Positions 1 to 64,000 of a stretch of DNA of 64,000 nt are shown here, in pieces. Position 1 is the stretch's first letter. Every line of letters starts with the position of its first letter. Made by a program: the position numbers and the translations under genes. Origin of the DNA: Microbacterium sp. BK668 (GTDB lineage: Bacteria; Actinomycetota; Actinomycetes; Actinomycetales; Microbacteriaceae); NCBI RefSeq assembly GCF_004362195.1, contig NZ_SNWG01000003.1, positions 50,244-114,243 on the forward strand, given 5' to 3'. The notes under the pieces were generated by a model that searched no databases, was not told the origin of the DNA, and saw only the letters and a list, made by a program, of their open reading frames with translations.

Positions 1-888
1 GACGTCGGGGATGGTGTCGGTCTCGGTCAGGAGGATGGGGCCGCCCTGGATTCCGGCGACCGGCGCGACCGACAGTGCGTCGGGGAAGTTGCGGCCGTAG
101 GTGACGTAGGCGACGGGCACGCCGGGGTCGAACGAGGCTTTGCTGATCGCGGCCGAGGTCGCGAACCGGTCCGGTCCCGAAAGGCGAGACACGGCGCACC
201 TCTCGGGAAACGAATAGTCTCGGTCGCCTTCATACATGTAGACGCCGCCTTCGCGCTGAACGTTGACGAAGACCGGCGTCAATCCTTCGCGCTGGATCGG
301 AACCGTCGCCCAGAATTGGCCGTTGATCAAGGGCCCCAGTTGGAGGTCGTACCCGTCGTCGCTTGCGTCGCCGTAACTGACCATGACAGAAGTGATGTCC
401 GTGGCATCGCTGAGGTAGCCGACTCTGGCCTGCGCGGTGCCGTTCGGGCCGCATGTCGCAAGTCCGAAGTAGCTTCCCGGAGCCGGCGTCGGTGAGGTGC
501 AGTCAGTGTCTTCGGGTCCCCAGATTGTGACATCGTTCGCCACCACGCTGATCTCTGACGGCCGATCCGTCGGGATGCTCATCTGGACACGGAAAGGTTG
601 CGACACCGGCGGCGTATAGATGAAGGCGTCTGACGGGAAGGTCTCATCCCGAAAGACCTGGACGGTGACGTCGAGGTCGCCTTGCTTCCCACCGACGAGG
701 AATCCATCGATCTCCGCTGTGCCGGCGTCGCAGTCGAAAGAGAAAACGGGCGGCGCGCTGAATTCGATGGATGCGGAAGTCAGATCTGCGGCGCTCGCTG
801 GAAGCGTCGAGCCGGCGAGTAGGCCGCCCAGCAGGAGTGTGGCGGCGGAGAGCACCAAGGCCCGGTGCAGGTCATGTCGCAAAGGCAA
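1..888 (-). CDS. Secreted protein with cell wall-binding repeat 2 (CWB2), 3' part outside window
   Basis: The minus-strand frame is open from 888 to the window edge (296 codons), so the C-terminus is missing. I chose the TTG at 888 because GGAAAGGA lies 7 nt upstream; a second TTG two codons later is possible. The first ~30 residues form a signal peptide: RHDLHRA, a hydrophobic run LVLSAATLLLGGLLAG, then a likely cut at ASA-AD. About 190 residues of unrecognised beta-rich sequence with several Cys follow. The visible end, from CAVSRLSGPDRFATSAAIS through VTYGRNFPDALSVAPVAG, matches the CWB2 repeat (PF04122), which binds the cell wall non-covalently. Family knowledge suggests two or three repeats in all, so more should lie outside the window. 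Role: exported, wall-attached protein; the N-terminal domain function is unknown. Confidence 0.85.
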   Translation of the reverse strand, partial: MPLRHDLHRALVLSAATLLLGGLLAGSTLPASAADLTSASIEFSAPPVFSFDCDAGTAEIDGFLVGGKQGDLDVTVQVFRDETFPSDAFIYTPPVSQPFRVQMSIPTDRPSEISVVANDVTIWGPEDTDCTSPTPAPGSYFGLATCGPNGTAQARVGYLSDATDITSVMVSYGDASDDGYDLQLGPLINGQFWATVPIQREGLTPVFVNVQREGGVYMYEGDRDYSFPERCAVSRLSGPDRFATSAAISKASFDPGVPVAYVTYGRNFPDALSVAPVAGIQGGPILLTETDTIPDV

Positions 889-1057
889 GGCTGGATCCTT
901 TCCGGCAGGGGCACGGAGTTCCGTCCGAGTGGACGGCAGAAGATCGCAGAGCAGTAGGAGTCCCCCGGCTCCTTCCGCGGACGGTATCAGATTTCATCCG
1001 CGTCGTCGACGTTCGCCCCGCAGTCACGCAGGCCGCAGCCGACGTGTGACTGAGCTG

Positions 1058-2035
1058 TCACACCACCCGGACGACGAACGAGAGCCCGCCGAGGGCAGTC
1101 CCCTGCTCATCGAGCTGCACGACGTCGAACGCGTGCAGTCGCCCGACCTCGTCATCCGGTGACACGGCGAACGTCACGGAGGCGTACCGAGCCTTCTCGG
1201 GGTCGAGCCGGGCCCCGACCTCGGCCGCGAGGGACGCACGGTCGACCGCCCGGGCCACTCCGAGCGGGACGCGGACATCCGTTGCGAGGCTGGGGCGGGC
1301 GAGGGTCTCGCGGGAGGTCAGCATGCGGACGCCGAGGTCGGCGAGCGGGATCGTCGCGGGCAGCCCGCCCTCGCAGCCGCCGAGCTTCGCAAGGGCGCGG
1401 GCATCCATCTCGAACGTCGTCTCGCGGGCCCGCACGAGGGCGCGGCCGCCGTCGCCGGCGTTGACGAGGAACCGGAACGACATCCTCTCGCCGGGCGCGA
1501 CCTCCAGCACCTGGATGTTCCGCTGCGCGACATGCCGGTCGCCCACGACGTCGAAGACCGTGCCGTCGACGTAGCTGTCGAACGGCGCGATGAGCGAGAC
1601 CCGCGCGACCACGCAGCGGTGCCCGGCATCCGTCGCCTGGGGGGTCCAGGGCAGCAGCACATTCGCCGTCGAATACGCCTGCACGGTGACGTAGTCGCCG
1701 CCGACGAGGAACGCGGTCGCGGGCGAGATGCCCGTCGAGGGATCCGCCACCCATGCGTCGACGTACGCATCGATCGCGGGGATGCCGCCGCCGTTCGTGA
1801 CCGTCACCTTGATGTGGTTGAGCTGCAGCGGGACCGCTTCACCGCCGACTCCGCCACCGGGCTTCACGATCTGGATGTCGGGGCTCGTCCAGAACGTCAG
1901 GATCGCGGGCAGGGGCTCGGTGCCGTTGTCGGCTGCGTTCGTGCGGATGTACAGCCGGGTCACGGCGTCGAACGGACCGTCGTCCCCCGGCTCGCCGCCG
2001 TGGCCGGGCTGTCCTGGCTTGGGGTCGTCAGGCAT
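1058..2035 (-). CDS. Hypothetical beta-sandwich (CARDB/Ig-like) protein, partner of the PLC-like protein
   Basis: 325 residues. Start taken at the ATG at 2035, with GAGGT 6 nt upstream; the GTG one codon earlier is less well spaced. The N-terminus is rich in Pro/Gly/Asp (MPDDPKPGQPGHGGEPGDDG) with no signal peptide. Residues ~40-200 look like an Ig-type fold: alternating hydrophobics, LNHIKVTVTN, then GHRCVVARVSLI and DRHVAQRNIQVLEVAPGE. I do not recognise a catalytic motif. It begins 22 nt after the stop of the phospholipase-like gene on the same strand, so the two are probably co-transcribed and may act together. Function unknown. Confidence 0.7.
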   Translation of the reverse strand: MPDDPKPGQPGHGGEPGDDGPFDAVTRLYIRTNAADNGTEPLPAILTFWTSPDIQIVKPGGGVGGEAVPLQLNHIKVTVTNGGGIPAIDAYVDAWVADPSTGISPATAFLVGGDYVTVQAYSTANVLLPWTPQATDAGHRCVVARVSLIAPFDSYVDGTVFDVVGDRHVAQRNIQVLEVAPGERMSFRFLVNAGDGGRALVRARETTFEMDARALAKLGGCEGGLPATIPLADLGVRMLTSRETLARPSLATDVRVPLGVARAVDRASLAAEVGARLDPEKARYASVTFAVSPDDEVGRLHAFDVVQLDEQGTALGGLSFVVRVV

Positions 2036-2057
2036 CACGTCACCTCGATTCCGTCAC

Positions 2058-3887
2058 TCAGATGTAGTCGACGTCGACGGGGTTCTGGACGTCGATGTCG
2101 GGTTTGCGTGCTCGCCACGTCTTCCAGCCGTGGCCGCGGTCGGCGTCGAGGTTGAAGTTCGGCAGATCGTCGATGCGTTCGCTGATGAGCCGAGCACTGA
2201 AGGCCGGGATGCTGCCGAACTGGTGCGCATTCCACGTCTGGCTGTCGGTCCAATGCGTGAACTGCGGACCTACGCCGTACGGCTCTTTCGCCGTGTACAG
2301 GTCTTCGACCTGCGGATTCCAGGGATGGAATCCGTGCAGCACGACGTCAGGGTTCTGGCCGAAGAACACAGTCGGGGCTGCCTCCGTCGCCTCGAACTCG
2401 CGCGGCGTGCCGGGGTAGGTGAGATGGTGCTCGATCGGCCCGAAGAGGCCGTGCGACTCCTGCTTGAGGGGGTAGTTCGCGAACGACGGCGCCGGCCCGC
2501 CGGTGAGGTGCGCGCCGGCGGTGTTGATGAACGCCGTCCCGAAGGGCACGCGGGCGAAGTCGCGCGGCTCCGGTGACAGGTACGCACCGAGGACGAGCAT
2601 GAAGCGGCCCTCCTCGTAGACCTGCCAGACGAGCTTCTGGATCTGGTACAGCAGCCACTTCACGAGAGCGAGCGCCTCGGTGACCGGGAGGGTCAGGATG
2701 TCGATCGAGTGCGTGATGATCCAGGTGACCGTGTAGGCGAGCGTCTCGATGAGCCAGCCGATGAAGCCGAAGATCGCCGCGAAGATGTCCAGCACGCTGA
2801 AGCCACCGCCGCCGCCTCCGCCGCCTCCGCCAGGGAACGACGGCACTCCGCTGGCGTAGTCGTTGAAGAGCGAGACGCTCGCCGATCCCGGCGGTGGTAC
2901 GGGCGTGGGCTTCTGGGCAGAGCCGATCGTCGTGGCGCGCTCGAACCACAGCAGCCACAGCCGGTAGGTCGTGTCGAAGTCCGTCTGGTTGAGGGCGGGA
3001 GGCACGTCTGGGCCGGTGTAGACAGCATCCACCGCCTTCACGAGCAGATCGGCGAGCTTGCCCGGCAGCTCACCGTCGGGGAACTCGCACAGCCGGTAGT
3101 AGTAGCTGCCCGAGATGGCGTCGCCGAGGTAGGTGTCGTCGGAGGTGAGGCGCAGGCACTTCTTCGTCCGCTTCGAGTCCGGCACGGTCTTGCGCGCGTA
3201 GGCGTCGATCCAGTTCTCGACGAGGTGATGACGGTGCCAGTGAGAGCGATAGGGACCGCCGACGATCGCGTTGACGAAGGGATGCCCCGCCACATCGCCG
3301 CCGATATGGCTCGCGTAGCCGACGGCGTAGCGCATGAGATCGTCGTCGCCCTGCGCCATCTTCCACATCGTCGAGGCGAACTCACCGGTCTTGCGGTAGT
3401 GCCACGTGTCGAACCAGTACCACTCGTTCTCGGGCTTCCCCTGCTGCACCTTGGGGTAGAAGCCGTAGAAGAGGTCGACGTTGTTCGTCACGATGGCCGC
3501 GAGCTGCGTCTGCAGAGCCGACGTCAGAAGCGTCCCGGTGTCGCCGATCTGCGTCAGCAGCCCGTCGAACAGGGCCTGGTCGACGGCGGTGATCGCATCG
3601 TCGATCGCATCCTCGACCGGCTCGATCACCGCCTCGTAGAAGTCGATGAGCGGTTCGAGCGCGTCGTACACGCCGAAGAGGAAGTTGGCGAACTCATCGA
3701 GCGGAGTGCCGTACTCCTTGAGCGAGAAGACGAGGAAGTCCGGGCCCTGCGCGCCGAAGTTCGCGTAAGGACTGCATGGATCACTCTGGAGCAGCTGCGC
3801 GATCTCTCCGCCGCGATCGCCGCCCAGTTCGCGGAGATACGACGGCAGCGCGAGCACGTTCTGCAGATGGACGATAGGACCGGGCAT
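2058..3887 (-). CDS. Zinc-dependent phospholipase C-like domain protein
   Basis: 609 residues from the ATG at 3887. A 40-residue upstream extension is open but opens with unrelated sequence, while MPGPIVHL is the usual family beginning. Residues ~1-220 resemble the zinc-dependent phospholipase C/S1-P1 nuclease-like domain (PF00882): MPGPIVHLQNV, YANFGAQGPDFL, WYWFDTWHYRKTGEF, YASHIGGDVAGHPF and the His-rich SHWHRHHLVENW, which supply His/Asp metal ligands. After ~360 residues comes a run of ten glycines, then amphipathic/hydrophobic segments (FSVLDIFAAIFGFIGWLIE and following) that could insert in or lie on a membrane. No signal peptide is visible, which is odd for a PLC. Activity on phospholipids is inferred from the domain only. 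Confidence 0.75.
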   Translation of the reverse strand: MPGPIVHLQNVLALPSYLRELGGDRGGEIAQLLQSDPCSPYANFGAQGPDFLVFSLKEYGTPLDEFANFLFGVYDALEPLIDFYEAVIEPVEDAIDDAITAVDQALFDGLLTQIGDTGTLLTSALQTQLAAIVTNNVDLFYGFYPKVQQGKPENEWYWFDTWHYRKTGEFASTMWKMAQGDDDLMRYAVGYASHIGGDVAGHPFVNAIVGGPYRSHWHRHHLVENWIDAYARKTVPDSKRTKKCLRLTSDDTYLGDAISGSYYYRLCEFPDGELPGKLADLLVKAVDAVYTGPDVPPALNQTDFDTTYRLWLLWFERATTIGSAQKPTPVPPPGSASVSLFNDYASGVPSFPGGGGGGGGGGFSVLDIFAAIFGFIGWLIETLAYTVTWIITHSIDILTLPVTEALALVKWLLYQIQKLVWQVYEEGRFMLVLGAYLSPEPRDFARVPFGTAFINTAGAHLTGGPAPSFANYPLKQESHGLFGPIEHHLTYPGTPREFEATEAAPTVFFGQNPDVVLHGFHPWNPQVEDLYTAKEPYGVGPQFTHWTDSQTWNAHQFGSIPAFSARLISERIDDLPNFNLDADRGHGWKTWRARKPDIDVQNPVDVDYI

Positions 3888-4115
3888 ATCGACAGACCCC
3901 CAGGTCTTCCCGCTCGTCGTCGCGCCCAGGCCCGCATCCTCCCGGTGCGCCGGCGAAGATCTCTTTCCCCCAGCGCGAACTATTCCACTCGCTCCGTTGC
4001 CGCACAAGGGGCGTCGCGACCGACCGTGAAGACGGCCTCGTGCTCGCGTAGGTCGACCCGAGGACTTCGAGGTCCGCAGTTATGAGCGGTGTCCGCGGGT
4101 CGAGGGGGGACGGCG

Positions 4116-4523
4116 TCAGTCGCTCTGATCGCTGCGGACCGGACCGGGTTCCATGTACCACTCGAGGAAGGAGGTCGCCCGCCCGTCCTCGGCGAACCGG
4201 ATCACCCACAGATTCGCGTAGACATGGCCATCGGCATACTCGGTCCGCCCTTGGACGATGCCGACTCCGTCCGCGGCGACGAGCGGTTCTCCCTCGAACG
4301 TCCACTCGCCCTGCTCGTCGCGGTGCTCGAGCCACGCGGTGACGATGCCCTCGCGGCCGATCCACGGCTCCGGATCGAATGGACCACCCGCATACGTCGC
4401 GTTCTCGGTGAAGAGGGCGCGGATGTCGTCGGGATCATTCGTGTTCCATGCCTGAAGGTATCGGTCCATCCACTCACGCACGTTTTCCGTCACACCGACA
4501 GGTAATCCCGCGTGAAGCCGCAC
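4116..4523 (-). CDS. SnoaL-like / NTF2-fold protein
   Basis: 135 residues. The GTG at 4523 is preceded by AGAGGA at 5 nt; a GTG ten codons in (4493) would also fit the domain edge. Residues ~14-120 read as a SnoaL/NTF2-like cone: WMDRYLQAWNTNDPDDIRALFTENATYAGGPF, then IGREGIVTAWLEH, and the late strand VYANLWVIRFAEDGRATSFLEWYM. The family covers polyketide cyclases, ketosteroid isomerase relatives and many orphans, so no substrate can be given. It stands alone between the PLC unit and the VOC gene on the same strand. Confidence 0.8.
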   Translation of the reverse strand: MRLHAGLPVGVTENVREWMDRYLQAWNTNDPDDIRALFTENATYAGGPFDPEPWIGREGIVTAWLEHRDEQGEWTFEGEPLVAADGVGIVQGRTEYADGHVYANLWVIRFAEDGRATSFLEWYMEPGPVRSDQSD

Positions 4524-4589
4524 GTCAATCCTCTGGGCGTCGCGCGCGCACCATCGTGGTCGACGCTGAAACGTGCGTGACCTTCCGAC

Positions 4590-4976
4590 TCAGGTGCGCT
4601 CGCTGAGCGCGAGGATGTTGCCCTCGCTGTCCGCGAACCACGCGGACCTCTCTCCGCTGAGCTCGGCGACCCCGTCGACGGTCTTGAGTCCGGGGAAGTC
4701 GTACTCCAGAAACTCCACACCTTTGCCGCGCAGGGCCGCCATGTCTCGGGCCAGATCGTCGGTCTCGATGACGAAGACGGTGTTCTTCGCCGTTCCCGCA
4801 TACGACGTCGCGTAGACCATGAGCGGCGTCCCTGCCAGCTCGTAGAACACCGCCTCGTCTTGATCCGGGAACTCGTCGTTCGCCGTCAACCCCAGCACTC
4901 CTTCATAGAAGGACCGGGCCCGGGCCAGATCGGACGCGGCGACCACCGCAGCGCCTCGTGCATTCTCGAATATGAT
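4590..4976 (-). CDS. VOC (glyoxalase/dioxygenase superfamily) protein with ambiguous start codon
   Basis: The conserved part is a single VOC module of ~125 residues: AAVVAASDLARARSFYEGVLGL, YELAGTPLMVYAT, NTVFVIETDDLARDMAALR, WFADSEGNILAL. A good Shine-Dalgarno (AGGAGG) ends 5 nt before an ATC at 4976 and 8 nt before an ATA at 4973, just where family members begin with M-I-F-E. No ATG, GTG or TTG exists there. Alternatives are an ATG at 5177, which adds ~67 low-complexity residues, or a GTG at 4946, which trims the first strand. Either a rare start codon is used, a base changed, or the long form is real. Function: metal-dependent VOC fold, substrate unknown. Confidence 0.7.
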   Translation of the reverse strand: MIFENARGAAVVAASDLARARSFYEGVLGLTANDEFPDQDEAVFYELAGTPLMVYATSYAGTAKNTVFVIETDDLARDMAALRGKGVEFLEYDFPGLKTVDGVAELSGERSAWFADSEGNILALSERT

Positions 4977-5327
4977 CTCGTCCTCCTGTCGCTGTTCGCC
5001 GGCCCCTGCCAGACGGTACTCCGGTGGCGAGGCGCTCGGTAGAGACCTCGACTCCCGGTGCTCGTGACCAGCCGCCGCCCGACAGGGCATTGCGGCCGAC
5101 GCGCCCGAAGCGCCGCCCGAGGCCACGAGCGCGCCGAGCACCTCGGCATCGCATCCGCCGCTCGCCGGCGCGCCCATGCCTTGACCTCGGGCGGAACTGA
5201 GGCGGATATTCGTCCCAGCGGGAGTCGTTGCCGATTGTTCAGGGGCTGTGAGATCAGCCCCGCACGTTCAGAACGCACACGCCGGACATCGCCGAAGCGG
5301 GTTGGCAGAAACGGAAGGGATGCCGTC
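4977..5327. other. 351-nt intergenic region between divergent VOC and MBL genes
   Basis: No convincing gene. It holds the possible in-frame 5' extension of the VOC gene (up to the ATG at 5177) and the upstream region of the metallo-beta-lactamase-fold gene. I see no clear -35/-10 pair or stable hairpin. Confidence 0.4.
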
Positions 5328-5960
5328 ATGCGCGAAGTCGCTCCGGGGGTCTACCAGCTGCACGGCCATCCGGCACACCTGTTCAACGTCTATCTCGTCG
5401 AGGATCTCCTCGTCGATGCGGGCACCGTCTGGGCGCGCAAGCGGATCTTGCGGCAGGTCGCGAACCGAGTTGTGCAGGCACATGTGGTGACTCATGCGCA
5501 CCCTGATCACTTCGGATCCAGCAGGGCGATCTGCGATGCCCTGTCCATTCCGTTGTGGGCCGGTGCCGCCGACCGGCGGGCCATCGAGACGGGTAAGCCG
5601 CAGATGAAGCCCGGGGTCTTGTCGCGCCTTATGGGCCGAACGATGCCGAAACCCCAGGCGTGCGCTGTTCAACGCGCGTTGCGCGAGGGCGAGGAAGTGG
5701 CAGGGTTCACCGTCCTCGAAGTGCCCGGCCACAGCCCTGGGCATATCGCGTTGTGGCGAGAGGAGGACCGAGTGCTCCTATGCGGGGACGTCTTCTTCCA
5801 CATCCGGCGGGTGACCGGGCCGCCGACGTTGTCCACCTTGGATCCGCGGCTGAACGACGACTCGCGCCGCCGATTGGCGGAGCTCCGACCGCGGCTCGTC
5901 CTCTTCGGGCACGGCCGACCCCTGAGGCTCGGGCCCAGCGAGCGGCTGCCCGTCGAGTAG
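5328..5960 (+). CDS. Metallo-beta-lactamase-fold hydrolase
   Basis: 210 residues from the ATG at 5328, with GGAAGGGA 8 nt upstream. The frame is open further upstream, but those codons do not resemble the family. The MBL signature THAHPDHFGSS (HxHxDH) supplies the zinc ligands. VPGHSPGHIALW carries the third His, LLCGDVFF the bridging Asp, and LVLFGHGRPL the last His. The length suits the small MBL-fold hydrolase group (glyoxalase II-like, lactonase-like or quorum-quenching-like). The substrate cannot be chosen from sequence. It is divergent from the VOC gene, another glyoxalase-fold protein, but I see no shared operon. Confidence 0.88.
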   Translation: MREVAPGVYQLHGHPAHLFNVYLVEDLLVDAGTVWARKRILRQVANRVVQAHVVTHAHPDHFGSSRAICDALSIPLWAGAADRRAIETGKPQMKPGVLSRLMGRTMPKPQACAVQRALREGEEVAGFTVLEVPGHSPGHIALWREEDRVLLCGDVFFHIRRVTGPPTLSTLDPRLNDDSRRRLAELRPRLVLFGHGRPLRLGPSERLPVE

Positions 5961-6034
5961 GGCGGCGGCCGCGGCCGGCGTCACCCGGCGACCTCGCTCG
6001 GACGGCGGGAGCCCGGGACCTCCCGGCGGACGCC

Positions 6035-8227
6035 TCAGTGACGCGGTCGGGCGAAGAGGCCGCCGATGTACGCCAGCACGGCGCCGGCGCACACGAGGAA
6101 GAATCCCGTCACGAGCTCCACCGAGCCCCCGTTCTCCGGGCCTCCGCTCGCGACGAACGTGTAGACGGCGAAGCCGACGGCCACAAGAAGTCCGAACACC
6201 GCCGAGACGCGGATGAGCCTCCCGGATCTCCCCGTGAGGCCGAACAGCGCCCCGAGCACGACCAGCAGGATCAGCACGTGCGCTCCCGCGGCGACGAGGA
6301 GCGGGACATCCGACCAGTTCGGGGACGACAGCATCCCGATGAATTCGCCGTATCTGTCGCCGGCGATCCAGGGCGAGAACGTCCCGATCGCCATCAGCGC
6401 GGAGCCAAGGAGCACGAGGATCACCTTGGCAATCGGACGGCGGTCGGTTCGCGACTGCACGAGGGTCGCCGACGCCTCGATCGCGCCCTCGTCGGTCCGG
6501 GCGGTGATGACGAGCTGTGCGGCCCTCGTCTCCGAGGCGGGTGTGCGGGCGGCCTCGACCTCCACGCGGACCGAGCCGACGGAGTGCGGCTCCACCCGCG
6601 TGTGAGGGGGGACGAAGCGGAACTCGACCGCGCCGTCCGACGAATGACCCGCCAGGGCGACGTCGAGCGGACGTGCGCTCCGGCGGTTGTCGATCTGCAA
6701 GCGGAACGCCCCGCTCCGAGCGCCGCGGATGTTCAACACTGCGGGCTCCATCTGCAGAGTGGCCGTGCGCAGTGCGGGAGGCGACGACGTCACCTCCACG
6801 GTCCCCGGGGCCTCGACGTCGCGCCCTTCGTCCGACGTGACCACGGAGAACGACACCGACCTCGACTCGCCGGCGGGCGGAGGCGTCACGCTGATCCTTC
6901 CCCGCACGACGACCTCTCCGCGGGCCGGCACGACGACGTGGGCGGGCGTGAACGCGAAGCGTGCCCGATCCTCGGGGTCCCGCCCGTGCAGGTCGAGCGT
7001 CCGGGGCGTGCTTCCGTTGCGGTTGTCTATCCGCACGTCGAAATCCGCGATGCTGTCGTCGATCATCGAGAGACGACTCGGCGCGAGTTCCAGGCCGATC
7101 GGCACGAACGGCTCGGCGGGAGATCGGCGCTGCAACAGCGTGACGATCGCGGTGATCTCCGTAGCGTCGTTGACCGCGAGGATCGTGAGCTGACGGCTGA
7201 GTTCCTCACCGTGCCGGATCGGCGGGACCGTGAACAACCCGTCCACCTCGACGAGCTGTCCGGGTCCCACCTCGACGATCGAGGGCGAGAAGGAGAACTG
7301 CACCGCCTTCTCCGGATCGCGACCGCGCAGAGCGAAGCGCTGAGGGTAGTTCGCCAGCCGGTTGTCCAGTCGGACCCGGAACGAGCCGAGTGCGACATCG
7401 TCGAGCCGAAGGAGGCTCGGCGTCACCTCCATCGATGCCGTCGGACCCTGCGGCGGCACCGTGATCGCGACCTCGACCTCGGTCGCCATGGCCGGGTTGT
7501 CCTCGGACCGCACGGCCAGGGTCATCTGCAGGCGCTGCGCGACGATCATCCCGCCGGGACGGGTGCCGAACGCGACGGTGACGGTGCGGGCTTCACCCGG
7601 CATCAGGTGGGCGTCGTCATGAGTGACGAGAAGCCACGGCGGCGGGTCCACGGGAGCGAAGACGTACCCATCCACGACGGTCGACGGATTGCGCACCTCG
7701 AGCGTTGCGGTCGCGGTCGATCCGGGGATCACCTCGATCGTGAGCCCACGGCTTCCGACTTCGGGCTGCAGAGCCTCAGGCTGCCACGGCTGGGGCGACG
7801 CCGGCGCCGCGCGACTCGGATCTGCCCGCGACGCCCCGTGATCGGCGCCGGACACCGGTTGAGGCGGAGGTCCAGCATCCGCCGCGACCCTCTCGGCGGA
7901 AGCTGGGAGCGGTGGCGGTGGCGGCGGCGGTGGTGGCGGCGGCGGTGGCGGTGGCGGTAGGAGAGCGGATGCCTCGTCCGCGGGCTCCCGTGGATCCGAC
8001 TCGCCGCCCGGGCCGGCCGCGCCGGTGCCGGCGCGGTCGTCTGCGATCGGCGCCGCTTCGAGGACGTGGGGTGCATCGGCCGCAAGCGGTACGCCGTCGA
8101 GGGTGGTCCCGCCGCGGTCCCATCCCAGATAGGAGTCGCATTTCCAGCAGAAGTCCGCCGTCTGCGGGTTCTTCTCGCCGCACTTCAGGCAGATCAGCCG
8201 GACGTCGCTCCCGTCGGAAGCCTCCAT
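6035..8227 (-). CDS. Zinc-ribbon, polyproline, Ig-repeat membrane protein
   Basis: 730 residues. A zinc ribbon sits at the N-terminus (LICLKCGEKNPQTADFCWKC, two CxxC knuckles). A Pro-rich linker with ~16 consecutive Pro and an acidic/Ala-rich stretch follows. Then come four beta-sandwich repeats of ~125 residues, each with a strand like VRLDNRLANYPQRFALRGRDPE or VRIDNRNGSTPRTLDLHGRDPE (four echoes of xIDNR...). Near the C-terminus are four hydrophobic helices (VILVLLGSALMAIGTFSPWI through FFLVCAGAVLAYIGGLF). The order suggests a cytoplasmic ribbon and repeats anchored at the C-terminus. There is no Shine-Dalgarno; TAGCAT ends 6 nt before the ATG, so a leaderless transcript is likely. Function unknown; similar architectures occur widely in actinobacteria. 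Confidence 0.8.
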   Translation of the reverse strand: MEASDGSDVRLICLKCGEKNPQTADFCWKCDSYLGWDRGGTTLDGVPLAADAPHVLEAAPIADDRAGTGAAGPGGESDPREPADEASALLPPPPPPPPPPPPPPPPLPASAERVAADAGPPPQPVSGADHGASRADPSRAAPASPQPWQPEALQPEVGSRGLTIEVIPGSTATATLEVRNPSTVVDGYVFAPVDPPPWLLVTHDDAHLMPGEARTVTVAFGTRPGGMIVAQRLQMTLAVRSEDNPAMATEVEVAITVPPQGPTASMEVTPSLLRLDDVALGSFRVRLDNRLANYPQRFALRGRDPEKAVQFSFSPSIVEVGPGQLVEVDGLFTVPPIRHGEELSRQLTILAVNDATEITAIVTLLQRRSPAEPFVPIGLELAPSRLSMIDDSIADFDVRIDNRNGSTPRTLDLHGRDPEDRARFAFTPAHVVVPARGEVVVRGRISVTPPPAGESRSVSFSVVTSDEGRDVEAPGTVEVTSSPPALRTATLQMEPAVLNIRGARSGAFRLQIDNRRSARPLDVALAGHSSDGAVEFRFVPPHTRVEPHSVGSVRVEVEAARTPASETRAAQLVITARTDEGAIEASATLVQSRTDRRPIAKVILVLLGSALMAIGTFSPWIAGDRYGEFIGMLSSPNWSDVPLLVAAGAHVLILLVVLGALFGLTGRSGRLIRVSAVFGLLVAVGFAVYTFVASGGPENGGSVELVTGFFLVCAGAVLAYIGGLFARPRH

Positions 8228-8233
8228 AACCAG

Positions 8234-8239
8234 ATGCTA
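8234..8239 (-). promoter_or_regulatory. -10 element (TAGCAT), leaderless start for the zinc-ribbon gene
   Basis: TAGCAT matches TAnnnT and ends exactly 6 nt before the ATG at 8227. No Shine-Dalgarno is present. The -35 region is not clear. Confidence 0.5.
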
Positions 8240-8366
8240 GAGCGTTTCATGCGAGGGCGCGGAAGGTGGTGCCCCATGGGGCATCGGGTACTGCCCGAGG
8301 CCATCGCCCGGCCGCCGTGTCAGCTGTCCGTGCCGACGTCACGGCCCGGAGAGCGAGGATGGTGAC

Positions 8367-8843
8367 GTGGATTCACCGGCCGCTGCCTTCATCGACCGCA
8401 CGCTGCGGTCCGAGGCATCGGAGTGGCGCACCTGGGCGGACGGGGATGCGTCGGTGGGCGGGCTGCGGGTCTACGGCGCCTCCGTCGGCGCGGTCCGCGG
8501 TACTGTGCGCGACGCGCTCCGTCGACATCGCGGACTCCAGCACGATGAGATCACCGCGCTCGCGTCGGAGCTGTGGGCGACACCGGTCTTCGAGCGCCGC
8601 CTCGCCGCGATCGTGCTCCTTCAGGGCCAGGTGGACACACTCAGCGGAAACGACCTGACGCGCATGGAGGGGTTCCTCCGCGACGCCCGCATCCCAGAGC
8701 TCATCGAGCCGCTCACCGTGGACGTCGTGCGACCGCTCCTCGCCCGGCTGACCGGCGTGGAGGCCGAGCGCGCCCGACGCATCGTGACGCGCTGGGCTTC
8801 GGCGGATGCCGAGGGCCTCCGAGCTGCGGCTGCGCTTCTCTGA
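8367..8843 (+). CDS. Short AlkD-like DNA alkylation repair (HEAT-repeat) protein
   Basis: 158 residues from a GTG with GAGGA upstream. The N-terminal half matches the DNA alkylation repair family (PF08713): YGASVGAVRGTVRDALRRH, then LASELWATPVFERRLAAIVLLQ. Family glycosylases such as AlkD fold as six HEAT-like repeats over ~220-235 residues and keep a C-terminal catalytic Asp/Trp region. This frame stops after about four repeats (RIVTRWASADAEGLRAAAALL). I found no continuation in another frame before the next gene at 8943. It may be an inactive or simplified homologue, or a truncated gene that has kept a normal stop. The FMN oxidase starts 99 nt downstream on the same strand. Confidence 0.7.
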   Translation: MDSPAAAFIDRTLRSEASEWRTWADGDASVGGLRVYGASVGAVRGTVRDALRRHRGLQHDEITALASELWATPVFERRLAAIVLLQGQVDTLSGNDLTRMEGFLRDARIPELIEPLTVDVVRPLLARLTGVEAERARRIVTRWASADAEGLRAAAALL

Positions 8844-8864
8844 GTCTCGGCGCGGAAAATTCGC

Positions 8865-8894
8865 TTACGGCGATCCGCCGGTCGTGGCTACACT
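8865..8894 (+). promoter_or_regulatory. Possible promoter of the FMN oxidase gene
   Basis: A -10 TACACT at 8889-8894 is preceded by a weak -35 (TTACGG, 8865-8870) with an 18-nt spacer. It lies 48 nt upstream of the ATG at 8943, just after an AT-richer patch. Moderate to low support. Confidence 0.35.
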
Positions 8895-8942
8895 CCGACG
8901 CGTCGGCGCAATGGCTGCCGGCGAGCTCGAAGGAGACCACCG

Positions 8943-10028
8943 ATGACGACAACGATGACGAGTGTTGACGATCTCTTCGACGTCGACGAGGTCCGCGCCG
9001 TCGCCGAGCAGGTGATGCCGGCGCCCTACCGCGACTTCGTCAACAACAAGGGCATGGAGAAGACGCTTCACGATGACATCGGCGCGTGGAGCAGCATCCA
9101 CCTTCGCCCGCGGGCGCTCGTCGACGTACGCGATGTCGACACGTCCGTCACGGTTCTCGGTGATCGCATCTCGATGCCGATCATCACCGCGCCGTTCGTC
9201 GGTTCGAGCTTCGTGCATCCGGAAGGGGAGGTCGCGACCGCGCGCGGGGCGATGGCCGCCGGCACCATCACGACCTTGAGCATGAACGGCACTTGCACGC
9301 CCGAAGAGGTGGGAGCGGTCGCCCCCGGTCACTACTGGCAACAGCTCTACTGCGTACGGGATCGGGAGGTCGTGCGTGACGTGGTCGCGCGGGCCGTCGC
9401 GTCGGGCGCCTCCGCGCTGTGCCTGACCGTCGATCTCCCGGTCATGCCCGCCTTCCCTCGGCCCATGAGAGAGGCGATGGCGGAGCTCTTCCAGCGATGG
9501 AGCTCGGACGAGCATGCGATGTACGTGGTGCGCGACTACCGGGATAAGCCGTTCGGCTCCACCTTTCCCGACGCCGGCGTCACGTGGGCGGATCTGGAAT
9601 GGCTCCGTGGACTCTCCGACCTGCCGCTCATCCTGAAGGGGGTCATTCGGCCGGAGGATGCACTCCTCGCTCGCGACAGCGGTGCGGCCGCCATCATCGT
9701 CTCGAACCACGCCGGTCAGGGTCTCCGATCGTCTCAGCCGGTTGCTCACGCGCTTCCCTCGATCGTCGATGCGGTGGGGTCGGAAATCGAGATCTATGCC
9801 GACAGCGGCATCCGCTCAGGCGCCGATGTGCTGCGCGCGCTGGCGCTCGGGGCCAGAAGCGTGCTGGTCGGTCGCCCTGTGCTGTGGGGTCTGGCCGCCG
9901 GCGGCGCGGATGGGGTGGAGCGCGTCTTGCGGATTCTGCGGGATGAGCTCGCGGAGGTCATGGCCATCACCGGGGCGGCGACGATCGAGGACATCGATGC
10001 GTCCGTGCTCGCGCCCCGCGCGTCATAG
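8943..10028 (+). CDS. FMN-dependent alpha-hydroxy acid dehydrogenase family protein, altered active site
   Basis: 361 residues; AAGGAG lies 8 nt before the ATG. The fold is the (beta/alpha)8 FMN family of glycolate/lactate oxidases (PF01070): SIHLRPRALVDVRDVDTSV, SMPIITAPF, LILKGVIRPEDALLARDSGAAAIIVSNHAG, EIYADSGIRSGADVLRALALGA. The catalytic His is kept in SNHAGQGLRSSQP, but the usual SNHGGRQLD motif has lost the substrate-binding Arg at that position. The usual TVDTPxxGRRE segment reads TVDLPVMPAFPRPMRE, so the second carboxylate-binding Arg is also displaced. FMN-binding parts look intact. A redox flavoenzyme with a different or larger substrate is likely; calling it lactate or glycolate oxidase would be unsafe. 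Confidence 0.82.
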   Translation: MTTTMTSVDDLFDVDEVRAVAEQVMPAPYRDFVNNKGMEKTLHDDIGAWSSIHLRPRALVDVRDVDTSVTVLGDRISMPIITAPFVGSSFVHPEGEVATARGAMAAGTITTLSMNGTCTPEEVGAVAPGHYWQQLYCVRDREVVRDVVARAVASGASALCLTVDLPVMPAFPRPMREAMAELFQRWSSDEHAMYVVRDYRDKPFGSTFPDAGVTWADLEWLRGLSDLPLILKGVIRPEDALLARDSGAAAIIVSNHAGQGLRSSQPVAHALPSIVDAVGSEIEIYADSGIRSGADVLRALALGARSVLVGRPVLWGLAAGGADGVERVLRILRDELAEVMAITGAATIEDIDASVLAPRAS

Positions 10029-10096
10029 TCGGTCGACGTCAACCGCACCCCGAGGCCCGAGAGATCGAGCAGCGTCGGTCGCGGTTCAGGCCGACG

Positions 10097-10762
10097 TCAG
10101 TTGCCCCAGAACGGGCCGGTCAGGCCGACCGAGGCGAAGTAGGCGGATGCCTCGTCCGGCTCGCGGCGGCGGTAGGGCGAGTCGAGCCGGCCGTCGTACC
10201 AGTGCGCCGCCAGCCGCCAGAGCGTGGCGAGGTCGAACACGGCGCCCTTGACGTTGCCGGTCGCTTCGAGCCAGCGGTCGACGCAGTAGTGCGAGCAGAA
10301 GATGCGCTGGTTGTCGCACGCGTGGATGACGTCGTCCCAGATGTGGTGCACATCGGTGAGGAAGTGCGCGACCTGGTCGCCCTCGGGCGGACCCTGGTTC
10401 GTCACGGTCCAGGCGTGCGGACTCCCGCAGCCCGGGCACGTGGTCGCGACGAGTACGGAGGGCTCTGCGGTGACGAGGTTCGGGATCGCGAACGAGTCCC
10501 AGGCGCAGCCGCCCCACCACATGACGTTCTCACCCATGACGGAGAAGCCGAAGTTGCGGGTGGCGAACGGGTGCGCGAGAACGATGGCGCCGCCGGCGCC
10601 GAGCGCGAGGTGGCGAGCGGCCGCGAGCGCGCGGATCGCGGCATCCACCTCCTCATGGGTGAGGTCGAGCGACTCGGCTAGCTGCGTCCGCGACGGCGCT
10701 GCACCCGACTCCGCGAAGCCGTGGTAGATGGCGAGCCGAACCGCCTCGTCGCGTTCTGACAT
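10097..10762 (-). CDS. Organomercurial lyase (MerB)-like protein
   Basis: 221 residues from the ATG at 10762, with a strong AAGGAGG 6 nt upstream. A winged-helix-like N-terminus (SRTQLAESLDLTHEEVDAAI) precedes the alkylmercury lyase domain. The catalytic trio of plasmid MerB (Cys96, Asp99, Cys159) seems matched by Cys86 and Asp89 in GGCAWDSF and by Cys149 in VIHACDNQRIF; the 63-residue Cys-Cys spacing is identical. Extra Cys occur at 109, 112, 156 and 160, including a CPGC pair. No merA, merR or mer transport gene is nearby, so it may be a chromosomal MerB relative acting on another substrate rather than a mercury-resistance gene. Confidence 0.75.
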   Translation of the reverse strand: MSERDEAVRLAIYHGFAESGAAPSRTQLAESLDLTHEEVDAAIRALAAARHLALGAGGAIVLAHPFATRNFGFSVMGENVMWWGGCAWDSFAIPNLVTAEPSVLVATTCPGCGSPHAWTVTNQGPPEGDQVAHFLTDVHHIWDDVIHACDNQRIFCSHYCVDRWLEATGNVKGAVFDLATLWRLAAHWYDGRLDSPYRRREPDEASAYFASVGLTGPFWGN

Positions 10763-10850
10763 CCGCTTCCTCCTTCTTGCGATCGCGAGATGTCCCAGAC
10801 GTGGCTGATCGTACTGCTCCATCACCTCCACGTGCCCGGCGTTCCGGGGG

Positions 10851-10856
10851 TAGCGT
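10851..10856 (+). promoter_or_regulatory. -10 element (TAGCGT), leaderless start for the DoxX-like gene
   Basis: TAGCGT ends exactly 6 nt before the GTG at 10863, and no well-spaced Shine-Dalgarno is present. This is the arrangement seen at several other genes of the window. Confidence 0.45.
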
Positions 10857-10862
10857 CGAGGC

Positions 10863-11267
10863 GTGAAGGCGCCCGCGGATCCGATGGCACCCTGGCGCGC
10901 CGTGGCGCGATGGCTGCTCGTGACGCTGCTCGCGGCCGCGGGCTTGTCGCACCTGACGTGGGGGAGGCGCGGCTACCGCATCGTCGTGCCCGACTGGTCG
11001 ACCCGCGTCACCGGTCTCGACAAAGACGCGATCGTCGTCGGCTCCGGCGTCGCCGAGCTGATGCTGGCGGGCGCGGTGGCGACCATCCCGCGCCAGCGGA
11101 GCGTCGGCTGGCTCGTCGCCGCGTTCTTCGCCGCGGTCTTCCCGGGGAATGTCCACCAGTGGCGGACGGGTCGCCCGGCGCCGATGCTCCGGACCGACCG
11201 CGCCCGGCTCGTACGGCTGTTCCTCCAGCCGGTCCTGATCGTCTGGGCCGTCTGGGCGACGGGGTAG
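10863..11267 (+). CDS. DoxX-like small membrane protein
   Basis: 134 residues with about four hydrophobic segments: WLLVTLLAAAGLSHLTW, AIVVGSGVAELMLAGAVATI, VGWLVAAFFAAVFPGNVHQW and LVRLFLQPVLIVWAVWATG. The pattern (early GLSHL, later GVAELMLAGA, then FPGNVHQ) is that of the DoxX/DoxD-like membrane family, whose members are mostly uncharacterised. GTG start behind a -10-like TAGCGT. It is divergent from the MerB-like gene. Confidence 0.78.
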   Translation: MKAPADPMAPWRAVARWLLVTLLAAAGLSHLTWGRRGYRIVVPDWSTRVTGLDKDAIVVGSGVAELMLAGAVATIPRQRSVGWLVAAFFAAVFPGNVHQWRTGRPAPMLRTDRARLVRLFLQPVLIVWAVWATG

Positions 11268-11305
11268 CGGCTCCCGGCCTCCGGGCGGAGCCACGAGGAG
11301 CTCCC

Positions 11306-11334
11306 TTGACATGGCCCGCCGGGCGGCGCATCGT
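11306..11334 (+). promoter_or_regulatory. Possible promoter for the 54-residue protein
   Basis: A perfect -35 TTGACA (11306-11311), a 17-nt spacer and a weak -10 CATCGT (11329-11334) lie 20 nt upstream of the start codon at 11354. Confidence 0.4.
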
Positions 11335-11353
11335 CGCCTCAGGAGGTAGAGCG

Positions 11354-11518
11354 ATGATGCAGTCTCCTGGGAAGAGCAGTAAGGCCGTGCGGGTCCCGGC
11401 GCCACGCCCCGGCGTGGTCGAGCAGGAAGGCAGGGCTGACGAACCCGAGCCGCCGCGCGTCGTCCGTCGCTGGGACTACCCGACCCACACGATCAGACCC
11501 GCCGAGCGCCACGAATAG
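11354..11518 (+). CDS. Small basic hypothetical protein, 54 residues
   Basis: A short gene supported by a strong AGGAGGT Shine-Dalgarno 7 nt before the ATG and by a TTGACA element upstream. The product begins MMQSPGKSSKAVRVPAPRPG and ends DYPTHTIRPAERHE; it is hydrophilic, Pro/Arg-rich and probably disordered. I recognise no family. It is convergent with the ECF sigma gene that ends at 11539. Confidence 0.55.
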   Translation: MMQSPGKSSKAVRVPAPRPGVVEQEGRADEPEPPRVVRRWDYPTHTIRPAERHE

Positions 11519-11538
11519 GTGCGCCCTCGGCGCGAGCG

Positions 11539-12780
11539 TCACGCGAGCTGGTCGCGACGGCGGGTCAGATAGGCCCGCTCCGCGGTGTTGCCGGCGAGCT
11601 GGATGGCGCGGTCATAGGCCGCGCGCGAGGCATCCCCTCGCCCCACCCGTCGAAGCAGATCGGCCCGCGCGGCGTGGTAGGCGTGATACCCGTCGAGCGG
11701 CTCGCCGAGACGATCGAGGTCGGCGAGCGCGACCTCGGGGCCGTCCAGCTCGGCGATCGCGATCGCGCGGTTGAGCCGCACGATCGGGGAGGGGTCGATC
11801 GCCATCAGCCGGTCGTAGAGGGCGGCGATCTGCGACCAGTCCGTGTCGCGCGCCGACGGGGATGCGGTGTGGACCGCGTTGATCGCGGCCAGCAGCTGAT
11901 ACGGCCCGGGTGCCCGCGCGCCGGCGGCGACGGCGGCGATCCGTTCGCGAACGAGGCTGCGGCCCTCGTCGATCAGGGCGCGGTTCCATGCGCCGCGGTC
12001 CTGCTCCTCGAGGGTCACGAGCTCGCCGGAGCGGGAGACCCGCGCGGGACGCCGGGCGTCGATGAGCAGCATGAGCGCGAGGAGCCCGGTCACCTCGCCC
12101 TCATCCGGAAGGAGCTCGCGCAGGAGGCGACACAGGCGGATGGCTTCCTCGGTGAGGTCGACGCGGAGGGCGTCGTCGCCGGCGGTGGCGAGGTAGCCCT
12201 CGTTGAAGATCAGGTACAGCACGGCGAGCACGCCGGACAGGCGATCGCGGACGTCGGCAGCCGACGGCACGCGGAAGGGAACGCGCTCGGCCTTGAGCTT
12301 CGCCTTCGCCCGAGTGATCCGTTTCGCCATCGTGGCCTCGGGCACCAGGAACGCGTTCGCGATCTGAGCGACGGTCAGTCCGCCCAGGAGGCGCAGGGTC
12401 AGCGCGACCCGGCCCTCCACCGCCAGCGTGGGGTGGCAGCAGGTGAAGACAAGCCGGAGCCGGTCGTCCTCGACGGGGCCGGTCGGCTCGGGGGGAGAGT
12501 CGTCTGACAGCATCCATGCCGCCTGTTGCTTGACATCGCGGTGCGACTCGCGACGCAGTCGATCGATCGCCTTGCGTGTCGCCGTCGTGGTGAGCCACGC
12601 GCCCGGGTTGGGTGGGATGCCGTCGCGCGGCCACCGCTCCACGGCGGCGACCATGGCCTCGGCCGCTGCGTCTTCGGCGACATCGAGGTCACCGAAGCGA
12701 CGGGCCAGCCCCGACACCAGCCGCGCCCACTCCTCGCGGTGAGCACGGGCGATCGCCTCGTCTACGGCCGATTCCGCCAC
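11539..12780 (-). CDS. ECF42-type RNA polymerase sigma factor with C-terminal TPR region
   Basis: 413 residues. Sigma region 2 reads AAAEAMVAAVERWPRDGIPPNPGAWLTTTATRKAIDRLRR. Sigma region 4 contains TLRLLGGLTVAQIANAFLVPEATMAKRITRAKAKL. A long C-terminal part (~residues 180-413) holds TPR-like helices (IALYDRLMAIDPSPIVRLNRAIAIAELDG; ADLLRRVGRGDASRAAYDRAI). This is the ECF42/DUF6596 pattern, in which a DGPF (YCII) protein is encoded alongside and the TPR extension replaces a classical anti-sigma. Here the YCII gene lies 9 nt upstream on the same strand, so they form one unit. The GTG start has no strong ribosome site, consistent with coupling to the upstream gene. Confidence 0.9.
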   Translation of the reverse strand: MAESAVDEAIARAHREEWARLVSGLARRFGDLDVAEDAAAEAMVAAVERWPRDGIPPNPGAWLTTTATRKAIDRLRRESHRDVKQQAAWMLSDDSPPEPTGPVEDDRLRLVFTCCHPTLAVEGRVALTLRLLGGLTVAQIANAFLVPEATMAKRITRAKAKLKAERVPFRVPSAADVRDRLSGVLAVLYLIFNEGYLATAGDDALRVDLTEEAIRLCRLLRELLPDEGEVTGLLALMLLIDARRPARVSRSGELVTLEEQDRGAWNRALIDEGRSLVRERIAAVAAGARAPGPYQLLAAINAVHTASPSARDTDWSQIAALYDRLMAIDPSPIVRLNRAIAIAELDGPEVALADLDRLGEPLDGYHAYHAARADLLRRVGRGDASRAAYDRAIQLAGNTAERAYLTRRRDQLA

Positions 12781-12789
12781 GGCCCCGCG

Positions 12790-13176
12790 TCACTCGCTCT
12801 CAGCCGCGTGCCTCTCGATGATGTCGTCGAGGCCGGAGGGGAACCGGTGCACCTCCTGGGGCCAGTCCAGGGCAACGGCCAGACGGCCGGCCCAGTAGCG
12901 CGCGGCCTCGTCGTCGGCCACCTCCACGACGGTGAACCCGCCGAGGTGCTCCTTGGTCTCGACGAACGGTCCATCGGTGAAGACCGGCTGCCCGTCCCTG
13001 TTCACGACGCTGAAGACCGCCGTGGATGCGTCGATCCCGCCCTCGGCGAAGAGGAAGACGCCTGCCTCCTCCATGTCGGCGAGCACGGCGCGCGAGGCTT
13101 CGCTCTTCGCCGTCAGCTGGTCGGCAGTGTGCGGCGGCACCCACTCGTCGTTGAATGCGATCAGATACTTCGGCAC
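12790..13176 (-). CDS. YCII/DGPF-domain protein, partner of the ECF42 sigma factor
   Basis: 128 residues; the GTG start is preceded by AGAGGAG. YCII-related fold with the family tag FTDGPFVETKEHLGGF, which gives the DGPF domain its name, plus KYLIAFNDEW at the start and VHRFPSGLDDI near the end. In ECF42 systems this protein is the conserved neighbour of the sigma factor and may sense a signal, but its ligand is unknown. It is first in a two-gene operon. Confidence 0.88.
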   Translation of the reverse strand: MPKYLIAFNDEWVPPHTADQLTAKSEASRAVLADMEEAGVFLFAEGGIDASTAVFSVVNRDGQPVFTDGPFVETKEHLGGFTVVEVADDEAARYWAGRLAVALDWPQEVHRFPSGLDDIIERHAAESE

Positions 13177-13345
13177 GTGCGTCTCCTCTTGTCGGGGCGA
13201 GGGCCAGATCGTGGCTCCTCGGTTGTCGCGGCCCGAGCGGGTCGCTCACGTGATCAACGAACGGCGCCCTTCGAAGAGGACACTATCGCCGAGGATTTCC
13301 GCGGATCTCATCGAGGTTTCCGTGCGAGCGACAGCGTAGAGGGCG

Positions 13346-14026
13346 TCACCGCTGGTCGCCGCGGCCGCGCCTGGACGCCTGTGCGGCCTCGAACAGCTCG
13401 GCGCCCAGGGTGTCGGCCAGCCAGGCGCACCACGTGGAGATGGTCCGCCAGTCGTCGGCGATGATGTCGTACGCGTCCGGCGTCCACATCCACTCGGCGG
13501 GGGCCTCGCGTCTGCCGATCGCGAGTCGTCTGAGCTGCAGCAGGTCCAGGCGCGGGTGATCGGCACGGTAGCCGCGGGGCGCGGTCTTCAGGGCGTCCTC
13601 GCGCGAGAGCGCGAAGCCTGCGCCGCCGAGCTCCGCGAGCAGCGCATCGAGGTCCTCGGCGGTGCGCGGGTCGTCGACGGCCTCGCGGAAGCGAGCCAGC
13701 GCCACGGGCGGCACGTCGTAGACGCCGCCGCCCAGCATGAGCCCGTCCTCGCTCAGCTGGACATAGTGCGCCGGGGTCGCCTGCGTGACCATGCCGATGT
13801 GCAGCTTGTACGGGGTCTTGTCGGCGCTGAACCGGACGTCTCGATACGGACGGAAGATCTTCACCGCGCCGAACTCCGGCTCGAGTTCCGCGCCGAGAGC
13901 TTCGAAAGGCCCGCGGACCGCCGAGTCGTAGCGCGCCTTGTTGGCCTGCCACCACGCCTTCGTGTTGTCGCCGCGAAGCTCGGCGTAGAACGAGACGGCG
14001 TCGCGGTCGAGTCCTTCGAATCCCAC
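13346..14026 (-). CDS. DUF2461 (TIGR02453) family protein
   Basis: 226 residues. Family hallmarks: FYAELRGDNTKAWWQANKARYD near the N-terminus, then KIFRPYRDVRFSADKTPYKLHIG and YVQLSEDGLMLGGGVYD. Members are widespread in bacteria and of unknown function. The start is a GTG with no Shine-Dalgarno; TACGAT ends exactly 6 nt upstream, suggesting a leaderless message. A single gene, on the same strand as the molybdopterin oxidoreductase but behind its stop. Confidence 0.87.
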   Translation of the reverse strand: MGFEGLDRDAVSFYAELRGDNTKAWWQANKARYDSAVRGPFEALGAELEPEFGAVKIFRPYRDVRFSADKTPYKLHIGMVTQATPAHYVQLSEDGLMLGGGVYDVPPVALARFREAVDDPRTAEDLDALLAELGGAGFALSREDALKTAPRGYRADHPRLDLLQLRRLAIGRREAPAEWMWTPDAYDIIADDWRTISTWCAWLADTLGAELFEAAQASRRGRGDQR

Positions 14027-14032
14027 CCGCCG

Positions 14033-14038
14033 ATCGTA
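14033..14038 (-). promoter_or_regulatory. -10 element (TACGAT), leaderless start for the DUF2461 gene
   Basis: TACGAT fits TAnnnT and ends 6 nt before the GTG at 14026; no ribosome-binding site is visible. Confidence 0.5.
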
Positions 14039-14063
14039 GCGAGTGGATGCCGCGGCATCCCGA

Positions 14064-15695
14064 TCACGTAACGGAGATCAGGGAGCGCTGCCAGCCGGTC
14101 GATCCATCCGGGGCGATCGGGGCCGACTCCTGGATCTGAAGCTCCCCCTTCTTGTTCACCGCCCGCACGGTGACGTAATGCGTGCCGGGCGTCGCGTCCC
14201 ACTCGAGAAACCACTGCACCCACGTGTCGGCGTTGATGGGGTTCGAGAGCGTCGCGACCTGCCAGTCGCCGTCGTCGATGCTGACCTCGACGCGCTCGAT
14301 GCCGACCGATTGCGCCCACGCCACGCCGGCGATCGGAATCCGGCCCGCGGAGACGGGCTTGCTGATCTTCGGGGTGTCGATCCGGGAGGAGAACTTGATG
14401 GGCGCCTCGGCGCTGTAGCCTCGCGGCGTCCAGTACGCCTCGTCCTGCGCGAACGTCGTGACCTTCAGCTCGGTGAGCCACTTGGTGGCCGACACGTATC
14501 CGTAGAGGCCGGGCACGACCATCCGCACCGGGAACCCGTGCTCGAGGGGGAGCGGCTCGCCGTTCATCGCGACCGCCAGGATCGCGTCCAGCCCGTCATC
14601 GGTGAGCGCCGAGAGGGGCGTCGACGCGGTGTACCCGTCGACGCTGCGGGAGAGCACCATGTCGGCGCCCGACTGCGGGCCCGCCAGACGGAGGATGTCG
14701 CGCACGGGCACGCCGAGCCACCGGGCGTTGCCGACGAGCTCACCGCCCACGACGTTCGACACGCAGGTCAGGGTGATCGCGTACTCGTCGAGCCCCATGG
14801 CGACGAGTTCGTCGAAACCGATCTCGACCCGCTCGTCGACCATGCCGTCGACGACGAGCCGCCAGGTGCCGGGATCGATCGTCGGGACCGTGAGCGCTGT
14901 GTCGACCCGGTAGAAATCCTCGTTCGGCGTGAACAGCGGCGTGATTCCCGGGATGCCGAGCTCGGCGCCCTCCGGCACCGCGACGGTCGTCCGCGGAGCG
15001 GGCAGGCGCAGGGCGCCGCGGATCGCCTCGACCGACGAGGTCGCCATGCTCACCGCTCGCGCGGTCACGCCGACCACGACGGCGGATGCCGCGGCGATGC
15101 CCGCGAGCAGGAAGAATCCGCGCCGATCGATCCCGCGCGGAGAACGCTCCCCACCGGGGTCGGCGTCGTGGGCGGCGTCGGAAGCGTCGTCGTCCCTGGC
15201 GTCCAGGAAGTGAGCCGCCCCGGCTCGCGGCGCCGCGGACCGCTCCCACCGCCGCAGCCGGCGGCAGAGCGCCACGAGGAGGAACGACCCGACGACGGTG
15301 CCGGCGACCGGGGCGAGGAAGGCGAGCGGGCTCGCTCCCGCCCGGGTGACGATCGCCGCGAGCGACAGCGCCCCGGCGACGGCCAGCGCGACCGGTCCGA
15401 GCGGCGGCCGGAGGAACTGCAGCACGCCGGCGATCGCCGACGCGATCACCACGGCGAGGCCGAGGCCCGCCAGCAGAGCCGCTTTGTCGTACTCGCCGAA
15501 GGTCGAGATCGCGAACTCCTTGAGCGGCTGCGGCACGACGTCGATCACGAACGAGCCGACCGCGAGGATCGGACTGGCCTCGCGCGCGACGAGGAGGGCG
15601 ACGAGCTCGGCGGCTGCGAGGAACGCGACGCCGCTGATCACGCCGGCGAGCGCCGACAGCGCGAGGAACTTCCACCGTCCGACAGTCCTGGTCAC
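14064..15695 (-). CDS. Membrane-anchored molybdopterin-dependent oxidoreductase (sulfite oxidase-like)
   Basis: 543 residues from the GTG at 15695, preceded by GGAGGG. Residues ~1-145 contain four transmembrane helices (FLALSALAGVISGVAFLAAA, then AALLAGLGLAVVIASAIAG and others). A fifth lies near GFFLLAGIAAASAVVVGV after a hydrophilic acidic loop. The catalytic part has DFYRVDTALTVPTIDP, the conserved Cys that ligates Mo in LTCVSNVVGGELVGNARW, and the Mo-co dimerisation domain (VAWAQSVGIERVEVSIDDGDWQ). Domain order matches the actinobacterial membrane-bound sulfite-oxidase/YedY-like group. Redox partner and substrate are unknown. No maturation genes lie nearby. Confidence 0.88.
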   Translation of the reverse strand: MTRTVGRWKFLALSALAGVISGVAFLAAAELVALLVAREASPILAVGSFVIDVVPQPLKEFAISTFGEYDKAALLAGLGLAVVIASAIAGVLQFLRPPLGPVALAVAGALSLAAIVTRAGASPLAFLAPVAGTVVGSFLLVALCRRLRRWERSAAPRAGAAHFLDARDDDASDAAHDADPGGERSPRGIDRRGFFLLAGIAAASAVVVGVTARAVSMATSSVEAIRGALRLPAPRTTVAVPEGAELGIPGITPLFTPNEDFYRVDTALTVPTIDPGTWRLVVDGMVDERVEIGFDELVAMGLDEYAITLTCVSNVVGGELVGNARWLGVPVRDILRLAGPQSGADMVLSRSVDGYTASTPLSALTDDGLDAILAVAMNGEPLPLEHGFPVRMVVPGLYGYVSATKWLTELKVTTFAQDEAYWTPRGYSAEAPIKFSSRIDTPKISKPVSAGRIPIAGVAWAQSVGIERVEVSIDDGDWQVATLSNPINADTWVQWFLEWDATPGTHYVTVRAVNKKGELQIQESAPIAPDGSTGWQRSLISVT

Positions 15696-15875
15696 GCTGC
15701 CCCCCTCCGCGAGCCGAGGGCTCGAGGGTTTGTTCGGAGTCAGGACGCGATCGGATCGGCGCGGGAGGGCGATCGCGCTGTGCGGGGCGTCCCCCGAGCG
15801 CTCGGGAGCGCTCGGGGCGACGGCATCCATCGCTCTTTCACGACGCGGGAACCCCCCGCCCCGGGGCTCAGACGA

Positions 15876-16694
15876 TCAGCGAGAGCCGGAGGCGACCGGC
15901 TGCTGCAGCTCGGTGACCCAGGTGGACTGGGGACCGTCGGCCTGCAGGTACACCTCCCGGCATGGCCCGGCGAACGTGGCTCCGTCGCCGACGACGTCCT
16001 GCATGAACCGGTGCCAGGCCTCCCCGATCCCGGCCATCTCGCCCCGGTACTCGCTGACGGCTGCTCGTTCCACTCCCGGCAGCGCGACGACCTCCCAGCC
16101 GTCGCCGGGCACCGGGTCGCCGCCCGCGATCCACGACACCCAGACGCGCAGGTCTTCGGTGCCCTCGATCGCGTCGTACCAGAAGATCCCCGGCTCGCGA
16201 TAGTCGACTCCCGACGCCTCGAGCGCGGCCTGGAGCGGCGGGAGGATGCTGTCGATCGTCGCCGGGATGTTCTCCCCGCCCGGTGCGACGCCCGACGCGG
16301 CGTAGACCGTGACGGGCTCGAGCCGGCGGTAGGTGACAGTGGTCATCTTGTGCTCTCCTTCTTCGAGGTCTCGGAGCTGTTCGTCGACCCGGGCGAGGCG
16401 GGCGGACTCCACGGCGAGCGACGCGAGCAGATCCGCGCGGCGACGCTCCAGGACGCGCCTGAGCGCATCCCTCTCGTCGGCCGATCGGAGCACTTCTGCG
16501 GCGTCGTCGAGCCCGCACCCGAGGTCGCGCAGCTGCGCGATCCGCAGCAACGGCGCGAGCTGCTGCGGCGCATAGCGGCGGTATCCCGTGCGCGCGTCGA
16601 CGTCGGCCGGCACGAGGAGTCCGATCGCGTCGTAGTGCCGCAGCATCCGCACGCTCACGCGCCCGAGTGCCGCGAACTCTCCGATGGTGTACAT
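15876..16694 (-). CDS. MerR-family regulator with GyrI-like effector domain
   Basis: 272 residues from the ATG at 16694; a GTG nine codons earlier is possible, but MYTIGEFA is the normal MerR beginning. Helix-turn-helix: YTIGEFAALGRVSVRMLRHYDAIGLL, then RTGYRRYAPQQLAPLLRIAQLRDLG and a coiled linker. The C-terminal half (VTYRRLEPVTVYAASGVAP to the end) is a GyrI-like/effector-binding domain, typical of multidrug-sensing MerR proteins such as BmrR. It follows a membrane-protein gene by 37 nt on the same strand, and a dyad with a TTGACC-like -35 lies just upstream, so autoregulation is plausible. Confidence 0.9.
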   Translation of the reverse strand: MYTIGEFAALGRVSVRMLRHYDAIGLLVPADVDARTGYRRYAPQQLAPLLRIAQLRDLGCGLDDAAEVLRSADERDALRRVLERRRADLLASLAVESARLARVDEQLRDLEEGEHKMTTVTYRRLEPVTVYAASGVAPGGENIPATIDSILPPLQAALEASGVDYREPGIFWYDAIEGTEDLRVWVSWIAGGDPVPGDGWEVVALPGVERAAVSEYRGEMAGIGEAWHRFMQDVVGDGATFAGPCREVYLQADGPQSTWVTELQQPVASGSR

Positions 16695-16715
16695 GGTGGA
16701 GACCACGCTCGACGA

Positions 16716-16735
16716 TGACACAGTGTGAGGGTCAA
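16716..16735 (-). promoter_or_regulatory. Possible MerR operator with -35 (TTGACC)
   Basis: Read on the minus strand, TTGACC (16735-16730) is followed by CTCACACTGTGTCA, giving a TGAC...GTCA dyad at 16716-16734. This is the kind of dyad bound by MerR-family regulators in their promoter spacers. No convincing -10 is seen. It overlaps the 3' end of the upstream membrane-protein gene. Confidence 0.35.
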
Positions 16736-17607
16736 TGCCTCGTCTTCGTCGGGTCGACAGCGCCGGCGCGCGATCCCCGGACGCAGCCGATCGCCGCGCC
16801 CAGACTGACCCCCACCACGGCGGTCACCAGGATCAGGGGCGCGATCGCGGCCGTGTTCCCGGACAGCAGCGTGAGCACCATCGTGGCCACGATGCTGGTT
16901 CCCATCAGGACGGAGAAGACCAGGATCGGCAGGAGCCAGAACGAGCCGATCTCGCTGCCCCGCAGAGCGAGCACGCCGACGAGGATCATGCCCGGCAGCA
17001 CGACGGACAGGTCGATCACGTGGATCGGGTTGACGATCAGCCCGGCGACCTGCAGGTTCGGCGGCGCCTCTCCGGTGATCGTCGCCGGAAGCACCTCGCT
17101 CAGCCACAGCAGCGCGAAGGCGGCCCCGGTGCAGATCAGCACCCACGCGGCGAAGGTCCTGGCGACGCCGGACGGGAGGACCGGGCGGCCGCGCTCTCCC
17201 ACCAGCACGACGATGAGGGTGTAGACGGTGAGTCCCAGCACGGCGACGTAGACGAGGAACAGGCGCCCGAAGTGGAGCGCGAAGGCGTAGACGATGTAGG
17301 CGTACAGGAAGTAGAGGAGGCTCCCGACGACGACCTGCCGCGCCGCAGCCGAACCGGAGCGCATCCGAAGCGCGCCGACGATGAGCACCGCGACGGCGAG
17401 CAGGTTGCCGAGGTCCTGTCCTCGGCCCTGCAGCACCCAGTCCGCCGTCTCCTGCCGATACGGCCACGGTGCGAACAGCCCCAGGAGGCTCGCGAACGCG
17501 ACCAGCCCTCCGACGGCGAACGCCGCCACGACGACCAGCGTCCGACGACGACTCTCGGGCGGGCCGGACGGCGTGGTGAGGGCGTCCGGAACAGACTTCT
17601 CGAGCAT
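16732..17607 (-). CDS. Hypothetical polytopic membrane protein
   Basis: 291 residues from the ATG at 17607, with AAGGAG 7 nt upstream; the open frame upstream of it lacks a coding feel. About eight hydrophobic helices, for example TLVVVAAFAVGGLVAFASLLGLF, NLLAVAVLIVGALRM, LLYFLYAYIVYAFALHF, AWVLICTGAAFALLWL and FWLLPILVFSVLMGTSIVATM. The tail is short and basic (DPTKTRH). No family recognised. Its position 37 nt before the MerR/GyrI regulator gene suggests joint control, perhaps in drug or stress response, but that is inference. Confidence 0.72.
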   Translation of the reverse strand: MLEKSVPDALTTPSGPPESRRRTLVVVAAFAVGGLVAFASLLGLFAPWPYRQETADWVLQGRGQDLGNLLAVAVLIVGALRMRSGSAAARQVVVGSLLYFLYAYIVYAFALHFGRLFLVYVAVLGLTVYTLIVVLVGERGRPVLPSGVARTFAAWVLICTGAAFALLWLSEVLPATITGEAPPNLQVAGLIVNPIHVIDLSVVLPGMILVGVLALRGSEIGSFWLLPILVFSVLMGTSIVATMVLTLLSGNTAAIAPLILVTAVVGVSLGAAIGCVRGSRAGAVDPTKTRH

Positions 17608-17850
17608 CGGCGGCTCCTTCGTTCCCTTCGAGCCTGCTGCCGTGCGCGCACATGACCAGGGCACTTGGTCCCGCGGAGCTCTGAGCGGCCGGTCGGCGAC
17701 GCGGCGGACCCGGATCGGAGGCGACGTGGCCGCTCGCTTTCCGAACTGTGGATCGGGCGAGGTCCGCCCGTGGCCTGGCCGTAACCCGCCCCGGCGTAGC
17801 GTCGGAGGCGCCGGAGCAAACGGGTCCTGCATTTCGGAGAGGAGGACCAG

Positions 17851-18120
17851 GTGCACGCCATCGATCTGATCATCGGAGAGTATGTCCATCGCCTGCCGAA
17901 GGACGCCGACGAGAATGCCGTTCTCACGGAGTTGAAGGAGGCCGTCCACGCGGGCGGCGGCATCGTCGACCTCCCCACCTACCGCCCCACGTCATCGGTC
18001 GCCGTGCTCATCAGCCCGGGCGTTCCGGTCTTCGTCGAGCGGACGCTGATCGAGGACGAAGCCGTCCCCGAAGTCTTCGCCGCGCCGCGCGACGATGTCA
18101 TCGAGTGGTCTGACTGCTGA
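17851..18120 (+). CDS. Small hypothetical protein, 89 residues
   Basis: A strong GAGAGGAGGA ribosome site precedes the GTG. The product is a compact alpha/beta protein (MHAIDLIIGEYVHRLPKDADENAVLTELKE..., then SVAVLISPGVPVFVERTLI) ending in Cys. A TAGCGT hexamer ~50 nt upstream (17797-17802) could be a -10. No family recognised. It is divergent from the membrane protein and followed by the DUF1232 gene ~100 nt later. Confidence 0.6.
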   Translation: MHAIDLIIGEYVHRLPKDADENAVLTELKEAVHAGGGIVDLPTYRPTSSVAVLISPGVPVFVERTLIEDEAVPEVFAAPRDDVIEWSDC

Positions 18121-18222
18121 CTCGGGCTCACCGGCGCGCCGGACCCTGAGAGTGGACCGAGCGGTTGGTCACGGCTCGGTATCGACGGCCCGCCTGCCGC
18201 AGCCGGCACGCACACTGGACGC

Positions 18223-18450
18223 ATGTGGTGGAAATTCCTCAAGGCGGTCACGCACCGCGAGCACCACGTCGCGCCGACGACGTGGATCGCTGCGATCGCA
18301 GCCGTCGTCTACACGTTCGCCCCGATCGATCTCATTCCCGAGGTGGTCCTCGGACCCCTCGGACTGACCGACGACATCGGCGTCTGGGGGATCCTCGCCG
18401 TTCTCGCGGTGCGCGAGCACCGTCGCTGGCAGGCCGCCGTCCGGGCGTGA
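18223..18450 (+). CDS. DUF1232 (YkvA-like) small membrane protein
   Basis: 75 residues with one central hydrophobic stretch and the DUF1232 signature YTFAPIDLIPEVVLGPLGLTDD, followed by a membrane-like WGILAVLAV and a basic tail. Members are small, membrane-associated and uncharacterised. No clear Shine-Dalgarno precedes the ATG; CACACT ends 6 nt upstream, so it too may be leaderless. Convergent with the amino-acid ABC transporter ATPase gene. Confidence 0.8.
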   Translation: MWWKFLKAVTHREHHVAPTTWIAAIAAVVYTFAPIDLIPEVVLGPLGLTDDIGVWGILAVLAVREHRRWQAAVRA

Positions 18451-18468
18451 CCGCGCCCGCCCCAGCCC

Positions 18469-19203
18469 TCAGGCCGTGAATCGGGCGAGGAACGCCCGTG
18501 TCCGCTCCTCGCGGGGAGCGCCGAACAGCTCGGCGGGCGGTCCCTGCTCGAGGATGCGCCCCGCATCGAGGAAGACGACGCGATCGGCGACATCCCGTGC
18601 GAACGCCATCTCGTGCGTCGCCATCACGATCGTCATGCCGTCGTCGGCGAGCGACCTGACGAGATCGAGCACCTCGCCGACGAGCTCGGGGTCGAGGGCG
18701 GACGTGATCTCGTCGAGGAGCAGCAGATCCGGCGACGTCGCGATGGCGCGGGCGATCGCGACCCGCTGCTGCTGACCGCCCGAGAGCCTGTCGGGGTGGG
18801 AGGCGGCCTTGTCGGCGAGACCGACGCGCCCGAGGAGCTCCAGGGCCGCCGCATCCGCCTGGCGACGTGAGAGGCGGTGCACGTGCCGGAGCGCGAGGGT
18901 GATGTTGCCGAGCACGGTGAGGTGCGGGAAGAGGTTGTACTGCTGGAACACGACTCCGATGCGGGCACGGACGGCGTCGGGGTCGACCCGCGGGTCGCTG
19001 ATGTCGTCGCCGCGCAGCAGGATGCGCCCGTCGTCGATCGGCTCGAGGAGGTTGACCGTGCGGAGGAGGGTCGACTTGCCCGAGCCGCTGGCGCCGATGA
19101 GCGCGATGACCTCGCCCTCCGCCACGGCGAGATCGATCCCGCGCAGCACCTCGTGCTCGTCGAACGCCTTCCACACGTCGGCGAGACGCAGCACCTCGCT
19201 CAC
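18469..19203 (-). CDS. Polar amino-acid ABC transporter, ATP-binding protein
   Basis: 244 residues. GTG start at 19203 overlaps the permease stop by 4 nt (GTGA), so translation is coupled. GlnQ/HisP type: Walker A GASGSGKST, Q-loop VVFQQYNLFPHLTVLGNI, signature LSGGQQQRVAIARAIA, Walker B DLLLLDEITSALDPE, switch His in MATHEMAFARDVADRV. It powers the importer made with the permease (19200-20075) and the lipoprotein binding protein (20128-20979). Third gene of the operon. Confidence 0.95.
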   Translation of the reverse strand: MSEVLRLADVWKAFDEHEVLRGIDLAVAEGEVIALIGASGSGKSTLLRTVNLLEPIDDGRILLRGDDISDPRVDPDAVRARIGVVFQQYNLFPHLTVLGNITLALRHVHRLSRRQADAAALELLGRVGLADKAASHPDRLSGGQQQRVAIARAIATSPDLLLLDEITSALDPELVGEVLDLVRSLADDGMTIVMATHEMAFARDVADRVVFLDAGRILEQGPPAELFGAPREERTRAFLARFTA

Positions 19204-20075
19204 ACGATCCCGCCGATCTGCTCGCGGGCTCGGACGCGGGCGGTGTACCAGTCGGTGAGGCGGATGGTCGGGATGGCGAGGAGCACGAACAGGATGCCGG
19301 CGACGACGTACGGCGTGAAGTTGAAGTACTTGGCGGTCTCGATCTGGGCGGCGCGGACAGCATCCACCGCTCCCAGCACCGAGATGAGGCCGACGTCCTT
19401 CTGAAGAGCCACGAAGTCGTTCATGAGTGCGGGCGTGACCTTGCGGATCGCCTGCGGCACGACGATGAGGCGCATGGTCTTGGCGTGGCTGAGCCCGAGC
19501 GAGCGCGCGGCCTGACGCTGCGACGGATGCACCGCCTCGATGCCGGCGCGGAAGACCTCCGACACGTACGCCGAATAGGTGAGGGTCAGCGCGACGGTGC
19601 CCCAGAAAGCGAACGGCAGGCGCACGGGGATGAGGTCGAGACCCGGGATGCCGAAGCCCACGAGGTACAGGACGATGATCAGCGGCAGCCCGCGGAAGAG
19701 ATCCGTGTACCCGGCGGCGAGGGCGCGCAGCGGCAGCCACACCGGCCCGCGAAGGGTGCGCAGAGTCGCGAGCAGCATGCCGAAGATCAGCACCAGCACC
19801 GCGGAGACCGCGAGCACCTGGAGGTTGAGGAGGAAGCCCTGCCAGATGCGGGGCAGCGAGGCGAGCATGATCTCGCCGTTGAAGAACATCTGCCGGACGG
19901 CGTCCCACCCGGGTGTGTTGAGCAGCGTCACCCACACGATGACGGCGAGCACGAGGGTTGAGACGAGGCTGATCACGACGGACTTCGTGCCCTGCCGTTT
20001 TCGGTAGGCGCGACGTTCGAGCTCGATGTCGCTCACGCCGCGGGCGGCGGCTGCGGTGGGCGGTGCCACGGTCAT
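19200..20075 (-). CDS. Polar amino-acid ABC transporter permease
   Basis: 291 residues, HisM/GlnP type. A basic N-terminus (ERRAYRKRQGTKS) precedes ~5-6 transmembrane helices, including VVISLVSTLVLAVIVWVTLL and LAVSAVLVLIFGMLLATLRTL. The EAA loop that contacts the ATPase is FRAGIEAVHPSQRQAARSLG, followed by VVPQAIRKVTPALMNDFVAL. Only one permease is encoded, so it would act as a homodimer. It starts 52 nt after the binding-protein gene and overlaps the ATPase gene by 4 nt. Confidence 0.94.
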   Translation of the reverse strand: MTVAPPTAAAARGVSDIELERRAYRKRQGTKSVVISLVSTLVLAVIVWVTLLNTPGWDAVRQMFFNGEIMLASLPRIWQGFLLNLQVLAVSAVLVLIFGMLLATLRTLRGPVWLPLRALAAGYTDLFRGLPLIIVLYLVGFGIPGLDLIPVRLPFAFWGTVALTLTYSAYVSEVFRAGIEAVHPSQRQAARSLGLSHAKTMRLIVVPQAIRKVTPALMNDFVALQKDVGLISVLGAVDAVRAAQIETAKYFNFTPYVVAGILFVLLAIPTIRLTDWYTARVRAREQIGGIV

Positions 20076-20127
20076 CGCGCCAGGCTAACGGTCGGCCGGG
20101 CGCCGCGCGTGCGTCGTCTTCCCGCCG

Positions 20128-20979
20128 TCACTCGAGGAGCGGGGCGGTGTCGTCGCCCCCGAGCCACTCTGTCGCGAGCTCATCGAGCGTGCCGTCTTCG
20201 CGGAGGGCGTCCACGGCGGCCGAGACCTGCTCCGTCAGGGACGAGTCCTTCGCGAGGAGAAGACCGAACTGATCGCCGCTGACACCTTCGGGGTTCGGCA
20301 GCTGGCCGACGATGACGCCGTCGCTGAGTTCGGCGCCCGCGATGTAGAACGCCGTCGGGAGGTCGACGACGATCGCGTCGACCTGGCCGTTCTCGAGCGC
20401 GAGCTTCGCGTCCTCGTTCGTGTTGAACGCCTGCGCGCCCTGCGTGGGCTCGATGACGGACTCGATCGTCGTGAAGCTCGTCGTGCCGGTCTGCGCTCCG
20501 ATGAGGAGGTCTTTCAGATCGGCGATCGAGCTCGCGTCGGCCGCAGGCGACGACCCCGTCGTGACGACGACCTGCGTCGTCTCGTAGTACGGCGAGCTGA
20601 AGTCGACGGACTGCCTGCGCTCGTCGGTGATGGAGAACTGCTGCAGGTTGAAGTCGAAGTCCTTGGGTCCGGGTGCGATGGCCTCTTCGAAGCCCGTGCG
20701 CACCCATACCACGTCGTCCTCGGCGAAGCCGAGCTGCTCGGCGACGGCGTAGGCGACGGCGGCCTCGAAGCCCTCGCCGCTCTCGGGCGCGTCGTCGAGA
20801 ACCCACGGGTAGTACGCCGGCTCGCCGGTCGCGATCGTCAGCTTGCCGGGCGTGACCCAGCCCTCGTCCGCACCGGCGGTCTCGTCCGACGAGCCGGAGC
20901 CCGAGGCGCACCCGGCGAGGGCGAGAGCGGCGACGACCGTCGAGACGACGAGGGCGGAGCGGAGGAAGGAACGCGACAC
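20128..20979 (-). CDS. Amino-acid ABC transporter substrate-binding lipoprotein
   Basis: 283 residues from the GTG at 20979, with GGAGG 7 nt upstream. Lipoprotein signal: SALVVSTVVAALALAGC, with the lipobox Cys at ~24, then a Ser/Gly/Asp linker. The solute-binding family 3 domain reads GKLTIATGEPAYYPWVLD, GFEAAVAYAVAEQLGF, DFNLQQFSITDERRQSVDFS and GQVDAIVVDLPTAFYIAG. The aspartate-poor pocket does not let me name the amino acid. First gene of the three-gene importer operon. Confidence 0.94.
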   Translation of the reverse strand: MSRSFLRSALVVSTVVAALALAGCASGSGSSDETAGADEGWVTPGKLTIATGEPAYYPWVLDDAPESGEGFEAAVAYAVAEQLGFAEDDVVWVRTGFEEAIAPGPKDFDFNLQQFSITDERRQSVDFSSPYYETTQVVVTTGSSPAADASSIADLKDLLIGAQTGTTSFTTIESVIEPTQGAQAFNTNEDAKLALENGQVDAIVVDLPTAFYIAGAELSDGVIVGQLPNPEGVSGDQFGLLLAKDSSLTEQVSAAVDALREDGTLDELATEWLGGDDTAPLLE

Positions 20980-21098
20980 GGGAAGCCTCCAGGGGTCGGG
21001 TGGGACGCCGTGCTGACGGCGTGCCCCCATCCTCTCCGAGGGGATGGATGCCGCGCCCCTGCGCGTCGGATTGTTACGGGGGAGCGGCGTGCCGCGGT

Positions 21099-21728
21099 CT
21101 ACGCCGTCGCGCGACGAGCCGAGGCCAGCCACGCGGCCAGCGCGAGCAGCACGCCTCCGCAGACCCGTTCGATCCACACGGCTCCGCGCTTCTTGAGCAG
21201 GCGGATCGCCTGCGAGCCGAGGAGCGCGTACGCGAACATGATGGCGAAGTCGAGCGCGCAGAACACGGTGCCGATCACGAGGTACTGCGGGAGCTGCGGG
21301 GCCCCCGCGACGATGAACTGCGGCAGGAGCGCGCCGACGAAGAGGTACCCCTTCGGGTTGGTCACCGCGACCAGGAAGCTCTTCGTGAACAGCGCGCTCG
21401 GGCGCCCTCTCGGGTCGGCGGCGGGGTCGCCGTGCAGGAGCGCGCCGCGAGCGAACAGCATCCTGACGCCCAGGAATGCGAGGTAGGCGACACCCAGCCA
21501 CTTCACGACCGTGAAGGCGGTCTCGCTCGCGAGGAGGAGGGCTCCGAGGCCCACGCCGACCGCGACGACGAGCACGATGTCGGAGGCGACGGCGCCCAGC
21601 ATCCCGGACGTGGCGCGCAGCACGCCGTAGCGGGATCCGTTGGCGAGGGCGAGCAGCACGGTCGGGCCGGGAATGGCGATCGCGACGGCCGCGGCGACCG
21701 CGAAGGCGAGGACGGTCGTGACGTTCAC
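21099..21728 (-). CDS. LysE/RhtB-family exporter
   Basis: 209 residues from the GTG at 21728, with GGAGG 8 nt upstream. Five to six helices with the family start VLAFAVAAAVAIAIPGPTVLLALANG, the loop SGMLGAVASDIVLVV, and FTKSFLVAVTNPKGYLFVGALLPQF (the NPK motif). The family exports amino acids or related metabolites. It neighbours the amino-acid importer in the same orientation but ~120 nt away, so a separate unit is likely. Confidence 0.92.
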   Translation of the reverse strand: MNVTTVLAFAVAAAVAIAIPGPTVLLALANGSRYGVLRATSGMLGAVASDIVLVVAVGVGLGALLLASETAFTVVKWLGVAYLAFLGVRMLFARGALLHGDPAADPRGRPSALFTKSFLVAVTNPKGYLFVGALLPQFIVAGAPQLPQYLVIGTVFCALDFAIMFAYALLGSQAIRLLKKRGAVWIERVCGGVLLALAAWLASARRATA

Positions 21729-21805
21729 TGGGGCTCCCTCCGGACTGTGCGCCAGTGTAGCGATCCTGACGGGGCGGCTCGCGAGACGGACTCGGCGGCC
21801 CGCGC

Positions 21806-22135
21806 TCACTTCAGCGGATCGTGGCCCCAGTTCATCAGGGAGTACCGCCACGGCGTGTCGGACACGTCGCCGTCGGGCCGCTGCGCCGAGTGCCGCGCGA
21901 TGTAGCCGTTCACCTTCTTCATATGGTCGTAATCCGCATCGGAGAGGTCGGCCTTCTTCGTGCGAAGCAGCTTCACGATTCGTCGACCGGATCCGTGCCC
22001 GACCGACTCGCCGCCCCCGTCCTTCTGCCCGACCGATTTCGACTCGTCGGTGTCGAGCCACTTCTCCAGCTCGCTCGCCGTCATGTTGACCGAGCGGTCG
22101 AAGTCGTCTGCGATCTGCTTGTCGTCGTCGCTCAT
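21806..22135 (-). CDS. DUF3140 family protein
   Basis: 109 residues: DDFDRSVNMTASELEKWLDTDESKSVGQK near the N-terminus, then VGHGSGRRIVKLLRTKKADLSDADYDHMKKVNGYIARHSAQRP and TPWRYSLMNWGHDPLK. This matches the DUF3140 group, small soluble actinobacterial proteins that may bind DNA; function is unproven. A single gene between the LysE exporter and the second ECF unit. Confidence 0.85.
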   Translation of the reverse strand: MSDDDKQIADDFDRSVNMTASELEKWLDTDESKSVGQKDGGGESVGHGSGRRIVKLLRTKKADLSDADYDHMKKVNGYIARHSAQRPDGDVSDTPWRYSLMNWGHDPLK

Positions 22136-22212
22136 CGTCTCAGCCTGCGGGATCGGCGCGGTCGCCGGGAGGGGCTTGCGCCGATGCGAAACGGCAGGAG
22201 GATGCCTCGGCG

Positions 22213-23256
22213 TCAGCCGTCGCGCCGTGCCTCGGCCGCGGCGAGGGCGGCGCGGGCGCCGTCGGTCGGCGCGATCGCGACGAGGCCGCGGTAGAGCGTC
22301 ACGAGCGCGTCGAGGTCGAGCACGCCGGTCCGGGCCCGATCGCAGTGAACCGCCTGGATCGCCGCTTCGAGCTGGAACCGTCCGAGAGGACGGCCCAGCG
22401 CCGACGCGCGACCGAGCAGCCGGCGGCCCTCCACGATGAGGTCGGCATCCCAAGTGCGCGGATCCTGTCGGTCGAGCGGCGGCCACGGAGTCACGACCCG
22501 GGCCGGGGCCCGCGACTGCGCGAACGTCAGGAGAGCGGCCAGCCCCCAGGCTTCCGGCTCGTCGGGGAGGAGGCTCGCGACCAGCACCGCGAGCCACCGC
22601 GCCTCGTCGGCCGCGGAGTCGCGCGGGGCCTCCGCCTGATCGAGCCAGTCGATGGCGTAGGCGCCGTAGATCGCCTCGAGCACGGCGGGAAGTCGCGAAG
22701 GCATCTCGGCGCGCGTCGGCACGGCGAACGGGATCCCGGCCCGGCGGATCTTCCGCTTCGCCCGCACCAGGCGCTGCGCCATCGCCGCCGGCTCGACCGC
22801 GAAGACGCGGCCGACCTGGGCCGCGTCGAAGCCGAGCACCGTCTGCAGCATCAGGGGCGGGCGGATCGCGGGGTCGATCGCGGGATGCGCGCAGGCGAAG
22901 AGCAGTTCGAGGCGCTTGTCGGGGATGGCCTCCAGGCGGGCGAGGAGCGCCTCGGCATCCGTCTCCTCCGACAGGCTCGCGGCGAGCGCCTCGTCCAGCG
23001 GGACGCTCGTGCGCTGCGCCGCGGAGCGGAAGTGGTCACGGAGCCGGTTGCGGGCCACGGTGAGCAGCCACCCTTCGGGATTATCCGGGATGCCGCTGCC
23101 CGGCCACGTCGACAGCGCCCGTTCGAACGACTCGGCGAGGGCGTCCTCGGCGAGGGCGATGTCGTGGGTCGATGCGGCGACGAGGGCGAGCAGGCGGCCG
23201 TACGAGTCGCGGGCGGCGCGCTCGGCGACCGCCCGCGCCCGCACGGCGTCGGTCAT
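22213..23256 (-). CDS. ECF sigma factor (DUF6596/ECF42-like), second module
   Basis: 347 residues. The ATG at 23256 overlaps the stop of the YCII gene (ATGA), so translation is coupled. Region 2: LAEDALAESFERALSTWPGSGIPDNPEGWLLTVARNRLRDHFR. Region 4: LQTVLGFDAAQVGRVFAVEPAAMAQRLVRAKRKIR. The C-terminal extension (EAIYGAYAIDWLDQ..., AIQAVHCDRARTGVLDLDALVTLYRGLVAI) is shorter than in the first module. It is only distantly similar to the 11539-12780 sigma factor, so this looks like an independent module and not a recent duplication. Confidence 0.9.
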   Translation of the reverse strand: MTDAVRARAVAERAARDSYGRLLALVAASTHDIALAEDALAESFERALSTWPGSGIPDNPEGWLLTVARNRLRDHFRSAAQRTSVPLDEALAASLSEETDAEALLARLEAIPDKRLELLFACAHPAIDPAIRPPLMLQTVLGFDAAQVGRVFAVEPAAMAQRLVRAKRKIRRAGIPFAVPTRAEMPSRLPAVLEAIYGAYAIDWLDQAEAPRDSAADEARWLAVLVASLLPDEPEAWGLAALLTFAQSRAPARVVTPWPPLDRQDPRTWDADLIVEGRRLLGRASALGRPLGRFQLEAAIQAVHCDRARTGVLDLDALVTLYRGLVAIAPTDGARAALAAAEARRDG

Positions 23257-23636
23257 CGGTAGTCGAACGCCGTCCAGGCGCCGTCGACGAAGCGCGTGCC
23301 GACGGGACGGATCTCGACCGCGCCCCACCCGACGGAGGGCGCCCTGCCGGCCCAGCCGATCGCGGCATCCAGGTCGTCGACCTCGATGACGAACGTGCCG
23401 CCGAGCTGCTCCTTCGTGTCGGCGTAGGGGCCGTCCTGCACGCGGAGGGTGCCGTCGGCCGCCGTCACCGTGGTCGTCAGCTCGGACGGCTGGAGGACTT
23501 CGGCGGACTGCAGCACGCCGGCCGCATCGAGCGCCTTGGCGTACTCGTCGAACTCGCGCATGCCCTCGGCGAGCGCCTCGGGGCCGAGGTCGGCGGCGCT
23601 CATCTCGGGGTAGTGCAGCAGCAGGGTGTAGCGCAT
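23253..23636 (-). CDS. YCII/DGPF-domain protein of the second ECF module
   Basis: 127 residues; AAGGA lies upstream of the ATG. MRYTLLLHYPEMSA opens the YCII fold, and the family tag appears as VQDGPYADTKEQLGGTFVIEV, with Tyr in place of the Phe of DGPF. First gene of a coupled pair with the sigma factor. By analogy with other ECF/DGPF pairs it may modulate the sigma factor; ligand and target are unknown. Confidence 0.88.
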   Translation of the reverse strand: MRYTLLLHYPEMSAADLGPEALAEGMREFDEYAKALDAAGVLQSAEVLQPSELTTTVTAADGTLRVQDGPYADTKEQLGGTFVIEVDDLDAAIGWAGRAPSVGWGAVEIRPVGTRFVDGAWTAFDYR

Positions 23637-23762
23637 GGTGTCATTCCTTCCGGATTCTGTTGCGACACCGTGATGACGATCGAGGGGCGACCGGATCGAC
23701 AGGCCCACCGTTCGACGAGGTCGGGGACCGGCCGAGGTGTGGGTTCGGGAACGGTGCCGAGG

Positions 23763-24317
23763 TCAGCCGAGCTCGTCGAGCATGCGGCGCTGCTCGGCGG
23801 TGAGCCCGTCCTGCAGCTCCTCGCGGCCGGCGCGCGGCGCGGCCGGCGGGGGAGCGACGGGGGTTGCGGCATCCGTCCTCCGGCCGCCGATGCCGACGGA
23901 CGCCCGATCGTAGAGGTCGCCGGCGCGCGCCTCGAGCCGGTCGTCGATCGCCGCGTAGATCGACCACGCGATCAGGAGGAAGAGGGGCGGCAGGAGGTAG
24001 CCGAGCACGAGATGCCGCACCTGGACCCCCGACAGCATGACGACGAGGATCCAGACGAGAAGCTCGACGAGGAAGACGATCCCCGCTCGCACGAGCCACT
24101 CTCCCGCCTTCGTCCGCTGCGAGGCCGATCTGGCGGCCATGCCGGTGAACCACCGGGCGATGAGCGGCTTCACCCACAGCACCGCGGCGGTCAGGATGAC
24201 GGCCGCCCACAGCACGCCCCACCCGACCGAGACCCCGGCCACGAGCAGGTCGATGACGAGCAGCACGGCGAGGTTGAACACGTAAAGCGTCGCGAATCGG
24301 ACGATCCACTTCTTCAT
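23763..24317 (-). CDS. Hypothetical membrane protein, 184 residues
   Basis: Four hydrophobic helices: FATLYVFNLAVLLVIDLLVAG, VGWGVLWAAVILTAAVLWVK, AGIVFLVELLVWILVVMLSG and LVLGYLLPPLFLLIAWSIYAAI. The soluble tail is Ala/Pro/Asp-rich and ends in a short helix (GLTAEQRRMLDELG) that resembles membrane-protein tails in actinobacteria. No family recognised. Alone between the second ECF module and the transglutaminase gene. Confidence 0.7.
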   Translation of the reverse strand: MKKWIVRFATLYVFNLAVLLVIDLLVAGVSVGWGVLWAAVILTAAVLWVKPLIARWFTGMAARSASQRTKAGEWLVRAGIVFLVELLVWILVVMLSGVQVRHLVLGYLLPPLFLLIAWSIYAAIDDRLEARAGDLYDRASVGIGGRRTDAATPVAPPPAAPRAGREELQDGLTAEQRRMLDELG

Positions 24318-24375
24318 ACGTCCAGGCTCCCATGCCGGACGGCGGCGGGGCCACCGCCCCCGCGCGCCGAGAGGG

Positions 24376-25173
24376 TCAGGCGATCGACACGAGCTCGTTC
24401 AGATCGTCGCCCGGCAGCACGTCGGCGATGGCCGTGACGGTGATGTCGACGACGTCGGCCCGACCCGACATGACGTTGAGGAACGCCGTGTCGGCGGCGT
24501 CCCTCCCCGTCGCGATGCGCACGAGCGTCTGGCGCGGGGCGAGAGTGGTCGCATCGACGACGCACCAGCGGCCGTCGACCCACGCCTCGGCCACGGCGTG
24601 GAAGTCCATCGGGGCGAGCCCCGGTGCGTACACCGCCGCGAGGCGGGCGGGGATGCCGAGCGACCGCAGAAGCGCGACGCTCAGGTGGGAGTAGTCGCGG
24701 CAGACGCCCTGACGCGCGAGGAGCGTGCGGACCGCGCCGTCGGTGGGCAGCGACGACCCCGAGACGTACGCGAGCTGCGTCCCGACCCACGACGAGACCG
24801 ACGCGAGCAGTTCGGCCGCCCCGGTGATGCCGCCGAACTCTGCTGCGGCGGTCGGGGCGAGCGAGTCCGACTCGGCGTACCGGCTGGGGCGGGAGTAGAC
24901 CAGGAGGTCGGTCTCGCTCGCGGCATCGGTCTGCGCCTGACCTTCGACCGAGGCGGAGTACTCGACGACGAGCTCTCCCGTGCCCGCACTGAGGCGGTGC
25001 AATCGCGTTCCGTGCGCGTCGGAGAGCTCGTGCACGTCGACGGGGCTGCCGTCGACGGATGCGGCGAACCGCTCCTCGCTCGGCTGGTACTGACGCGCGA
25101 CCGCGATGGCGAAGACGAGGTCGGCGGGTTGGGTGATGCTCAGGACGATGCGGGCGGAGACATCCCTCTTCAT
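24376..25173 (-). CDS. Transglutaminase-like (cysteine protease fold) protein
   Basis: 265 residues from the ATG at 25173; a GTG three codons earlier is also possible. An N-terminal beta-barrel (SARIVLSITQPADLVFAIAVAR) precedes the transglutaminase core with a visible triad: Cys in ARQGVCRDYSHLSVALLRSLG, His in DFHAVAEAWVDGRWCVVDAT and Asp in the same block. The shape matches bacterial transglutaminase-like proteins with an N-terminal bacterial domain, possibly peptidases or cross-linking enzymes. The substrate is unknown. It lies downstream of the large protease gene, separated by two strong hairpins. Confidence 0.87.
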   Translation of the reverse strand: MKRDVSARIVLSITQPADLVFAIAVARQYQPSEERFAASVDGSPVDVHELSDAHGTRLHRLSAGTGELVVEYSASVEGQAQTDAASETDLLVYSRPSRYAESDSLAPTAAAEFGGITGAAELLASVSSWVGTQLAYVSGSSLPTDGAVRTLLARQGVCRDYSHLSVALLRSLGIPARLAAVYAPGLAPMDFHAVAEAWVDGRWCVVDATTLAPRQTLVRIATGRDAADTAFLNVMSGRADVVDITVTAIADVLPGDDLNELVSIA

Positions 25174-25196
25174 GCTGTCCACGATGTCATGAAGAA

Positions 25197-25236
25197 GGGG
25201 CGCCGGCGGACACTTGACAGTGTCCGCCGGCGCCCC
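25197..25236. terminator. Perfect 18-bp hairpin, likely transcription terminator
   Basis: The arm 25197-25214 and its exact complement 25219-25236 flank a TGAC loop. It lies between the protease gene (ends 25315) and the transglutaminase gene (starts 25173), both minus. No long U tract follows, as is common in high-GC actinobacteria. Confidence 0.7.
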
Positions 25237-25261
25237 GCTCCGGTCGGCCTCTCGGGACGGA

Positions 25262-25297
25262 TGCCCGGCGATCCCGGGGGGAGGTGATCGCCGGGCA
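25262..25297. terminator. Second hairpin after the protease gene
   Basis: Twelve-bp perfect arms TGCCCGGCGATC (25262-25273) and GATCGCCGGGCA (25286-25297), starting 17 nt after the protease stop. Acts in tandem with the hairpin at 25197-25236. Confidence 0.7.
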
Positions 25298-25314
25298 ACG
25301 CGGGCCGGCCGGGG

Positions 25315-28300
25315 TCAGCGGCGCGGCTTGGCGCCCTTCGCCGGCGCGATCTCGAGGGCGCGCTCGATCTCCTGCGTCAGCGTGTTGCCGGCCTCGTCGG
25401 CCGTCGTGACCCGGAGGTCGAGCCACCCGCCGGCGTCGGGAGCCGTCAGCTGCGCGGAGTAGGCGGCCACGTAGGCGCGCCCCTCGGCGAAGATGCCGTC
25501 GGGCGCCTCGCCGGGACCGGAGGTGTCGCGCGACTCGAGCTCGAGCGGGACGGTCGCCCACTGACCGCCCGCGACCCGCACCTCGAGCTTCGTCGTGGTG
25601 ACGGGGGCGCTGTCCTCTGCACCCGCGACGTGTCCCACCTCGAGCGCGAGGGGAACGCCCGCCCCCTTCTTGCGTCCGGCGCCGGCGAGCCCCGTCGCGT
25701 CGAGGTCGACGTCGTACCAGGCCTGCAGCATCGGAAGGAACCGGTTGGACCAGTCGTCGGCGGTTCCGGTCGTCCGGAAGGTCCAGTCGCTGACCGTCTT
25801 CGTCGAGGACGGCAGAACGCTGCCGTCGTGCGTCGCGGTCGTGACGACGCGCACGTCGCTGGTGCCGTCCGGCGTCTCCCAGTAGTTGGTGTCGGGGAAC
25901 GGCGAGGTCTTGACGAGCTGACCGTCCAGGTAGAGGTCGGTGGAGATGGATGCTGTCGGCTCCGGGCTGAAGACATCCATCGTCCCCGTGTGCCGGATGT
26001 CGCCTCCGTCGCCCCACGCGGGGATGTTGATCGACAGCCCCGCCGAGACGCGAGCCGGCGCCCAGAAGCCCTCACCGACGAACGGACGGACGATCGGCCC
26101 GAAGTACGACGTCTCGGTGTGCTGGCCCGGTTCGTAGCTGCGCGGGACGTCGCGGACCTCCCAGCCGCCGTGCACCGTGAAAGCCTGCTGGTACCAGTCG
26201 AGGGAGGGGTCGATCCAGTCGGTGCGCTCCATACCCCGCTGCGTCGTGACCGGCAGACCGAACCCGTACGAGCCGGTGGGCTTGCGGTCCCAGCGCAGCT
26301 CGCCGACGAGGTCGCCCTTGTGCCCGTAGAAGGTCGTGTCGACGCGGGCGAGGTCGCCGGGCCGGTAGCGGAGGTCCTGGGGCACGGCGTCCGTGGCATA
26401 GCGCGCGAGGTCCCACACCTCCGACGAGTAGGGCTCGCCGTGCACGGTCGCCTTCGCCGGGTGGCGGGCGATCTCCTGCCGGATCACGCCTCCCTGCACG
26501 CCGCTGATCCCGGCGACGGGGATGGGCGCGAGGCTCGTGAAGTCCTCGGCCCCGACCCACGTGCTGAACTCGGAGTCGGCGTCGTTCGCGAGGAGGAGCA
26601 TGACGGCGCCGGCGGCGGCCGCGTTCGCCGTCTGCTGCGTCGGGGTGAGCTCAGGCGAGAGCGTCGCGAACGCGATCCTGCCCGCCACGCCGGCCGCGGC
26701 GAGCGCCTCCGGCGTGCCGATCCCCGCGTCCACGACCGTCGCCTTGAGGTCGCCCTCGAACGGGGTGGCGCCGGCCTGCGGGATGACGTCGAGCCTGTGC
26801 TTCCCGACCGTGACCGTCAGCCGGTCGTGCACGAGCCGCCAGCGCGTCGTGAAGTCGAAGGCGACGGCGTCCGACGCCTCCTGCGGCTGCGCCCACAGCT
26901 CGTCGACCCACGTGGCGACCAGCATCCCGTTCTCGAAGCCGATCACCGACGAGTCCATCCGACGGACCAGCTGCTCCAGGCCGGTCTTTCCGACGTCCAC
27001 CGACACCTGCTCGGCGGTCCGCGCATCCAGCGCGACGGTCTGATCGCTGTCGAGCATGACGTCGGGGTCGCCGAGGAAGACGCTCGTCATCGTGTCGGCC
27101 TCGCGCGCGATCTCGGCGTAGGTCGAGACCGACCAGCGCCCCTTGGGCAGTCGCACGGTGCGCTCGCCCGACACCCAGACGAAGTCGTAGTCGCCCGTGT
27201 CGGCGTTGTAGACGACGGCGATCGTGTCGACCGGCTCGCCGTGGAAGCCCGTCGCCGTCAGCGTCAGGTCGTAGCGCTCGCTCTCGACGAGGAGGCCCAG
27301 AGCGGTGCGGGCGACGGCTGCGCCGCCGATCGATGCGACGAGCGCACCGGTGTGCTGCGTTCCGGGGGCGACCGCGGAGGGATCGGCCGTCACGGTGACC
27401 GACCGGGTCTCGCCGGCGGGGATCGTCAGCGTCGTCGTCTCGAGCGTCAGCGCGCCGGCGGAGTCTCCACCGCCGCCGCCGGGCGTCGAGTCCTGCAGCG
27501 TCGGTGCGAGATCGACGGTGACCTCGGCGGCGCCGCGGTTGGTGTACTCGATCGTCCGCTCGATGGGCGAGGCATCCTCACCCCACGAGAGCAGGCCGAA
27601 GTCGCCCGATCCCGCGGCCACCACAGTGGCGTCGACGGCCGCGGCGACGTCCAGTCCGCCGGCGCCGGCCTGATACGACGTGAGGCCGAGGTCCTTCGCG
27701 GAGCTCGCCAGCACCGCGCGCAGCTGCGCTGCCGTGTAGTCGGGATGCTGCTGCTTGACGATCGCGGCAGCGCCGGAGACGTGCGGGGTCGCCATCGACG
27801 TGCCGCTCATCGCGATGTAGGGGCCCTCGCCGGCCGAATCCGCCGAACGCGCGGCTGTCACGTCGTTCCCCGGTCCCGCGATGTCGGGCTTCAGGACGCC
27901 CGAGCGCGTCAGCGGACCCTGACTCGAGAACCACGACAGGGAGCCGCTGGGATCGTCGACCGAAGCGACCGTGAAAGCCTCACGGGCGGCGCCCGGCGAG
28001 CCGATGGTCTCGGGGGCGCCGAAGTTCCCGGCGGCGACGACGAAGAGCGCGCCGGTCTGCTCGGCGATGCGGTTGAGGGCCTCGTCCATGACGTCTGCGC
28101 CGTCGGACGGGCTCATCGAGCCGATGCTCATCGACACGATCGGGGCGCGCTCGGCGGCCCACTCCATCCCCGCGATGACCCAGGAGTCCTGTCCCTCGCC
28201 CGTCGCGTCGAGGATCTTGCCGACGAGGAGGTCGGCGCCGTCTGCGACGCCGCGCTGCGCGCCGCCACCGGCCGCGCCCGTGCCGGCGATCGTCGATGCC

Positions 28301-29166
28301 ACGTGGGTGCCGTGGCCGTTGGGGTCCCAGGCGACCTCCTCGCCCGGGACGAAGCTCGCGGAGTCGGGCAGCACCCGGCCCGCGAGGTCGGGGTGCGTGT
28401 CGTCGTAGCCGGTGTCCAGCACGGCGACGGTGACGCCGTCGCCCGTGAACCCCTGCGCCCACGCCTCGGGGGCGCCCGTCCATGGCACGCTCGAGTCGAG
28501 TGTCGCCTCGACCTTGCCGTCCAGGTGGATCGCCTCGATCCCGCCGCCGAGGGCCGGTCCGGCTCCGAAGGGGGTCGGGCCGTCGGCGTGCGTGAGCGCC
28601 GACCAGGTCGCGGCGGCGTCGTCGTGCGCTGCCTGAGCCGCCGCACCGCCGATGCTCTCGAGCGGGATCCCGACCTCGATGCCGGGGACGGGCTCTTCCG
28701 CGGCGAACGTGCTCGGGCCGGTGGCGAGCTCGAGGATGACCGGCGTCGCGTCGACGCGGGCGTCGTCGTAGCCGTACTCGATGAGCCGGCTGACGTTGAA
28801 GAGATCCCGGTCGACCAGACCCGCCGCGAGATACTCCTCGACGCCGTCGGGGAGGACGAGGAGCTCGTCGTCGACCGTCAGCGTACGGTAGCCCGCACCC
28901 GGGACGGCGGTCTCGACATCCACGACCCGCTCGCCCCCGGGAAGCGTCGTCACGTGCACGCGATCGCCGGTGATCAGCGTGACGGTGTGCTCGTCGGCGC
29001 GGGTGGGCGGGGTCGTCGTCGCCGCTTCGCTCGGCGGGGCGCCGTTTGCAGGGGCGGCGTTCGCGGGGGCGGCGAGTCCGAGGCCGGCGAGGGCGATCGC
29101 GACGCAGCCGACGGCTGCCGTGACGGCGCGTGCGCGGCGCAGGGTGAACGGAGGGAGTTCATGCAT
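25315..29166 (-). CDS. Large secreted subtilisin-like serine protease (S8) with PA-type insert
   Basis: 1283 residues. Signal peptide ~1-37 (RAVTAAVGCVAIALAGLGLAAPANA). A ~200-residue pro-region precedes the catalytic domain. The triad is Asp251 (VAVLDTGYDDTHPDL), His285 (NGHGTHVASTIAG) and Ser457 (MSGTSMATPHVSGAAAI), with oxyanion Asn381 (VAAGNFGAP). Later parts include a beta-rich region (EYTNRGAAEVTVDLAPTLQD), a protease-associated-like segment (VAGRIAFATLSPELTPTQQTANAAAAGAVMLLLAND), and long C-terminal beta domains with no sortase or wall anchor. Likely released to the medium for protein degradation. It is divergent from a TrmB/LuxR-like regulator, which may control it. Confidence 0.93.
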   Translation of the reverse strand: MHELPPFTLRRARAVTAAVGCVAIALAGLGLAAPANAAPANGAPPSEAATTTPPTRADEHTVTLITGDRVHVTTLPGGERVVDVETAVPGAGYRTLTVDDELLVLPDGVEEYLAAGLVDRDLFNVSRLIEYGYDDARVDATPVILELATGPSTFAAEEPVPGIEVGIPLESIGGAAAQAAHDDAAATWSALTHADGPTPFGAGPALGGGIEAIHLDGKVEATLDSSVPWTGAPEAWAQGFTGDGVTVAVLDTGYDDTHPDLAGRVLPDSASFVPGEEVAWDPNGHGTHVASTIAGTGAAGGGAQRGVADGADLLVGKILDATGEGQDSWVIAGMEWAAERAPIVSMSIGSMSPSDGADVMDEALNRIAEQTGALFVVAAGNFGAPETIGSPGAAREAFTVASVDDPSGSLSWFSSQGPLTRSGVLKPDIAGPGNDVTAARSADSAGEGPYIAMSGTSMATPHVSGAAAIVKQQHPDYTAAQLRAVLASSAKDLGLTSYQAGAGGLDVAAAVDATVVAAGSGDFGLLSWGEDASPIERTIEYTNRGAAEVTVDLAPTLQDSTPGGGGGDSAGALTLETTTLTIPAGETRSVTVTADPSAVAPGTQHTGALVASIGGAAVARTALGLLVESERYDLTLTATGFHGEPVDTIAVVYNADTGDYDFVWVSGERTVRLPKGRWSVSTYAEIAREADTMTSVFLGDPDVMLDSDQTVALDARTAEQVSVDVGKTGLEQLVRRMDSSVIGFENGMLVATWVDELWAQPQEASDAVAFDFTTRWRLVHDRLTVTVGKHRLDVIPQAGATPFEGDLKATVVDAGIGTPEALAAAGVAGRIAFATLSPELTPTQQTANAAAAGAVMLLLANDADSEFSTWVGAEDFTSLAPIPVAGISGVQGGVIRQEIARHPAKATVHGEPYSSEVWDLARYATDAVPQDLRYRPGDLARVDTTFYGHKGDLVGELRWDRKPTGSYGFGLPVTTQRGMERTDWIDPSLDWYQQAFTVHGGWEVRDVPRSYEPGQHTETSYFGPIVRPFVGEGFWAPARVSAGLSINIPAWGDGGDIRHTGTMDVFSPEPTASISTDLYLDGQLVKTSPFPDTNYWETPDGTSDVRVVTTATHDGSVLPSSTKTVSDWTFRTTGTADDWSNRFLPMLQAWYDVDLDATGLAGAGRKKGAGVPLALEVGHVAGAEDSAPVTTTKLEVRVAGGQWATVPLELESRDTSGPGEAPDGIFAEGRAYVAAYSAQLTAPDAGGWLDLRVTTADEAGNTLTQEIERALEIAPAKGAKPRR

Positions 29167-29286
29167 GGGGAGGGACCTCTCGAAGAAGCGTCCTCTCCAC
29201 TGTCGCCGACGAGCGGCCTAGAGTGATGGCGGAGAAGCGCCATGACGTCCATCCGCCAGAGATCGTCGCACAGCGAGGGGGTGCCC

Positions 29287-30255
29287 ATGCTCGAGGCCAT
29301 CGGACTGAGCGAGGACCACTCCGCCGTCTATCGCCTGCTGCTCGTGCTGCCCTCGGCCGATCTCGCACAGATCGCCGCGGAGTCGTCGCTGTCCGTCCGT
29401 GCTGCGCGACGGGTCGTCGACGACCTCGAGGAGCTGGGACTCATCGCGCGTCTCGCCTCGTCGCCGGACCGGGTCGTGGCATCCCCTCCCGCCGTCGCGA
29501 TGCGCCCGATCCTGCGCGAGCGCGAGCGGCAGCTTGCGGCGGGCCACGAGGCGCTCGTGCACCTCAGCGACCTCTACCGCGAAGGCGCGGCGCAGCGCGC
29601 GGCGCCGGACGTCGTCGAGGTCGTCTTCGGCCCCGACGCCGTGGTCCAGCGCCTCGGCCAGCTCCAGGCGTCGGCCGAGCAGCAGGTGCGTGTGTTCGTG
29701 CTCGAGGACGTCGCGATCATGTCAGGGGCCGACAACGTCGAGGAGGACCTCGCCCTCGCGCGCGGCGTGCGCTATCGCGTCGTCGCCGAGGCGGGGGTGC
29801 TGGACCGGCCCGGGTTCGTCGACGCCGTGCGCGAACTCGAGCCGCTCGGCGAGGAGGTGCGGGTGCTGCCGAGCCTGCCGACGCGTCTGTTCATCGCCGA
29901 CTCGTCGCTCGCGCTCATCCCCATGTACTCCCGCGGCGAGCGGCGCGTCGCCGGCGGGCTGCTCGTGCATCCGAGCGGGCTGCTCGATCTCGTGATGGCG
30001 ATGTTCGAGGAGGCGTGGAAGCAGGCGCCGACCCTCATCGCCTCCCGCGGCACGATCCAGGACCGGGCCGACGACCCGGTCGACGGCGACCTGCTCAACC
30101 TGCTCCTGCTGGGATTGACGGATGCCGCGGCCGCGACCCAGCTGGGGATCTCGGTGCGCACCGTCCAGCGCCGCGTCGCCGAGCTCATGGAGCGGGCGGG
30201 GGTGGCCACGCGCATCCAGCTCGGAGCCGAGGCCGTGCGGCGCGGCTGGGTCTGA
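29287..30255 (+). CDS. TrmB-like/LuxR-type transcriptional regulator
   Basis: 322 residues from the ATG at 29287, with GAGGGGG ~8 nt upstream. N-terminal TrmB-type winged helix: LEAIGLSEDHSAVYRLLLVLPSADLAQIAAESSLSVRAARRVVDDLEELGLIAR. A PLD-like/effector middle follows. The C-terminal LuxR helix-turn-helix reads LLNLLLLGLTDAAAATQLGISVRTVQRRVAELMERAG. This double-HTH form is common in actinobacteria. Its divergent position, 120 nt from the secreted protease gene, makes that gene the first candidate target. Confidence 0.88.
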   Translation: MLEAIGLSEDHSAVYRLLLVLPSADLAQIAAESSLSVRAARRVVDDLEELGLIARLASSPDRVVASPPAVAMRPILRERERQLAAGHEALVHLSDLYREGAAQRAAPDVVEVVFGPDAVVQRLGQLQASAEQQVRVFVLEDVAIMSGADNVEEDLALARGVRYRVVAEAGVLDRPGFVDAVRELEPLGEEVRVLPSLPTRLFIADSSLALIPMYSRGERRVAGGLLVHPSGLLDLVMAMFEEAWKQAPTLIASRGTIQDRADDPVDGDLLNLLLLGLTDAAAATQLGISVRTVQRRVAELMERAGVATRIQLGAEAVRRGWV

Positions 30256-30301
30256 GCCGCCCGCCGCCGCGCGCCCGCGTCCGCCGCCGCGGGAGGGTGG
30301 G

Positions 30302-31105
30302 TCAGTAGGAGGCGCGGGCGGCGTCGGCGCCGCCGGGGATGAACCGCGCGGCGAGAGCCTCCGAACCTCGCGCGAGGAGCGCGACATCCGCGCCGACGAG
30401 GATGAAGTCCACGCCGTCGCGGACATACCCGTCGGCCACTGCGGGATCGAAGGCGTTGACGCCGACCGGCTTCCCCGCCCCCTTCACCGCGTCGAACGTG
30501 CGGCGGACCGCCGCCATCACGTCGGGGTGCGTCTGCTCGCCGAGAACGCCCATCGACGCGGCCAGGTCGCTCGGCCCGACGAAGACGCCGTCGACGCCGT
30601 CGACGGCGGCGATCTCCGCCGCCGCCTCGACGCCGGCCGCGGTCTCGACCTGCACGAAGAGCGAGACGTGGGCGTCGGCATCCTGGAGATACCCGTCGAC
30701 ACGATTCCACCGACCGCTGCGGGCGAGGGCCGACCCGACGCCGCGCATGCCGCGCGGGGGGTATCGCACCGCCCGGACGACGGCGCGGGCCTCCTCCGCC
30801 GACGACACCATCGGCACGAGGAGGTTCTGCGCGCCGAGGTCGAGCACCTGCTTGATCGTGACGACATCGCCGATCGGCACGCGGACGACGGCCGTCACGG
30901 GGTAGGCGGAAACGGCGTGCAGCTGTGAAACGACCGACTCGAGGCCGTTGGGGGCGTGCTCCATGTCGATGAGCACCCAGTCCAGCCCGGCGCCCGCGCA
31001 GATCTCGGCGACGAGCGGGCTGCCCGAGCACACCCACATCCCCGCGAGGGGACGGGATGCTGATGCCAGCGCCGCACGGAAGGTCGGCGTCAGACGAAGC
31101 GGCAT
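30302..31105 (-). CDS. hpaI: HpcH/HpaI aldolase (2,4-dihydroxyhept-2-ene-1,7-dioate aldolase)
   Basis: 267 residues. Class II aldolase: GMWVCSGSPLVAEICAGAGLDWVLIDMEHAPNG, the catalytic Arg region VVRVPIGDVVTIKQVLDLGAQNLLVPMV, YPPRGMRGVGSALARSGRW, metal-binding Glu in LFVQVETAAGVEAAAEI and Asp in VFVGPSDLAASMG. In the homoprotocatechuate pathway it splits the hydrated dioate into pyruvate and succinic semialdehyde. The first 16 nt overlap the end of hpaH. Last gene of the catabolic run. Confidence 0.93.
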   Translation of the reverse strand: MPLRLTPTFRAALASASRPLAGMWVCSGSPLVAEICAGAGLDWVLIDMEHAPNGLESVVSQLHAVSAYPVTAVVRVPIGDVVTIKQVLDLGAQNLLVPMVSSAEEARAVVRAVRYPPRGMRGVGSALARSGRWNRVDGYLQDADAHVSLFVQVETAAGVEAAAEIAAVDGVDGVFVGPSDLAASMGVLGEQTHPDVMAAVRRTFDAVKGAGKPVGVNAFDPAVADGYVRDGVDFILVGADVALLARGSEALAARFIPGGADAARASY

Positions 31106-31875
31106 TCGATGACTCCCATCGGTCCGTAGTCGCAGCGCACGCTGTCGCCGCGCGACACCCACATCGGGCGTGTGAACGACCCTGCCAGGATGATCTCGCC
31201 CGCCTCGAGACGCGCGCCGTGCTGGGCGAACTTGTTCGCGAGCCACGCGACGCCCGTCGCGGGGTGGTCGAGCACGCCGGCGGCCACCCCGGTCTCCTCG
31301 ATCTCGCCGTTCCTGTAGAGCAGGGCGGGCACCCACCGGAGGTCGATCTCGTCGGGACGCTTGTGCACGGTGCCGAGCACCATCGCGCCGTAGGCGGCGT
31401 TGTCGCTGATCGTGTCGACGATCGTGCGGCCCTCGAGCTCGATGTGCGAGTTCAGCACCTCGAGCGCGGGGACCGCGTAGTCGATCGCGCCGAGAGCGTC
31501 GTCGAGCGTGCAGCCCGGTCCCTCGAGCGGGGTGTTCAGGACGAAGGCGAGCTCGACCTCGATCCGGACGTTGGAGAAGTGGTCGACGGGGATGTCGGCG
31601 CCAGAGCGGTACACCGTGTCGTCGAACATCACGCCGTAGTCGGGCTCGGTGATGCCCGTCGCCTGCTGCATCGCCTTGCTCGTGAGGCCGATCTTGCGGC
31701 CGACGAGCGTGCGCCCCCCGGCGAGGTTCTTGTCGCGCCAGACGCCCTGGATCGCGTACGAGTCCTCCACCGTCGCGTCGGGGTACCGGGCGGTGATCCG
31801 GGGGATGACACCGTGCGTGCGGTCCGCCTCGGCGAGCTCGTCGGCGATCGCGGCGATCTGCTCGGGTGACAGCAT
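31090..31875 (-). CDS. hpaH: 2-oxo-hept-4-ene-1,7-dioate hydratase
   Basis: 261 residues; an excellent AAGGAGG lies upstream of the ATG at 31875. Hydratase/decarboxylase fold of the fumarylacetoacetase superfamily: SYAIQGVWRDKNLAGGRTLVGRKIGLTSKAMQQATGITEPDYGVMFDD, then the metal site RIEVELAFVLN and ALEVLNSHIE, and ILAGSFTRPMWVSRGDSVRCDYGPMG. It adds water to the oxo-heptenedioate before the HpaI cleavage. A block of dispersed repeats separates it from hpaD. Confidence 0.94.
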   Translation of the reverse strand: MLSPEQIAAIADELAEADRTHGVIPRITARYPDATVEDSYAIQGVWRDKNLAGGRTLVGRKIGLTSKAMQQATGITEPDYGVMFDDTVYRSGADIPVDHFSNVRIEVELAFVLNTPLEGPGCTLDDALGAIDYAVPALEVLNSHIELEGRTIVDTISDNAAYGAMVLGTVHKRPDEIDLRWVPALLYRNGEIEETGVAAGVLDHPATGVAWLANKFAQHGARLEAGEIILAGSFTRPMWVSRGDSVRCDYGPMGVIECRFV

Positions 31876-31905
31876 CCGTTCCTCCTTCTGTTGTTCGTCG
31901 GCTCC

Positions 31906-32050
31906 GGGCGTTTCGTCTGCGGCGCTTCGCGCCTCCGCTCGACGACCGAGCCACGGGGCCGGGGCGTTTCGTCTTCGGCGCTTCGCGCCTCCGCTCGACG
32001 ACCGGCGATCGCCACCGGTCGTTGAGCGAGCGAAGCGAGACGAAACGCCC
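31906..32050. repeat. Dispersed repeat cluster between hpaD and hpaH (three copies)
   Basis: Two direct copies of a GGGCGTTTCGTC...GACGACCG element (31906-31948 and 31962-32005) and one inverted copy (32015-32050, starting CCGGTCGTTGAGCG). The same family occurs at 33253-33336 and 46142-46378. Direct and inverted copies can pair into a stem. Confidence 0.8.
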
Positions 32051-32056
32051 GACCGG

Positions 32057-33217
32057 CTAGAGCTGAGCGCCCAGCTTGTACTCGCCCTGCTTCCAGCTGG
32101 GCAGCTCGTCGGCCCCATCGCCGGGGCGCGTGTACGAGAAGCCGTCCGCGCCGATCGTGACCGCCATCTCCGACGTGTCGGTGCGGGCGACGACGGGCTG
32201 CGGGTTGCCGTCGAGGTCGAGGACGAGGGATGCCTCGGTGTACCACGACGGGACGACGGGGTTGCCCCACCAGTCGCGGCGCTGGTTGTCGTGGACGTCC
32301 CACGTGACGACGGGGTTGTCGGGGTCGCCGGTGTAGTAGTCCTGCGTGTAGATCTCGACCCGGTGCCCGTCGGGGTCGCGCAGGTAGAGGTAGAACGCGT
32401 TGCTCACACCATGCCGGCCGGGACCGCGCTCGATCGCGTCCGAGCGGCGGAGGGCGCCGAGCTTGTCGCAGATCGCGAGGATGTTGTGCTTCTCGTGCGT
32501 CGCGAAGGCGACGTGGTGCATGCGCGGGCCGTCGCCGCCGGTCATCGCCGTGTCGTGGACCGTGGGCTTGCGGCGCATCCAGGCGGCGTAGACCGTGCCC
32601 TCCTCGTCCTGGATGTCCTCGGTGACGCGGAAGCCGAGCGACTGCATGAAGTTGACCGCGCGCGGCACGTCGGGCGTGACCTGGTTGAAGTGGTCGAGGC
32701 GCACGAGCTCGCCCGGCGTGTGCAGGTCGTAGCGCCACGAGAGGCGCTCGACGTGCTCGGTCTGGAAGAAGAACTCGTACGGGAAGCCGAGCGGGTCGGT
32801 GACGCGCACCGAGTCGCCGATGCCCTTCGTGAAGCCTTCGGGGCGGCGCTCGATGCGGCATCCCAGCTCCTCGTAGAAGGCGACCGCCCTGTCGAGGTCC
32901 TCCGGCGTGCGCACGCGGTACGAGAAGGCGGCGACGGCGGCGACCGGCCCCTGTCGGAGGACGAGATTGTGGTGGATGAACTCCTCCGTCGAGCGGAGGT
33001 AGATCGCCTCGTCGTCCTCCTCTGTCACGTACAGCCCGAGCACGTCGACGTAGAAGGTCCGGGATGCCGCGAGGTCGGTGACGACGAGCTCCATGTAGGC
33101 ACAGCGGAGGATGTCGGGCGGCGACGCCTGCGGAGTCGGGATCGGGTTGCCGGAGAGGATCGGCGCCTCCTGCGAGACGAAGAAGCCGGAGGAGGTGAGG
33201 GTCTTGTCGGAGGTCAT
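32057..33217 (-). CDS. hpaD: 3,4-dihydroxyphenylacetate 2,3-dioxygenase (homoprotocatechuate extradiol)
   Basis: 386 residues; AAGGA lies upstream of the ATG at 33217. Two-domain vicinal-oxygen-chelate extradiol dioxygenase. Candidate Fe ligands are His176 (VRLDHFNQV), His235 (MHHVAFATHE) and Glu288 (DGHRVEIYTQDYYTGDP); their spacings of 59 and 53 residues equal those of His155/His214/Glu267 in the Brevibacterium fuscum enzyme. It opens the ring of homoprotocatechuate to the semialdehyde used by HpaE. The Gram-positive VOC-type family was chosen over the LigB-type HpaD of E. coli on motifs and length. Confidence 0.94.
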   Translation of the reverse strand: MTSDKTLTSSGFFVSQEAPILSGNPIPTPQASPPDILRCAYMELVVTDLAASRTFYVDVLGLYVTEEDDEAIYLRSTEEFIHHNLVLRQGPVAAVAAFSYRVRTPEDLDRAVAFYEELGCRIERRPEGFTKGIGDSVRVTDPLGFPYEFFFQTEHVERLSWRYDLHTPGELVRLDHFNQVTPDVPRAVNFMQSLGFRVTEDIQDEEGTVYAAWMRRKPTVHDTAMTGGDGPRMHHVAFATHEKHNILAICDKLGALRRSDAIERGPGRHGVSNAFYLYLRDPDGHRVEIYTQDYYTGDPDNPVVTWDVHDNQRRDWWGNPVVPSWYTEASLVLDLDGNPQPVVARTDTSEMAVTIGADGFSYTRPGDGADELPSWKQGEYKLGAQL

Positions 33218-33252
33218 GTCAGCGTCCTTGCTCTGCGTGATTCGTGGGTCGG

Positions 33253-33336
33253 GGGCGTTTCGTCTCGGTCGCTTCGCTTCCTCGCTCAACGACCGGTATG
33301 GCCCGGTCGTCGAGCGAGGGAGGCGAGACGGAACGC
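33253..33336. repeat. Inverted pair of dispersed repeats between hpaE and hpaD
   Basis: One copy reads forward (33253-33296, GGGCGTTTCGTC...CAACGACCGG) and the other is its inverted form (33303-33336, CCGGTCGTCGAGCG...GGAACGC). The pair can form a long hairpin inside the catabolic operon. Confidence 0.8.
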
Positions 33337-33337
33337 G

Positions 33338-34873
33338 CTATTGCTTGCCGAAGGTCGGATTGTGCACCTCGCCGAGCGTGATGTGCACCGCCTGCGAGTC
33401 GGTGTAGAAGTCGATCGAGCGGTAGCCGCCCTCGTGCCCCAGCCCGGAGGCCTTGACGCCGCCGAACGGGGTGCGCAGGTCGCGGACGTTGTTCGAGTTG
33501 AGCCACACCATGCCGGCCTCGACCGCCTGCGCGAAGTTGTGTGCGCGCTTCAGATCGTTCGTCCAGATATAGGCGGCGAGGCCGTACTTCACGCCGTTGG
33601 CGAGGGCGAGCGCCTCCTCCTCGGTGTCGAAGGGCGTGATCGCCACGACGGGGCCGAAGATCTCCTCCTGGAAGATCCGCGCATCGGCGGGCACGTCGGC
33701 GAAGACGGTCGGCTCGACGAAGTTGCCGGTGTCGAAGCCCTCCGGCCGGCCGCCGCCGGCGACCAGGCGACCCTCCGTCTTGCCGATCTCGATGTACGAG
33801 ACGACCTTGTCGTAGTGCTCGGGGTGCACGAGCGCGCCCACCTCGGTCTTCGGGTCGTGCGGGTAGCCGACCTTGACCCGCTTCGCCTGCGCCGCGTACT
33901 TCTCGACGAACTCGTCGTAGATCGCCCGCTCCACGAGGATCCGCGAGCCGGCGGTGCAGCGCTCGCCGTTGAGGGAGAAGACGCCGAAGATCGTCGCGTC
34001 GACGGCGGCGTCGAGGTCGGCGTCGGCGAAGACGACCGCGGGCGACTTGCCGCCGAGCTCCATCGACAGGCCCTTGAGGAAGGGAGCGGCGTTGCCGAAG
34101 ATCAGCTGACCGGTCGAGCTCTCGCCCGTGAACGAGATGAGGGGCACATCGGGATGCTTCACCAGCGCGTCGCCGGCATCCTCGCCCAGTCCGTTCACGA
34201 GGTTGAAGACGCCCCGCGGAAGCCCCGCCTCCTCGAAGATCCCGGCCCACAGGGACGCCGAGAGGGGGGTGAACTCGGCGGGCTTGAGCACGACGGTGTT
34301 CCCCGTGGCCAGGGCGGGCCCGAGCTTCCAGGATTCGAGCATGAACGGCGTGTTCCACGGCGTGATGAGGCCTGCGACGCCGATGGGCTTGCGGTTGACG
34401 TAGTTGATCTGGCGACCGGGCACCTTGTAGGTGTCGTCGGCCTGGGCGACGATCAGGTCGGCGAAGAAGCGGAAGTTCTCGGCGGCGCGGCGGGCCTGGC
34501 CGAGCGCCTGCGTGATCGGGAGGCCCGAGTCGAAGCTCTCCAGCTCGGCGAGGCGCGCGTCACGCGACTCGACGATGTCGGCGATGCGGTGGAGGATCCG
34601 GGAGCGCTCGCGCGGCAGCATCCGGGGCCACGGTCCCTCGGTGAACGCGCGCCGCGCGGCCGCGACGGCGCGATCGACGTCGGCCTTCTTGCCGGCGGCG
34701 GCCTGCAGGTAGACCTCGTTCGAGACGGGGTCGAGCACGTCGAAGGTGTCGCCGTCGGCGGAGTCGACGAACTCGCCGTCGATGTAGTGCTGGATGCGGG
34801 CGGGCAGGTCGGCGGGGACGTGCCGCCCGTCGGCGGGCCCGGGGACCGGGGCGATGGTGGCGGTGTCGGTCAT
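33338..34873 (-). CDS. hpaE: 5-carboxymethyl-2-hydroxymuconate semialdehyde dehydrogenase
   Basis: 511 residues; GGAGG lies 7 nt upstream of the ATG at 34873. Aldehyde dehydrogenase superfamily: TPWNTPFMLESWKLGPALATGNTVVLKPAE, catalytic Glu in LSMELGGKSPAVVF, catalytic Cys in SLNGERCTAGSRILVE, and EEIFGPVVAITPFDTEEEAL. It oxidises the ring-cleavage aldehyde made by HpaD. The match to HpaE-type enzymes rests on the N-terminal layout (RIQHYIDGEFVDSADGDTFDVLDP) and the operon context. It follows the GntR gene by 26 nt. Confidence 0.93.
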   Translation of the reverse strand: MTDTATIAPVPGPADGRHVPADLPARIQHYIDGEFVDSADGDTFDVLDPVSNEVYLQAAAGKKADVDRAVAAARRAFTEGPWPRMLPRERSRILHRIADIVESRDARLAELESFDSGLPITQALGQARRAAENFRFFADLIVAQADDTYKVPGRQINYVNRKPIGVAGLITPWNTPFMLESWKLGPALATGNTVVLKPAEFTPLSASLWAGIFEEAGLPRGVFNLVNGLGEDAGDALVKHPDVPLISFTGESSTGQLIFGNAAPFLKGLSMELGGKSPAVVFADADLDAAVDATIFGVFSLNGERCTAGSRILVERAIYDEFVEKYAAQAKRVKVGYPHDPKTEVGALVHPEHYDKVVSYIEIGKTEGRLVAGGGRPEGFDTGNFVEPTVFADVPADARIFQEEIFGPVVAITPFDTEEEALALANGVKYGLAAYIWTNDLKRAHNFAQAVEAGMVWLNSNNVRDLRTPFGGVKASGLGHEGGYRSIDFYTDSQAVHITLGEVHNPTFGKQ

Positions 34874-34899
34874 GGGTTTCCTCCGGTTCTCGGGGGTGG

Positions 34900-35580
34900 T
34901 CAGAAGGCGGCGAGGCCGAGGGCCTCGTCGGGGTGCTCGTGGATCATGTAGGCGTCGAGGGTCGCCGACCGGTGTCGGCGGGCGGCCTTCTCGATCTCGC
35001 CGAGGGGTGCGCCGCTCTCGATGAGCCGCAGGATGTTCTCGTGCTCGCGCACCGACTCCTGGGCACGGCCGGGGACGAACGCGAACGTCGAGTCGCGCAG
35101 GTGCCCGAGACGCGCCCACTCGCCGCGGACGAGGTCGAGCAGACGCGGATTGTCGGTCTTGGCGTACAGCGCCGCGTGGAACTCCTGGTTGAGCCGCGTG
35201 AAGGCGTGGGGGTCGAAGTGGTCGAGGGTCTCCACCATGAGCTCGTTGACGGCGCGTGCCGCGCGGACGTCGTCGGCCGTGAGCCGGCGCGCCGCGAGGG
35301 CCGTGGCGGCTCCTTCCAGGATCGCGAGGGTCTGCATGCTGAAGCGGTACTGCGTGTCGTCGACCATCGACACGCGGGCTCCGACGTTGCGCTCGAACAT
35401 CACGAGCCCCTCGGCTTCGAGCTGACGGATCGCCTCGCGAACGGGCACGACGCTCATGTCGAGCTCGCTCGCGATCGCCCCGAGGACGAGCCGGTATCCC
35501 GGCGTGAACTCCTGGTTCGCGATGCGCTCCTTGATCCAGTGGTAGGCGCGCTGCGACTTGCTGAGCTCCGTCCCGGTCAC
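34900..35580 (-). CDS. GntR-family (FadR subfamily) regulator of the hpa cluster
   Basis: 226 residues. The GTG at 35580 overlaps the stop of the upstream fusion gene (GTGA), which supports this start; an ATG 15 nt earlier (35595) has GAGG upstream. Winged helix: SQRAYHWIKERIANQEFTPGYRLVLGAIASELDMSVVPVREAIRQLEAEGLVMFERNVGARV. FCD effector domain: LNQEFHAALYAKTDNPRLLDLV, ending with a metal/ligand His region. Encoded inside the operon between the fusion gene and hpaE, it is the obvious local regulator. Its operator may be the TCGTAT-rich site at 37148-37172. Confidence 0.9.
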   Translation of the reverse strand: MTGTELSKSQRAYHWIKERIANQEFTPGYRLVLGAIASELDMSVVPVREAIRQLEAEGLVMFERNVGARVSMVDDTQYRFSMQTLAILEGAATALAARRLTADDVRAARAVNELMVETLDHFDPHAFTRLNQEFHAALYAKTDNPRLLDLVRGEWARLGHLRDSTFAFVPGRAQESVREHENILRLIESGAPLGEIEKAARRHRSATLDAYMIHEHPDEALGLAAF

Positions 35581-37127
35581 TTCGCCTGGCGCCATGCGTC
35601 GTACCTCGCCTTCCACTCGGCATTCATGGGGAAGAGCCCGTCGACCGGATGCCCCGCCGCCACCTGCGTCGCGATCCAGGCATCCTCCTCCTCCTGCGCG
35701 AGGGCCGCGTCGGCGACCTCCTCGGCGAGGCCGGGCGGGATGACGATGACGCCGTCGGCGTCGCCGACGATGATGTCGCCCGGCTGCACGGCCGTGCCGC
35801 CGCATCCGATCGTCACGTCGACGTCCCACGGGACGTGCTTGCGCCCGAGCACGGCGGGGTGCGCTCCGTTGGAGAAGACGGGGATGCCGACGGATGCCAC
35901 GGCCTCGGCATCCCGAACCCCTCCGTCCGTCACGATCCCGGCCGCGCCGCGCGCGTGGGCCCGGATCGCGAGGATGTCGCCGAGCGTGCCCGAGCCGGTC
36001 TCGCCGCGTGCCTCGATGACGAGCACCTCGCCCTGGCCGACGGAGTCGAAGGCGCGCTTCTGAGCGTTGTAGCCGCCGCCGTGCGAGGCGAAGAGGTCTT
36101 CGCGGTTGGGCACGAAGCGCAGGGTCCGGGCCGTTCCGACGATCCTCGCTCCGGGGGTGAGGGCGTGGACGCCGTCGATCGTGACGTTGTCCAGTCCGCG
36201 CTTGCGCAGCTGCTGCGACAGGCCCGCGACGGGCGTGCGCTCGAGCTTCGCCCGCAGGTCGGGGCTCAGAACAGGCGATCGGCCCGCAACAGGCCGATCA
36301 CCGCCCTCGTCGCCTGCCTCGGGCGCATCGCCTGTCGCGGGCGACGGGGCGGGGGAGAGGCCGGCGGCCTCGCGCGAGCCCCAGGCCTCGGCGCGCTGCG
36401 CGTCGTCGACGGAGGGGAGCGAGCCGACCGACGCGTCGAACGCGACGTCCGCTCCTTCCACGACAGTCGTCACGAGGCGGCCCGTGGAGGGGCCGCCCGG
36501 GACGTCGACCTCGACCTCGACGACGTCGCCGGGCTCGACGACCGACGATCCCGCCGGCGTCCCGGTGAGGATGACGTCGCCCGGCTCGAGCGTGAAGTGC
36601 TGCGACAGGTCGGCGACGAACTGCGCGAGCGGGAAGATGAGGCCCGCCGTGCTGTCGTCCTGCACGAGGTCGCCGTTGACCCAGGTGCGCAGTCGGAGAT
36701 CGCCCGGGTCGATGGCGCGCGCGTCCATGAGGGAGGGACCGATCGGCGTGAAGCCGTCGCCGCCCTTCGAACGGACGTTGGAGCCCTTGTCGTTGGCGCG
36801 GAGGTCGTAGAGGCCGAAGTCGTTCGCGGCCGTGACCCAGCCCACGTGGCGCCACGCGTCGGCCAGCGGCACCCGCCGTGCCGTCGCGCCGATGACGAGC
36901 GCGATCTCGCCCTCGAAGGCGAGGAGCTCGGTGCCCGCGGGCCGCTCGATGGTGCTGCCGGATGCCGCGACCGAGCTCGCCGGCTTGAAGAAGTACGACG
37001 GGTCGGCCGGCCGGCGCCCGCGCTGGTCGGCGCGCGAGGCGTAGCTGAGGTGCACCGCGATGATCTTGCCGGGGCGGCCGGGAAGGCCCGAGAACCGGGG
37101 GTCCGAGGCATCCGTCTGATGGGTCAT
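35577..37127 (-). CDS. Fumarylacetoacetate hydrolase-RraA-like fusion (HpaG-type decarboxylase/isomerase plus aldolase-like domain)
   Basis: 516 residues; GAGGGAG lies before the ATG at 37127. Residues ~20-235 are a fumarylacetoacetase-type domain with metal ligands Glu72 and Glu74 (LAFEGEIALVIG) and Asp103 (TAANDFGLYDL), plus TPIGPSLMDARAIDPGDLRLRTWVNGD and LEPGDVILTGTPAGSS. A Pro/Asp/Gly linker (~255-290) leads to an RraA-like domain, ~290-500, with the aldolase motif IVTDGGVRD (Arg405, Asp406) and QPGDIIVGDADGVIVIPPGLAEEV. The first domain fits the HpaG step. The second is usually a 4-hydroxy-4-methyl-2-oxoglutarate/oxaloacetate lyase, or a non-enzymatic relative; its role here is unknown. 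First gene of the operon. Confidence 0.9.
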   Translation of the reverse strand: MTHQTDASDPRFSGLPGRPGKIIAVHLSYASRADQRGRRPADPSYFFKPASSVAASGSTIERPAGTELLAFEGEIALVIGATARRVPLADAWRHVGWVTAANDFGLYDLRANDKGSNVRSKGGDGFTPIGPSLMDARAIDPGDLRLRTWVNGDLVQDDSTAGLIFPLAQFVADLSQHFTLEPGDVILTGTPAGSSVVEPGDVVEVEVDVPGGPSTGRLVTTVVEGADVAFDASVGSLPSVDDAQRAEAWGSREAAGLSPAPSPATGDAPEAGDEGGDRPVAGRSPVLSPDLRAKLERTPVAGLSQQLRKRGLDNVTIDGVHALTPGARIVGTARTLRFVPNREDLFASHGGGYNAQKRAFDSVGQGEVLVIEARGETGSGTLGDILAIRAHARGAAGIVTDGGVRDAEAVASVGIPVFSNGAHPAVLGRKHVPWDVDVTIGCGGTAVQPGDIIVGDADGVIVIPPGLAEEVADAALAQEEEDAWIATQVAAGHPVDGLFPMNAEWKARYDAWRQAK

Positions 37128-37147
37128 GAGCTCCCTCGCTCTTGCGT

Positions 37148-37172
37148 CGTATTCGAAATCGTATATCATCGG
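37148..37172. promoter_or_regulatory. Candidate GntR operator in the divergent hpa/MHS promoter region
   Basis: An AT-rich patch in the 110-nt divergent spacer carries two TCGTAT half-sites (37148-37153 and 37159-37164) and the imperfect dyad ATCGTATATCAT. TATATC/TATACG could serve as -10 elements on either strand. A perfect TCGTATACGA palindrome with the same half-site lies near the flavin monooxygenase gene (42442-42451). Confidence 0.45.
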
Positions 37173-37237
37173 TCTCGATCGGGCAAGACGCCGATCCACC
37201 CGGACGAAGACGCCGAACCGACGAGGGAGTCACCGAG

Positions 37238-38629
37238 ATGAGCATGCAAGACCGAAGGTCCGCGCCCAGCGGATTCACGCCCACGGGCACGATCGCCACC
37301 CCCGCCGATCGGCGAAGAGTCGTCTTCGCCACCGTCGTCGGAACCACCGTCGAGTGGTACGACTTCTTCATCTACGCGACGGCCGTCGGCCTCGTGTTCG
37401 GCCAGCTCTTCTTCGCGCCCCTCGGGGCCAACAGCGTGCTCGTCGCCTTCGCGACCGTCGGCATCAGCTTCCTCTTCCGGCCCCTCGGTGCCTTCCTCGC
37501 CGGGCACTTCGGTGACAAGTACGGCCGCAAGGTCGTGCTCATGTGGACGCTCATCCTGATGGGCGTCGCGACGGCTCTCATCGGACTGCTCCCGACGTAC
37601 GAGGCGATCGGCATCGCCGCGCCGATCCTCCTGGTGCTGCTGCGGATACTGCAGGGCCTCTCGGCGGGCGGCGAGTGGGGCGGCGCGGTCCTCATGGCCG
37701 TCGAGCACGCCCCCAAGAAGCGCCGCGGCGCCTTCGGCGCCTCCCCGCAGATCGGCGTGCCGCTCGGCCTCCTCCTCGCCTCGGGCGTCATGGCGCTCAT
37801 GGCCATGATCGCCCCGGGCGATGCCTTCCTCGCGTGGGGCTGGCGCGTGCCGTTCCTCCTCAGCGTCGTGCTGATCCTCGTCGGCTGGTACGTGCGCCGC
37901 CGCGTCGAGGAGAGCCCGGTCTTCGTCGAGCTCGCCGAGCGCAAGGAGAAGGCGCGCACGCCGATCGTCCAGCTCTTCCGCAAGCACGCGCTGCTCGTGC
38001 TCATCGCTGCGCTCGTCTTCGCCGGCAACAACGCGGTCGGCTACATGACGACGGGCGGCTACATCCAGAACTACTCGACGAACCCGGAGGGTCCCCTCGC
38101 ACTCGACCGCACGCCGGTGCTCTGGGCGGTCGCAGCCTCCGCCGTCACGTGGCTCCTGTCGACCTTCGCCGCCGGTGTCGTGTCGGACCGCCTCGGCCGT
38201 CGCACGACGTACATCATCGGCTGGATCCTGCAGCTCATCGGCGTGTTCGCGCTCTTCCCGCTGGTGAACACCGGGAACATCTGGATGCTGTTCCTCGGTC
38301 TCGCGATCCTCACGATCGGGCTCGGCTTCACCTACGGGCCGCAGGCCGCGCTGTACTCCGAGCTGTTCCCGGCATCCATCCGCTTCTCGGGAGTGTCGAT
38401 CTCGTACGCGATCGGCGCGATCCTCGGCGGCGCGTTCGCCCCGACCATCGCGACGGCGCTGGTGCAGGCGACCGGCACGACGATGTCGGTCACGTGGTAC
38501 CTCGCCGGCATGACGGTGCTCGGACTGCTCGCGACGCTGCTGCTGCGCGACCGCACCGGAATCCCGCTCGGTCCCGACCACGAGGCGGAGCAGGCGCGGA
38601 GTCCGATCTACGGCCTCTCCCAGGCCTGA
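37238..38629 (+). CDS. MHS-family MFS transporter, likely aromatic-acid or organic-acid permease
   Basis: 463 residues from the ATG at 37238, with GAGGGAG upstream. Metabolite:H+ symporter features: VVGTTVEWYDFFIYATAVGLVFGQLFF, the MHS loop HFGDKYGRKVVLMWTLILMG, RILQGLSAGGEWGGAVLMAVEHAPKKRRG, and FFxxLFPASIRFSGVSISYAIGAILGGAFAP-type segment in the second half. Twelve transmembrane helices expected. It is divergent from the hpa operon, so hydroxyphenylacetate/homoprotocatechuate uptake is the best guess. A hairpin follows the stop. Confidence 0.9.
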   Translation: MSMQDRRSAPSGFTPTGTIATPADRRRVVFATVVGTTVEWYDFFIYATAVGLVFGQLFFAPLGANSVLVAFATVGISFLFRPLGAFLAGHFGDKYGRKVVLMWTLILMGVATALIGLLPTYEAIGIAAPILLVLLRILQGLSAGGEWGGAVLMAVEHAPKKRRGAFGASPQIGVPLGLLLASGVMALMAMIAPGDAFLAWGWRVPFLLSVVLILVGWYVRRRVEESPVFVELAERKEKARTPIVQLFRKHALLVLIAALVFAGNNAVGYMTTGGYIQNYSTNPEGPLALDRTPVLWAVAASAVTWLLSTFAAGVVSDRLGRRTTYIIGWILQLIGVFALFPLVNTGNIWMLFLGLAILTIGLGFTYGPQAALYSELFPASIRFSGVSISYAIGAILGGAFAPTIATALVQATGTTMSVTWYLAGMTVLGLLATLLLRDRTGIPLGPDHEAEQARSPIYGLSQA

Positions 38630-38641
38630 CCCGCCCGGCAC

Positions 38642-38675
38642 AGAGGGCGGCTCCGGATGCCCGGGGCCGCCCTCT
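38642..38675 (+). terminator. Hairpin terminator of the MHS transporter gene
   Basis: Perfect 10-bp arms AGAGGGCGGC (38642-38651) and GCCGCCCTCT (38666-38675), 12 nt after the stop. Confidence 0.7.
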
Positions 38676-38709
38676 CGCCTGCCGTCGGCGATGCGGGCGC
38701 GACGGGGTG

Positions 38710-38715
38710 GACAAT
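38710..38715 (+). promoter_or_regulatory. -10-like element (GACAAT), possible leaderless start of manA
   Basis: GACAAT ends exactly 6 nt before the ATG at 38722, and no Shine-Dalgarno is seen. Confidence 0.4.
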
Positions 38716-38721
38716 GCCGTC

Positions 38722-39747
38722 ATGGACCTCCGGCCGATCGCTCTTCCCGCCAACCAGCCCGCCGAGCGCTTCTACCGCGGAGGTGCGCGGATCGCGCGCT
38801 GGCGCGGATCGGCGGCGGCGACGGAGAACACGCCCGAGGACTGGGTGGCGTCGACGACGACCCTCGCCGGCGAGACGGACGTCGGCCTCACCACGATCGC
38901 GGGCGAGCGGCTGCGCGACCTCGTCGACGCCGATCCGCTGGGATGGCTCGGCGCCGCCCATGTCGCCGCATTCGGATCCGACCCGCGTCTCCTCGTGAAG
39001 CTCCTCGACGCGGGGGAGCGGCTCCCCGTGCACGCGCATCCCGACGACGCGTTCGCGCTCGGCCGCCTCGGACGCGCTCACGGCAAGACCGAGGCCTGGT
39101 TCCTCGTCGAGGGCGGCACCGTTCATCTGGGCTTCGTCCGGGACGTTCCCCGCGTCGAGCTGGAGGCGATCGTCGAGGCCCAGGACACCGAGCGCCTGCT
39201 GAACCTCCTCCATGCACGGACGGTGGAGCCGGGCGACACGGTGTTCGTCCCGGCGGGACTTCCGCACGCCATCGGCGAAGGGGTCTTCCTCGTCGAGGTG
39301 CAGCAGCCCGAAGACCTCTCGATCCTTCTCGATTGGCGCGGATTCGACATCGACGGCCGCGCCGACGGCCACCTCGGCGTCGGCTTCGACGCGGCGCTCG
39401 ATGCGGTCGATCGCCGGGCGTGGACGGATGCCGAGATCGACGCGCTCCTCTCGCGCGATGCTTCGGCGGCGCGCGCGCTCGTCCGCGAGGCCGACCCCTT
39501 CTTCCGGATCGAGCGCGCATCCGCCGAGGAGCGGCCCGAGATCGCCGCCGGGTTCGCCGTTCTCGTCATCCTCGAGGGCGAGGGCACGCTGCGATCCGCG
39601 ATCGGCGACCTGCCGCATCCCGCGGTCGCGACCACCGACCTGCCGCTTCGCGCCGGCGCGACGGTGATCCTGCCGCACGCCGCCGGCGACCAGGTCTTGA
39701 CCGGCACGCTCCGGGGCGTCGTCTGCCGGCCGCCGTCGCCGAGCTGA
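38722..39747 (+). CDS. manA: Type I mannose-6-phosphate isomerase
   Basis: 341 residues. Cupin-type PMI: PANQPAERFYRGGARIARWRGS at the N-terminus, metal ligands in KLLDAGERLPVHAHPDDAFALGRLGRAHGKTEAW (HxHxD and the following Glu), TVFVPAGLPHAIGEGVFLVEVQQPEDLSILLDW, and a C-terminal cupin strand. It interconverts mannose-6-phosphate and fructose-6-phosphate. The protein is shorter than E. coli ManA, as is usual in actinobacteria. It ends before a long palindrome shared with the convergent ThDP gene. Confidence 0.85.
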   Translation: MDLRPIALPANQPAERFYRGGARIARWRGSAAATENTPEDWVASTTTLAGETDVGLTTIAGERLRDLVDADPLGWLGAAHVAAFGSDPRLLVKLLDAGERLPVHAHPDDAFALGRLGRAHGKTEAWFLVEGGTVHLGFVRDVPRVELEAIVEAQDTERLLNLLHARTVEPGDTVFVPAGLPHAIGEGVFLVEVQQPEDLSILLDWRGFDIDGRADGHLGVGFDAALDAVDRRAWTDAEIDALLSRDASAARALVREADPFFRIERASAEERPEIAAGFAVLVILEGEGTLRSAIGDLPHPAVATTDLPLRAGATVILPHAAGDQVLTGTLRGVVCRPPSPS

Positions 39748-39760
39748 GCCGACGACCGCG

Positions 39761-39812
39761 ACACTTTCCTGCGAGCGCTACATCGATCGATGCAGCGCTC
39801 GCAGGAAAGTGT
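39761..39812. terminator. 52-bp near-perfect palindrome, bidirectional terminator
   Basis: Arms ACACTTTCCTGCGAGCGCT and its complement flank CATCGATCGATG; only one mismatched pair (39780/39793) in 26. It lies between convergent manA (ends 39747) and the ThDP enzyme gene (ends 39877). Confidence 0.7.
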
Positions 39813-39876
39813 GGCGGTAGGGCGGCGCCGTGGCGCGAGCGGACGGCGCCGACCCGGACCCGCGCGAGCCCGTCCG

Positions 39877-41544
39877 TCAGGAGTTCACCCGGATGATCTC
39901 GCGCTGATACGGCGCGATCACCGACGTCGAGACGCGGCAGTCGAGGAGGAGGAACGGACGGGATGCCGCATCCTCGGCCGTCCACGACGCGAGGCGGTCG
40001 AGATCGGCCAGTGAGCGCACGACGACCCCCTCCGCGCCGACCGCCCGCGCGAACCCGGCGAAGTCGACGTCGGGAATGAGCATCGGCCCTTCCGCGACGC
40101 CCTTGAGCCCGTACAGGTTGACCTCCGCGCCGTAGGCGCCGTCGTTCCACACCACGCACAGGCCCCTGCCCCGGGCGACCCGGACCGCCGACTCGAGGTC
40201 CGCGAGCGCCATGAGTCCGCCGCCGTCCCCCGTCGTCAGGACGATCGTCGACGTCGGCTTCGCGAGCGCCGCGCCGGGCACCGAGGCGAACCCGAGCCCG
40301 ATCGACTGATAGGCGGTGCCGACCATCATCATGCGATCGGGGGAGGCCACGGGCCAGTACATGTTCGCCCAGCCGATGAAGTGGCCGCCGTCCGAGACGA
40401 CGACCCGGTCCCTCGTCGACTCGTGCGCCTCGAGCAGCTCGCCGATCCGGACCGCGACCGCGCGGGGGTCGAGGCGTCCGTCGGGGGCGAGGTCGTCGCC
40501 GGGCTCGTAGGCCCGCAGCGGCTCGAGCGGCACCGATTCGCGCCATCCCGACGGCGACGCGCCGAGCGTCCGCAGTTCGTCGACGAGCGCGGCCGCGACG
40601 AGGCGGGCGTCGCCGCGCAGGTAGCCGCCGACGTGCGGGTGGGTCGCCGCGGGTGCGACATCCACCTGCACGACCCGCGTCCCCGGCGAGAACAGCTCGC
40701 CGAATCGCATCGTGAACTGGTTGAGGGATGCCCCGAACACGACCGCGACGTCGGCCTCGCGCACGAGCTCCATCGCCCCTTCGGCGCCGAAGCCGCCGGT
40801 GACGCCGAGGTCGAACTCGGCGCGGGGGAAGACTCCGCGCCCGAGCGCGGTCGTTGCCGTGACGGCGCCGGTCGCATCGGCGAGCTCGCCGAGGACGGCG
40901 CCCGCCCCCGACACCCAGGCGCCGCGCCCGGCCAGCAGGAACGGGCGCTCGGCGCTCGCCAGCGCGGAGGCGAGCTCACGGACCGCCGCCGCGGCGAAGG
41001 GGCCCGCGGGGGTCAGCGGCGCAGGAAGCGCGGGCATCGGCGCCTCGGGCACCGCTCCGGCGTCGCGCGTCGCGACGTCGTACGGGATCGCGAGCACCGT
41101 CGGCACACGGTAGGTGAGTGCATGCTCGATCGCGATCACCGTCGTGGCCGCGGCATCCGTCCTCCCCACCGTGTAGGTGCGGGCGCCGACCGCCGAGGCG
41201 AGGGCGATCTGGTCGACGTCCCAGGGCCGCGGCCCCGACGTCGGCTCGTCGCCGACGACGAGCACGAGCGGGACGTGCGCCTGCACTGCCTCGGCGAGGG
41301 CCGTCAGCGTGTTGGTGAAGCCGGCGCCGTAGGTCGCCGTCGCCGCGGCGAGGCCGCCTCCCGCGCGATAGTGGGCGTCGGCCGCGACGACCGCGCCCGC
41401 CTCGTGGCGGACCGCCGTGTAGGTCGCGTCGGTCTGGCGCGCGAGGGCGTCGAGGAACCAGGCGTTGCCGTTGCCCATGACACCGAAGACGTGGTCGATG
41501 TGGCGGGCGAGGGTGACGGCGACGTGGGCGGAGACGGAGGGCAT
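39877..41544 (-). CDS. Thiamine-diphosphate-dependent enzyme (acetolactate synthase/decarboxylase-like)
   Basis: 555 residues. N-terminal domain: HVFGVMGNGNAWFLDALARQTDATYTAVRHEAGAVVAADAHYRA, with the Glu that activates ThDP (RHEAG). C-terminal ThDP-binding motif: LTTGDGGGLMALADLESAVRVARGRGLCVVWNDGAYGAEVNLYGLKG. Central domain: LLAGRGAWVSGAG, TALGRGVFPRAEFDLGVTGGFG. It belongs with the acetolactate synthase, glyoxylate carboligase, benzoylformate decarboxylase and related group; the exact reaction cannot be read. Sits beside an IclR regulator and an aromatic monooxygenase, so a 2-oxo acid decarboxylation in aromatic metabolism is plausible. Confidence 0.85.
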   Translation of the reverse strand: MPSVSAHVAVTLARHIDHVFGVMGNGNAWFLDALARQTDATYTAVRHEAGAVVAADAHYRAGGGLAAATATYGAGFTNTLTALAEAVQAHVPLVLVVGDEPTSGPRPWDVDQIALASAVGARTYTVGRTDAAATTVIAIEHALTYRVPTVLAIPYDVATRDAGAVPEAPMPALPAPLTPAGPFAAAAVRELASALASAERPFLLAGRGAWVSGAGAVLGELADATGAVTATTALGRGVFPRAEFDLGVTGGFGAEGAMELVREADVAVVFGASLNQFTMRFGELFSPGTRVVQVDVAPAATHPHVGGYLRGDARLVAAALVDELRTLGASPSGWRESVPLEPLRAYEPGDDLAPDGRLDPRAVAVRIGELLEAHESTRDRVVVSDGGHFIGWANMYWPVASPDRMMMVGTAYQSIGLGFASVPGAALAKPTSTIVLTTGDGGGLMALADLESAVRVARGRGLCVVWNDGAYGAEVNLYGLKGVAEGPMLIPDVDFAGFARAVGAEGVVVRSLADLDRLASWTAEDAASRPFLLLDCRVSTSVIAPYQREIIRVNS

Positions 41545-41638
41545 GGGTTACTCCCGGGGAGACAGGAACGGATGACAACGCCGTATGTGTCTCGCGCGCT
41601 CCCGTTCACGGGGCGGCTGCGTGCCCATTTTTCGAGCA

Positions 41639-41660
41639 CCGGCGGGTGCCTTCCCGCCGG
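41639..41660. terminator. Small hairpin between IclR and ThDP genes
   Basis: CCGGCGGG-TGCCTT-CCCGCCGG (41639-41660), 8-bp stem, in the 150-nt gap between two co-directional minus genes: downstream of the ThDP start and upstream of the IclR stop. It could end the IclR transcript. Confidence 0.45.
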
Positions 41661-41697
41661 ACATGACGAGTATAGGGACGCACGGAGGCAGACCCGG

Positions 41698-42405
41698 TCA
41701 GCCGCCGATGGCCGCCGTGATCGCCGAGGCCACCTGCGTGAGCCGGTGGGCGATCTCGGCGTCGGGATGGGGGTCGGACAGGTAGACGACGGCGACGGCG
41801 GCGCGCTCGCCCTTGGGCAGCGGCAGCGGCACCGCGATCGACCGCAGGCCCGCGATGACCTCGTCGTGGCTCGTCGCCCAGCCGCGCTCGCGCGCGACCC
41901 GCACATCCGCGCGGTGCTCGTCGTCGAGGCCCTCCGGCCATCGCGCCTCCGGGACGAGCGACAGGATGGCCTTGCCGGGAGCCCCGACGGTCACAGGATG
42001 ACGCGTCCCCGGCCGCTGGGCCACCGAGGCGATGCCGTGACGGGGCTCGACGCTGGCGAGCGTGATGCACTCATCGCGGTCGAGGACGGAGAGGAAGCAG
42101 GTCATCCCGAGCTCGTTCGCCGCCGCGGTGAGCTCGGGAAGCGCCTCGGCCTGCAGGTCGTGCGCGACGCCCGCGGCGAGGGCCGCCATGCGCGACCCGA
42201 GCGCGACGCGCCCGTTCCCGTCACGGCCGACGAGTCCGTGCTCCTCGAGGGTGCGCAGCAGCCGGTAGGCGATCGAGCGGTGGACGTCGAGGCGCCGCGA
42301 GAGCTCGTCGATCGTGAGCGGCTCGCGCGCGTCGGCGAGGATCTCGAGAATCCGGATGCCGCGGCTCAGCGTCTGCGACCCCGCATTCGTCGTCCCGCCG
42401 GGCAT
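41698..42405 (-). CDS. IclR-family transcriptional regulator
   Basis: 235 residues from the ATG at 42405, with AGGG 6 nt before; an ATG two codons earlier is too close to the ribosome site. HTH: LSRGIRILEILADAREPLTIDELSRRLDVHRSIAYRLLRTLEEHGLVGRDGNGRVALG. The IclR effector domain follows (ELGMTCFLSVLDRDECITLASVEPRHG, PVTVGAPGKAILSL, AVAVVYLSDPHPDAEIAHRLTQ). Divergent from the flavin monooxygenase, with two candidate operators in the spacer at 42455-42491. It probably senses an aromatic acid. Confidence 0.92.
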   Translation of the reverse strand: MPGGTTNAGSQTLSRGIRILEILADAREPLTIDELSRRLDVHRSIAYRLLRTLEEHGLVGRDGNGRVALGSRMAALAAGVAHDLQAEALPELTAAANELGMTCFLSVLDRDECITLASVEPRHGIASVAQRPGTRHPVTVGAPGKAILSLVPEARWPEGLDDEHRADVRVARERGWATSHDEVIAGLRSIAVPLPLPKGERAAVAVVYLSDPHPDAEIAHRLTQVASAITAAIGG

Positions 42406-42441
42406 CGGCATCCCTCCCGGCTCTTGTCAGCCTCACGATGG

Positions 42442-42451
42442 TCGTATACGA
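42442..42451. promoter_or_regulatory. Perfect TCGTATACGA palindrome
   Basis: A 10-bp perfect palindrome in the IclR/monooxygenase spacer. Its TCGTAT half-site is shared with the hpa divergent region (37148-37164), suggesting the cluster's GntR regulator may bind both. Confidence 0.45.
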
Positions 42452-42454
42452 TCT

Positions 42455-42491
42455 GTTCAATAGTAGAACGGTGTGTTCGAATATAGAACAC
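42455..42491. promoter_or_regulatory. Two IclR-type operators in tandem
   Basis: GTTC-N7-GAAC at 42455-42469 and GTGTTC-N7-GAACAC at 42473-42491 are both perfect dyads, centres 20 bp apart (about two helical turns). IclR regulators such as PobR/PcaU types bind GTTC/GAAC palindromes of this kind. Confidence 0.75.
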
Positions 42492-42546
42492 GCTCCGGCG
42501 ACTGACAAGACCTCGACACCGGTGTCCGAGGAAGGGATCGACGAAG

Positions 42547-44460
42547 ATGCAGTTCCACCACCACGGGTACGTTTCGGGCGAGCCGCGGATCCAGGACGCC
42601 GCGGGCACGGGCATCGACCGGCCCGCCGAGCTTCCCGACGAGATGGACGTGCTGATCGTCGGATCAGGTCCCGCCGGGATGCTCCTCGCGGCGCAGCTCT
42701 CGCAGTTCCCCGACGTCGTGACGCGGATCATCGAGCGGCGCGACGGGCGGCTCGTGCTCGGCCAGGCCGACGGGATCCAGCCGCGCAGCGTCGAGACCTT
42801 CCAGGCCTTCGGCTTCGCCGAGCGCATCGTCGCCGAGGCGTACAACATCGCCTGGATGAACTTCTGGGGCCCCGACCCCGAGAACCCGGGCGACATCATC
42901 CGGACGGCCCGCACCGAGGACTACGCATTCAAGATCAGCGAATTCCCGCACCTCATCGTCAATCAGGCGCGCGTGCTCGACTACTTCGCCGAAGCCGCCG
43001 AGCACGGGCCCGGCCGGATCGTCCCCGATTACGGCGTCGAGTTCGTCGGGCTGACGGTGCACGACGAAGGGGAGTACCCGGTCGAGGTGCGGGTGCGCCC
43101 CTCGGCGAGCTCAGCGGCCGCGGGCGAGCGCACGATCCGTGCGAAGTACGTCGTCGGATGCGACGGCGCGCGCAGCGGCGTGCGCGCGGCGATCGGCCGC
43201 AAGCACGTGGGCGGCTTCTCGGCTCACGCGTGGGGCGTCATGGACGTGCTCGTCAACACCGACTTCCCGGATTGGCGCGTCAAATGCGCGATCAACGCGA
43301 AGGCGGGCAACATCCTGCACATCCCCCGCGAGGGCGGCTACCTGTCGCGCATGTACATCGATCTCGGGGCGGTCGCCGACGACGACGACCACCGCGTGCG
43401 GCAGACCCCGATCGAAGAGATCATCCGTCGAGCGAACGAGATCCTGCACCCTTACACGCTCGACGTCAGGCAGGTCGCGTGGCACAGCGTCTACGAGGTC
43501 GGCCACCGCGTCACCGACAAGTTCGACGACGTCGACCCCGGGGAGGAACGCGCGCCGCGCGTCTTCCTGACCGGCGACGCGTGCCACACGCACAGCGCCA
43601 AGGCCGGCCAGGGCATGAACGTCTCGATGCAGGACGGCTTCAACCTCGGCTGGAAGCTCGGGCACGTGCTCAGCGGGCTCGCCCCGGCATCCCTTCTCGA
43701 GACCTATTCGGCCGAGCGCCAGCCCGTCGCCCAGCAGCTGATCGACTTCGACAAGCAGTGGTCGTCGCTCATGGCGCGCAAGCCGGAGGAGATCAGCGAC
43801 CCCCAGGAGCTCGCGACCTTCTACCTCGGCACGGCGGAGTTCCCGTCGGGCTTCATGACTCAGTACGGGCCGTCCGAGATCGTGACGGATGCCGCGCATC
43901 AGGCGCTCGCGGCCGGATTCCCGCTCGGCAAGCGCTTCAAGAGCGTCGAGGTGACCCGCGTGTGCGACGGCAACGTCATCCACCTCGGGCACCACGCGAA
44001 GGCCGACGGCCGCTGGCGCTTGTACGCGTTCGCCGATGCGCCGGCCGCGGGGGAGCCCTCGGCTCTGAGCGCATGGGCGGAGTGGATGGCCTCGCCGGCG
44101 TCGCCCGTCGCGCGTCACACGCCGGCCGGCGCCGACGTGGACGCCGTGTTCGACGTGAAGGCGATCTACCAGCAGAGCTTCCAGGACGTCGACATCTCGC
44201 GGGTGCCCCGCGTCTTCCTCCCCACCTCGGGCCCGCTCGGGCTGACCGACTGGGAGAAGGTGTACGCCGCGGGCCCCGACGCATGGCGGACCGTCGACAT
44301 CTTCGAGGAGCGGGAGCTGTCGCGCGACGGTGTCGTCGTCGTCGCGCGACCCGATCAGTACGTCGCGGCCGTCCTGCCCCTGACCGCCACGGACGAGCTG
44401 TCGGCGTTCTTCGCCGGCGCGCTCGTCGATCAGCGCGACCTGGCCTCCATCGGCTCATGA
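42547..44460 (+). CDS. FAD-dependent aromatic monooxygenase (phenol hydroxylase / 3-hydroxybenzoate 4-monooxygenase-like)
   Basis: 637 residues. Class A flavoprotein hydroxylase: the FAD site MDVLIVGSGPAGMLLAAQLSQ, the QPRSVETFQAFGFAERI segment, the DG motif VVGCDGARSGVRAAIG, and the second FAD motif VFLTGDACHTHSAKAGQGMNVSMQDGFNLGWKLGHVL. A C-terminal thioredoxin-like domain (~440-637; VPRVFLPTSGPLGLTDWEKVY, VVVARPDQYVAAVLP) is as in phenol hydroxylase and MobA. The length equals the 3-hydroxybenzoate 4-monooxygenase group. It would para-hydroxylate a phenol; the substrate is not certain. It sits behind IclR operators and is followed by an SSADH gene. Confidence 0.88.
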   Translation: MQFHHHGYVSGEPRIQDAAGTGIDRPAELPDEMDVLIVGSGPAGMLLAAQLSQFPDVVTRIIERRDGRLVLGQADGIQPRSVETFQAFGFAERIVAEAYNIAWMNFWGPDPENPGDIIRTARTEDYAFKISEFPHLIVNQARVLDYFAEAAEHGPGRIVPDYGVEFVGLTVHDEGEYPVEVRVRPSASSAAAGERTIRAKYVVGCDGARSGVRAAIGRKHVGGFSAHAWGVMDVLVNTDFPDWRVKCAINAKAGNILHIPREGGYLSRMYIDLGAVADDDDHRVRQTPIEEIIRRANEILHPYTLDVRQVAWHSVYEVGHRVTDKFDDVDPGEERAPRVFLTGDACHTHSAKAGQGMNVSMQDGFNLGWKLGHVLSGLAPASLLETYSAERQPVAQQLIDFDKQWSSLMARKPEEISDPQELATFYLGTAEFPSGFMTQYGPSEIVTDAAHQALAAGFPLGKRFKSVEVTRVCDGNVIHLGHHAKADGRWRLYAFADAPAAGEPSALSAWAEWMASPASPVARHTPAGADVDAVFDVKAIYQQSFQDVDISRVPRVFLPTSGPLGLTDWEKVYAAGPDAWRTVDIFEERELSRDGVVVVARPDQYVAAVLPLTATDELSAFFAGALVDQRDLASIGS

Positions 44461-44605
44461 CGGTATCCGTCACGGTGACGCCGGTGCAGCGGATGTACGC
44501 GGCGTCTATCGGATCCCGCGCGATCCGCGGGCAGAATGACCACGAACCACACTTGAGCAGCCAGGATGCCGCGGCCGCTGCATCCCGAACCTCCGAGGGA
44601 GTCCC

Positions 44606-46078
44606 ATGAGCCAGAACCGCGAGACCGAACTGCTGGCGAAGGTGCCGGACGGGCTCTTCATCGGTGGCGAGTGGCTGGCCGCCGACGGCGGCAAGACGCT
44701 GAAGGTCTACGACCCGGCGACGGGCGACGTCGTCAAGGAGATCGCGAACGCGTCTCCCGGCGACGGCATGGCGGCGCTCGACGCGGCGGTCGACGCGTTC
44801 CCCTCGTGGTCGCAGACGCCCGCGCGTGAGCGGGGCGAGCTGCTGCGCCGCGCGTTCGACCTCCTCCAGGAGCGCAAGGAGGAGTTCGCGCTCCTCATGA
44901 CGATCGAGATGGGCAAGCCGCTCGCCGAGGCGCGCGGGGAGGTCGCCTACGGAGGCGAGTTCCTGCGCTGGTTCAGCGAGGAGGCCGCGCGCATCCAGGG
45001 CCGCTACGGCGCGAACCCCGAGGGAACGGGCCGCATGATCGTGTCGCAGCACGCCGTCGGGCCGTGCTTCCTCATCACGCCGTGGAACTTCCCGCTCGCG
45101 ATGGCGACGCGCAAGATCGCGCCCGCGCTCGCCGCGGGATGCACGGTCGTCATCAAGCCGGCCGAGCTGACGCCTCTCACGACCCTCTACTTCGCGAAGC
45201 TCCTGGAAGACGCGGGGCTCCCCAAGGGCGTCGTCAACGTGTTCACGACCTCGACGTCGGGGGCGGTGTCGGAGCCGATCATCCGCGACCCGCGCCTGCG
45301 GAAGCTCTCGTTCACGGGGTCGACCCCCGTCGGCGTGCGGCTGCTCGAGCAGGCCGCGGGCGGCATCCTGCGCACGTCGATGGAGCTCGGCGGCAACGCG
45401 CCGTTCGTCGTCTTCGACGACGCCGACCTCGACAAGGCCGTGGATGGCGCGATGCTCGCGAAGTTCCGCAACATCGGCCAGGCGTGCACGGCCGCCAACC
45501 GCTTCATCGTGCACCGGTCGGTCGCCGACGAGTTCGCCCGGCGCGTGACCGAGAAGGTGAAGGGGTTCAAGATCGGCCGCGGCACGGAGGACGGTGTCGT
45601 GATCGGACCGCTCATCGACGACCGCGCGGTGGCCAAGGCCTCGTCGCTCGTCGAGGACGCCGTCTCGCGCGGCGCCGTCGTGACGACGGGTGGGGCCGCG
45701 GTCGACGGGCCCGGCACGTTCTACCAGCCCACCGTCGTGACCGACGTCCGCCCGGGCAGCGAGATCCTCCAGGAGGAGATCTTCGGCCCGGTGCTCGCGA
45801 TCATCCCCTTCGACACCGAGGACGACGCCGTCCGCATCGCCAACGACACCGAGTACGGCCTCGTGTCGTACGTCTTCACCGAGAGCCTCGCACGCGGGCA
45901 GCGGATGATCGAGCGGCTGGAGACGGGGATGATGGGGCTCAACGTCGGGGTCGTCTCCAACGCGGCCGCGCCGTTCGGTGGCTGGAAGTCGTCGGGCCTC
46001 GGCCGTGAGGGCGGCGCCGAGGGCATCCACGAGTACCTGCAGACGAAGTACACGCTGACGCCGAACCCGTTCGTCTGA
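44606..46078 (+). CDS. gabD: NAD(P)-dependent succinate-semialdehyde dehydrogenase
   Basis: 490 residues; GAGGGAG lies before the ATG. Aldehyde dehydrogenase superfamily with TPWNFPLAMATRKIAPALAAGCTVVIKPAE, catalytic Glu in TSMELGGNAPFVVFDDAD, catalytic Cys in IGQACTAANRFIVH, and GLVSYVFTESLARGQRMIERLETGMMGLNVG (the SSADH-like end). It oxidises succinic semialdehyde to succinate, which is one of the two end products of the hpa meta-pathway, so it would link that route to the TCA cycle. The plus-strand neighbour is the flavin monooxygenase, 145 nt upstream. Confidence 0.9.
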   Translation: MSQNRETELLAKVPDGLFIGGEWLAADGGKTLKVYDPATGDVVKEIANASPGDGMAALDAAVDAFPSWSQTPARERGELLRRAFDLLQERKEEFALLMTIEMGKPLAEARGEVAYGGEFLRWFSEEAARIQGRYGANPEGTGRMIVSQHAVGPCFLITPWNFPLAMATRKIAPALAAGCTVVIKPAELTPLTTLYFAKLLEDAGLPKGVVNVFTTSTSGAVSEPIIRDPRLRKLSFTGSTPVGVRLLEQAAGGILRTSMELGGNAPFVVFDDADLDKAVDGAMLAKFRNIGQACTAANRFIVHRSVADEFARRVTEKVKGFKIGRGTEDGVVIGPLIDDRAVAKASSLVEDAVSRGAVVTTGGAAVDGPGTFYQPTVVTDVRPGSEILQEEIFGPVLAIIPFDTEDDAVRIANDTEYGLVSYVFTESLARGQRMIERLETGMMGLNVGVVSNAAAPFGGWKSSGLGREGGAEGIHEYLQTKYTLTPNPFV

Positions 46079-46082
46079 CCCC

Positions 46083-46138
46083 GGCGCGCAGCGCCGGTCG
46101 TCGAGCGGAGGGGCGCAGCGCCGGTCGTCGAGCGGAGG
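46083..46138. repeat. Two short direct repeats (CGCCGGTCGTCGAGCGGAGG)
   Basis: Direct copies, ~27-29 bp each, at 46083-46111 and 46112-46138. They are the inverted relatives of the dispersed repeat family and lead straight into the tandem array. Confidence 0.75.
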
Positions 46139-46141
46139 CGC

Positions 46142-46378
46142 GCGTTTCGTCTCGCTTCGCTCGCTCAACGACCGGGGGTGAGGCTGTGCAGGGCCAGGGG
46201 GGCGTTTCGTCTCGCTTCGCTCGCTCAACGACCGGGACCGGGGTGAGGCCGTGCGGGGCCTGGGGGCGTTTCGTCTCGCTTCGCTCGCTCAGCGACCGGG
46301 GTGAGGGCGTGCAGGCGGGGGCGTTTCGTCTCTCTTCGCTCGCTCAACGACCGGGACCGGGGTGAGGATGAGGGCATG
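46142..46378. repeat. Tandem array of four ~60-bp repeats
   Basis: Four units (starting ~46142, 46202, 46266, 46321), each CGTTTCGTCTCGCTTCGC...CAACGACCGGG followed by a spacer containing GGTGAGG. The last unit carries the start codon region of the next gene. Same core as the copies at 31906-32050 and 33253-33336. Confidence 0.85.
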
Positions 46379-47455
46379 GATCCGGCATCCCTCCGCGCCG
46401 AGCGGCTCCGGTCGCACCGGCTCAGCGCTCCGGCGCCGACGGTGACGGCGGCCGCCGAGCACATGCTGGCGACGCAGGCGCAGGAGTTCTGGGGCGGCCG
46501 CTGGGCGCTCGCCGCGCGCTCGCGCGGCGCGCCGCGGCTCAGCGATGTCGACGCCGCCTTCGACCGCGGCGACATCGTGCGCTCGTGGACGATGCGGGGC
46601 ACGATCCACGCGATCCCGGCCCGGGACCTCGCGTGGGTGCTGTCGCTCACGGCGGAGCGGCAGGGCCGCGCCGCGGCCCAGGTGCGGCGCGTCGAGGCGA
46701 TCGACGAGGGGGTCCTGGCAGGCGTCGAGGCCGCGACGCGGGCCGCGCTCGCCGGCGGCAACCGGCTGACCCGCAAGGAGCTCGCCGAGGTCTGGGAGGG
46801 CGCCGGTCACTCGACCGCGAAGCAGCGCGGGTACCATCTGCTCGTCGCGATGTCGCTGCGCGGCGTCGTGTGCCAGGGTCCCGTCGTCCGCCGGGAGTCC
46901 GGGCCGTCGCGGGAGCAGCACATCGTGCTCGCCGAGGAGTGGATCGGCGACTCCGCGAGCCCGGCCGACCCCCTCGCGGAGTTCTTCGTCCGCTACATCG
47001 CCTCGCACGGGCCGGCGGGTCCTCGCGACTTCTCGTGGTGGTCGGGGCTGCCGCTGCGCGATGCGCGGTACGCGGCGGACGCGGCATCCGATCGCCTCAT
47101 CCGCATCGCCGACGCGCCGGAGCCGCTCTACGTGGCGTCCGGGCCGCGGCCACGGCGGAGCTCCTCCGCGCCCGACGTCGTCGCGCTGCCGCCCTTCGAG
47201 GAGTACTACCTCTCCTACGCCGACCGCACCGTGCCGTGCGCGGCGGAGTTCCTCGCGGCCATCGGCCCGAGCATGAATGGGATCGTGCGGCCGATCCTCG
47301 TCGCGCGGGGCGAGGTCGTCGGGGTGTGGACGCACTCCGTCGCCGTCGGCCGGCACGCCGACGACCCCGTGCCGGAGCTCTTCACCCCGGGCGCGGCGAC
47401 GGATGACGAGGTCGCGGCCGCGCTCGACCGCTACAAGCGCTTCATCACGGGCTGA
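46376..47455 (+). CDS. Winged-helix DNA-binding domain protein (HTH_42 / AlkZ-like)
   Basis: 359 residues from the ATG at 46376. HTH_42 family (PF06224): LRSHRLSAPAPTVTAAAEHMLATQAQEFWGGRWALAARS, IVRSWTMRGTIHAIPARDLAWVLSLTAERQ, RLTRKELAEVWEGAGHSTAKQRGYHLL, then FFVRYIASHGPAGPRDFSWWSGLPL and a C-terminal LPPFEEYYLSYADR. Relatives include AlkZ, a DNA glycosylase that unhooks interstrand crosslinks; the QxQ motif of AlkZ is only partly matched (LATQAQE), so a crosslink-repair role is possible but not shown. The start overlaps the tandem repeat array. Confidence 0.88.
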   Translation: MDPASLRAERLRSHRLSAPAPTVTAAAEHMLATQAQEFWGGRWALAARSRGAPRLSDVDAAFDRGDIVRSWTMRGTIHAIPARDLAWVLSLTAERQGRAAAQVRRVEAIDEGVLAGVEAATRAALAGGNRLTRKELAEVWEGAGHSTAKQRGYHLLVAMSLRGVVCQGPVVRRESGPSREQHIVLAEEWIGDSASPADPLAEFFVRYIASHGPAGPRDFSWWSGLPLRDARYAADAASDRLIRIADAPEPLYVASGPRPRRSSSAPDVVALPPFEEYYLSYADRTVPCAAEFLAAIGPSMNGIVRPILVARGEVVGVWTHSVAVGRHADDPVPELFTPGAATDDEVAAALDRYKRFITG

Positions 47456-47495
47456 GCCGCGGCATCCGTCCCCCGGAGTCGCCCGTCCGGCAGTC

Positions 47496-47572
47496 GAGCA
47501 CGCACATCCGCGCGCGAGACCCCACACTCAAGGTGCGCGGGAGTGGAGTCTCGGCCGGGGATGTGCGTGCTC
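47496..47572. terminator. 77-bp imperfect palindrome, bidirectional terminator
   Basis: Perfect 14-bp outer arms GAGCACGCACATCC (47496-47509) and GGATGTGCGTGCTC (47559-47572), inner arms partly complementary. It lies between the convergent winged-helix gene (ends 47455) and the RamB-like gene (ends 47639). Confidence 0.65.
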
Positions 47573-47638
47573 GCCGCGGAGCCGGGCCGCGGAGCGGGGC
47601 CGCGGAGCGGGGCCGTGGAGTACGCGCGCCCGGTCGGC

Positions 47639-49081
47639 TCAGCCGGCGGCGTGCCGCTCGAGGAAGGCGTACACCTCGTTGTCGTCGACGCCGGGGAACG
47701 CGCCACGGGGGAGCGGCGAGAACATCTGCATGTGCACGCGGGCGCTCGGCCAGGCCTTGCCGCCCCACCGCTCGGCGACATCCCCCGGGGGGCGCCGACA
47801 GCACGACTCGTCGGGGCAGCGCGAGACGTCGCGCTTCTGCGTCTCGCGCCCACGGAACCACTTCGCGTCGTCGAAAGGCACGCCGACGGTGATCGAGAAC
47901 TCCCCGGCCGACGTCGTGCCCGTCTGCGTCGAGCACCAGAAGGTGCCCGCCGGGGTGTCGGTGTACTGGTAGTGCTCGGTCGTTCGGTTCTGCTCCTCGA
48001 AGGCCGAGCGCGCGAGGAACCGGCGGCACACGATCTGCCCTTCGACGGATCCCGTGACGTCCATCGGCACGGGGAGGTCGTCGTTCTCGTAGACGCGCGA
48101 GATCGCCCCCGATCCGTCGACGCGGAGGAAGTGCAGGGCGATGCCCAGGTGCTTCGTCAGCAGGTTGGTCATGCGCATGCCGGCGGCTTCGTGCGTCACG
48201 CCGAAGGCGTCGCGGAAATCCTCGACCGCGAGATTGCGATCCTTCTTCGCCTGCTGGAGGAAGGCGACGGAGTTGGTCTCGGGCATGAGGCAGCACGCCG
48301 CGTAGTAGTTGATCTCGAGACGCTGCTGCAGGAAGTCCGCGTAGTCGGTGGGCGGCTTGTGGCCGAGCAGGCGGTGCGCCATCGCCTGCAGCGCCATCGA
48401 GCGCAGGCCGTGCCCGCCCGGAATCGATGCCGGCGGCAGGTAGATCCGGCCGTGCTCGAGGTCGGTCACCGACCGCGCCGAGTGCGGCAGGTCATTGACG
48501 TAGATCAGCTCGAACCCGAGCTGCTCGGCCATGATGCTCACCGTGCGGTGGGTGAGGGCGCCGGAGACGTGGCCGGCCGACTTCAGCTGCTTCTCGGCGA
48601 GCTTCTCGATGTCGGGCAGGTAGTTGTCGTGCGCGCGCATGCGCAGCCGCAGGTCGGTGTTGGCGCGCCGGGCCTCCTCGGGGGTCGCGATCGCCTCGCG
48701 CTCCCGCCGCTGCAGTTCGCGATGCAGCCCGAGGATCGCCTCGAGCGTGTCGTCGCTCATGCCCTTCGTCACCTTCACGGGCGGGATCCCGAGCTGCCGG
48801 AACACCGGGCTCGACTGGGCGTGGTCGAGCTCGATCTCCAAGGCGGCCCGGCGGTTGGGCGGCTCACTGGAAAGCAGGTCGCCCACCTCGACGCCGGTCA
48901 CCTGCGCGATCGCCTGCAGGAGGGAGAGCTTGGGCTCGCGCTTGCCGTTCTCGATGAGGCTCAGCTGACTGCCGGCCACGCCCACCCGCTCACCGAGCTC
49001 GTCCAGGGTGAAGCCGTGCGACACGCGCTGGTGACGGATGCGGTGGCCCAGAGTCGTGAGCTGGAGCGAGGTGGGGGGCAT
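47639..49081 (-). CDS. ramB: RamB-type regulator of acetate/short-chain acyl metabolism
   Basis: 480 residues. N-terminal XRE HTH: IRHQRVSHGFTLDELGERVGVAGSQLSLIENGKREPKLSLLQAI. An IrrE/ImmA-like middle follows (GHGLRSMALQAMAHRLLGHKP, EINYYAACCLMPETNSVAFLQQA), then the C-terminal short-chain fatty-acyl regulator domain with Cys-rich segments (GQIVCRRFLARSAF, CPDESCCRRP). Order and length match RamB of corynebacteria, which controls acetate and glyoxylate-cycle genes. It is divergent from PEP carboxykinase, the first expected target. TATTCT ends 6 nt before the ATG, so the message is probably leaderless. Confidence 0.9.
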   Translation of the reverse strand: MPPTSLQLTTLGHRIRHQRVSHGFTLDELGERVGVAGSQLSLIENGKREPKLSLLQAIAQVTGVEVGDLLSSEPPNRRAALEIELDHAQSSPVFRQLGIPPVKVTKGMSDDTLEAILGLHRELQRREREAIATPEEARRANTDLRLRMRAHDNYLPDIEKLAEKQLKSAGHVSGALTHRTVSIMAEQLGFELIYVNDLPHSARSVTDLEHGRIYLPPASIPGGHGLRSMALQAMAHRLLGHKPPTDYADFLQQRLEINYYAACCLMPETNSVAFLQQAKKDRNLAVEDFRDAFGVTHEAAGMRMTNLLTKHLGIALHFLRVDGSGAISRVYENDDLPVPMDVTGSVEGQIVCRRFLARSAFEEQNRTTEHYQYTDTPAGTFWCSTQTGTTSAGEFSITVGVPFDDAKWFRGRETQKRDVSRCPDESCCRRPPGDVAERWGGKAWPSARVHMQMFSPLPRGAFPGVDDNEVYAFLERHAAG

Positions 49082-49087
49082 TCCTTG

Positions 49088-49093
49088 AGAATA
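49088..49093 (-). promoter_or_regulatory. -10 element (TATTCT), leaderless start of ramB
   Basis: TATTCT (TAnnnT) ends exactly 6 nt before the ATG at 49081. The AAGGA that touches the ATG is too close to serve as a ribosome site. Confidence 0.55.
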
Positions 49094-49202
49094 GCGAAAG
49101 AATCCGAGTTCTTGAGCACTGAGAGCCTCGAAACCTCGCGCGGATGGTCGCAAAGTGGAAGAGAGCACAGCAGCGCACCAGACGTCCAGGAGGAACCCCG
49201 AC

Positions 49203-51098
49203 ATGGCTCTCGCCGACATCTTCACCCGCCCCGCGACTCACGCCTCCGCCGCACAGCCGGCCTCCACCCCGCGGACCTTCGGCGCTCGCCCGCAGATGGC
49301 GGGCGAGGGGATGCAGGCGCTGATCGAGTGGGTCGACGAGATCGCCGCCCTCACGCAGCCGGACGCCGTCCACTGGGTCGACGGCTCGCGCGCCGAGAAC
49401 GAGGCGCTGCTGCGCGAGCAGGTCGACGAGGGCAAGCTCATCAAGCTCAACCCCGAGTGGCGGCCCGGCTCCTACCTCGCCCGCTCGCACCCGAGCGACG
49501 TCGCGCGCACCGAGGGCCGCACCTTCATCGCGTCCGAGAACGAAGAGGACGCGGGTCCCACCAACAACTGGATCGCGCCGAGCGAGATCCGCGGCATCCT
49601 CACCCCCCTCTTCCGCGGCAGCATGCGCGGACGCACGATGTACGTCGTGCCGTTCTCGATGGGTCCGGTCGGCGGCCCTCTCTCGCACATCGGCGTCCAG
49701 GTCACCGACAGCGCCTACGCCGTCACCTCCATCGGGATCATGACGCGAGTGGGGGCATCGGTGCTGCGCGAGATCGCCGCCGGAGCGCACTGGGTCAAGA
49801 CGGTGCACTCGGTCGGCGCGCCGCTCGCGCCGGGCGAGCAGGATGTCGCGTGGCCGTGCAACGACGAGAAGTACATCGTCCACTTCCCCGACACGCTCGA
49901 GGTCTGGTCGTTCGGCTCCGGGTACGGCGGGAACGCCATCCTCGCGAAGAAGTGCTTCGCGCTGCGCATCGCCTCCGTCCTCGGCCGCGAGGAGGGCTGG
50001 CTCGCCGAGCACATGCTCCTCATCCGCGTCATCGACCCGCAGGGCAAGGCGTACCACATCGCGGCCGCCTTCCCGTCGGCGTGCGGCAAGACGAACCTCG
50101 CCATGCTGCGGCCGACGATTCCGGGATGGCGCGTCGAGACGCTCGGCGACGACATCGCGTGGCTCCGTCCCGGCGACGACGGGCGCCTGTGGGCGATCAA
50201 CCCCGAGGCCGGATTCTTCGGCGTCGCTCCGGGCACGGGCGAGTCGACCAACGTCACGGCGGTCGAGACGCTGTGGGGCAACACCATCTTCACGAACGTC
50301 GCCCTCCGTCCCGACGGTGATGTGTGGTGGGAGGGGCTCACCGACGAGCCGCCAGCTCAGCTCACCGACTGGGAGGGCAACCCCTGGACGCCCGCCTCGG
50401 GGCGGCCGGCCGCGCACCCGAACTCGCGCTTCACGGTGAGTGCGGCGCAGTGCCCGCAGATCGCGGACGACTGGGACGCGCCGCAGGGCGTGCCGCTCGA
50501 CGCCATCCTCTTCGGCGGCCGCCGCGCGACGAACGTGCCGCTCGTGGTCGAGGCGACGGACTGGACGCACGGCGTCTTCCTCGGCTCGAACATCTCGTCG
50601 GAGCGGACGGCGGCGGCCGAAGGCACGGTGGGCGAACTGCGCCGCGATCCTTTCGCGATGCTCCCGTTCTGCGGCTACAACATGGCCGACTACTTCGGCC
50701 ACTGGCTTCAGGTGGGACAGAAGCTCCGCTTCGACCGGGCGCCGCGCATCTTCCAGGTCAACTGGTTCCGCAAGGGCTCCGACGGCCGCTTCCTGTGGCC
50801 GGGCTTCGGCGACAACTCGCGCGTCATCGACTGGATCATCCGCCGTATCGAGGGCGAGGTCCCGGCCGTCGACAGCCCGGTCGGGCGCCTTCCCCGTCCG
50901 GAGGACCTCAACCTCGAGGGCACCGAGGTCACGTCCGACGACCTGTCCGAGCTCTTCGCGATCGACCCCGTCTCGTGGGGCCGCGAGGCGGACCTGACGG
51001 AGGAGTTCTACGCGGAGTTCGGCGGCCGCGTGCCGGCCGCGCTGCAGGCGGAGCTCGCGGCGCTGCGCTACCGCCTCAAGGTCGCGCAGGGCTCCTGA
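49203..51098 (+). CDS. pckG: Phosphoenolpyruvate carboxykinase (GTP)
   Basis: 631 residues; AGGAGG lies ~10 nt before the ATG at 49203. GTP-type [26 protein letters not shown], the P-loop [15 protein letters not shown] with its catalytic Cys, the kinase-2 motif [11 protein letters not shown], and [43 protein letters not shown]. It converts oxaloacetate to PEP, the first step of gluconeogenesis from TCA intermediates and so from succinate and acetate. Divergent from ramB. A perfect terminator follows the stop. Confidence 0.96.
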
Positions 51099-51106
51099 CC
51101 TGATTC

Positions 51107-51150
51107 ACGGATGCCTCGGCCCGGCCTGTGCAGCGGGCCGAGGCATCCGT
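51107..51150. terminator. Perfect 17-bp stem terminator after pckG
   Basis: Arms 51107-51123 and 51134-51150 are exact complements (ACGGATGCCTCGG...CCGAGGCATCCGT) with a 10-nt loop. Serves convergent pckG and the DUF3072 gene. Confidence 0.8.
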
Positions 51151-51160
51151 CGTCCGGTCG

Positions 51161-51454
51161 TCAGGAGGACGGCCCGCGGCCGGTCTTCTGCTGCAGGCGC
51201 TCGACGTGCTCGGAGGCCTCGGCCTTCGTGATGTCGGCGGGGATGGTCTCGCCCGCTTCGCGCGCGAGGGTGTCGAGGTAGCTGCGCTGAGGTGCCGTGA
51301 TGGGCTCGTCGCCGGTGACCCACTCCGATGGGTCCTTGACCGCCGGATCGTCGGCCGGCGCGGTCGCGCCGAGCACCTCGTCCGATGCCTCGGGCGCCGC
51401 GCCGCTTCCTGCGTCCTGGTCGGGAACGCCCTGCTTGTTCTGCTGATCGCTCAT
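51161..51454 (-). CDS. DUF3072 family protein
   Basis: 97 residues. An acidic, probably disordered first half (MSDQQNKQGVPDQDAGSGAA...) precedes the DUF3072 core: ITAPQRSYLDTLAREAGETIPADITKAEASEHVERLQQKTGRG. Found in actinobacteria and proteobacteria, function unknown; SAP/HeH-like helix pairs are suggested by the core. Convergent with pckG. Confidence 0.82.
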   Translation of the reverse strand: MSDQQNKQGVPDQDAGSGAAPEASDEVLGATAPADDPAVKDPSEWVTGDEPITAPQRSYLDTLAREAGETIPADITKAEASEHVERLQQKTGRGPSS

Positions 51455-51553
51455 GCCGTCGACGCTAGGTGGAGGGTCGGACAGAAGGCGCGGGGTTGAC
51501 AGGCCGCGGCATCCGTCGCCCGCCGGTCATCGCGCGAAGCCGGCCGCCGCTGC

Positions 51554-51559
51554 TAGCTT
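51554..51559 (+). promoter_or_regulatory. -10 element (TAGCTT), leaderless start of the unknown/DyP operon
   Basis: TAGCTT fits TAnnnT and ends exactly 6 nt before the ATG at 51566; no Shine-Dalgarno is visible. It would drive the coupled pair 51566-54240. Confidence 0.5.
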
Positions 51560-51565
51560 CCGAGC

Positions 51566-52501
51566 ATGGCACTCGCACGGTTCTCGCCGCCGGGCGGCAT
51601 CGACGACTCGGGCGGCGACCCGGAATTCCTGGGACGCTGGGACGAGCTGGTGAGCGGGCTCATCGCCGCGAGCACCGAGCTCAGCGGGCGAGGCGCGTAC
51701 GTGAACCCCGCGCTCGGCGAGATTCCTCGCGAGCGACAGCGGGCCCTCACCTGGACGGGCCTGTCGCGGCCACTGCTCGTCGAGCACCGCGACCATCGGC
51801 GCGCGGCGTACGCGGCCGCCGAGGACCGGGCGGTGCAGATCGAGTACCTCGAGTGGCACGTCGAGCGCCGGGACGGGAAGATCTCGGCCGTCACGTTCAC
51901 GTGCGAGACACCGGAGTACTGGCGGCTGCTCGCCGAGATCCACCCCGACGTGGTGCTCGAGCGGTACCGGCAGCTCGTGTCGCCCGACGTCCGGCGGGAG
52001 GAGCTGTATCCCGGCGGCGAGTACGACCCCGGCAACCGGTGGAACACCACCGACGGGGCCGTCCACTACGTCATGCCCATCAACTCCATGCGAGACCTGC
52101 TGGGGGTCTCGCAGGAGATCGAGCCGTCGCAGCACGCGGACGACGGGTACGACGCCCTGCCGTACTCCCGCAAGACCGGAGCGGATGCGCGGATCGACTT
52201 CGACCTCTGGGCGATGTCGCGACAGGGGCTGCGCATCGCCACCGACGACCCGCCGGGGATATCGATGATCGGCTGGGACGACTCGGGCTGGACGCGGCCC
52301 GACGGACGCCCGGTCGGCGACTACTGGACGATCGTCCGGGGCGTTCGCGGTGCCGCCCTTCGCGTCGTCTATCGCGTTCCCGCGAGCGAAGGATTCGTGG
52401 TGGGCGATCTCTCGATCGGTGGCCGGCCCGTCGAGTTCGGCGCGCAGATCGCCGAGCACATCACCGTGGCCGCCCACGTCGTCGCGGGAGGGCGGTCATG
52501 A
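51566..52501 (+). CDS. Unknown protein coupled to a DyP-type peroxidase
   Basis: 311 residues with no recognised domain. No signal peptide or membrane helix. Several dense, conserved-looking blocks rich in aromatics: ALTWTGLSRPLLVEHRDHRRAAYAAAEDRAVQIEYLEWH, VTFTCETPEYWRLLAEIHPDVVLERYRQLVSPDV, ELYPGGEYDPGNRWNTTDGAVHYVMPINSMRDLLGV and FDLWAMSRQGLRIATDDPPGISMIGWD. The stop TGA overlaps the ATG of the DyP gene (ATGA), so the two are translated together. This suggests a partner, substrate-delivery or product-processing role; could also be an independent enzyme. A leaderless-type -10 lies in front. Confidence 0.72.
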   Translation: MALARFSPPGGIDDSGGDPEFLGRWDELVSGLIAASTELSGRGAYVNPALGEIPRERQRALTWTGLSRPLLVEHRDHRRAAYAAAEDRAVQIEYLEWHVERRDGKISAVTFTCETPEYWRLLAEIHPDVVLERYRQLVSPDVRREELYPGGEYDPGNRWNTTDGAVHYVMPINSMRDLLGVSQEIEPSQHADDGYDALPYSRKTGADARIDFDLWAMSRQGLRIATDDPPGISMIGWDDSGWTRPDGRPVGDYWTIVRGVRGAALRVVYRVPASEGFVVGDLSIGGRPVEFGAQIAEHITVAAHVVAGGRS

Positions 52502-54240
52502 GCGGAGGAGCGGAGGCGCTCGCGGGGCTCGGCGCTTCCCCCGTGGCGCGCCTCTCGGGGATCACGCTGCCGGAGCCGCCGTCGGCCGAGCGCGCGTCGT
52601 CGGGACTGCTCGGCGACGGCGAGCCCGATGTCCCGACGACGACGGATGCCTCGGCCGAGCCGCTCTTCGATGCGGCGGCCGCGTCCGACATCCAGGGCAA
52701 CGTCATCCCGGGGTTCAACAAGGACCACCAGCGGTTCCTCTTCTTCACGGCGACCGACGTCGACCGCGCCCGCGCGTGGCTGCGCCAGCTGGCGGGCCGA
52801 CTGTCGAGCATGCAGGAGGTGCTCGACTTCCGGCGGGAGTTCCGCCGGGAGCGGCTGGCGTCGGGAAGCGGTGAGCCGACGAGAACCGCGACGTGGACGG
52901 CGTTCGCGCTGTCGGGGTCGGCGGTGCGCAGGCTGCTCGGCGAGGATGCGCTTCGGCAGATGGGCGACCAGGCGTTCCGGCAGGGGATGGCGGCCCGGTC
53001 GACGTACCTCGGCGATCCCGCCGACCCCGGGGTGCCCGGGCACCGGGAAGGCTGGCGCGTCGGCGCACCGGGCGCTGAGCCCGAGTTCCTCGTGATCGTC
53101 GCGTCGGACGCCGCCGCGGACCTCGAGGACGCGGCATCCGATCTCATCCTCGAAGCCACCGGACACGGCGTCGCCCTCGTGTTCGACCAGCCCGGCGAGA
53201 ACCTCCCCGGCAATCTCGCGGGGCACGAGCATTTCGGCTTCAAGGACGGCGTATCGCAGCCGGGCATCCGCGGCACGACGGCCGATGGCGAGCACGTGAG
53301 CCCGCGGTACCTCGACCCCCGTCACCCGCACTCCCGGATCTTCGGCAAGCCGGGGCAGCCGCTCGTGTGGCCCGGTCAGTTCGTCGCGGGCTGGCCCCGG
53401 CAGAGCCCGGCCGACCCGGTCGCGCCGGACGGGAGTGCCGACGCGTTCCCCGCCTGGGCGCGCAACGGCTCGTACCTCGTCTTCCGCCGGCTCACGCAGG
53501 ACGTGCTCGCCTTCTGGGACTTCGTCGGCCGCGCCGCACGGGCCCACGGCACCGACCCCGTCCGGTTCGCCTCGATGCTCGTCGGCCGCTGGCCGAGCGG
53601 GGCGCCGGTCTCGCGAACCGCCGACAGCGACGACCTGGCCCTCGCCGGCGACGAGTTCGCCCACAATCACTTCCAGTTCGACGACGACACCAGGCAATGG
53701 ATGCCGAGTCCCGCCCTCGCCGAGGCGGGCTACTCCGGCGACAGCCACCCTCGCGCGCGGTCGGACCTCTTCGGGCAGGTGTGCCCGCTGGCCGGTCACA
53801 TCCGCAAGATGAACCCGCGGGACGGCGGCACGGACTTCGGCGCGCCGGCGGACACGTTCCTGCGCCTGCTGCTCCGCCGCGGCATCCCCTTCGGACCCCC
53901 GCTGGCGGGCGTCGACGATCCGTCGGCGGAGCTCGTCGAGACCGAGCGCGGCCTGCTGTTCGCCGCCTACATGACCTCGATCGAGGATCAGTTCGAGTTC
54001 GTCGTGCGGCGGTGGGCGAACTCGCCCGTGCAGCCGAACGTCGGCGGCCACGACCCGATCATCGGTCAGGCGGACGTGTACGGCGACCGCACGCGGCATG
54101 TCGAGGTGCCGACGAGTGCGGGCGAGATGCGCCGGGTGGAGATCCCCTCCGAGTTCGTGACGGTGACCGGCGGCGGCTACTTCTTCGCGCCCGGCATCTC
54201 GGCGGTGCGGGACGTGCTCGGCGCGTCCCCACCCGGCTGA
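52498..54240 (+). CDS. Large DyP-type heme peroxidase
   Basis: 580 residues; the ATG overlaps the preceding stop. Hallmarks: distal Asp250 in HEHFGFKDGVSQPG, the heme-ligand His434 in CPLAGHIRKMNPRDGG, the fold start SDIQGNVIPGFNKDHQRFLFFTA, and LVFRRLTQDVLAFWDF. Common bacterial DyP proteins have ~300-450 residues; this size is nearer to the large, high-activity class. No Tat or Sec signal is visible, so it acts in the cytoplasm or in a compartment; no encapsulin gene is nearby. It oxidises dyes/phenolics with H2O2; the physiological substrate is unknown. Confidence 0.9.
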   Translation: MSGGAEALAGLGASPVARLSGITLPEPPSAERASSGLLGDGEPDVPTTTDASAEPLFDAAAASDIQGNVIPGFNKDHQRFLFFTATDVDRARAWLRQLAGRLSSMQEVLDFRREFRRERLASGSGEPTRTATWTAFALSGSAVRRLLGEDALRQMGDQAFRQGMAARSTYLGDPADPGVPGHREGWRVGAPGAEPEFLVIVASDAAADLEDAASDLILEATGHGVALVFDQPGENLPGNLAGHEHFGFKDGVSQPGIRGTTADGEHVSPRYLDPRHPHSRIFGKPGQPLVWPGQFVAGWPRQSPADPVAPDGSADAFPAWARNGSYLVFRRLTQDVLAFWDFVGRAARAHGTDPVRFASMLVGRWPSGAPVSRTADSDDLALAGDEFAHNHFQFDDDTRQWMPSPALAEAGYSGDSHPRARSDLFGQVCPLAGHIRKMNPRDGGTDFGAPADTFLRLLLRRGIPFGPPLAGVDDPSAELVETERGLLFAAYMTSIEDQFEFVVRRWANSPVQPNVGGHDPIIGQADVYGDRTRHVEVPTSAGEMRRVEIPSEFVTVTGGGYFFAPGISAVRDVLGASPPG

Positions 54241-54282
54241 CCGTCACGGGTAACGTGTGGGGACAACGTCGAAGGAGCTGCC

Positions 54283-54435
54283 ATGTCGTCCCCCCACGAT
54301 CACGTTCCGGCGCCCGATGAGCCGACGGTTCCCGAGCTCGAAGAGGACGAGACCGTCGCGCCGCGCCCCGAGGAGGAGATCGCCGACCGCCTGCGGGCGA
54401 AGCCCGATACCGCCGACCACACCCGGCACGGCTGA
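54283..54435 (+). CDS. Small acidic hypothetical protein, 50 residues
   Basis: AAGGAG lies 6 nt before the ATG. The product is very acidic (MSSPHDHVPAPDEPTVPELE, then EDETVAPRPEEEIADRLRAKPDT) and probably disordered. It starts 42 nt after the DyP stop on the same strand and so may belong to that operon. No family recognised. Confidence 0.5.
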   Translation: MSSPHDHVPAPDEPTVPELEEDETVAPRPEEEIADRLRAKPDTADHTRHG

Positions 54436-54480
54436 CCCGCGGCAGCGGCGTCCGGGGGCGGTGTTGCCCGCTGGTCGGCG

Positions 54481-56427
54481 TCAGACCAGGAGCTGGTGTC
54501 GCGCGAGGTCGCGATACAGCGGCGTCGTCTCGACGAGCTCCGAGTGCGTGCCCTGACCCACGACCCGGCCGTGGTCCATCACGACGATGTGGTCGCTGTC
54601 GACGACGGTCGACAGGCGGTGCGCGATCACCACGAGGGTCCGCCCCGAGGCGACGGCGTCGATCGCATCGCGCATCCGCTGCTCGTTGAGCCCGTCGAGT
54701 GACGACGTGGACTCGTCCAGCAGCAGGATCGGCGGAGCCAGGAGCAGGGCCCGGGCGATCGCGAGACGCTGGCGCTCGCCGCCCGAGAGCATGACGCCGC
54801 TCTCGCCGACCGGCGCATCGACGCCGAGGGGACTGCGCTCGAGCACCTCGCCGAGATTGACCGCGCGCAGCACGCGCTCGCACTCCGCATCCGAGGCCTC
54901 GGGGGAGGCCAGCCGGAGGTTCTCGCCGATCGTGCCGGCGAGGGTCGGGGCATCCTGCTCGACGTAGCCGAGCTGGGCGCGCAGCGCCTCGCGGTCGAGC
55001 GTGCGGACGTCTTCGCCGCCGAGGAGCACGGCGCCCGACGTGGGGTCGTAGAACCGCTCGACGAGCGCGAGCGTCGTGCTCTTGCCCGCACCCGACGGAC
55101 CGACGAGCGCGACGCGGGCGCCGCGCGGAACGGAGAACGACACACCCCGGAGGACGTCGGCCGACGAGTGCGTCTTCGGGGCCGCAGGCGCCTCGTCGCC
55201 CTCCGCGAGACGGCGGAGGTCGTCGGCGACGGACTTGTCGACGTGGGCGTCGTCCAGCGCGGCGAGCGCGGCGTCCTCGGCCCGGCGGCGCGCCGCGACA
55301 ACGGCCTCCGGGTAGCGGAAGTGCACGTCGCGGAACTCGATCGCGGGCGTCGGGGAGGGGGCGGCGGCCTCGGGCTCGCGCGCGCGGACTGACGCCGCGA
55401 TCGCGGCATCCTGCTGCGTCTCGGTCGGCAGGTCGAGGATCTCCTGGATCCGGCCCAGGGCTCCGAGCGCCTGGTTGACCGACGTGATCGCTCCGAAGAA
55501 GGTGCCGAGCGGGGCGATGAGGAGGAAGAGGAACATGACGAACGTCACCAGCGCCGCAATCGTGATGGCGCCCGAGGCGACGCGCAGACCGCCGACGCCG
55601 AGCACGACGAGGAGCGAGACCTGCAGTGCGATTCCCGCGACGGGGACGATGAGCGCCGACACCTTCGCGATGCGCACGCCCTGACCGTATGCTTCGCCGG
55701 CGAGTCCGGCGATCGCGACCTCCTCGCGGTCGCTGGCGCCCGAGGCGCGCACCGTGCGGATCGACCCGATCGCCCGCTCCACGCCGGAGGCCAGTTCGCC
55801 GACCCTCTCCTGCTGGTCCTTCGTCGCGCGGCGGATGCGTCCGCTGAGCAGTCCCACGACCGCGATCGACACGCCGATGACGACGACGATGAGCCCGAGG
55901 AGGACGGGGTCGATGAGGGCCATCGCGACGAGCGCGCCGACGAAGACGAGCGAGTTGCCCACGGCGTCGGCGAGCCCCTGAGTCAGCACGGCGTACAGGA
56001 GGGTCGTGTCGGTGCCGACGCGGGAGACGAGATCGCCCGTCCGGCGCGCGTCGAACTCGCTGATCGGGAGGTGCAGGATGCGCGAGATGAGCTTGCGGCG
56101 CGACGAGTAGACCACCGCGGTGCCCGTGCGCTGCAGGAGGTAGTGCTGATAGCCGGAGATGAGCGACGCGATGATGACGAGCGCGACGATGCCCCACACG
56201 AGCAGGCCGAGGGGCTCGCCGGCTTCGACGCGACCGATGAGCACTCCCACGAAGAGGGGCTGCGCAAGGGTGGCCGCGGCGGCGATGATGCTCAGGATCG
56301 CGACGACGATGAGCACTCGCTTGTGCTCGAAGAGGAAGGGAAGCAGCTGCGCGAGGCTCGCGCGCGGGCCCTCCTGAGGCGCGCGCCGGCCCCTCCGCGC
56401 TCGAGCGGGGGACGTCGTGGTGGACAT
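54481..56427 (-). CDS. ABC exporter (MsbA/LmrA-type half transporter) with insert in its ATPase domain
   Basis: 648 residues. Six transmembrane helices in the first ~320 residues (VLIVVAILSIIAAAATLAQPLF; VWGIVALVIIASLISG; LVFVGALVAMALIDPVLLGLIVVVIGVSIAVVGLL...). The nucleotide-binding domain has Walker A GPSGAGKS (443-450), signature LSGGERQR (547-554), Walker B ILLLDE (567-572) and VIAHRLSTV. Between the first strand (FRDVHFRYPEA) and the second (VLRGVSF) lies a charged insert of ~48 residues (376-423), absent from typical exporters. It needs a homodimer to work. Substrate unknown; lipid or drug export is usual. Confidence 0.92.
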   Translation of the reverse strand: MSTTTSPARARRGRRAPQEGPRASLAQLLPFLFEHKRVLIVVAILSIIAAAATLAQPLFVGVLIGRVEAGEPLGLLVWGIVALVIIASLISGYQHYLLQRTGTAVVYSSRRKLISRILHLPISEFDARRTGDLVSRVGTDTTLLYAVLTQGLADAVGNSLVFVGALVAMALIDPVLLGLIVVVIGVSIAVVGLLSGRIRRATKDQQERVGELASGVERAIGSIRTVRASGASDREEVAIAGLAGEAYGQGVRIAKVSALIVPVAGIALQVSLLVVLGVGGLRVASGAITIAALVTFVMFLFLLIAPLGTFFGAITSVNQALGALGRIQEILDLPTETQQDAAIAASVRAREPEAAAPSPTPAIEFRDVHFRYPEAVVAARRRAEDAALAALDDAHVDKSVADDLRRLAEGDEAPAAPKTHSSADVLRGVSFSVPRGARVALVGPSGAGKSTTLALVERFYDPTSGAVLLGGEDVRTLDREALRAQLGYVEQDAPTLAGTIGENLRLASPEASDAECERVLRAVNLGEVLERSPLGVDAPVGESGVMLSGGERQRLAIARALLLAPPILLLDESTSSLDGLNEQRMRDAIDAVASGRTLVVIAHRLSTVVDSDHIVVMDHGRVVGQGTHSELVETTPLYRDLARHQLLV

Positions 56428-56467
56428 GCGGGATCCCTGGGTTCTGATTCGGGAGCGGGCGAACGCC

Positions 56468-56680
56468 CTATCTTCGACCGTACTTCTTGTGGACAGCCTG
56501 CTTGCTCACGCCGAGGGCATCGGCGATCGCGAGCCACGAATAGCCCTGCCCGCGCGCCCGGCGCACCTGTTCCGCCTCGGCTCGTGCGAGGTCGGCGTGG
56601 AGCTCCCGCAGCCGGCGCAGCTCGGGAAGCGGGTCGCCGCCCTGTGCTGCGCCGATGGCGGTGCGGATGTCGTCGCTCAT
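56468..56680 (-). CDS. Small HTH protein with self-regulation signals
   Basis: 70 residues from the ATG at 56680. A coiled-coil-like N-terminus (LPELRRLRELHADLARAEAEQVRRAR) is followed by a helix-turn-helix GYSWLAIADALGVSKQAVHKKYGRR. This is the AsnC/Rok-like small HTH type seen widely in actinobacteria. Upstream, two GTCAAC-N4-GTTGAC palindromes overlap a TTGACA/TAAGGT promoter, so it very likely represses itself. It ends 40 nt after the ABC exporter start, so it is a probable regulator of that gene. Confidence 0.8.
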   Translation of the reverse strand: MSDDIRTAIGAAQGGDPLPELRRLRELHADLARAEAEQVRRARGQGYSWLAIADALGVSKQAVHKKYGRR

Positions 56681-56683
56681 GTG

Positions 56684-56729
56684 CGTCAACCTTAGTTGAC
56701 GGGTCGGGATGCTGTCAACTTCGGTTGAC
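56684..56729 (-). promoter_or_regulatory. Promoter with two palindromic operators upstream of the small HTH gene
   Basis: CGTCAAC-CTTA-GTTGACG (56684-56701) and GTCAAC-TTCG-GTTGAC (56714-56729), centres 29 bp apart. On the minus strand TTGACA (56718-56713) and TAAGGT (56694-56689) form a promoter with an 18-nt spacer; both elements lie within the dyads, so a bound repressor would block polymerase. The -10 ends 8 nt before the ATG. Confidence 0.7.
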
Positions 56730-56921
56730 GGGTGGTCCCGCGCGCGTCGCGTCGGCGGCGCCGGGCGCCGCCGTTCGGGACCCGACCGGCGGCGACCGGG
56801 ACGGGAGCCGAATCTCACGCCAATTTCGTATGCAATCTCGTCACGCCCGCTAATCTGGGTGAGGGCACCGGCGGCCGGCTCCCGTCGAGTCGCCGCTGGA
56901 AGTAGCGAAGGGAATCGGGGG

Positions 56922-57584
56922 ATGACCGACACCGTCGTCGTGCAGCTGGACGAGGACCCGTCCTCGCGCGGTGACCTCACGCGGCAGATCCGCGAGGCGA
57001 TCCTGGGGGCGGAGTTCGCTCCGCACCAGCGTCTGATCGAGGCCGATCTCAGCGAGCGCTACGACGCATCCCGCGCGGCGGTCCGTACGGCACTGCTGAA
57101 CCTCGCCAACGAGGGGCTCGTCGAGCGCGTGCCGAATCGCGGAGCGCGGGTGCGGGCGATCAGCGTCGACGAGGCCGTCGAGATCGTCGAGGTGCGGATC
57201 GGGCTCGAGACGCTGTGCGCGCGCAAAGCGGCGGAGCACCTGACGGATGCCGATGCCGACGGTCTGCGGACGCTTCGCGACGACATCGGGGCCGCCGTGG
57301 CATCCGGGAATCTCGTCGAGTACTCGCGGCTGAATCAGGAGCTCGACCGGCGCATCCGAGTGCTGTCTCGTCACGCCACGGCGACGCAGCTGCTCGAGCG
57401 GCTGCGGGCGCAGTCGGCGCGCCACCAGTTCCGCCTGGCCTTCCATCCCGGCCGCGCCGCGCAGTCGGCGCCCGAGCACATCGCGATCATCGACGCGATC
57501 CTGTCGCGGGATCCGGATGCCGCGGAGGCCGCGACGCGCGCCCACCTGACCGGCATCGTCGACGTGCTGCGCGGGATGGACTGA
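56922..57584 (+). CDS. GntR-family (FCD) transcriptional regulator
   Basis: 220 residues from the ATG at 56922. Winged helix: DLTRQIREAILGAEFAPHQRLIEADLSERYDASRAAVRTALLNLANEGLVERVPNRGARV. The FCD domain follows with VEIRIGLETLCARKAAEHL-like and LNQELDRRIRVLSRHATATQLLERLRAQSARHQF. Upstream, an AT-rich patch TTTCGTATGCAATCTCG (~56824-56840) may be its own operator. It is convergent with the liv operon and lies close to it, so control of that importer and of the LigM-type gene is plausible, though unproven. Confidence 0.9.
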   Translation: MTDTVVVQLDEDPSSRGDLTRQIREAILGAEFAPHQRLIEADLSERYDASRAAVRTALLNLANEGLVERVPNRGARVRAISVDEAVEIVEVRIGLETLCARKAAEHLTDADADGLRTLRDDIGAAVASGNLVEYSRLNQELDRRIRVLSRHATATQLLERLRAQSARHQFRLAFHPGRAAQSAPEHIAIIDAILSRDPDAAEAATRAHLTGIVDVLRGMD

Positions 57585-57617
57585 CCTCCGCCGGCTCCCG
57601 CAGGGGGCGGCCCTCGA

Positions 57618-57636
57618 CCCTTCGACAAGCTCAGGG
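57618..57636. repeat. CCCTTCGACAAGCTCAGGG repeat
   Basis: A 19-bp near-palindrome of the kind scattered through many high-GC genomes. Located between the convergent GntR gene and the liv binding-protein gene, just before the hairpin at 57654. Confidence 0.6.
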
Positions 57637-57653
57637 GCGGGAGGACGGCGGAA

Positions 57654-57680
57654 GGGGCGGCCCGCTGTGCGGACCGCCCC
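57654..57680. terminator. Hairpin between convergent GntR and liv genes
   Basis: GGGGCGG-C-CCGC-TGT-GCGG-A-CCGCCCC: a 7+4-bp stem with one C/A mismatch. Bidirectional by position. Confidence 0.65.
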
Positions 57681-57696
57681 TTCGTCGTAGCCGGGG

Positions 57697-58965
57697 TCAG
57701 CCCCAGTTCTCGGCGGGAGCGTAGCCCCGGCCGTTGTACTTCTGCACCTGCACGGTGGAGACGGCCGGCTGACCGTCCTCGGTGGTGTTGACGCTGGAGC
57801 CTTCGAGCATGAGCGGCGCGACGTAGTCGCTGACCGCTCGCAACTCCTCCATGAAGTTCGCTCGGGTCGGCTCGGTCATGTTCTGGAACACCTGGTCGAG
57901 CGTCGCGCCGACCTGGTACGACCACACGCAGTGCGGGAACGCCGGGGTTTCGGGGTAGTTCGCGTACTCCTTGAGCTCCTCGAGGAACGTGGCGCCCTCC
58001 TCGCTCTCGGCGAAGGTCGGAGCGGCCGCGGACTGGGCGAAGGCGACGGTGTAGACGCCGGGGAACGCCGACGCGCCTCCGGGCTCGAGGATCGCGGTCG
58101 GGCTCGAGGTGTTCGAGGGGAGGAACCAGCTCGGCAGCCAGCCGAGCTCCTGCGTCTTCTGCAGCGAGGAGATGACGAGGGGCGTGATCGACATGGCGTT
58201 GAAGAACACGTCGGCATCCGACCCCGCCAGCTCCGTCAGCTGCGCGTCCACGTTCGTGTCGGTCGCCTCGTAGGTGAGCTCCTTGACGATCTCGATGTTG
58301 TCGGCGCCCTCGATGGCTCGCTTGAAGCCCTCGACGTAGCCCTCGCCGTAGTCGTCGTTCTGGGAGAGGATCGCGACCTTGTGCGGGTCGCTGGAGGAGG
58401 CGAGAAGCTCGCCGAACGCCTCGCCCTCGTTCTGGTAGATGGGCACGAAGCCGAGCGACCAGGGGCTCTCCTCCTGGCTGGAGAAGATCGGGTCGCCCGT
58501 CATGATGAGCGCCTGCGGCACCTCGTCGGCGATGGCCGCCTCCCGCCACGCGCGGTTGGTGGGTGTTCCCAGGCCGGCGGTCATGGCGAAGACGCTGTCC
58601 TTCAGCTGGTCGAAGTTCGCGGCGGCCTTCTGCGGGTCGTACCCGTCGTCGAGCGACTCGATCTCGACCTGGCGTGTCTTGCCGTCGCCGAACTCCACGC
58701 CGCCGTCGGCGTTCTTGGCCCCGAAGTACGCGGTGATGCCGGCGACCGTGCAGGTGCCGGGTCCCGCCGTCGCGCCCGAGAGCGGCGTGGTGATGCCGAG
58801 CGTGATCGTGTCGTCGGTGATGCCGGGGCTCGCCGCGGCCGCGCCTCCGCTCTCGCTGGGGCTCCCGCTGTCTCCGCCGCGGGCGCATCCGGCTGCGAGC
58901 AGGGCGACGATGCCCACGCCCGCGACGACCGACACGGCCCGCATCGTGGTGCGGTGAGTGATCAT
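57697..58965 (-). CDS. Liv-type ABC importer, substrate-binding lipoprotein
   Basis: 422 residues from the ATG at 58965, which overlaps the upstream permease stop (ATGA). Lipoprotein signal MRAVSVVAGVGIVALLAAGC with a Cys-anchored start, then a Gly/Ser linker. Periplasmic-binding-protein type I fold (Peripla_BP_6): DTITLGITTPLSGATAGPGTCTVAGITAYF, HKVAILSQNDDYGEGYVEGFKRAI, DVFFNAMSITPLVISSLQKTQELGW. Such proteins bind branched-chain amino acids, amides or aromatic acids; beside LigM and aromatic genes, an aromatic acid is the better guess. Last gene of the five-gene importer. Confidence 0.93.
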   Translation of the reverse strand: MITHRTTMRAVSVVAGVGIVALLAAGCARGGDSGSPSESGGAAAASPGITDDTITLGITTPLSGATAGPGTCTVAGITAYFGAKNADGGVEFGDGKTRQVEIESLDDGYDPQKAAANFDQLKDSVFAMTAGLGTPTNRAWREAAIADEVPQALIMTGDPIFSSQEESPWSLGFVPIYQNEGEAFGELLASSSDPHKVAILSQNDDYGEGYVEGFKRAIEGADNIEIVKELTYEATDTNVDAQLTELAGSDADVFFNAMSITPLVISSLQKTQELGWLPSWFLPSNTSSPTAILEPGGASAFPGVYTVAFAQSAAAPTFAESEEGATFLEELKEYANYPETPAFPHCVWSYQVGATLDQVFQNMTEPTRANFMEELRAVSDYVAPLMLEGSSVNTTEDGQPAVSTVQVQKYNGRGYAPAENWG

Positions 58966-60053
58966 GTGTCTTGCCTTCTCTCTGACTCTGTTGGTGGGTG
59001 GGTGGATACGTCTGCGCCGTCCGGCGCGCCGGTCGAGGGGACGCCCGCGGTGGATGCCGCGGCCCGCGCCGCCGCCGCGCCGCCGCCGGAGCGTCCGTGG
59101 CGTCGCCGCCGCCACAGGCGCGGGAGCGAGACGAGGCCTCCCGGCAGGACGAAGAGCACGAGCAGCAGGATCGCTCCCTGCAGGACCGCGGTGAGTCCCG
59201 GGTCGATGAGGTTGGTCAGCTGCGGGGTGAGGACGTAGTACGCGCCCCCGAGCAGCGACCCGAGGATGCTGCCGGCGCCGCCGATGACCATCGAGGCGAC
59301 CAGGGTGATCGAGTGGCCGAAGCTCAGGGTCTCGGGGGACGTGTACTGGATGACGACCATGTAGAGGAAGCCGCTCACACCGCCCAGGAGCGAGGCGACG
59401 GTGAACGCGAGCACCTTGTAGCGGTAGGGCGAGATCCCCATGGATGCCGCGACCGCCTCGTTGCCCTTGACGATGGCGAACGCGCGCCCGTACTTGCCGC
59501 GCACGAGGTTGCGGGTGAGCAGGAACGCGATCCCGCCGATGAGCAGCACGATGTAGAGCTGCCACTGGTCGTCGTAGAGTCCGGTCCACTCGGGCGCGTC
59601 GGAGAACCGGGCCGAGACGCCCTGCGAACCGCCGGTGACGTCGGAGAGGCGCTTGGCCAGCGGCACCCCCACGATGGGGAGGGCGATCGTGACCATCGCG
59701 ATCGCGAGGCCGCCGAGCCGTGCAGCCGCGAGGGCGACGAGCAGGCCCGCCACCGCGGGGATGAGGCACGCCAGCACGAACACGAGGGCGATGTTCCAGT
59801 CCTGCTGCACCCCGTACGCCGTGACGTAGGCGCCGAGTCCGAGGAAGAAGATCTGGCCCAGCGAGACCTGCCCCGTGTACCCCATCACGACGTTGAGTCC
59901 GAGGACCGCCACCGCGAAGACCCCGATGCGCGCGATCGTCGTGTTGGCGAACTCGGGAAGGATGAGGGGCAGGACGATCGCGAGCGCGACGATCAGCAGG
60001 ATCCCGACCCAGCGGACCCAGGGCGTGCGGAGGAACGCGGTTGCGGTGGCCAT
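58962..60053 (-). CDS. Liv-type ABC importer permease (LivM-like)
   Basis: 363 residues. LivM-type helices VGILLIVALAIVLPLILP, GVFAVAVLGLNVVMGYTGQVSLGQIFFLGLGAYV, and LAFTVASLLGGVSGFLYMVVIQYTSPE; the EAA-like loop is GRAFAIVKGNEAVAASMGISPYRYK. A long hydrophilic tail (RRHGRSGGGAAAARAAASTAGV...) extends beyond the usual end. Overlaps the neighbours at both ends (1 and 4 nt), so translation is coupled. Confidence 0.94.
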   Translation of the reverse strand: MATATAFLRTPWVRWVGILLIVALAIVLPLILPEFANTTIARIGVFAVAVLGLNVVMGYTGQVSLGQIFFLGLGAYVTAYGVQQDWNIALVFVLACLIPAVAGLLVALAAARLGGLAIAMVTIALPIVGVPLAKRLSDVTGGSQGVSARFSDAPEWTGLYDDQWQLYIVLLIGGIAFLLTRNLVRGKYGRAFAIVKGNEAVAASMGISPYRYKVLAFTVASLLGGVSGFLYMVVIQYTSPETLSFGHSITLVASMVIGGAGSILGSLLGGAYYVLTPQLTNLIDPGLTAVLQGAILLLVLFVLPGGLVSLPRLWRRRRHGRSGGGAAAARAAASTAGVPSTGAPDGADVSTHPPTESERRQDT

Positions 60054-60934
60054 CAGACGCGCACCACCGTCTTGCGCCCGAACAGGCCCTGCGGTCTCAC
60101 GATGAGGACGACGAACAGCAGGAGGAACGGCACGGCGATCCGGAGGTCGTAGCCGATGAACGGCACGTACACCGCCGCCAGATTCTCCAGCACCCCGATC
60201 AGCCACGCCGCGATCACGACGCCGATGGGGCTGGTGAGCCCGCCGATGATGACGGCGGCGAGGGCGTAGACCAGGGCGCCGTCCATCATGCCCGGGGTGA
60301 GGGTCAGCTGCGGGGCCACCAGAGCCCCCGCGACAGCGCCGAGCGCGGCGGCCAGGCCCCAGCCGACCATGAGGAGCCGCCCGACCGGCATGCCGGAGAA
60401 CGCCGCGGACTGCGGGTTGATCGCGACGGCGCGCAGGGCGAGCCCGAGCTTGGTGCCCAGGAACAGCAGCTGCAGCAAGCCCATGATCGCGACGATCACG
60501 ATGATCGTGCCGAGCGAACGGAGACTGATCACCGCGCCGGCGATGGTGATGGTCTCGAGGGGGAACAGCGACGGGAAGAGCTCGTTGTTGTACGACCAGA
60601 TCCACGCGCAGATCCCCGTGATGAGGGTCAGCAGGCCGATCGTCACGACGACCGCGGTGTCGGGATCTCCGCCCTCGAACTTGCGGATGAGGAAGCGCTC
60701 GACGAACGCGCCGATGCCGAACGACACCACGATCGAGATGAGGATCGCGAGGATGAGGGGAACGCTCCACTGCGTCAGCTGCCACGCGATGTAGGCCGAC
60801 AGCACGGCCATCCCACCCTGGGCGAAGTTGATCAGTCCCGTCGCCTGGTTGACGAGCACGATCGCCAGCGCCAGCGCGGCGTAGATCGAGCCGGTCGAGA
60901 GGCCGTCGATGACGAGCTGGATGAAGGTCCCCAC
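60053..60934 (-). CDS. Liv-type ABC importer permease (LivH-like)
   Basis: 293 residues, GTG start. LivH-type: IDGLSTGSIYAALALAIVLVNQATGLINFAQGGMAVLSAYIAWQL, the EAA loop GLALRAVAINPQSAAFSGMPVGRLL, and GALVYALAAVIIGGLTSPIGVVIAAWLIGVLENL. The stop overlaps the LivM-like ATG by 1 nt (TGATG). Three nt separate it from the LivF-like gene. Confidence 0.94.
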   Translation of the reverse strand: MGTFIQLVIDGLSTGSIYAALALAIVLVNQATGLINFAQGGMAVLSAYIAWQLTQWSVPLILAILISIVVSFGIGAFVERFLIRKFEGGDPDTAVVVTIGLLTLITGICAWIWSYNNELFPSLFPLETITIAGAVISLRSLGTIIVIVAIMGLLQLLFLGTKLGLALRAVAINPQSAAFSGMPVGRLLMVGWGLAAALGAVAGALVAPQLTLTPGMMDGALVYALAAVIIGGLTSPIGVVIAAWLIGVLENLAAVYVPFIGYDLRIAVPFLLLFVVLIVRPQGLFGRKTVVRV

Positions 60935-60937
60935 CGG

Positions 60938-61634
<697 letters not shown>

Positions 61635-61648
<14 letters not shown>

Positions 61649-62417
61649 CCGCGGCATCCTTCCCGATGTACGCCTCGATCACGCGCTTGTCGGACTGCGC
61701 CTGCGCGGCGGTGCCCTCCATCAGCTTGCGGCCGTGGTCGAGCACGACCACCCGGTCGGTCAGAGCGGCGATCAGACCCATGTGATGCTCGACGATGACG
61801 ACCGTGATGTCGTCCTCGGCACGCAGGCGCCGGACCGTCTGGATGAGGTGCTCGACCTCGGTGTGCGGGAGGCCCGCTGCCGGCTCGTCGAGGAGGAGCA
61901 GACGGGGCTTCATCAGCAGCGCACGGCACAGCTCGATGCCCTTGTGCAGCCCATGCGAGAGCTCGTCCGCGGGGATATCGGCCGCCCAGCCCAGGCCGTT
62001 GCGCTCCAGCAGAGCGAGCGCCTCCGAGCGCAGGACCCGCTCCGACCGGCCCGTGCGCGGCAGCCGGAGAGACCATTCGCCCGGTCCGCCGGGAAGGCGC
62101 GTGTGGGCACCCAGGAGCACGTTCTCGAGCACGGTCGCCTCCAGCTGAAGGGCGGGGTGCTGGAAGGTGCGGGCCAGGCCGTGCTTGGCGAGCGTCGCCG
62201 GGTGCGAGCCGCTGACCTCCGTGCCGTCGATCGTGATCGACCCCGACGTCGGCTTGTAGTGACCGCTGATGCAGTTGAACAGCGACGTCTTGCCCGCGCC
62301 GTTCGGTCCGACGAGCCCGAAGATCTGCCCCGGCTCGACCCCGAACGACACATCCTGCAGCACCTTGATGCCACCGAATTGAAGGCTCACGTCCTTCAGT
62401 GTCAGCTGAGCGGCCAT
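61635..62417 (-). CDS. Liv-type ABC importer, ATPase (LivG-like)
   Basis: 260 residues from the ATG at 62417, with AAGGG upstream. Walker A GPNGAGKTS, Walker B RLLLLDEPAAGLPHTE, LivG segment ISGHYKPTSGSITIDGTEVSGSHPATLAKHGLARTFQHPALQLEATVLENVLLGAHTRL. The signature reads LSHGLHKGIELCRALLMKP, a normal variant for LivG proteins. First gene of the operon, behind a strong promoter. Confidence 0.94.
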
Positions 62418-62724
62418 GCTCACCCTTCGCGTCGTCGCGGCGTCTGGCTCGGGCACGGGTCGGGTCGACAGGACGACCTGTCCCCGTGCAAGGGACGGTA
62501 CGGATTCGCGCTCAGATTGTCAACGATTTTGGCGTGATTTCCGCCCGCGTGTCCGAATCGTGACCGGTCGAGCCCGACCCCGCGCCGCCATCGGCGGCAG
62601 TGCCATCGATGGTCGTCGCGATGAGCCGCGGTAGCGGCATCCCTTCCGTTGAACAGAAGGGCGGGCACCATCCACCGGCGCGGCTTCGTAGCGTGTCGTC
62701 CATCACCCGACAGGAAGGCCGACG
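62418..62724. other. 307-nt divergent intergenic region (liv operon / ligM)
   Basis: No gene. Holds the liv promoter (62495-62523, minus) and the ligM-like upstream region with GGAAGG. The AT-rich patch GTCAACGATTTTGGCG (62520-62535) may hold an operator; no clear palindrome is visible. Confidence 0.6.
62495..62523 (-). promoter_or_regulatory. Promoter of the liv operon
   Basis: On the minus strand, a perfect -35 TTGACA (62523-62518), a 17-nt spacer and -10 TACCGT (62500-62495). The predicted start lies near 62488, giving a ~70-nt leader. Confidence 0.7.
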
Positions 62725-64000
62725 ATGACGTCCGAATCTCTCGCTCAGGCGATCGCCCGCGCGGGCAGCCCCGTGGAGCTGCTGCGCAACCAGAACTGGC
62801 CCGCCTTCACGTTCCCCGTGGCGCCGGAATTCACGAACTGGCGGGACGAGCAGCGGGCCTGGAACACGAGCGTCGCGCTCATGGACCAGTCGCACCACAT
62901 GACGCAGCTGTTCCTGCACGGCGGCGATCTGCTGCCGATGCTCGAGTCGATCTCGCCGAACACCTTCGGCACCTTCCGCCCCGGCGTCGCGAAGCAGCTG
63001 ATCTCGGTGAACAAGGACGGCTTCCTGATCGGCGACGGCATCCTGTTCTACAACTCCGAGGGGCCGGAGGGCCTCGTGCTCATCGGGCACCACATCCTCA
63101 TCGACTGGGTGCGCTTCAACGCCGAGAAGGCCCAGGCGGCCGGCAAGGACGTCCACCACCGCCTCGAGGCCAACTCGCACATGCGCCAGGGGCCGCCCAC
63201 GTTCTACCGGTACGAGCTGCAGGGACCGCGCGCGAACGAGGTGATGCAGAAGCTCTTCGGCGGGCCGGTTCCCGAGGTCAAGTTCTTCCACATCGCCGAC
63301 TTCACGATCGCCGGGCGCGGCGTCAAGGCGCTGCGGCACGGGATGGCCGGACAGCCGGGCTTCGAGTTCTTCGGGCCCTGGGACGACAACGAGGTGGTGC
63401 TGGATGCGATCCTCGACGCGGGGGAGGAGTTCGGCATCCGGCGCGTGGGGGCGAAGGCCTACTCGGCGACCCCGCTCGAGTCGGGATGGGTGCCGACACC
63501 CTTCCCCGCCATCTTCGACGACGACTTCGCCGAGTACCGCGAGTGGCTGCCCGCGGCGCGGGCAGGGTCGATCGGCGGTTCGCTGTACTCCGACGACATC
63601 CACGACTACTACATGACGCCGTACGACATCGGGTTGGGCCGTTCGGTGCGCTTCGACCACGACTTCCACGGCCGGGCAGCGCTCGAGCGTCATGCCGAGG
63701 ACCAGAAGCGCCGCAAGGTCACGCTCCTGTGGAACGCGGAGGATGTCGCGGCCGTCGTCCGATCCCAGCTCGAGCCGGGAACGCCGGCGAAGTTCCTCGA
63801 CTTCCCGAAGGCGCGCTACGGCCTCTACCAGATGGACGAGGTCCTCCAGAGCGACCGTCGCGTGGGCATCTCGACGGACGCCGGCTACGTCGCCTACGAC
63901 CAGCTGTACATGTCGCTCGCGACCCTCGACACCGGGATCGCCGACGGCGAGGAGGTCGAGATCGTCTGGGGCGAGAGTCCCATCTCGAGGAAGGACTCGG
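62725..64000 (+). CDS. ligM: LigM-like tetrahydrofolate-dependent aryl O-demethylase, 3' end outside window
   Basis: 425 residues visible from the ATG at 62725 (AGGAAGG upstream); the known proteins have ~470, so ~45 are missing. GcvT/aminomethyltransferase-like fold: NTSVALMDQSHHMTQLFLHGGDLLPMLESISPN, LEANSHMRQGPPTFYRYELQGPRANEVM, GRGVKALRHGMAGQPGFEFFGPW, SIGGSLYSDDIHDYYMTPYDIGLGRSVRFDHDFHGRAAL. Similar to the vanillate/3-O-methylgallate O-demethylase of Sphingobium, which moves a methyl group from vanillate to tetrahydrofolate. Divergent from an ABC importer that could bring in its substrate. Confidence 0.88.
   Translation, partial: MTSESLAQAIARAGSPVELLRNQNWPAFTFPVAPEFTNWRDEQRAWNTSVALMDQSHHMTQLFLHGGDLLPMLESISPNTFGTFRPGVAKQLISVNKDGFLIGDGILFYNSEGPEGLVLIGHHILIDWVRFNAEKAQAAGKDVHHRLEANSHMRQGPPTFYRYELQGPRANEVMQKLFGGPVPEVKFFHIADFTIAGRGVKALRHGMAGQPGFEFFGPWDDNEVVLDAILDAGEEFGIRRVGAKAYSATPLESGWVPTPFPAIFDDDFAEYREWLPAARAGSIGGSLYSDDIHDYYMTPYDIGLGRSVRFDHDFHGRAALERHAEDQKRRKVTLLWNAEDVAAVVRSQLEPGTPAKFLDFPKARYGLYQMDEVLQSDRRVGISTDAGYVAYDQLYMSLATLDTGIADGEEVEIVWGESPISRKDS

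Follow-up and report, generated by a model that had tools for sequence, protein, structure and literature searches.

The stretch of DNA analysed here (the window, 64,000 nucleotides of the Microbacterium sp. BK668 genome, which comprises 3.73 Mb in 7 contigs) contains two forward-strand open reading frames (ORFs) that run into one another. The upstream ORF encodes a protein of 311 aa (51566-52501; hereafter the partner) and the downstream ORF a DyP-type peroxidase of 580 aa (52498-54240), the two overlapping by 4 bases, ATGA, which hold both the TGA stop codon of the partner and the ATG start codon of the DyP. ORF calling and translation bore out these two frames and the overlap as described in an initial annotation of the window. 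The same annotation had claimed a leaderless-type promoter for the pair, for which the candidate is a -10-like hexamer, TAGCTT (51554-51559, forward strand), ending 6 nt ahead of the partner ATG. The claim is plausible, as a TANNNT hexamer lies 6-8 nt before the partner ATG in 11/12 actinobacterial loci examined (present in the window and L002-L011, absent from L012); it is not clearly present in three loci from other phyla. Conservation of the hexamer is fitting for a single leaderless transcript that would span both genes.

The pair looks free-standing. The upstream side has a DUF3072 gene (PF11272 by Pfam; 51161-51454) on the opposite strand as well as a long ORF that we take to encode a GTP-type PEP carboxykinase, and the ORF downstream of the pair on the opposite strand is presumably ABC-transporter-like. 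Neighbours beyond the pair vary between the loci scanned and none recurs among the 20 flanking ORFs scanned, so that no pathway points to a substrate. A small acidic ORF of 50 aa (54283-54435), initially proposed as a third gene, exists as an ORF but does not recur alongside the pair: a tblastn search of 35 paired loci returned two chance-level matches (E 0.036 and 0.93), neither of them downstream of a DyP. It was left out of the module for this reason.

The peroxidase and its partner

By its sequence the 580-aa product is a DyP-type peroxidase, scoring 49.7 bits against PF21105 (cut-off 27.5), 26.2 bits against PF20628 (cut-off 20) and 123.9 bits against the NCBIfam model TIGR01413 (cut-off 100.5), and it is the only DyP that TIGR01413 finds in its genome. 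The best of its 20 PDB matches is the ancestral D-type enzyme 7anv (2.1e-55), and we call the protein class V-like because this best solved relative is D-type. The residues expected of an active enzyme are present in all rows of an alignment of 36, representing 35 distinct loci with the DyP of the window entered twice and the larger L006 piece included. These are D250, the Asp of the GxxDG motif (53245-53247, forward strand, 36/36 rows); H434 (53797-53799, forward strand, 36/36), which aligns with the motif in 7anv and 4au9 and which we take to be the heme-iron ligand; and R460-R461 (53875-53880, forward strand, 36/36 each), one of which, going by the 7anv/4au9 alignment, is presumably the distal Arg. 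The role of the GxxDG Asp and the importance of the distal Arg in DyPs are described in the accessible text of a 2021 review (PMC8197335). In its motif residues the DyP thus matches an H2O2-dependent heme peroxidase, and such activity is predicted for it. Its unusual length, already pointed out in the initial annotation, is due to ∼62 residues at the N-terminus, ahead of the part that aligns with DyPs, and to inserts in the body of the protein relative to 7anv; Pfam and NCBIfam revealed no additional domain in the 580 residues. Read by eye, the N-terminus has no RR motif with a hydrophobic stretch near the start.

The partner carries the precomputed protein-database label PF26676.1, as do its listed relatives (120/120 in each relative search), and the family has 652 matches. 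It had no match in the Pfam copy that we searched, apparently because the PF26676 model is absent from that copy, and nothing above cut-off in NCBIfam. Searched against the PDB, the single sequence had no match and the family profile had four, at E 0.63-0.73 only. The predicted structure of the partner is confident (pLDDT 92.6), and no solved chain in the PDB matched the model. We found nothing that would identify a reaction, whether a cofactor motif, a solved homologue or a named relative. The initial annotation, which recognised no domain in this protein, was therefore right in that neither the Pfam copy nor NCBIfam gives a match and no fold is recognised; however, the protein is catalogued, as a family that is uncharacterised in the sources seen. 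The profile search that it recommended likewise returned no known function or recognised fold from Pfam, NCBIfam or the PDB.

Alignment of the partner family delimits three conserved cores, all encoded on the forward strand: residues 91-97 (51836-51856; Q91, E93, Y94, E96 and W97), residues 111-118 (51896-51919; E114 and Y118) and residues 153-167 (52022-52066; Y153, N157, N160, G164 and H167). The named residues of the first two cores, together with D207, R258, R266 and P272, are 97-100% conserved in 36 DyP-linked rows and 100% conserved in 11 other rows, two of which are second copies beside short DyPs. Those of the third core are 97-100% conserved in the DyP-linked rows and 64-100% in the 11 others. 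The aromatic blocks that had been singled out as a conserved core do contain invariant residues (E114, Y118, Y153, N157 and G164), with N160 nearly invariant. Since the residues of the first two cores, with D207, R258, R266 and P272, are kept both in the DyP-linked branch and in a second branch of the family, which is coupled to a different protein ("U", see below), the core function of the partner seems to be independent of the neighbour, and the core is not specific to DyP binding.

Distribution and inheritance of the pair

Scanning genome contigs with the partner family alone, and without DyP as a query, recovered 29 loci, and a DyP ORF lies directly downstream on the same strand in 29/29, including L006 and L013, in which the DyP is in pieces. 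The loci belong to six phyla (Actinomycetota, Pseudomonadota, Bacteroidota, Planctomycetota, Acidobacteriota and Cyanobacteriota). With the window included, a 4-base xTGA overlap is possible in 21/30 loci; four others share one base, one overlaps by 11, and four are gapped by 2, 9, 53 or 262 nt. Occurrence is patchy, at 3/198 genomes of the host genus, that of the window included. L136 and L137, whose contigs equal those of L005 and L003 in length, were treated as repeats and are not part of the counts.

A second group of 12 partner genes (L062, L065-L068, L072, L080-L082 and L133-L135, the last three in genomes of one family) is not followed by a DyP; each of these genes instead comes immediately after, or is fused to, a gene of a ∼550-aa protein family that we designate U. 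Nothing in Pfam or NCBIfam scores above cut-off against U, and it has no sequence match in the PDB. Fusions of U with PF26676 occur in P0195, P0221 and P0228 and also in Azospirillum (L067), and some PF26676 domains of this branch are joined to phospholipase D (L062, L066) or to a subtilase (L082). A natural fusion of the partner with a DyP did not come to light among the loci examined. Plasmids carry both arrangements: a partner relative occurs in 25 plasmid records, and the 12 examined comprise 6 DyP-linked and 6 U-linked cases, with 13 records, four from Paracoccus among them, lying outside those 12. By coordinates, one of these 13, partner match H16, adjoins DyP match H22. Every partner gene with an examined neighbourhood adjoins a DyP or U, a count that stands apart from the 13 plasmid records and from L128 and L129 (weak partial matches, E ∼6e-4 over 56 positions). 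The initial annotation had staked its reading on homologues of the partner lying next to DyP genes, and for the DyP-linked branch they do so at 29/29 loci; the family as a whole is not exclusive to DyPs, its second branch being coupled to U.

Viewed from the DyP side, pairing is confined to part of the peroxidase family. A DyP-led search of plasmids gave 81 records, 60 of them listed, and 7 of the 8 best-ranked DyPs adjoin a partner gene; only L084, a record from Methylobacterium bullatum, has none beside it, and that record is also absent from the 25 partner records. A profile search of six records with lower-ranked plasmid DyPs (L085, L087-L091) found no partner within 5 kb. Among 396 genomes of the host order a DyP match is present in 19, that of the window included, and the partner only in the genome of the window; among 396 genomes of the host phylum, DyP matches occur in 17 and partner matches in 4 (figures from two draws of phylum genomes, taken as one set because numbers and handles coincide). 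When 57 DyPs are placed in a tree, the 34 paired sequences occupy one side of a branch with support 99/97 and the 23 unpaired sequences fall outside it. Four of the unpaired DyPs are the best non-window matches of the phylum search, and when these are removed support is 96/95. Pairing marks a DyP clade in the sample tested. The paired rows are mostly partner-led, so unpaired members of the clade may be under-sampled, the main guard against this being the DyP-led plasmid search. For the DyP trees we excluded L006, whose DyP is split over two frames, L013, whose DyP is both short and broken, and the second DyP of L080 and of L081. Also excluded were DyP matches spanning fewer than ∼330 residues, those that the profile does not detect (e.g., L046-L050) and repeat loci from the same genome; in the tree L026 is a near copy of L027. 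No partner was found near the closest unpaired DyPs, L121 and L084, indicating that a DyP just outside the clade manages without one. Residues specific to the paired clade include R258, R270, W291, W320, K437 and P513 of the DyP.

The two proteins are also inherited together. Over 33/36 pairs (L006, L013 and the near copy L027 being omitted), partner and DyP distances have a correlation of 0.915, a value reached by 0/2000 permutations (best 0.578), and the two trees have 18/30 splits in common and 12/30 not. Both trees unite Variovorax with a Gemmataceae metagenome-assembled genome (MAG), and both unite two Bacteroidota with a Kiloniellales MAG and an Acaryochloris plasmid. Because these cross-phylum groupings are common to both trees, it looks as though the two genes travel between phyla as one unit.

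Proposed function of the pair

Very probably, the PF26676 protein serves the DyP as a dedicated functional partner. The initial annotation had proposed a new two- or three-part oxidative system; the two-part version is the best reading, the third gene having been dropped on the tblastn result, and we lean towards the view that the locus is a two-protein peroxidase module. In such a module the leaderless-type promoter would drive a bicistron on which translation begins with the partner and passes to the DyP through coupling at the ATGA overlap, so that both proteins would be made together. The partner would then assemble with the DyP, probably at a cytosolic site of action, the DyP having no evident export signal on reading. 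That the two form a stable complex is somewhat favoured, an estimate kept moderate because conserved neighbourhood predicts direct interaction imperfectly, with a precision of 55% at the best threshold according to the accessible portion of one study (PMC6941341). The partner may bear a ligand or active site of its own around E93, E96, E114, Y118, N157, H167, R258 and R266, and may prepare, hold or further convert a small molecule oxidised by the DyP. The chances are about even that the partner, instead of being purely structural, is an enzyme in its own right or handles substrate.

The main rival is a partner that catalyses nothing and acts as an assembly, stabilising or gating subunit (a chaperone, lid or inhibitor) onto which the DyP folds. 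The constant order of partner then DyP, with the 4-base overlap possible in 21/30 loci, and the co-inheritance of the two proteins would suit such a subunit, and the clade-specific residues R258, R270, W291, W320, K437 and P513 of the DyP could form a docking face for it. We nevertheless judge this reading unlikely, while giving it real weight, as the densely conserved polar residues of the partner resemble a pocket and are kept equally beside U, and as, to our knowledge, DyPs generally need no such helper. An absence of physical contact would be easier to reconcile with the relatives gapped by 2, 9, 53 or 262 nt; here the two proteins would serve one pathway without ever touching, the overlap merely securing equal dosage. 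However, no other pathway gene recurs around the pair among the 20 flanking ORFs scanned, and we consider this arrangement somewhat less likely still.

A third reading makes the partner the protein substrate of the DyP, with Tyr or Trp residues oxidised or cross-linked into a cofactor. The partner has invariant aromatic residues to offer (Y94, W97, Y118, Y134 and Y153), pairing is one-to-one, and there is a precedent in a DyP that is required for GlxA maturation, according to the title of a reference within PMC8197335. Yet Y94, W97 and Y118 are fully kept outside the DyP-linked branch, mostly with no adjoining DyP, and we hold a protein-substrate role to be decidedly improbable. That the genes are chance neighbours, or that one is an old hitch-hiker with no functional link to the other, is hardly credible in view of the 29/29 loci across six phyla, the largely congruent trees with cross-phylum transfers, and the coincidence of pairing with a DyP clade boundary.

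Known DyP systems and the wider PF26676 family

Bacterial DyPs are often assayed singly with synthetic dyes, and the natural role of many of them is unsettled. For the clade described here the functional unit may be two proteins, in which case the conserved partner would offer a direct route to the true DyP substrate. The closest known enzymes are the class V (former C/D) DyPs, including 7anv, 4au9 (DyP-type peroxidase I) and DyP2 (4g2c), which belong to the same family and have the GxxDG Asp, the His and the Arg (classes as set out in the accessible text of PMC8197335). The DyP of the window differs from them in forming a clade of its own, with an N-terminal extension, inserts and clade-specific residues, and in that all tested members of this clade adjoin a PF26676 gene.

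According to the 2021 review, DyPs are known from iron operons (EfeUOB/FepABC), as encapsulin cargo and, among class I members, as Tat-exported enzymes; the words "partner" and "adjacent" have 0 occurrences in its text (PMC8197335). EfeUOB, in which EfeB is a class I DyP, resembles the present locus in placing a DyP in an operon with non-peroxidase proteins (same source, in part), but the DyP of the window scores only 29.8 bits against TIGR01412 (cut-off 428) and is coupled to a PF26676 gene. Class P DyPs packaged in encapsulins likewise have a dedicated protein partner (PMC8197335, accessible text). However, PF04454 encapsulin has 0 matches in the whole genome of the window, in agreement with the initial annotation, which had seen no encapsulin at the locus; the same search is positive in 3/14 control genomes, and the partner model matches no solved structure. 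The Streptomyces DtpA/GlxA/Sco system, in which a DyP is needed to mature another enzyme (a title and a table row in PMC8197335), involves a Tat-exported class I DyP, DtpA (accessible text of the same review), whereas the DyP of the window has no such signal on reading and is coupled to PF26676. Pfam PF26676 itself, whose label the partner and its listed relatives carry, splits in the members examined into the DyP-linked and U-linked branches. We found no published function, solved structure or paper for PF26676, and no report on the PF26676-DyP pair in the open-access literature, the latter being weak evidence of absence. The DyP is of a known kind; the PF26676 partnership and the partner itself appear to be undescribed. 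The pairing provides a first functional context for PF26676, with its hundreds of members, and for family U.

The existence of two branches allows a broader and rather doubtful proposal, namely that a hitherto undescribed class of two-component oxidative enzymes has PF26676 as its common subunit and DyP or U as its interchangeable other component. The role of PF26676 would be to hold or convert substrates of one shared type, the chemistry coming from the interchangeable component, with add-on domains (subtilases, phospholipase D) sometimes attached and U fused in some species. Searched against the PADLOC anti-phage defence models, the partner, the DyP and one U protein match 0 families, and only the fusion parts match, the subtilase of L082 and the phospholipase D of L062, to models of those enzyme types. 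Under the common-subunit proposal both kinds of pair might cooperate in loci such as L080 and L081, from two further genomes of the host phylum, where the U-partner pair faces another partner gene; this second copy is diverged and directly precedes a different, shorter DyP (PF20628, 62 and 58 bits).

Genes flanking the pair and its apparent decay in other genomes

The initial annotation proposed a small acidic third gene as a possible part of the system formed by the dye-decolorizing peroxidase (DyP) gene and its overlapping upstream partner gene, encoding a PF26676 protein. The window does contain an acidic ORF of 50 amino acids (54283-54435), preceded by an AAGGAG-like site, but it is not conserved next to the pair, and its membership was dropped. 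A DUF3072 gene (PF11272; 51161-51454, minus strand) closely precedes the pair on the opposite strand, and none was found next to the other paired loci.

Both pair genes appear eroded in Aldersonia sp. NBC_00410 (L013), with the partner match confined to residues 58-308 and the DyP broken into short pieces, as if the two had been lost jointly. In another locus (L006), the DyP is divided over two frames.

Clusters and fusions of the U-linked branch

In two genomes of the window's phylum (L080, L081), a pair comprising family U (uncharacterised proteins of ~550 amino acids) and its PF26676 partner lies opposite a second, diverged PF26676 gene with a shorter-type DyP, forming a single cluster, flanked in L081 by intradiol-dioxygenase-like and R2-like-oxidase-like genes. 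The PF26676 domain is also fused to phospholipase D (PLD; L062, L066), a subtilase (L082) and family U itself (L067). On rhizobial plasmids, several U-linked genes lie close to genes for PLD and for peptidases of the S8 or S53 type.

Other DyPs and plasmid neighborhoods

A partner-linked DyP on a Sinorhizobium meliloti SM11 plasmid (L070:6971-10498) extends at its C-terminus into a long leucine-rich-repeat region, which gives hits to Pfam LRR models. A close unpaired DyP (L121:5330-7018, minus strand) begins with a Tat-like stretch, RRKFLAGLGGAAAS, as read from its sequence, in contrast to a passage of a 2021 review according to which Tat-exported DyPs are class I in every case (PMC8197335). 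Two further long proteins (L087:2316-6644, L089:3405-6398) combine a C-terminal DyP with a large N-terminal part of no assigned family, which in the former has a below-cut-off P450 match; both lack PF26676, with no partner match by profile within 5 kb.

Redox and heme genes, identified by annotation or scan, are abundant among the neighbors of four plasmid loci (L071, L072, L068, L069), including those for an animal-type heme peroxidase, an FMP-type heme-binding protein, a LodA/GoxA-type oxidase, a tryptophan halogenase and ferritin-like proteins.
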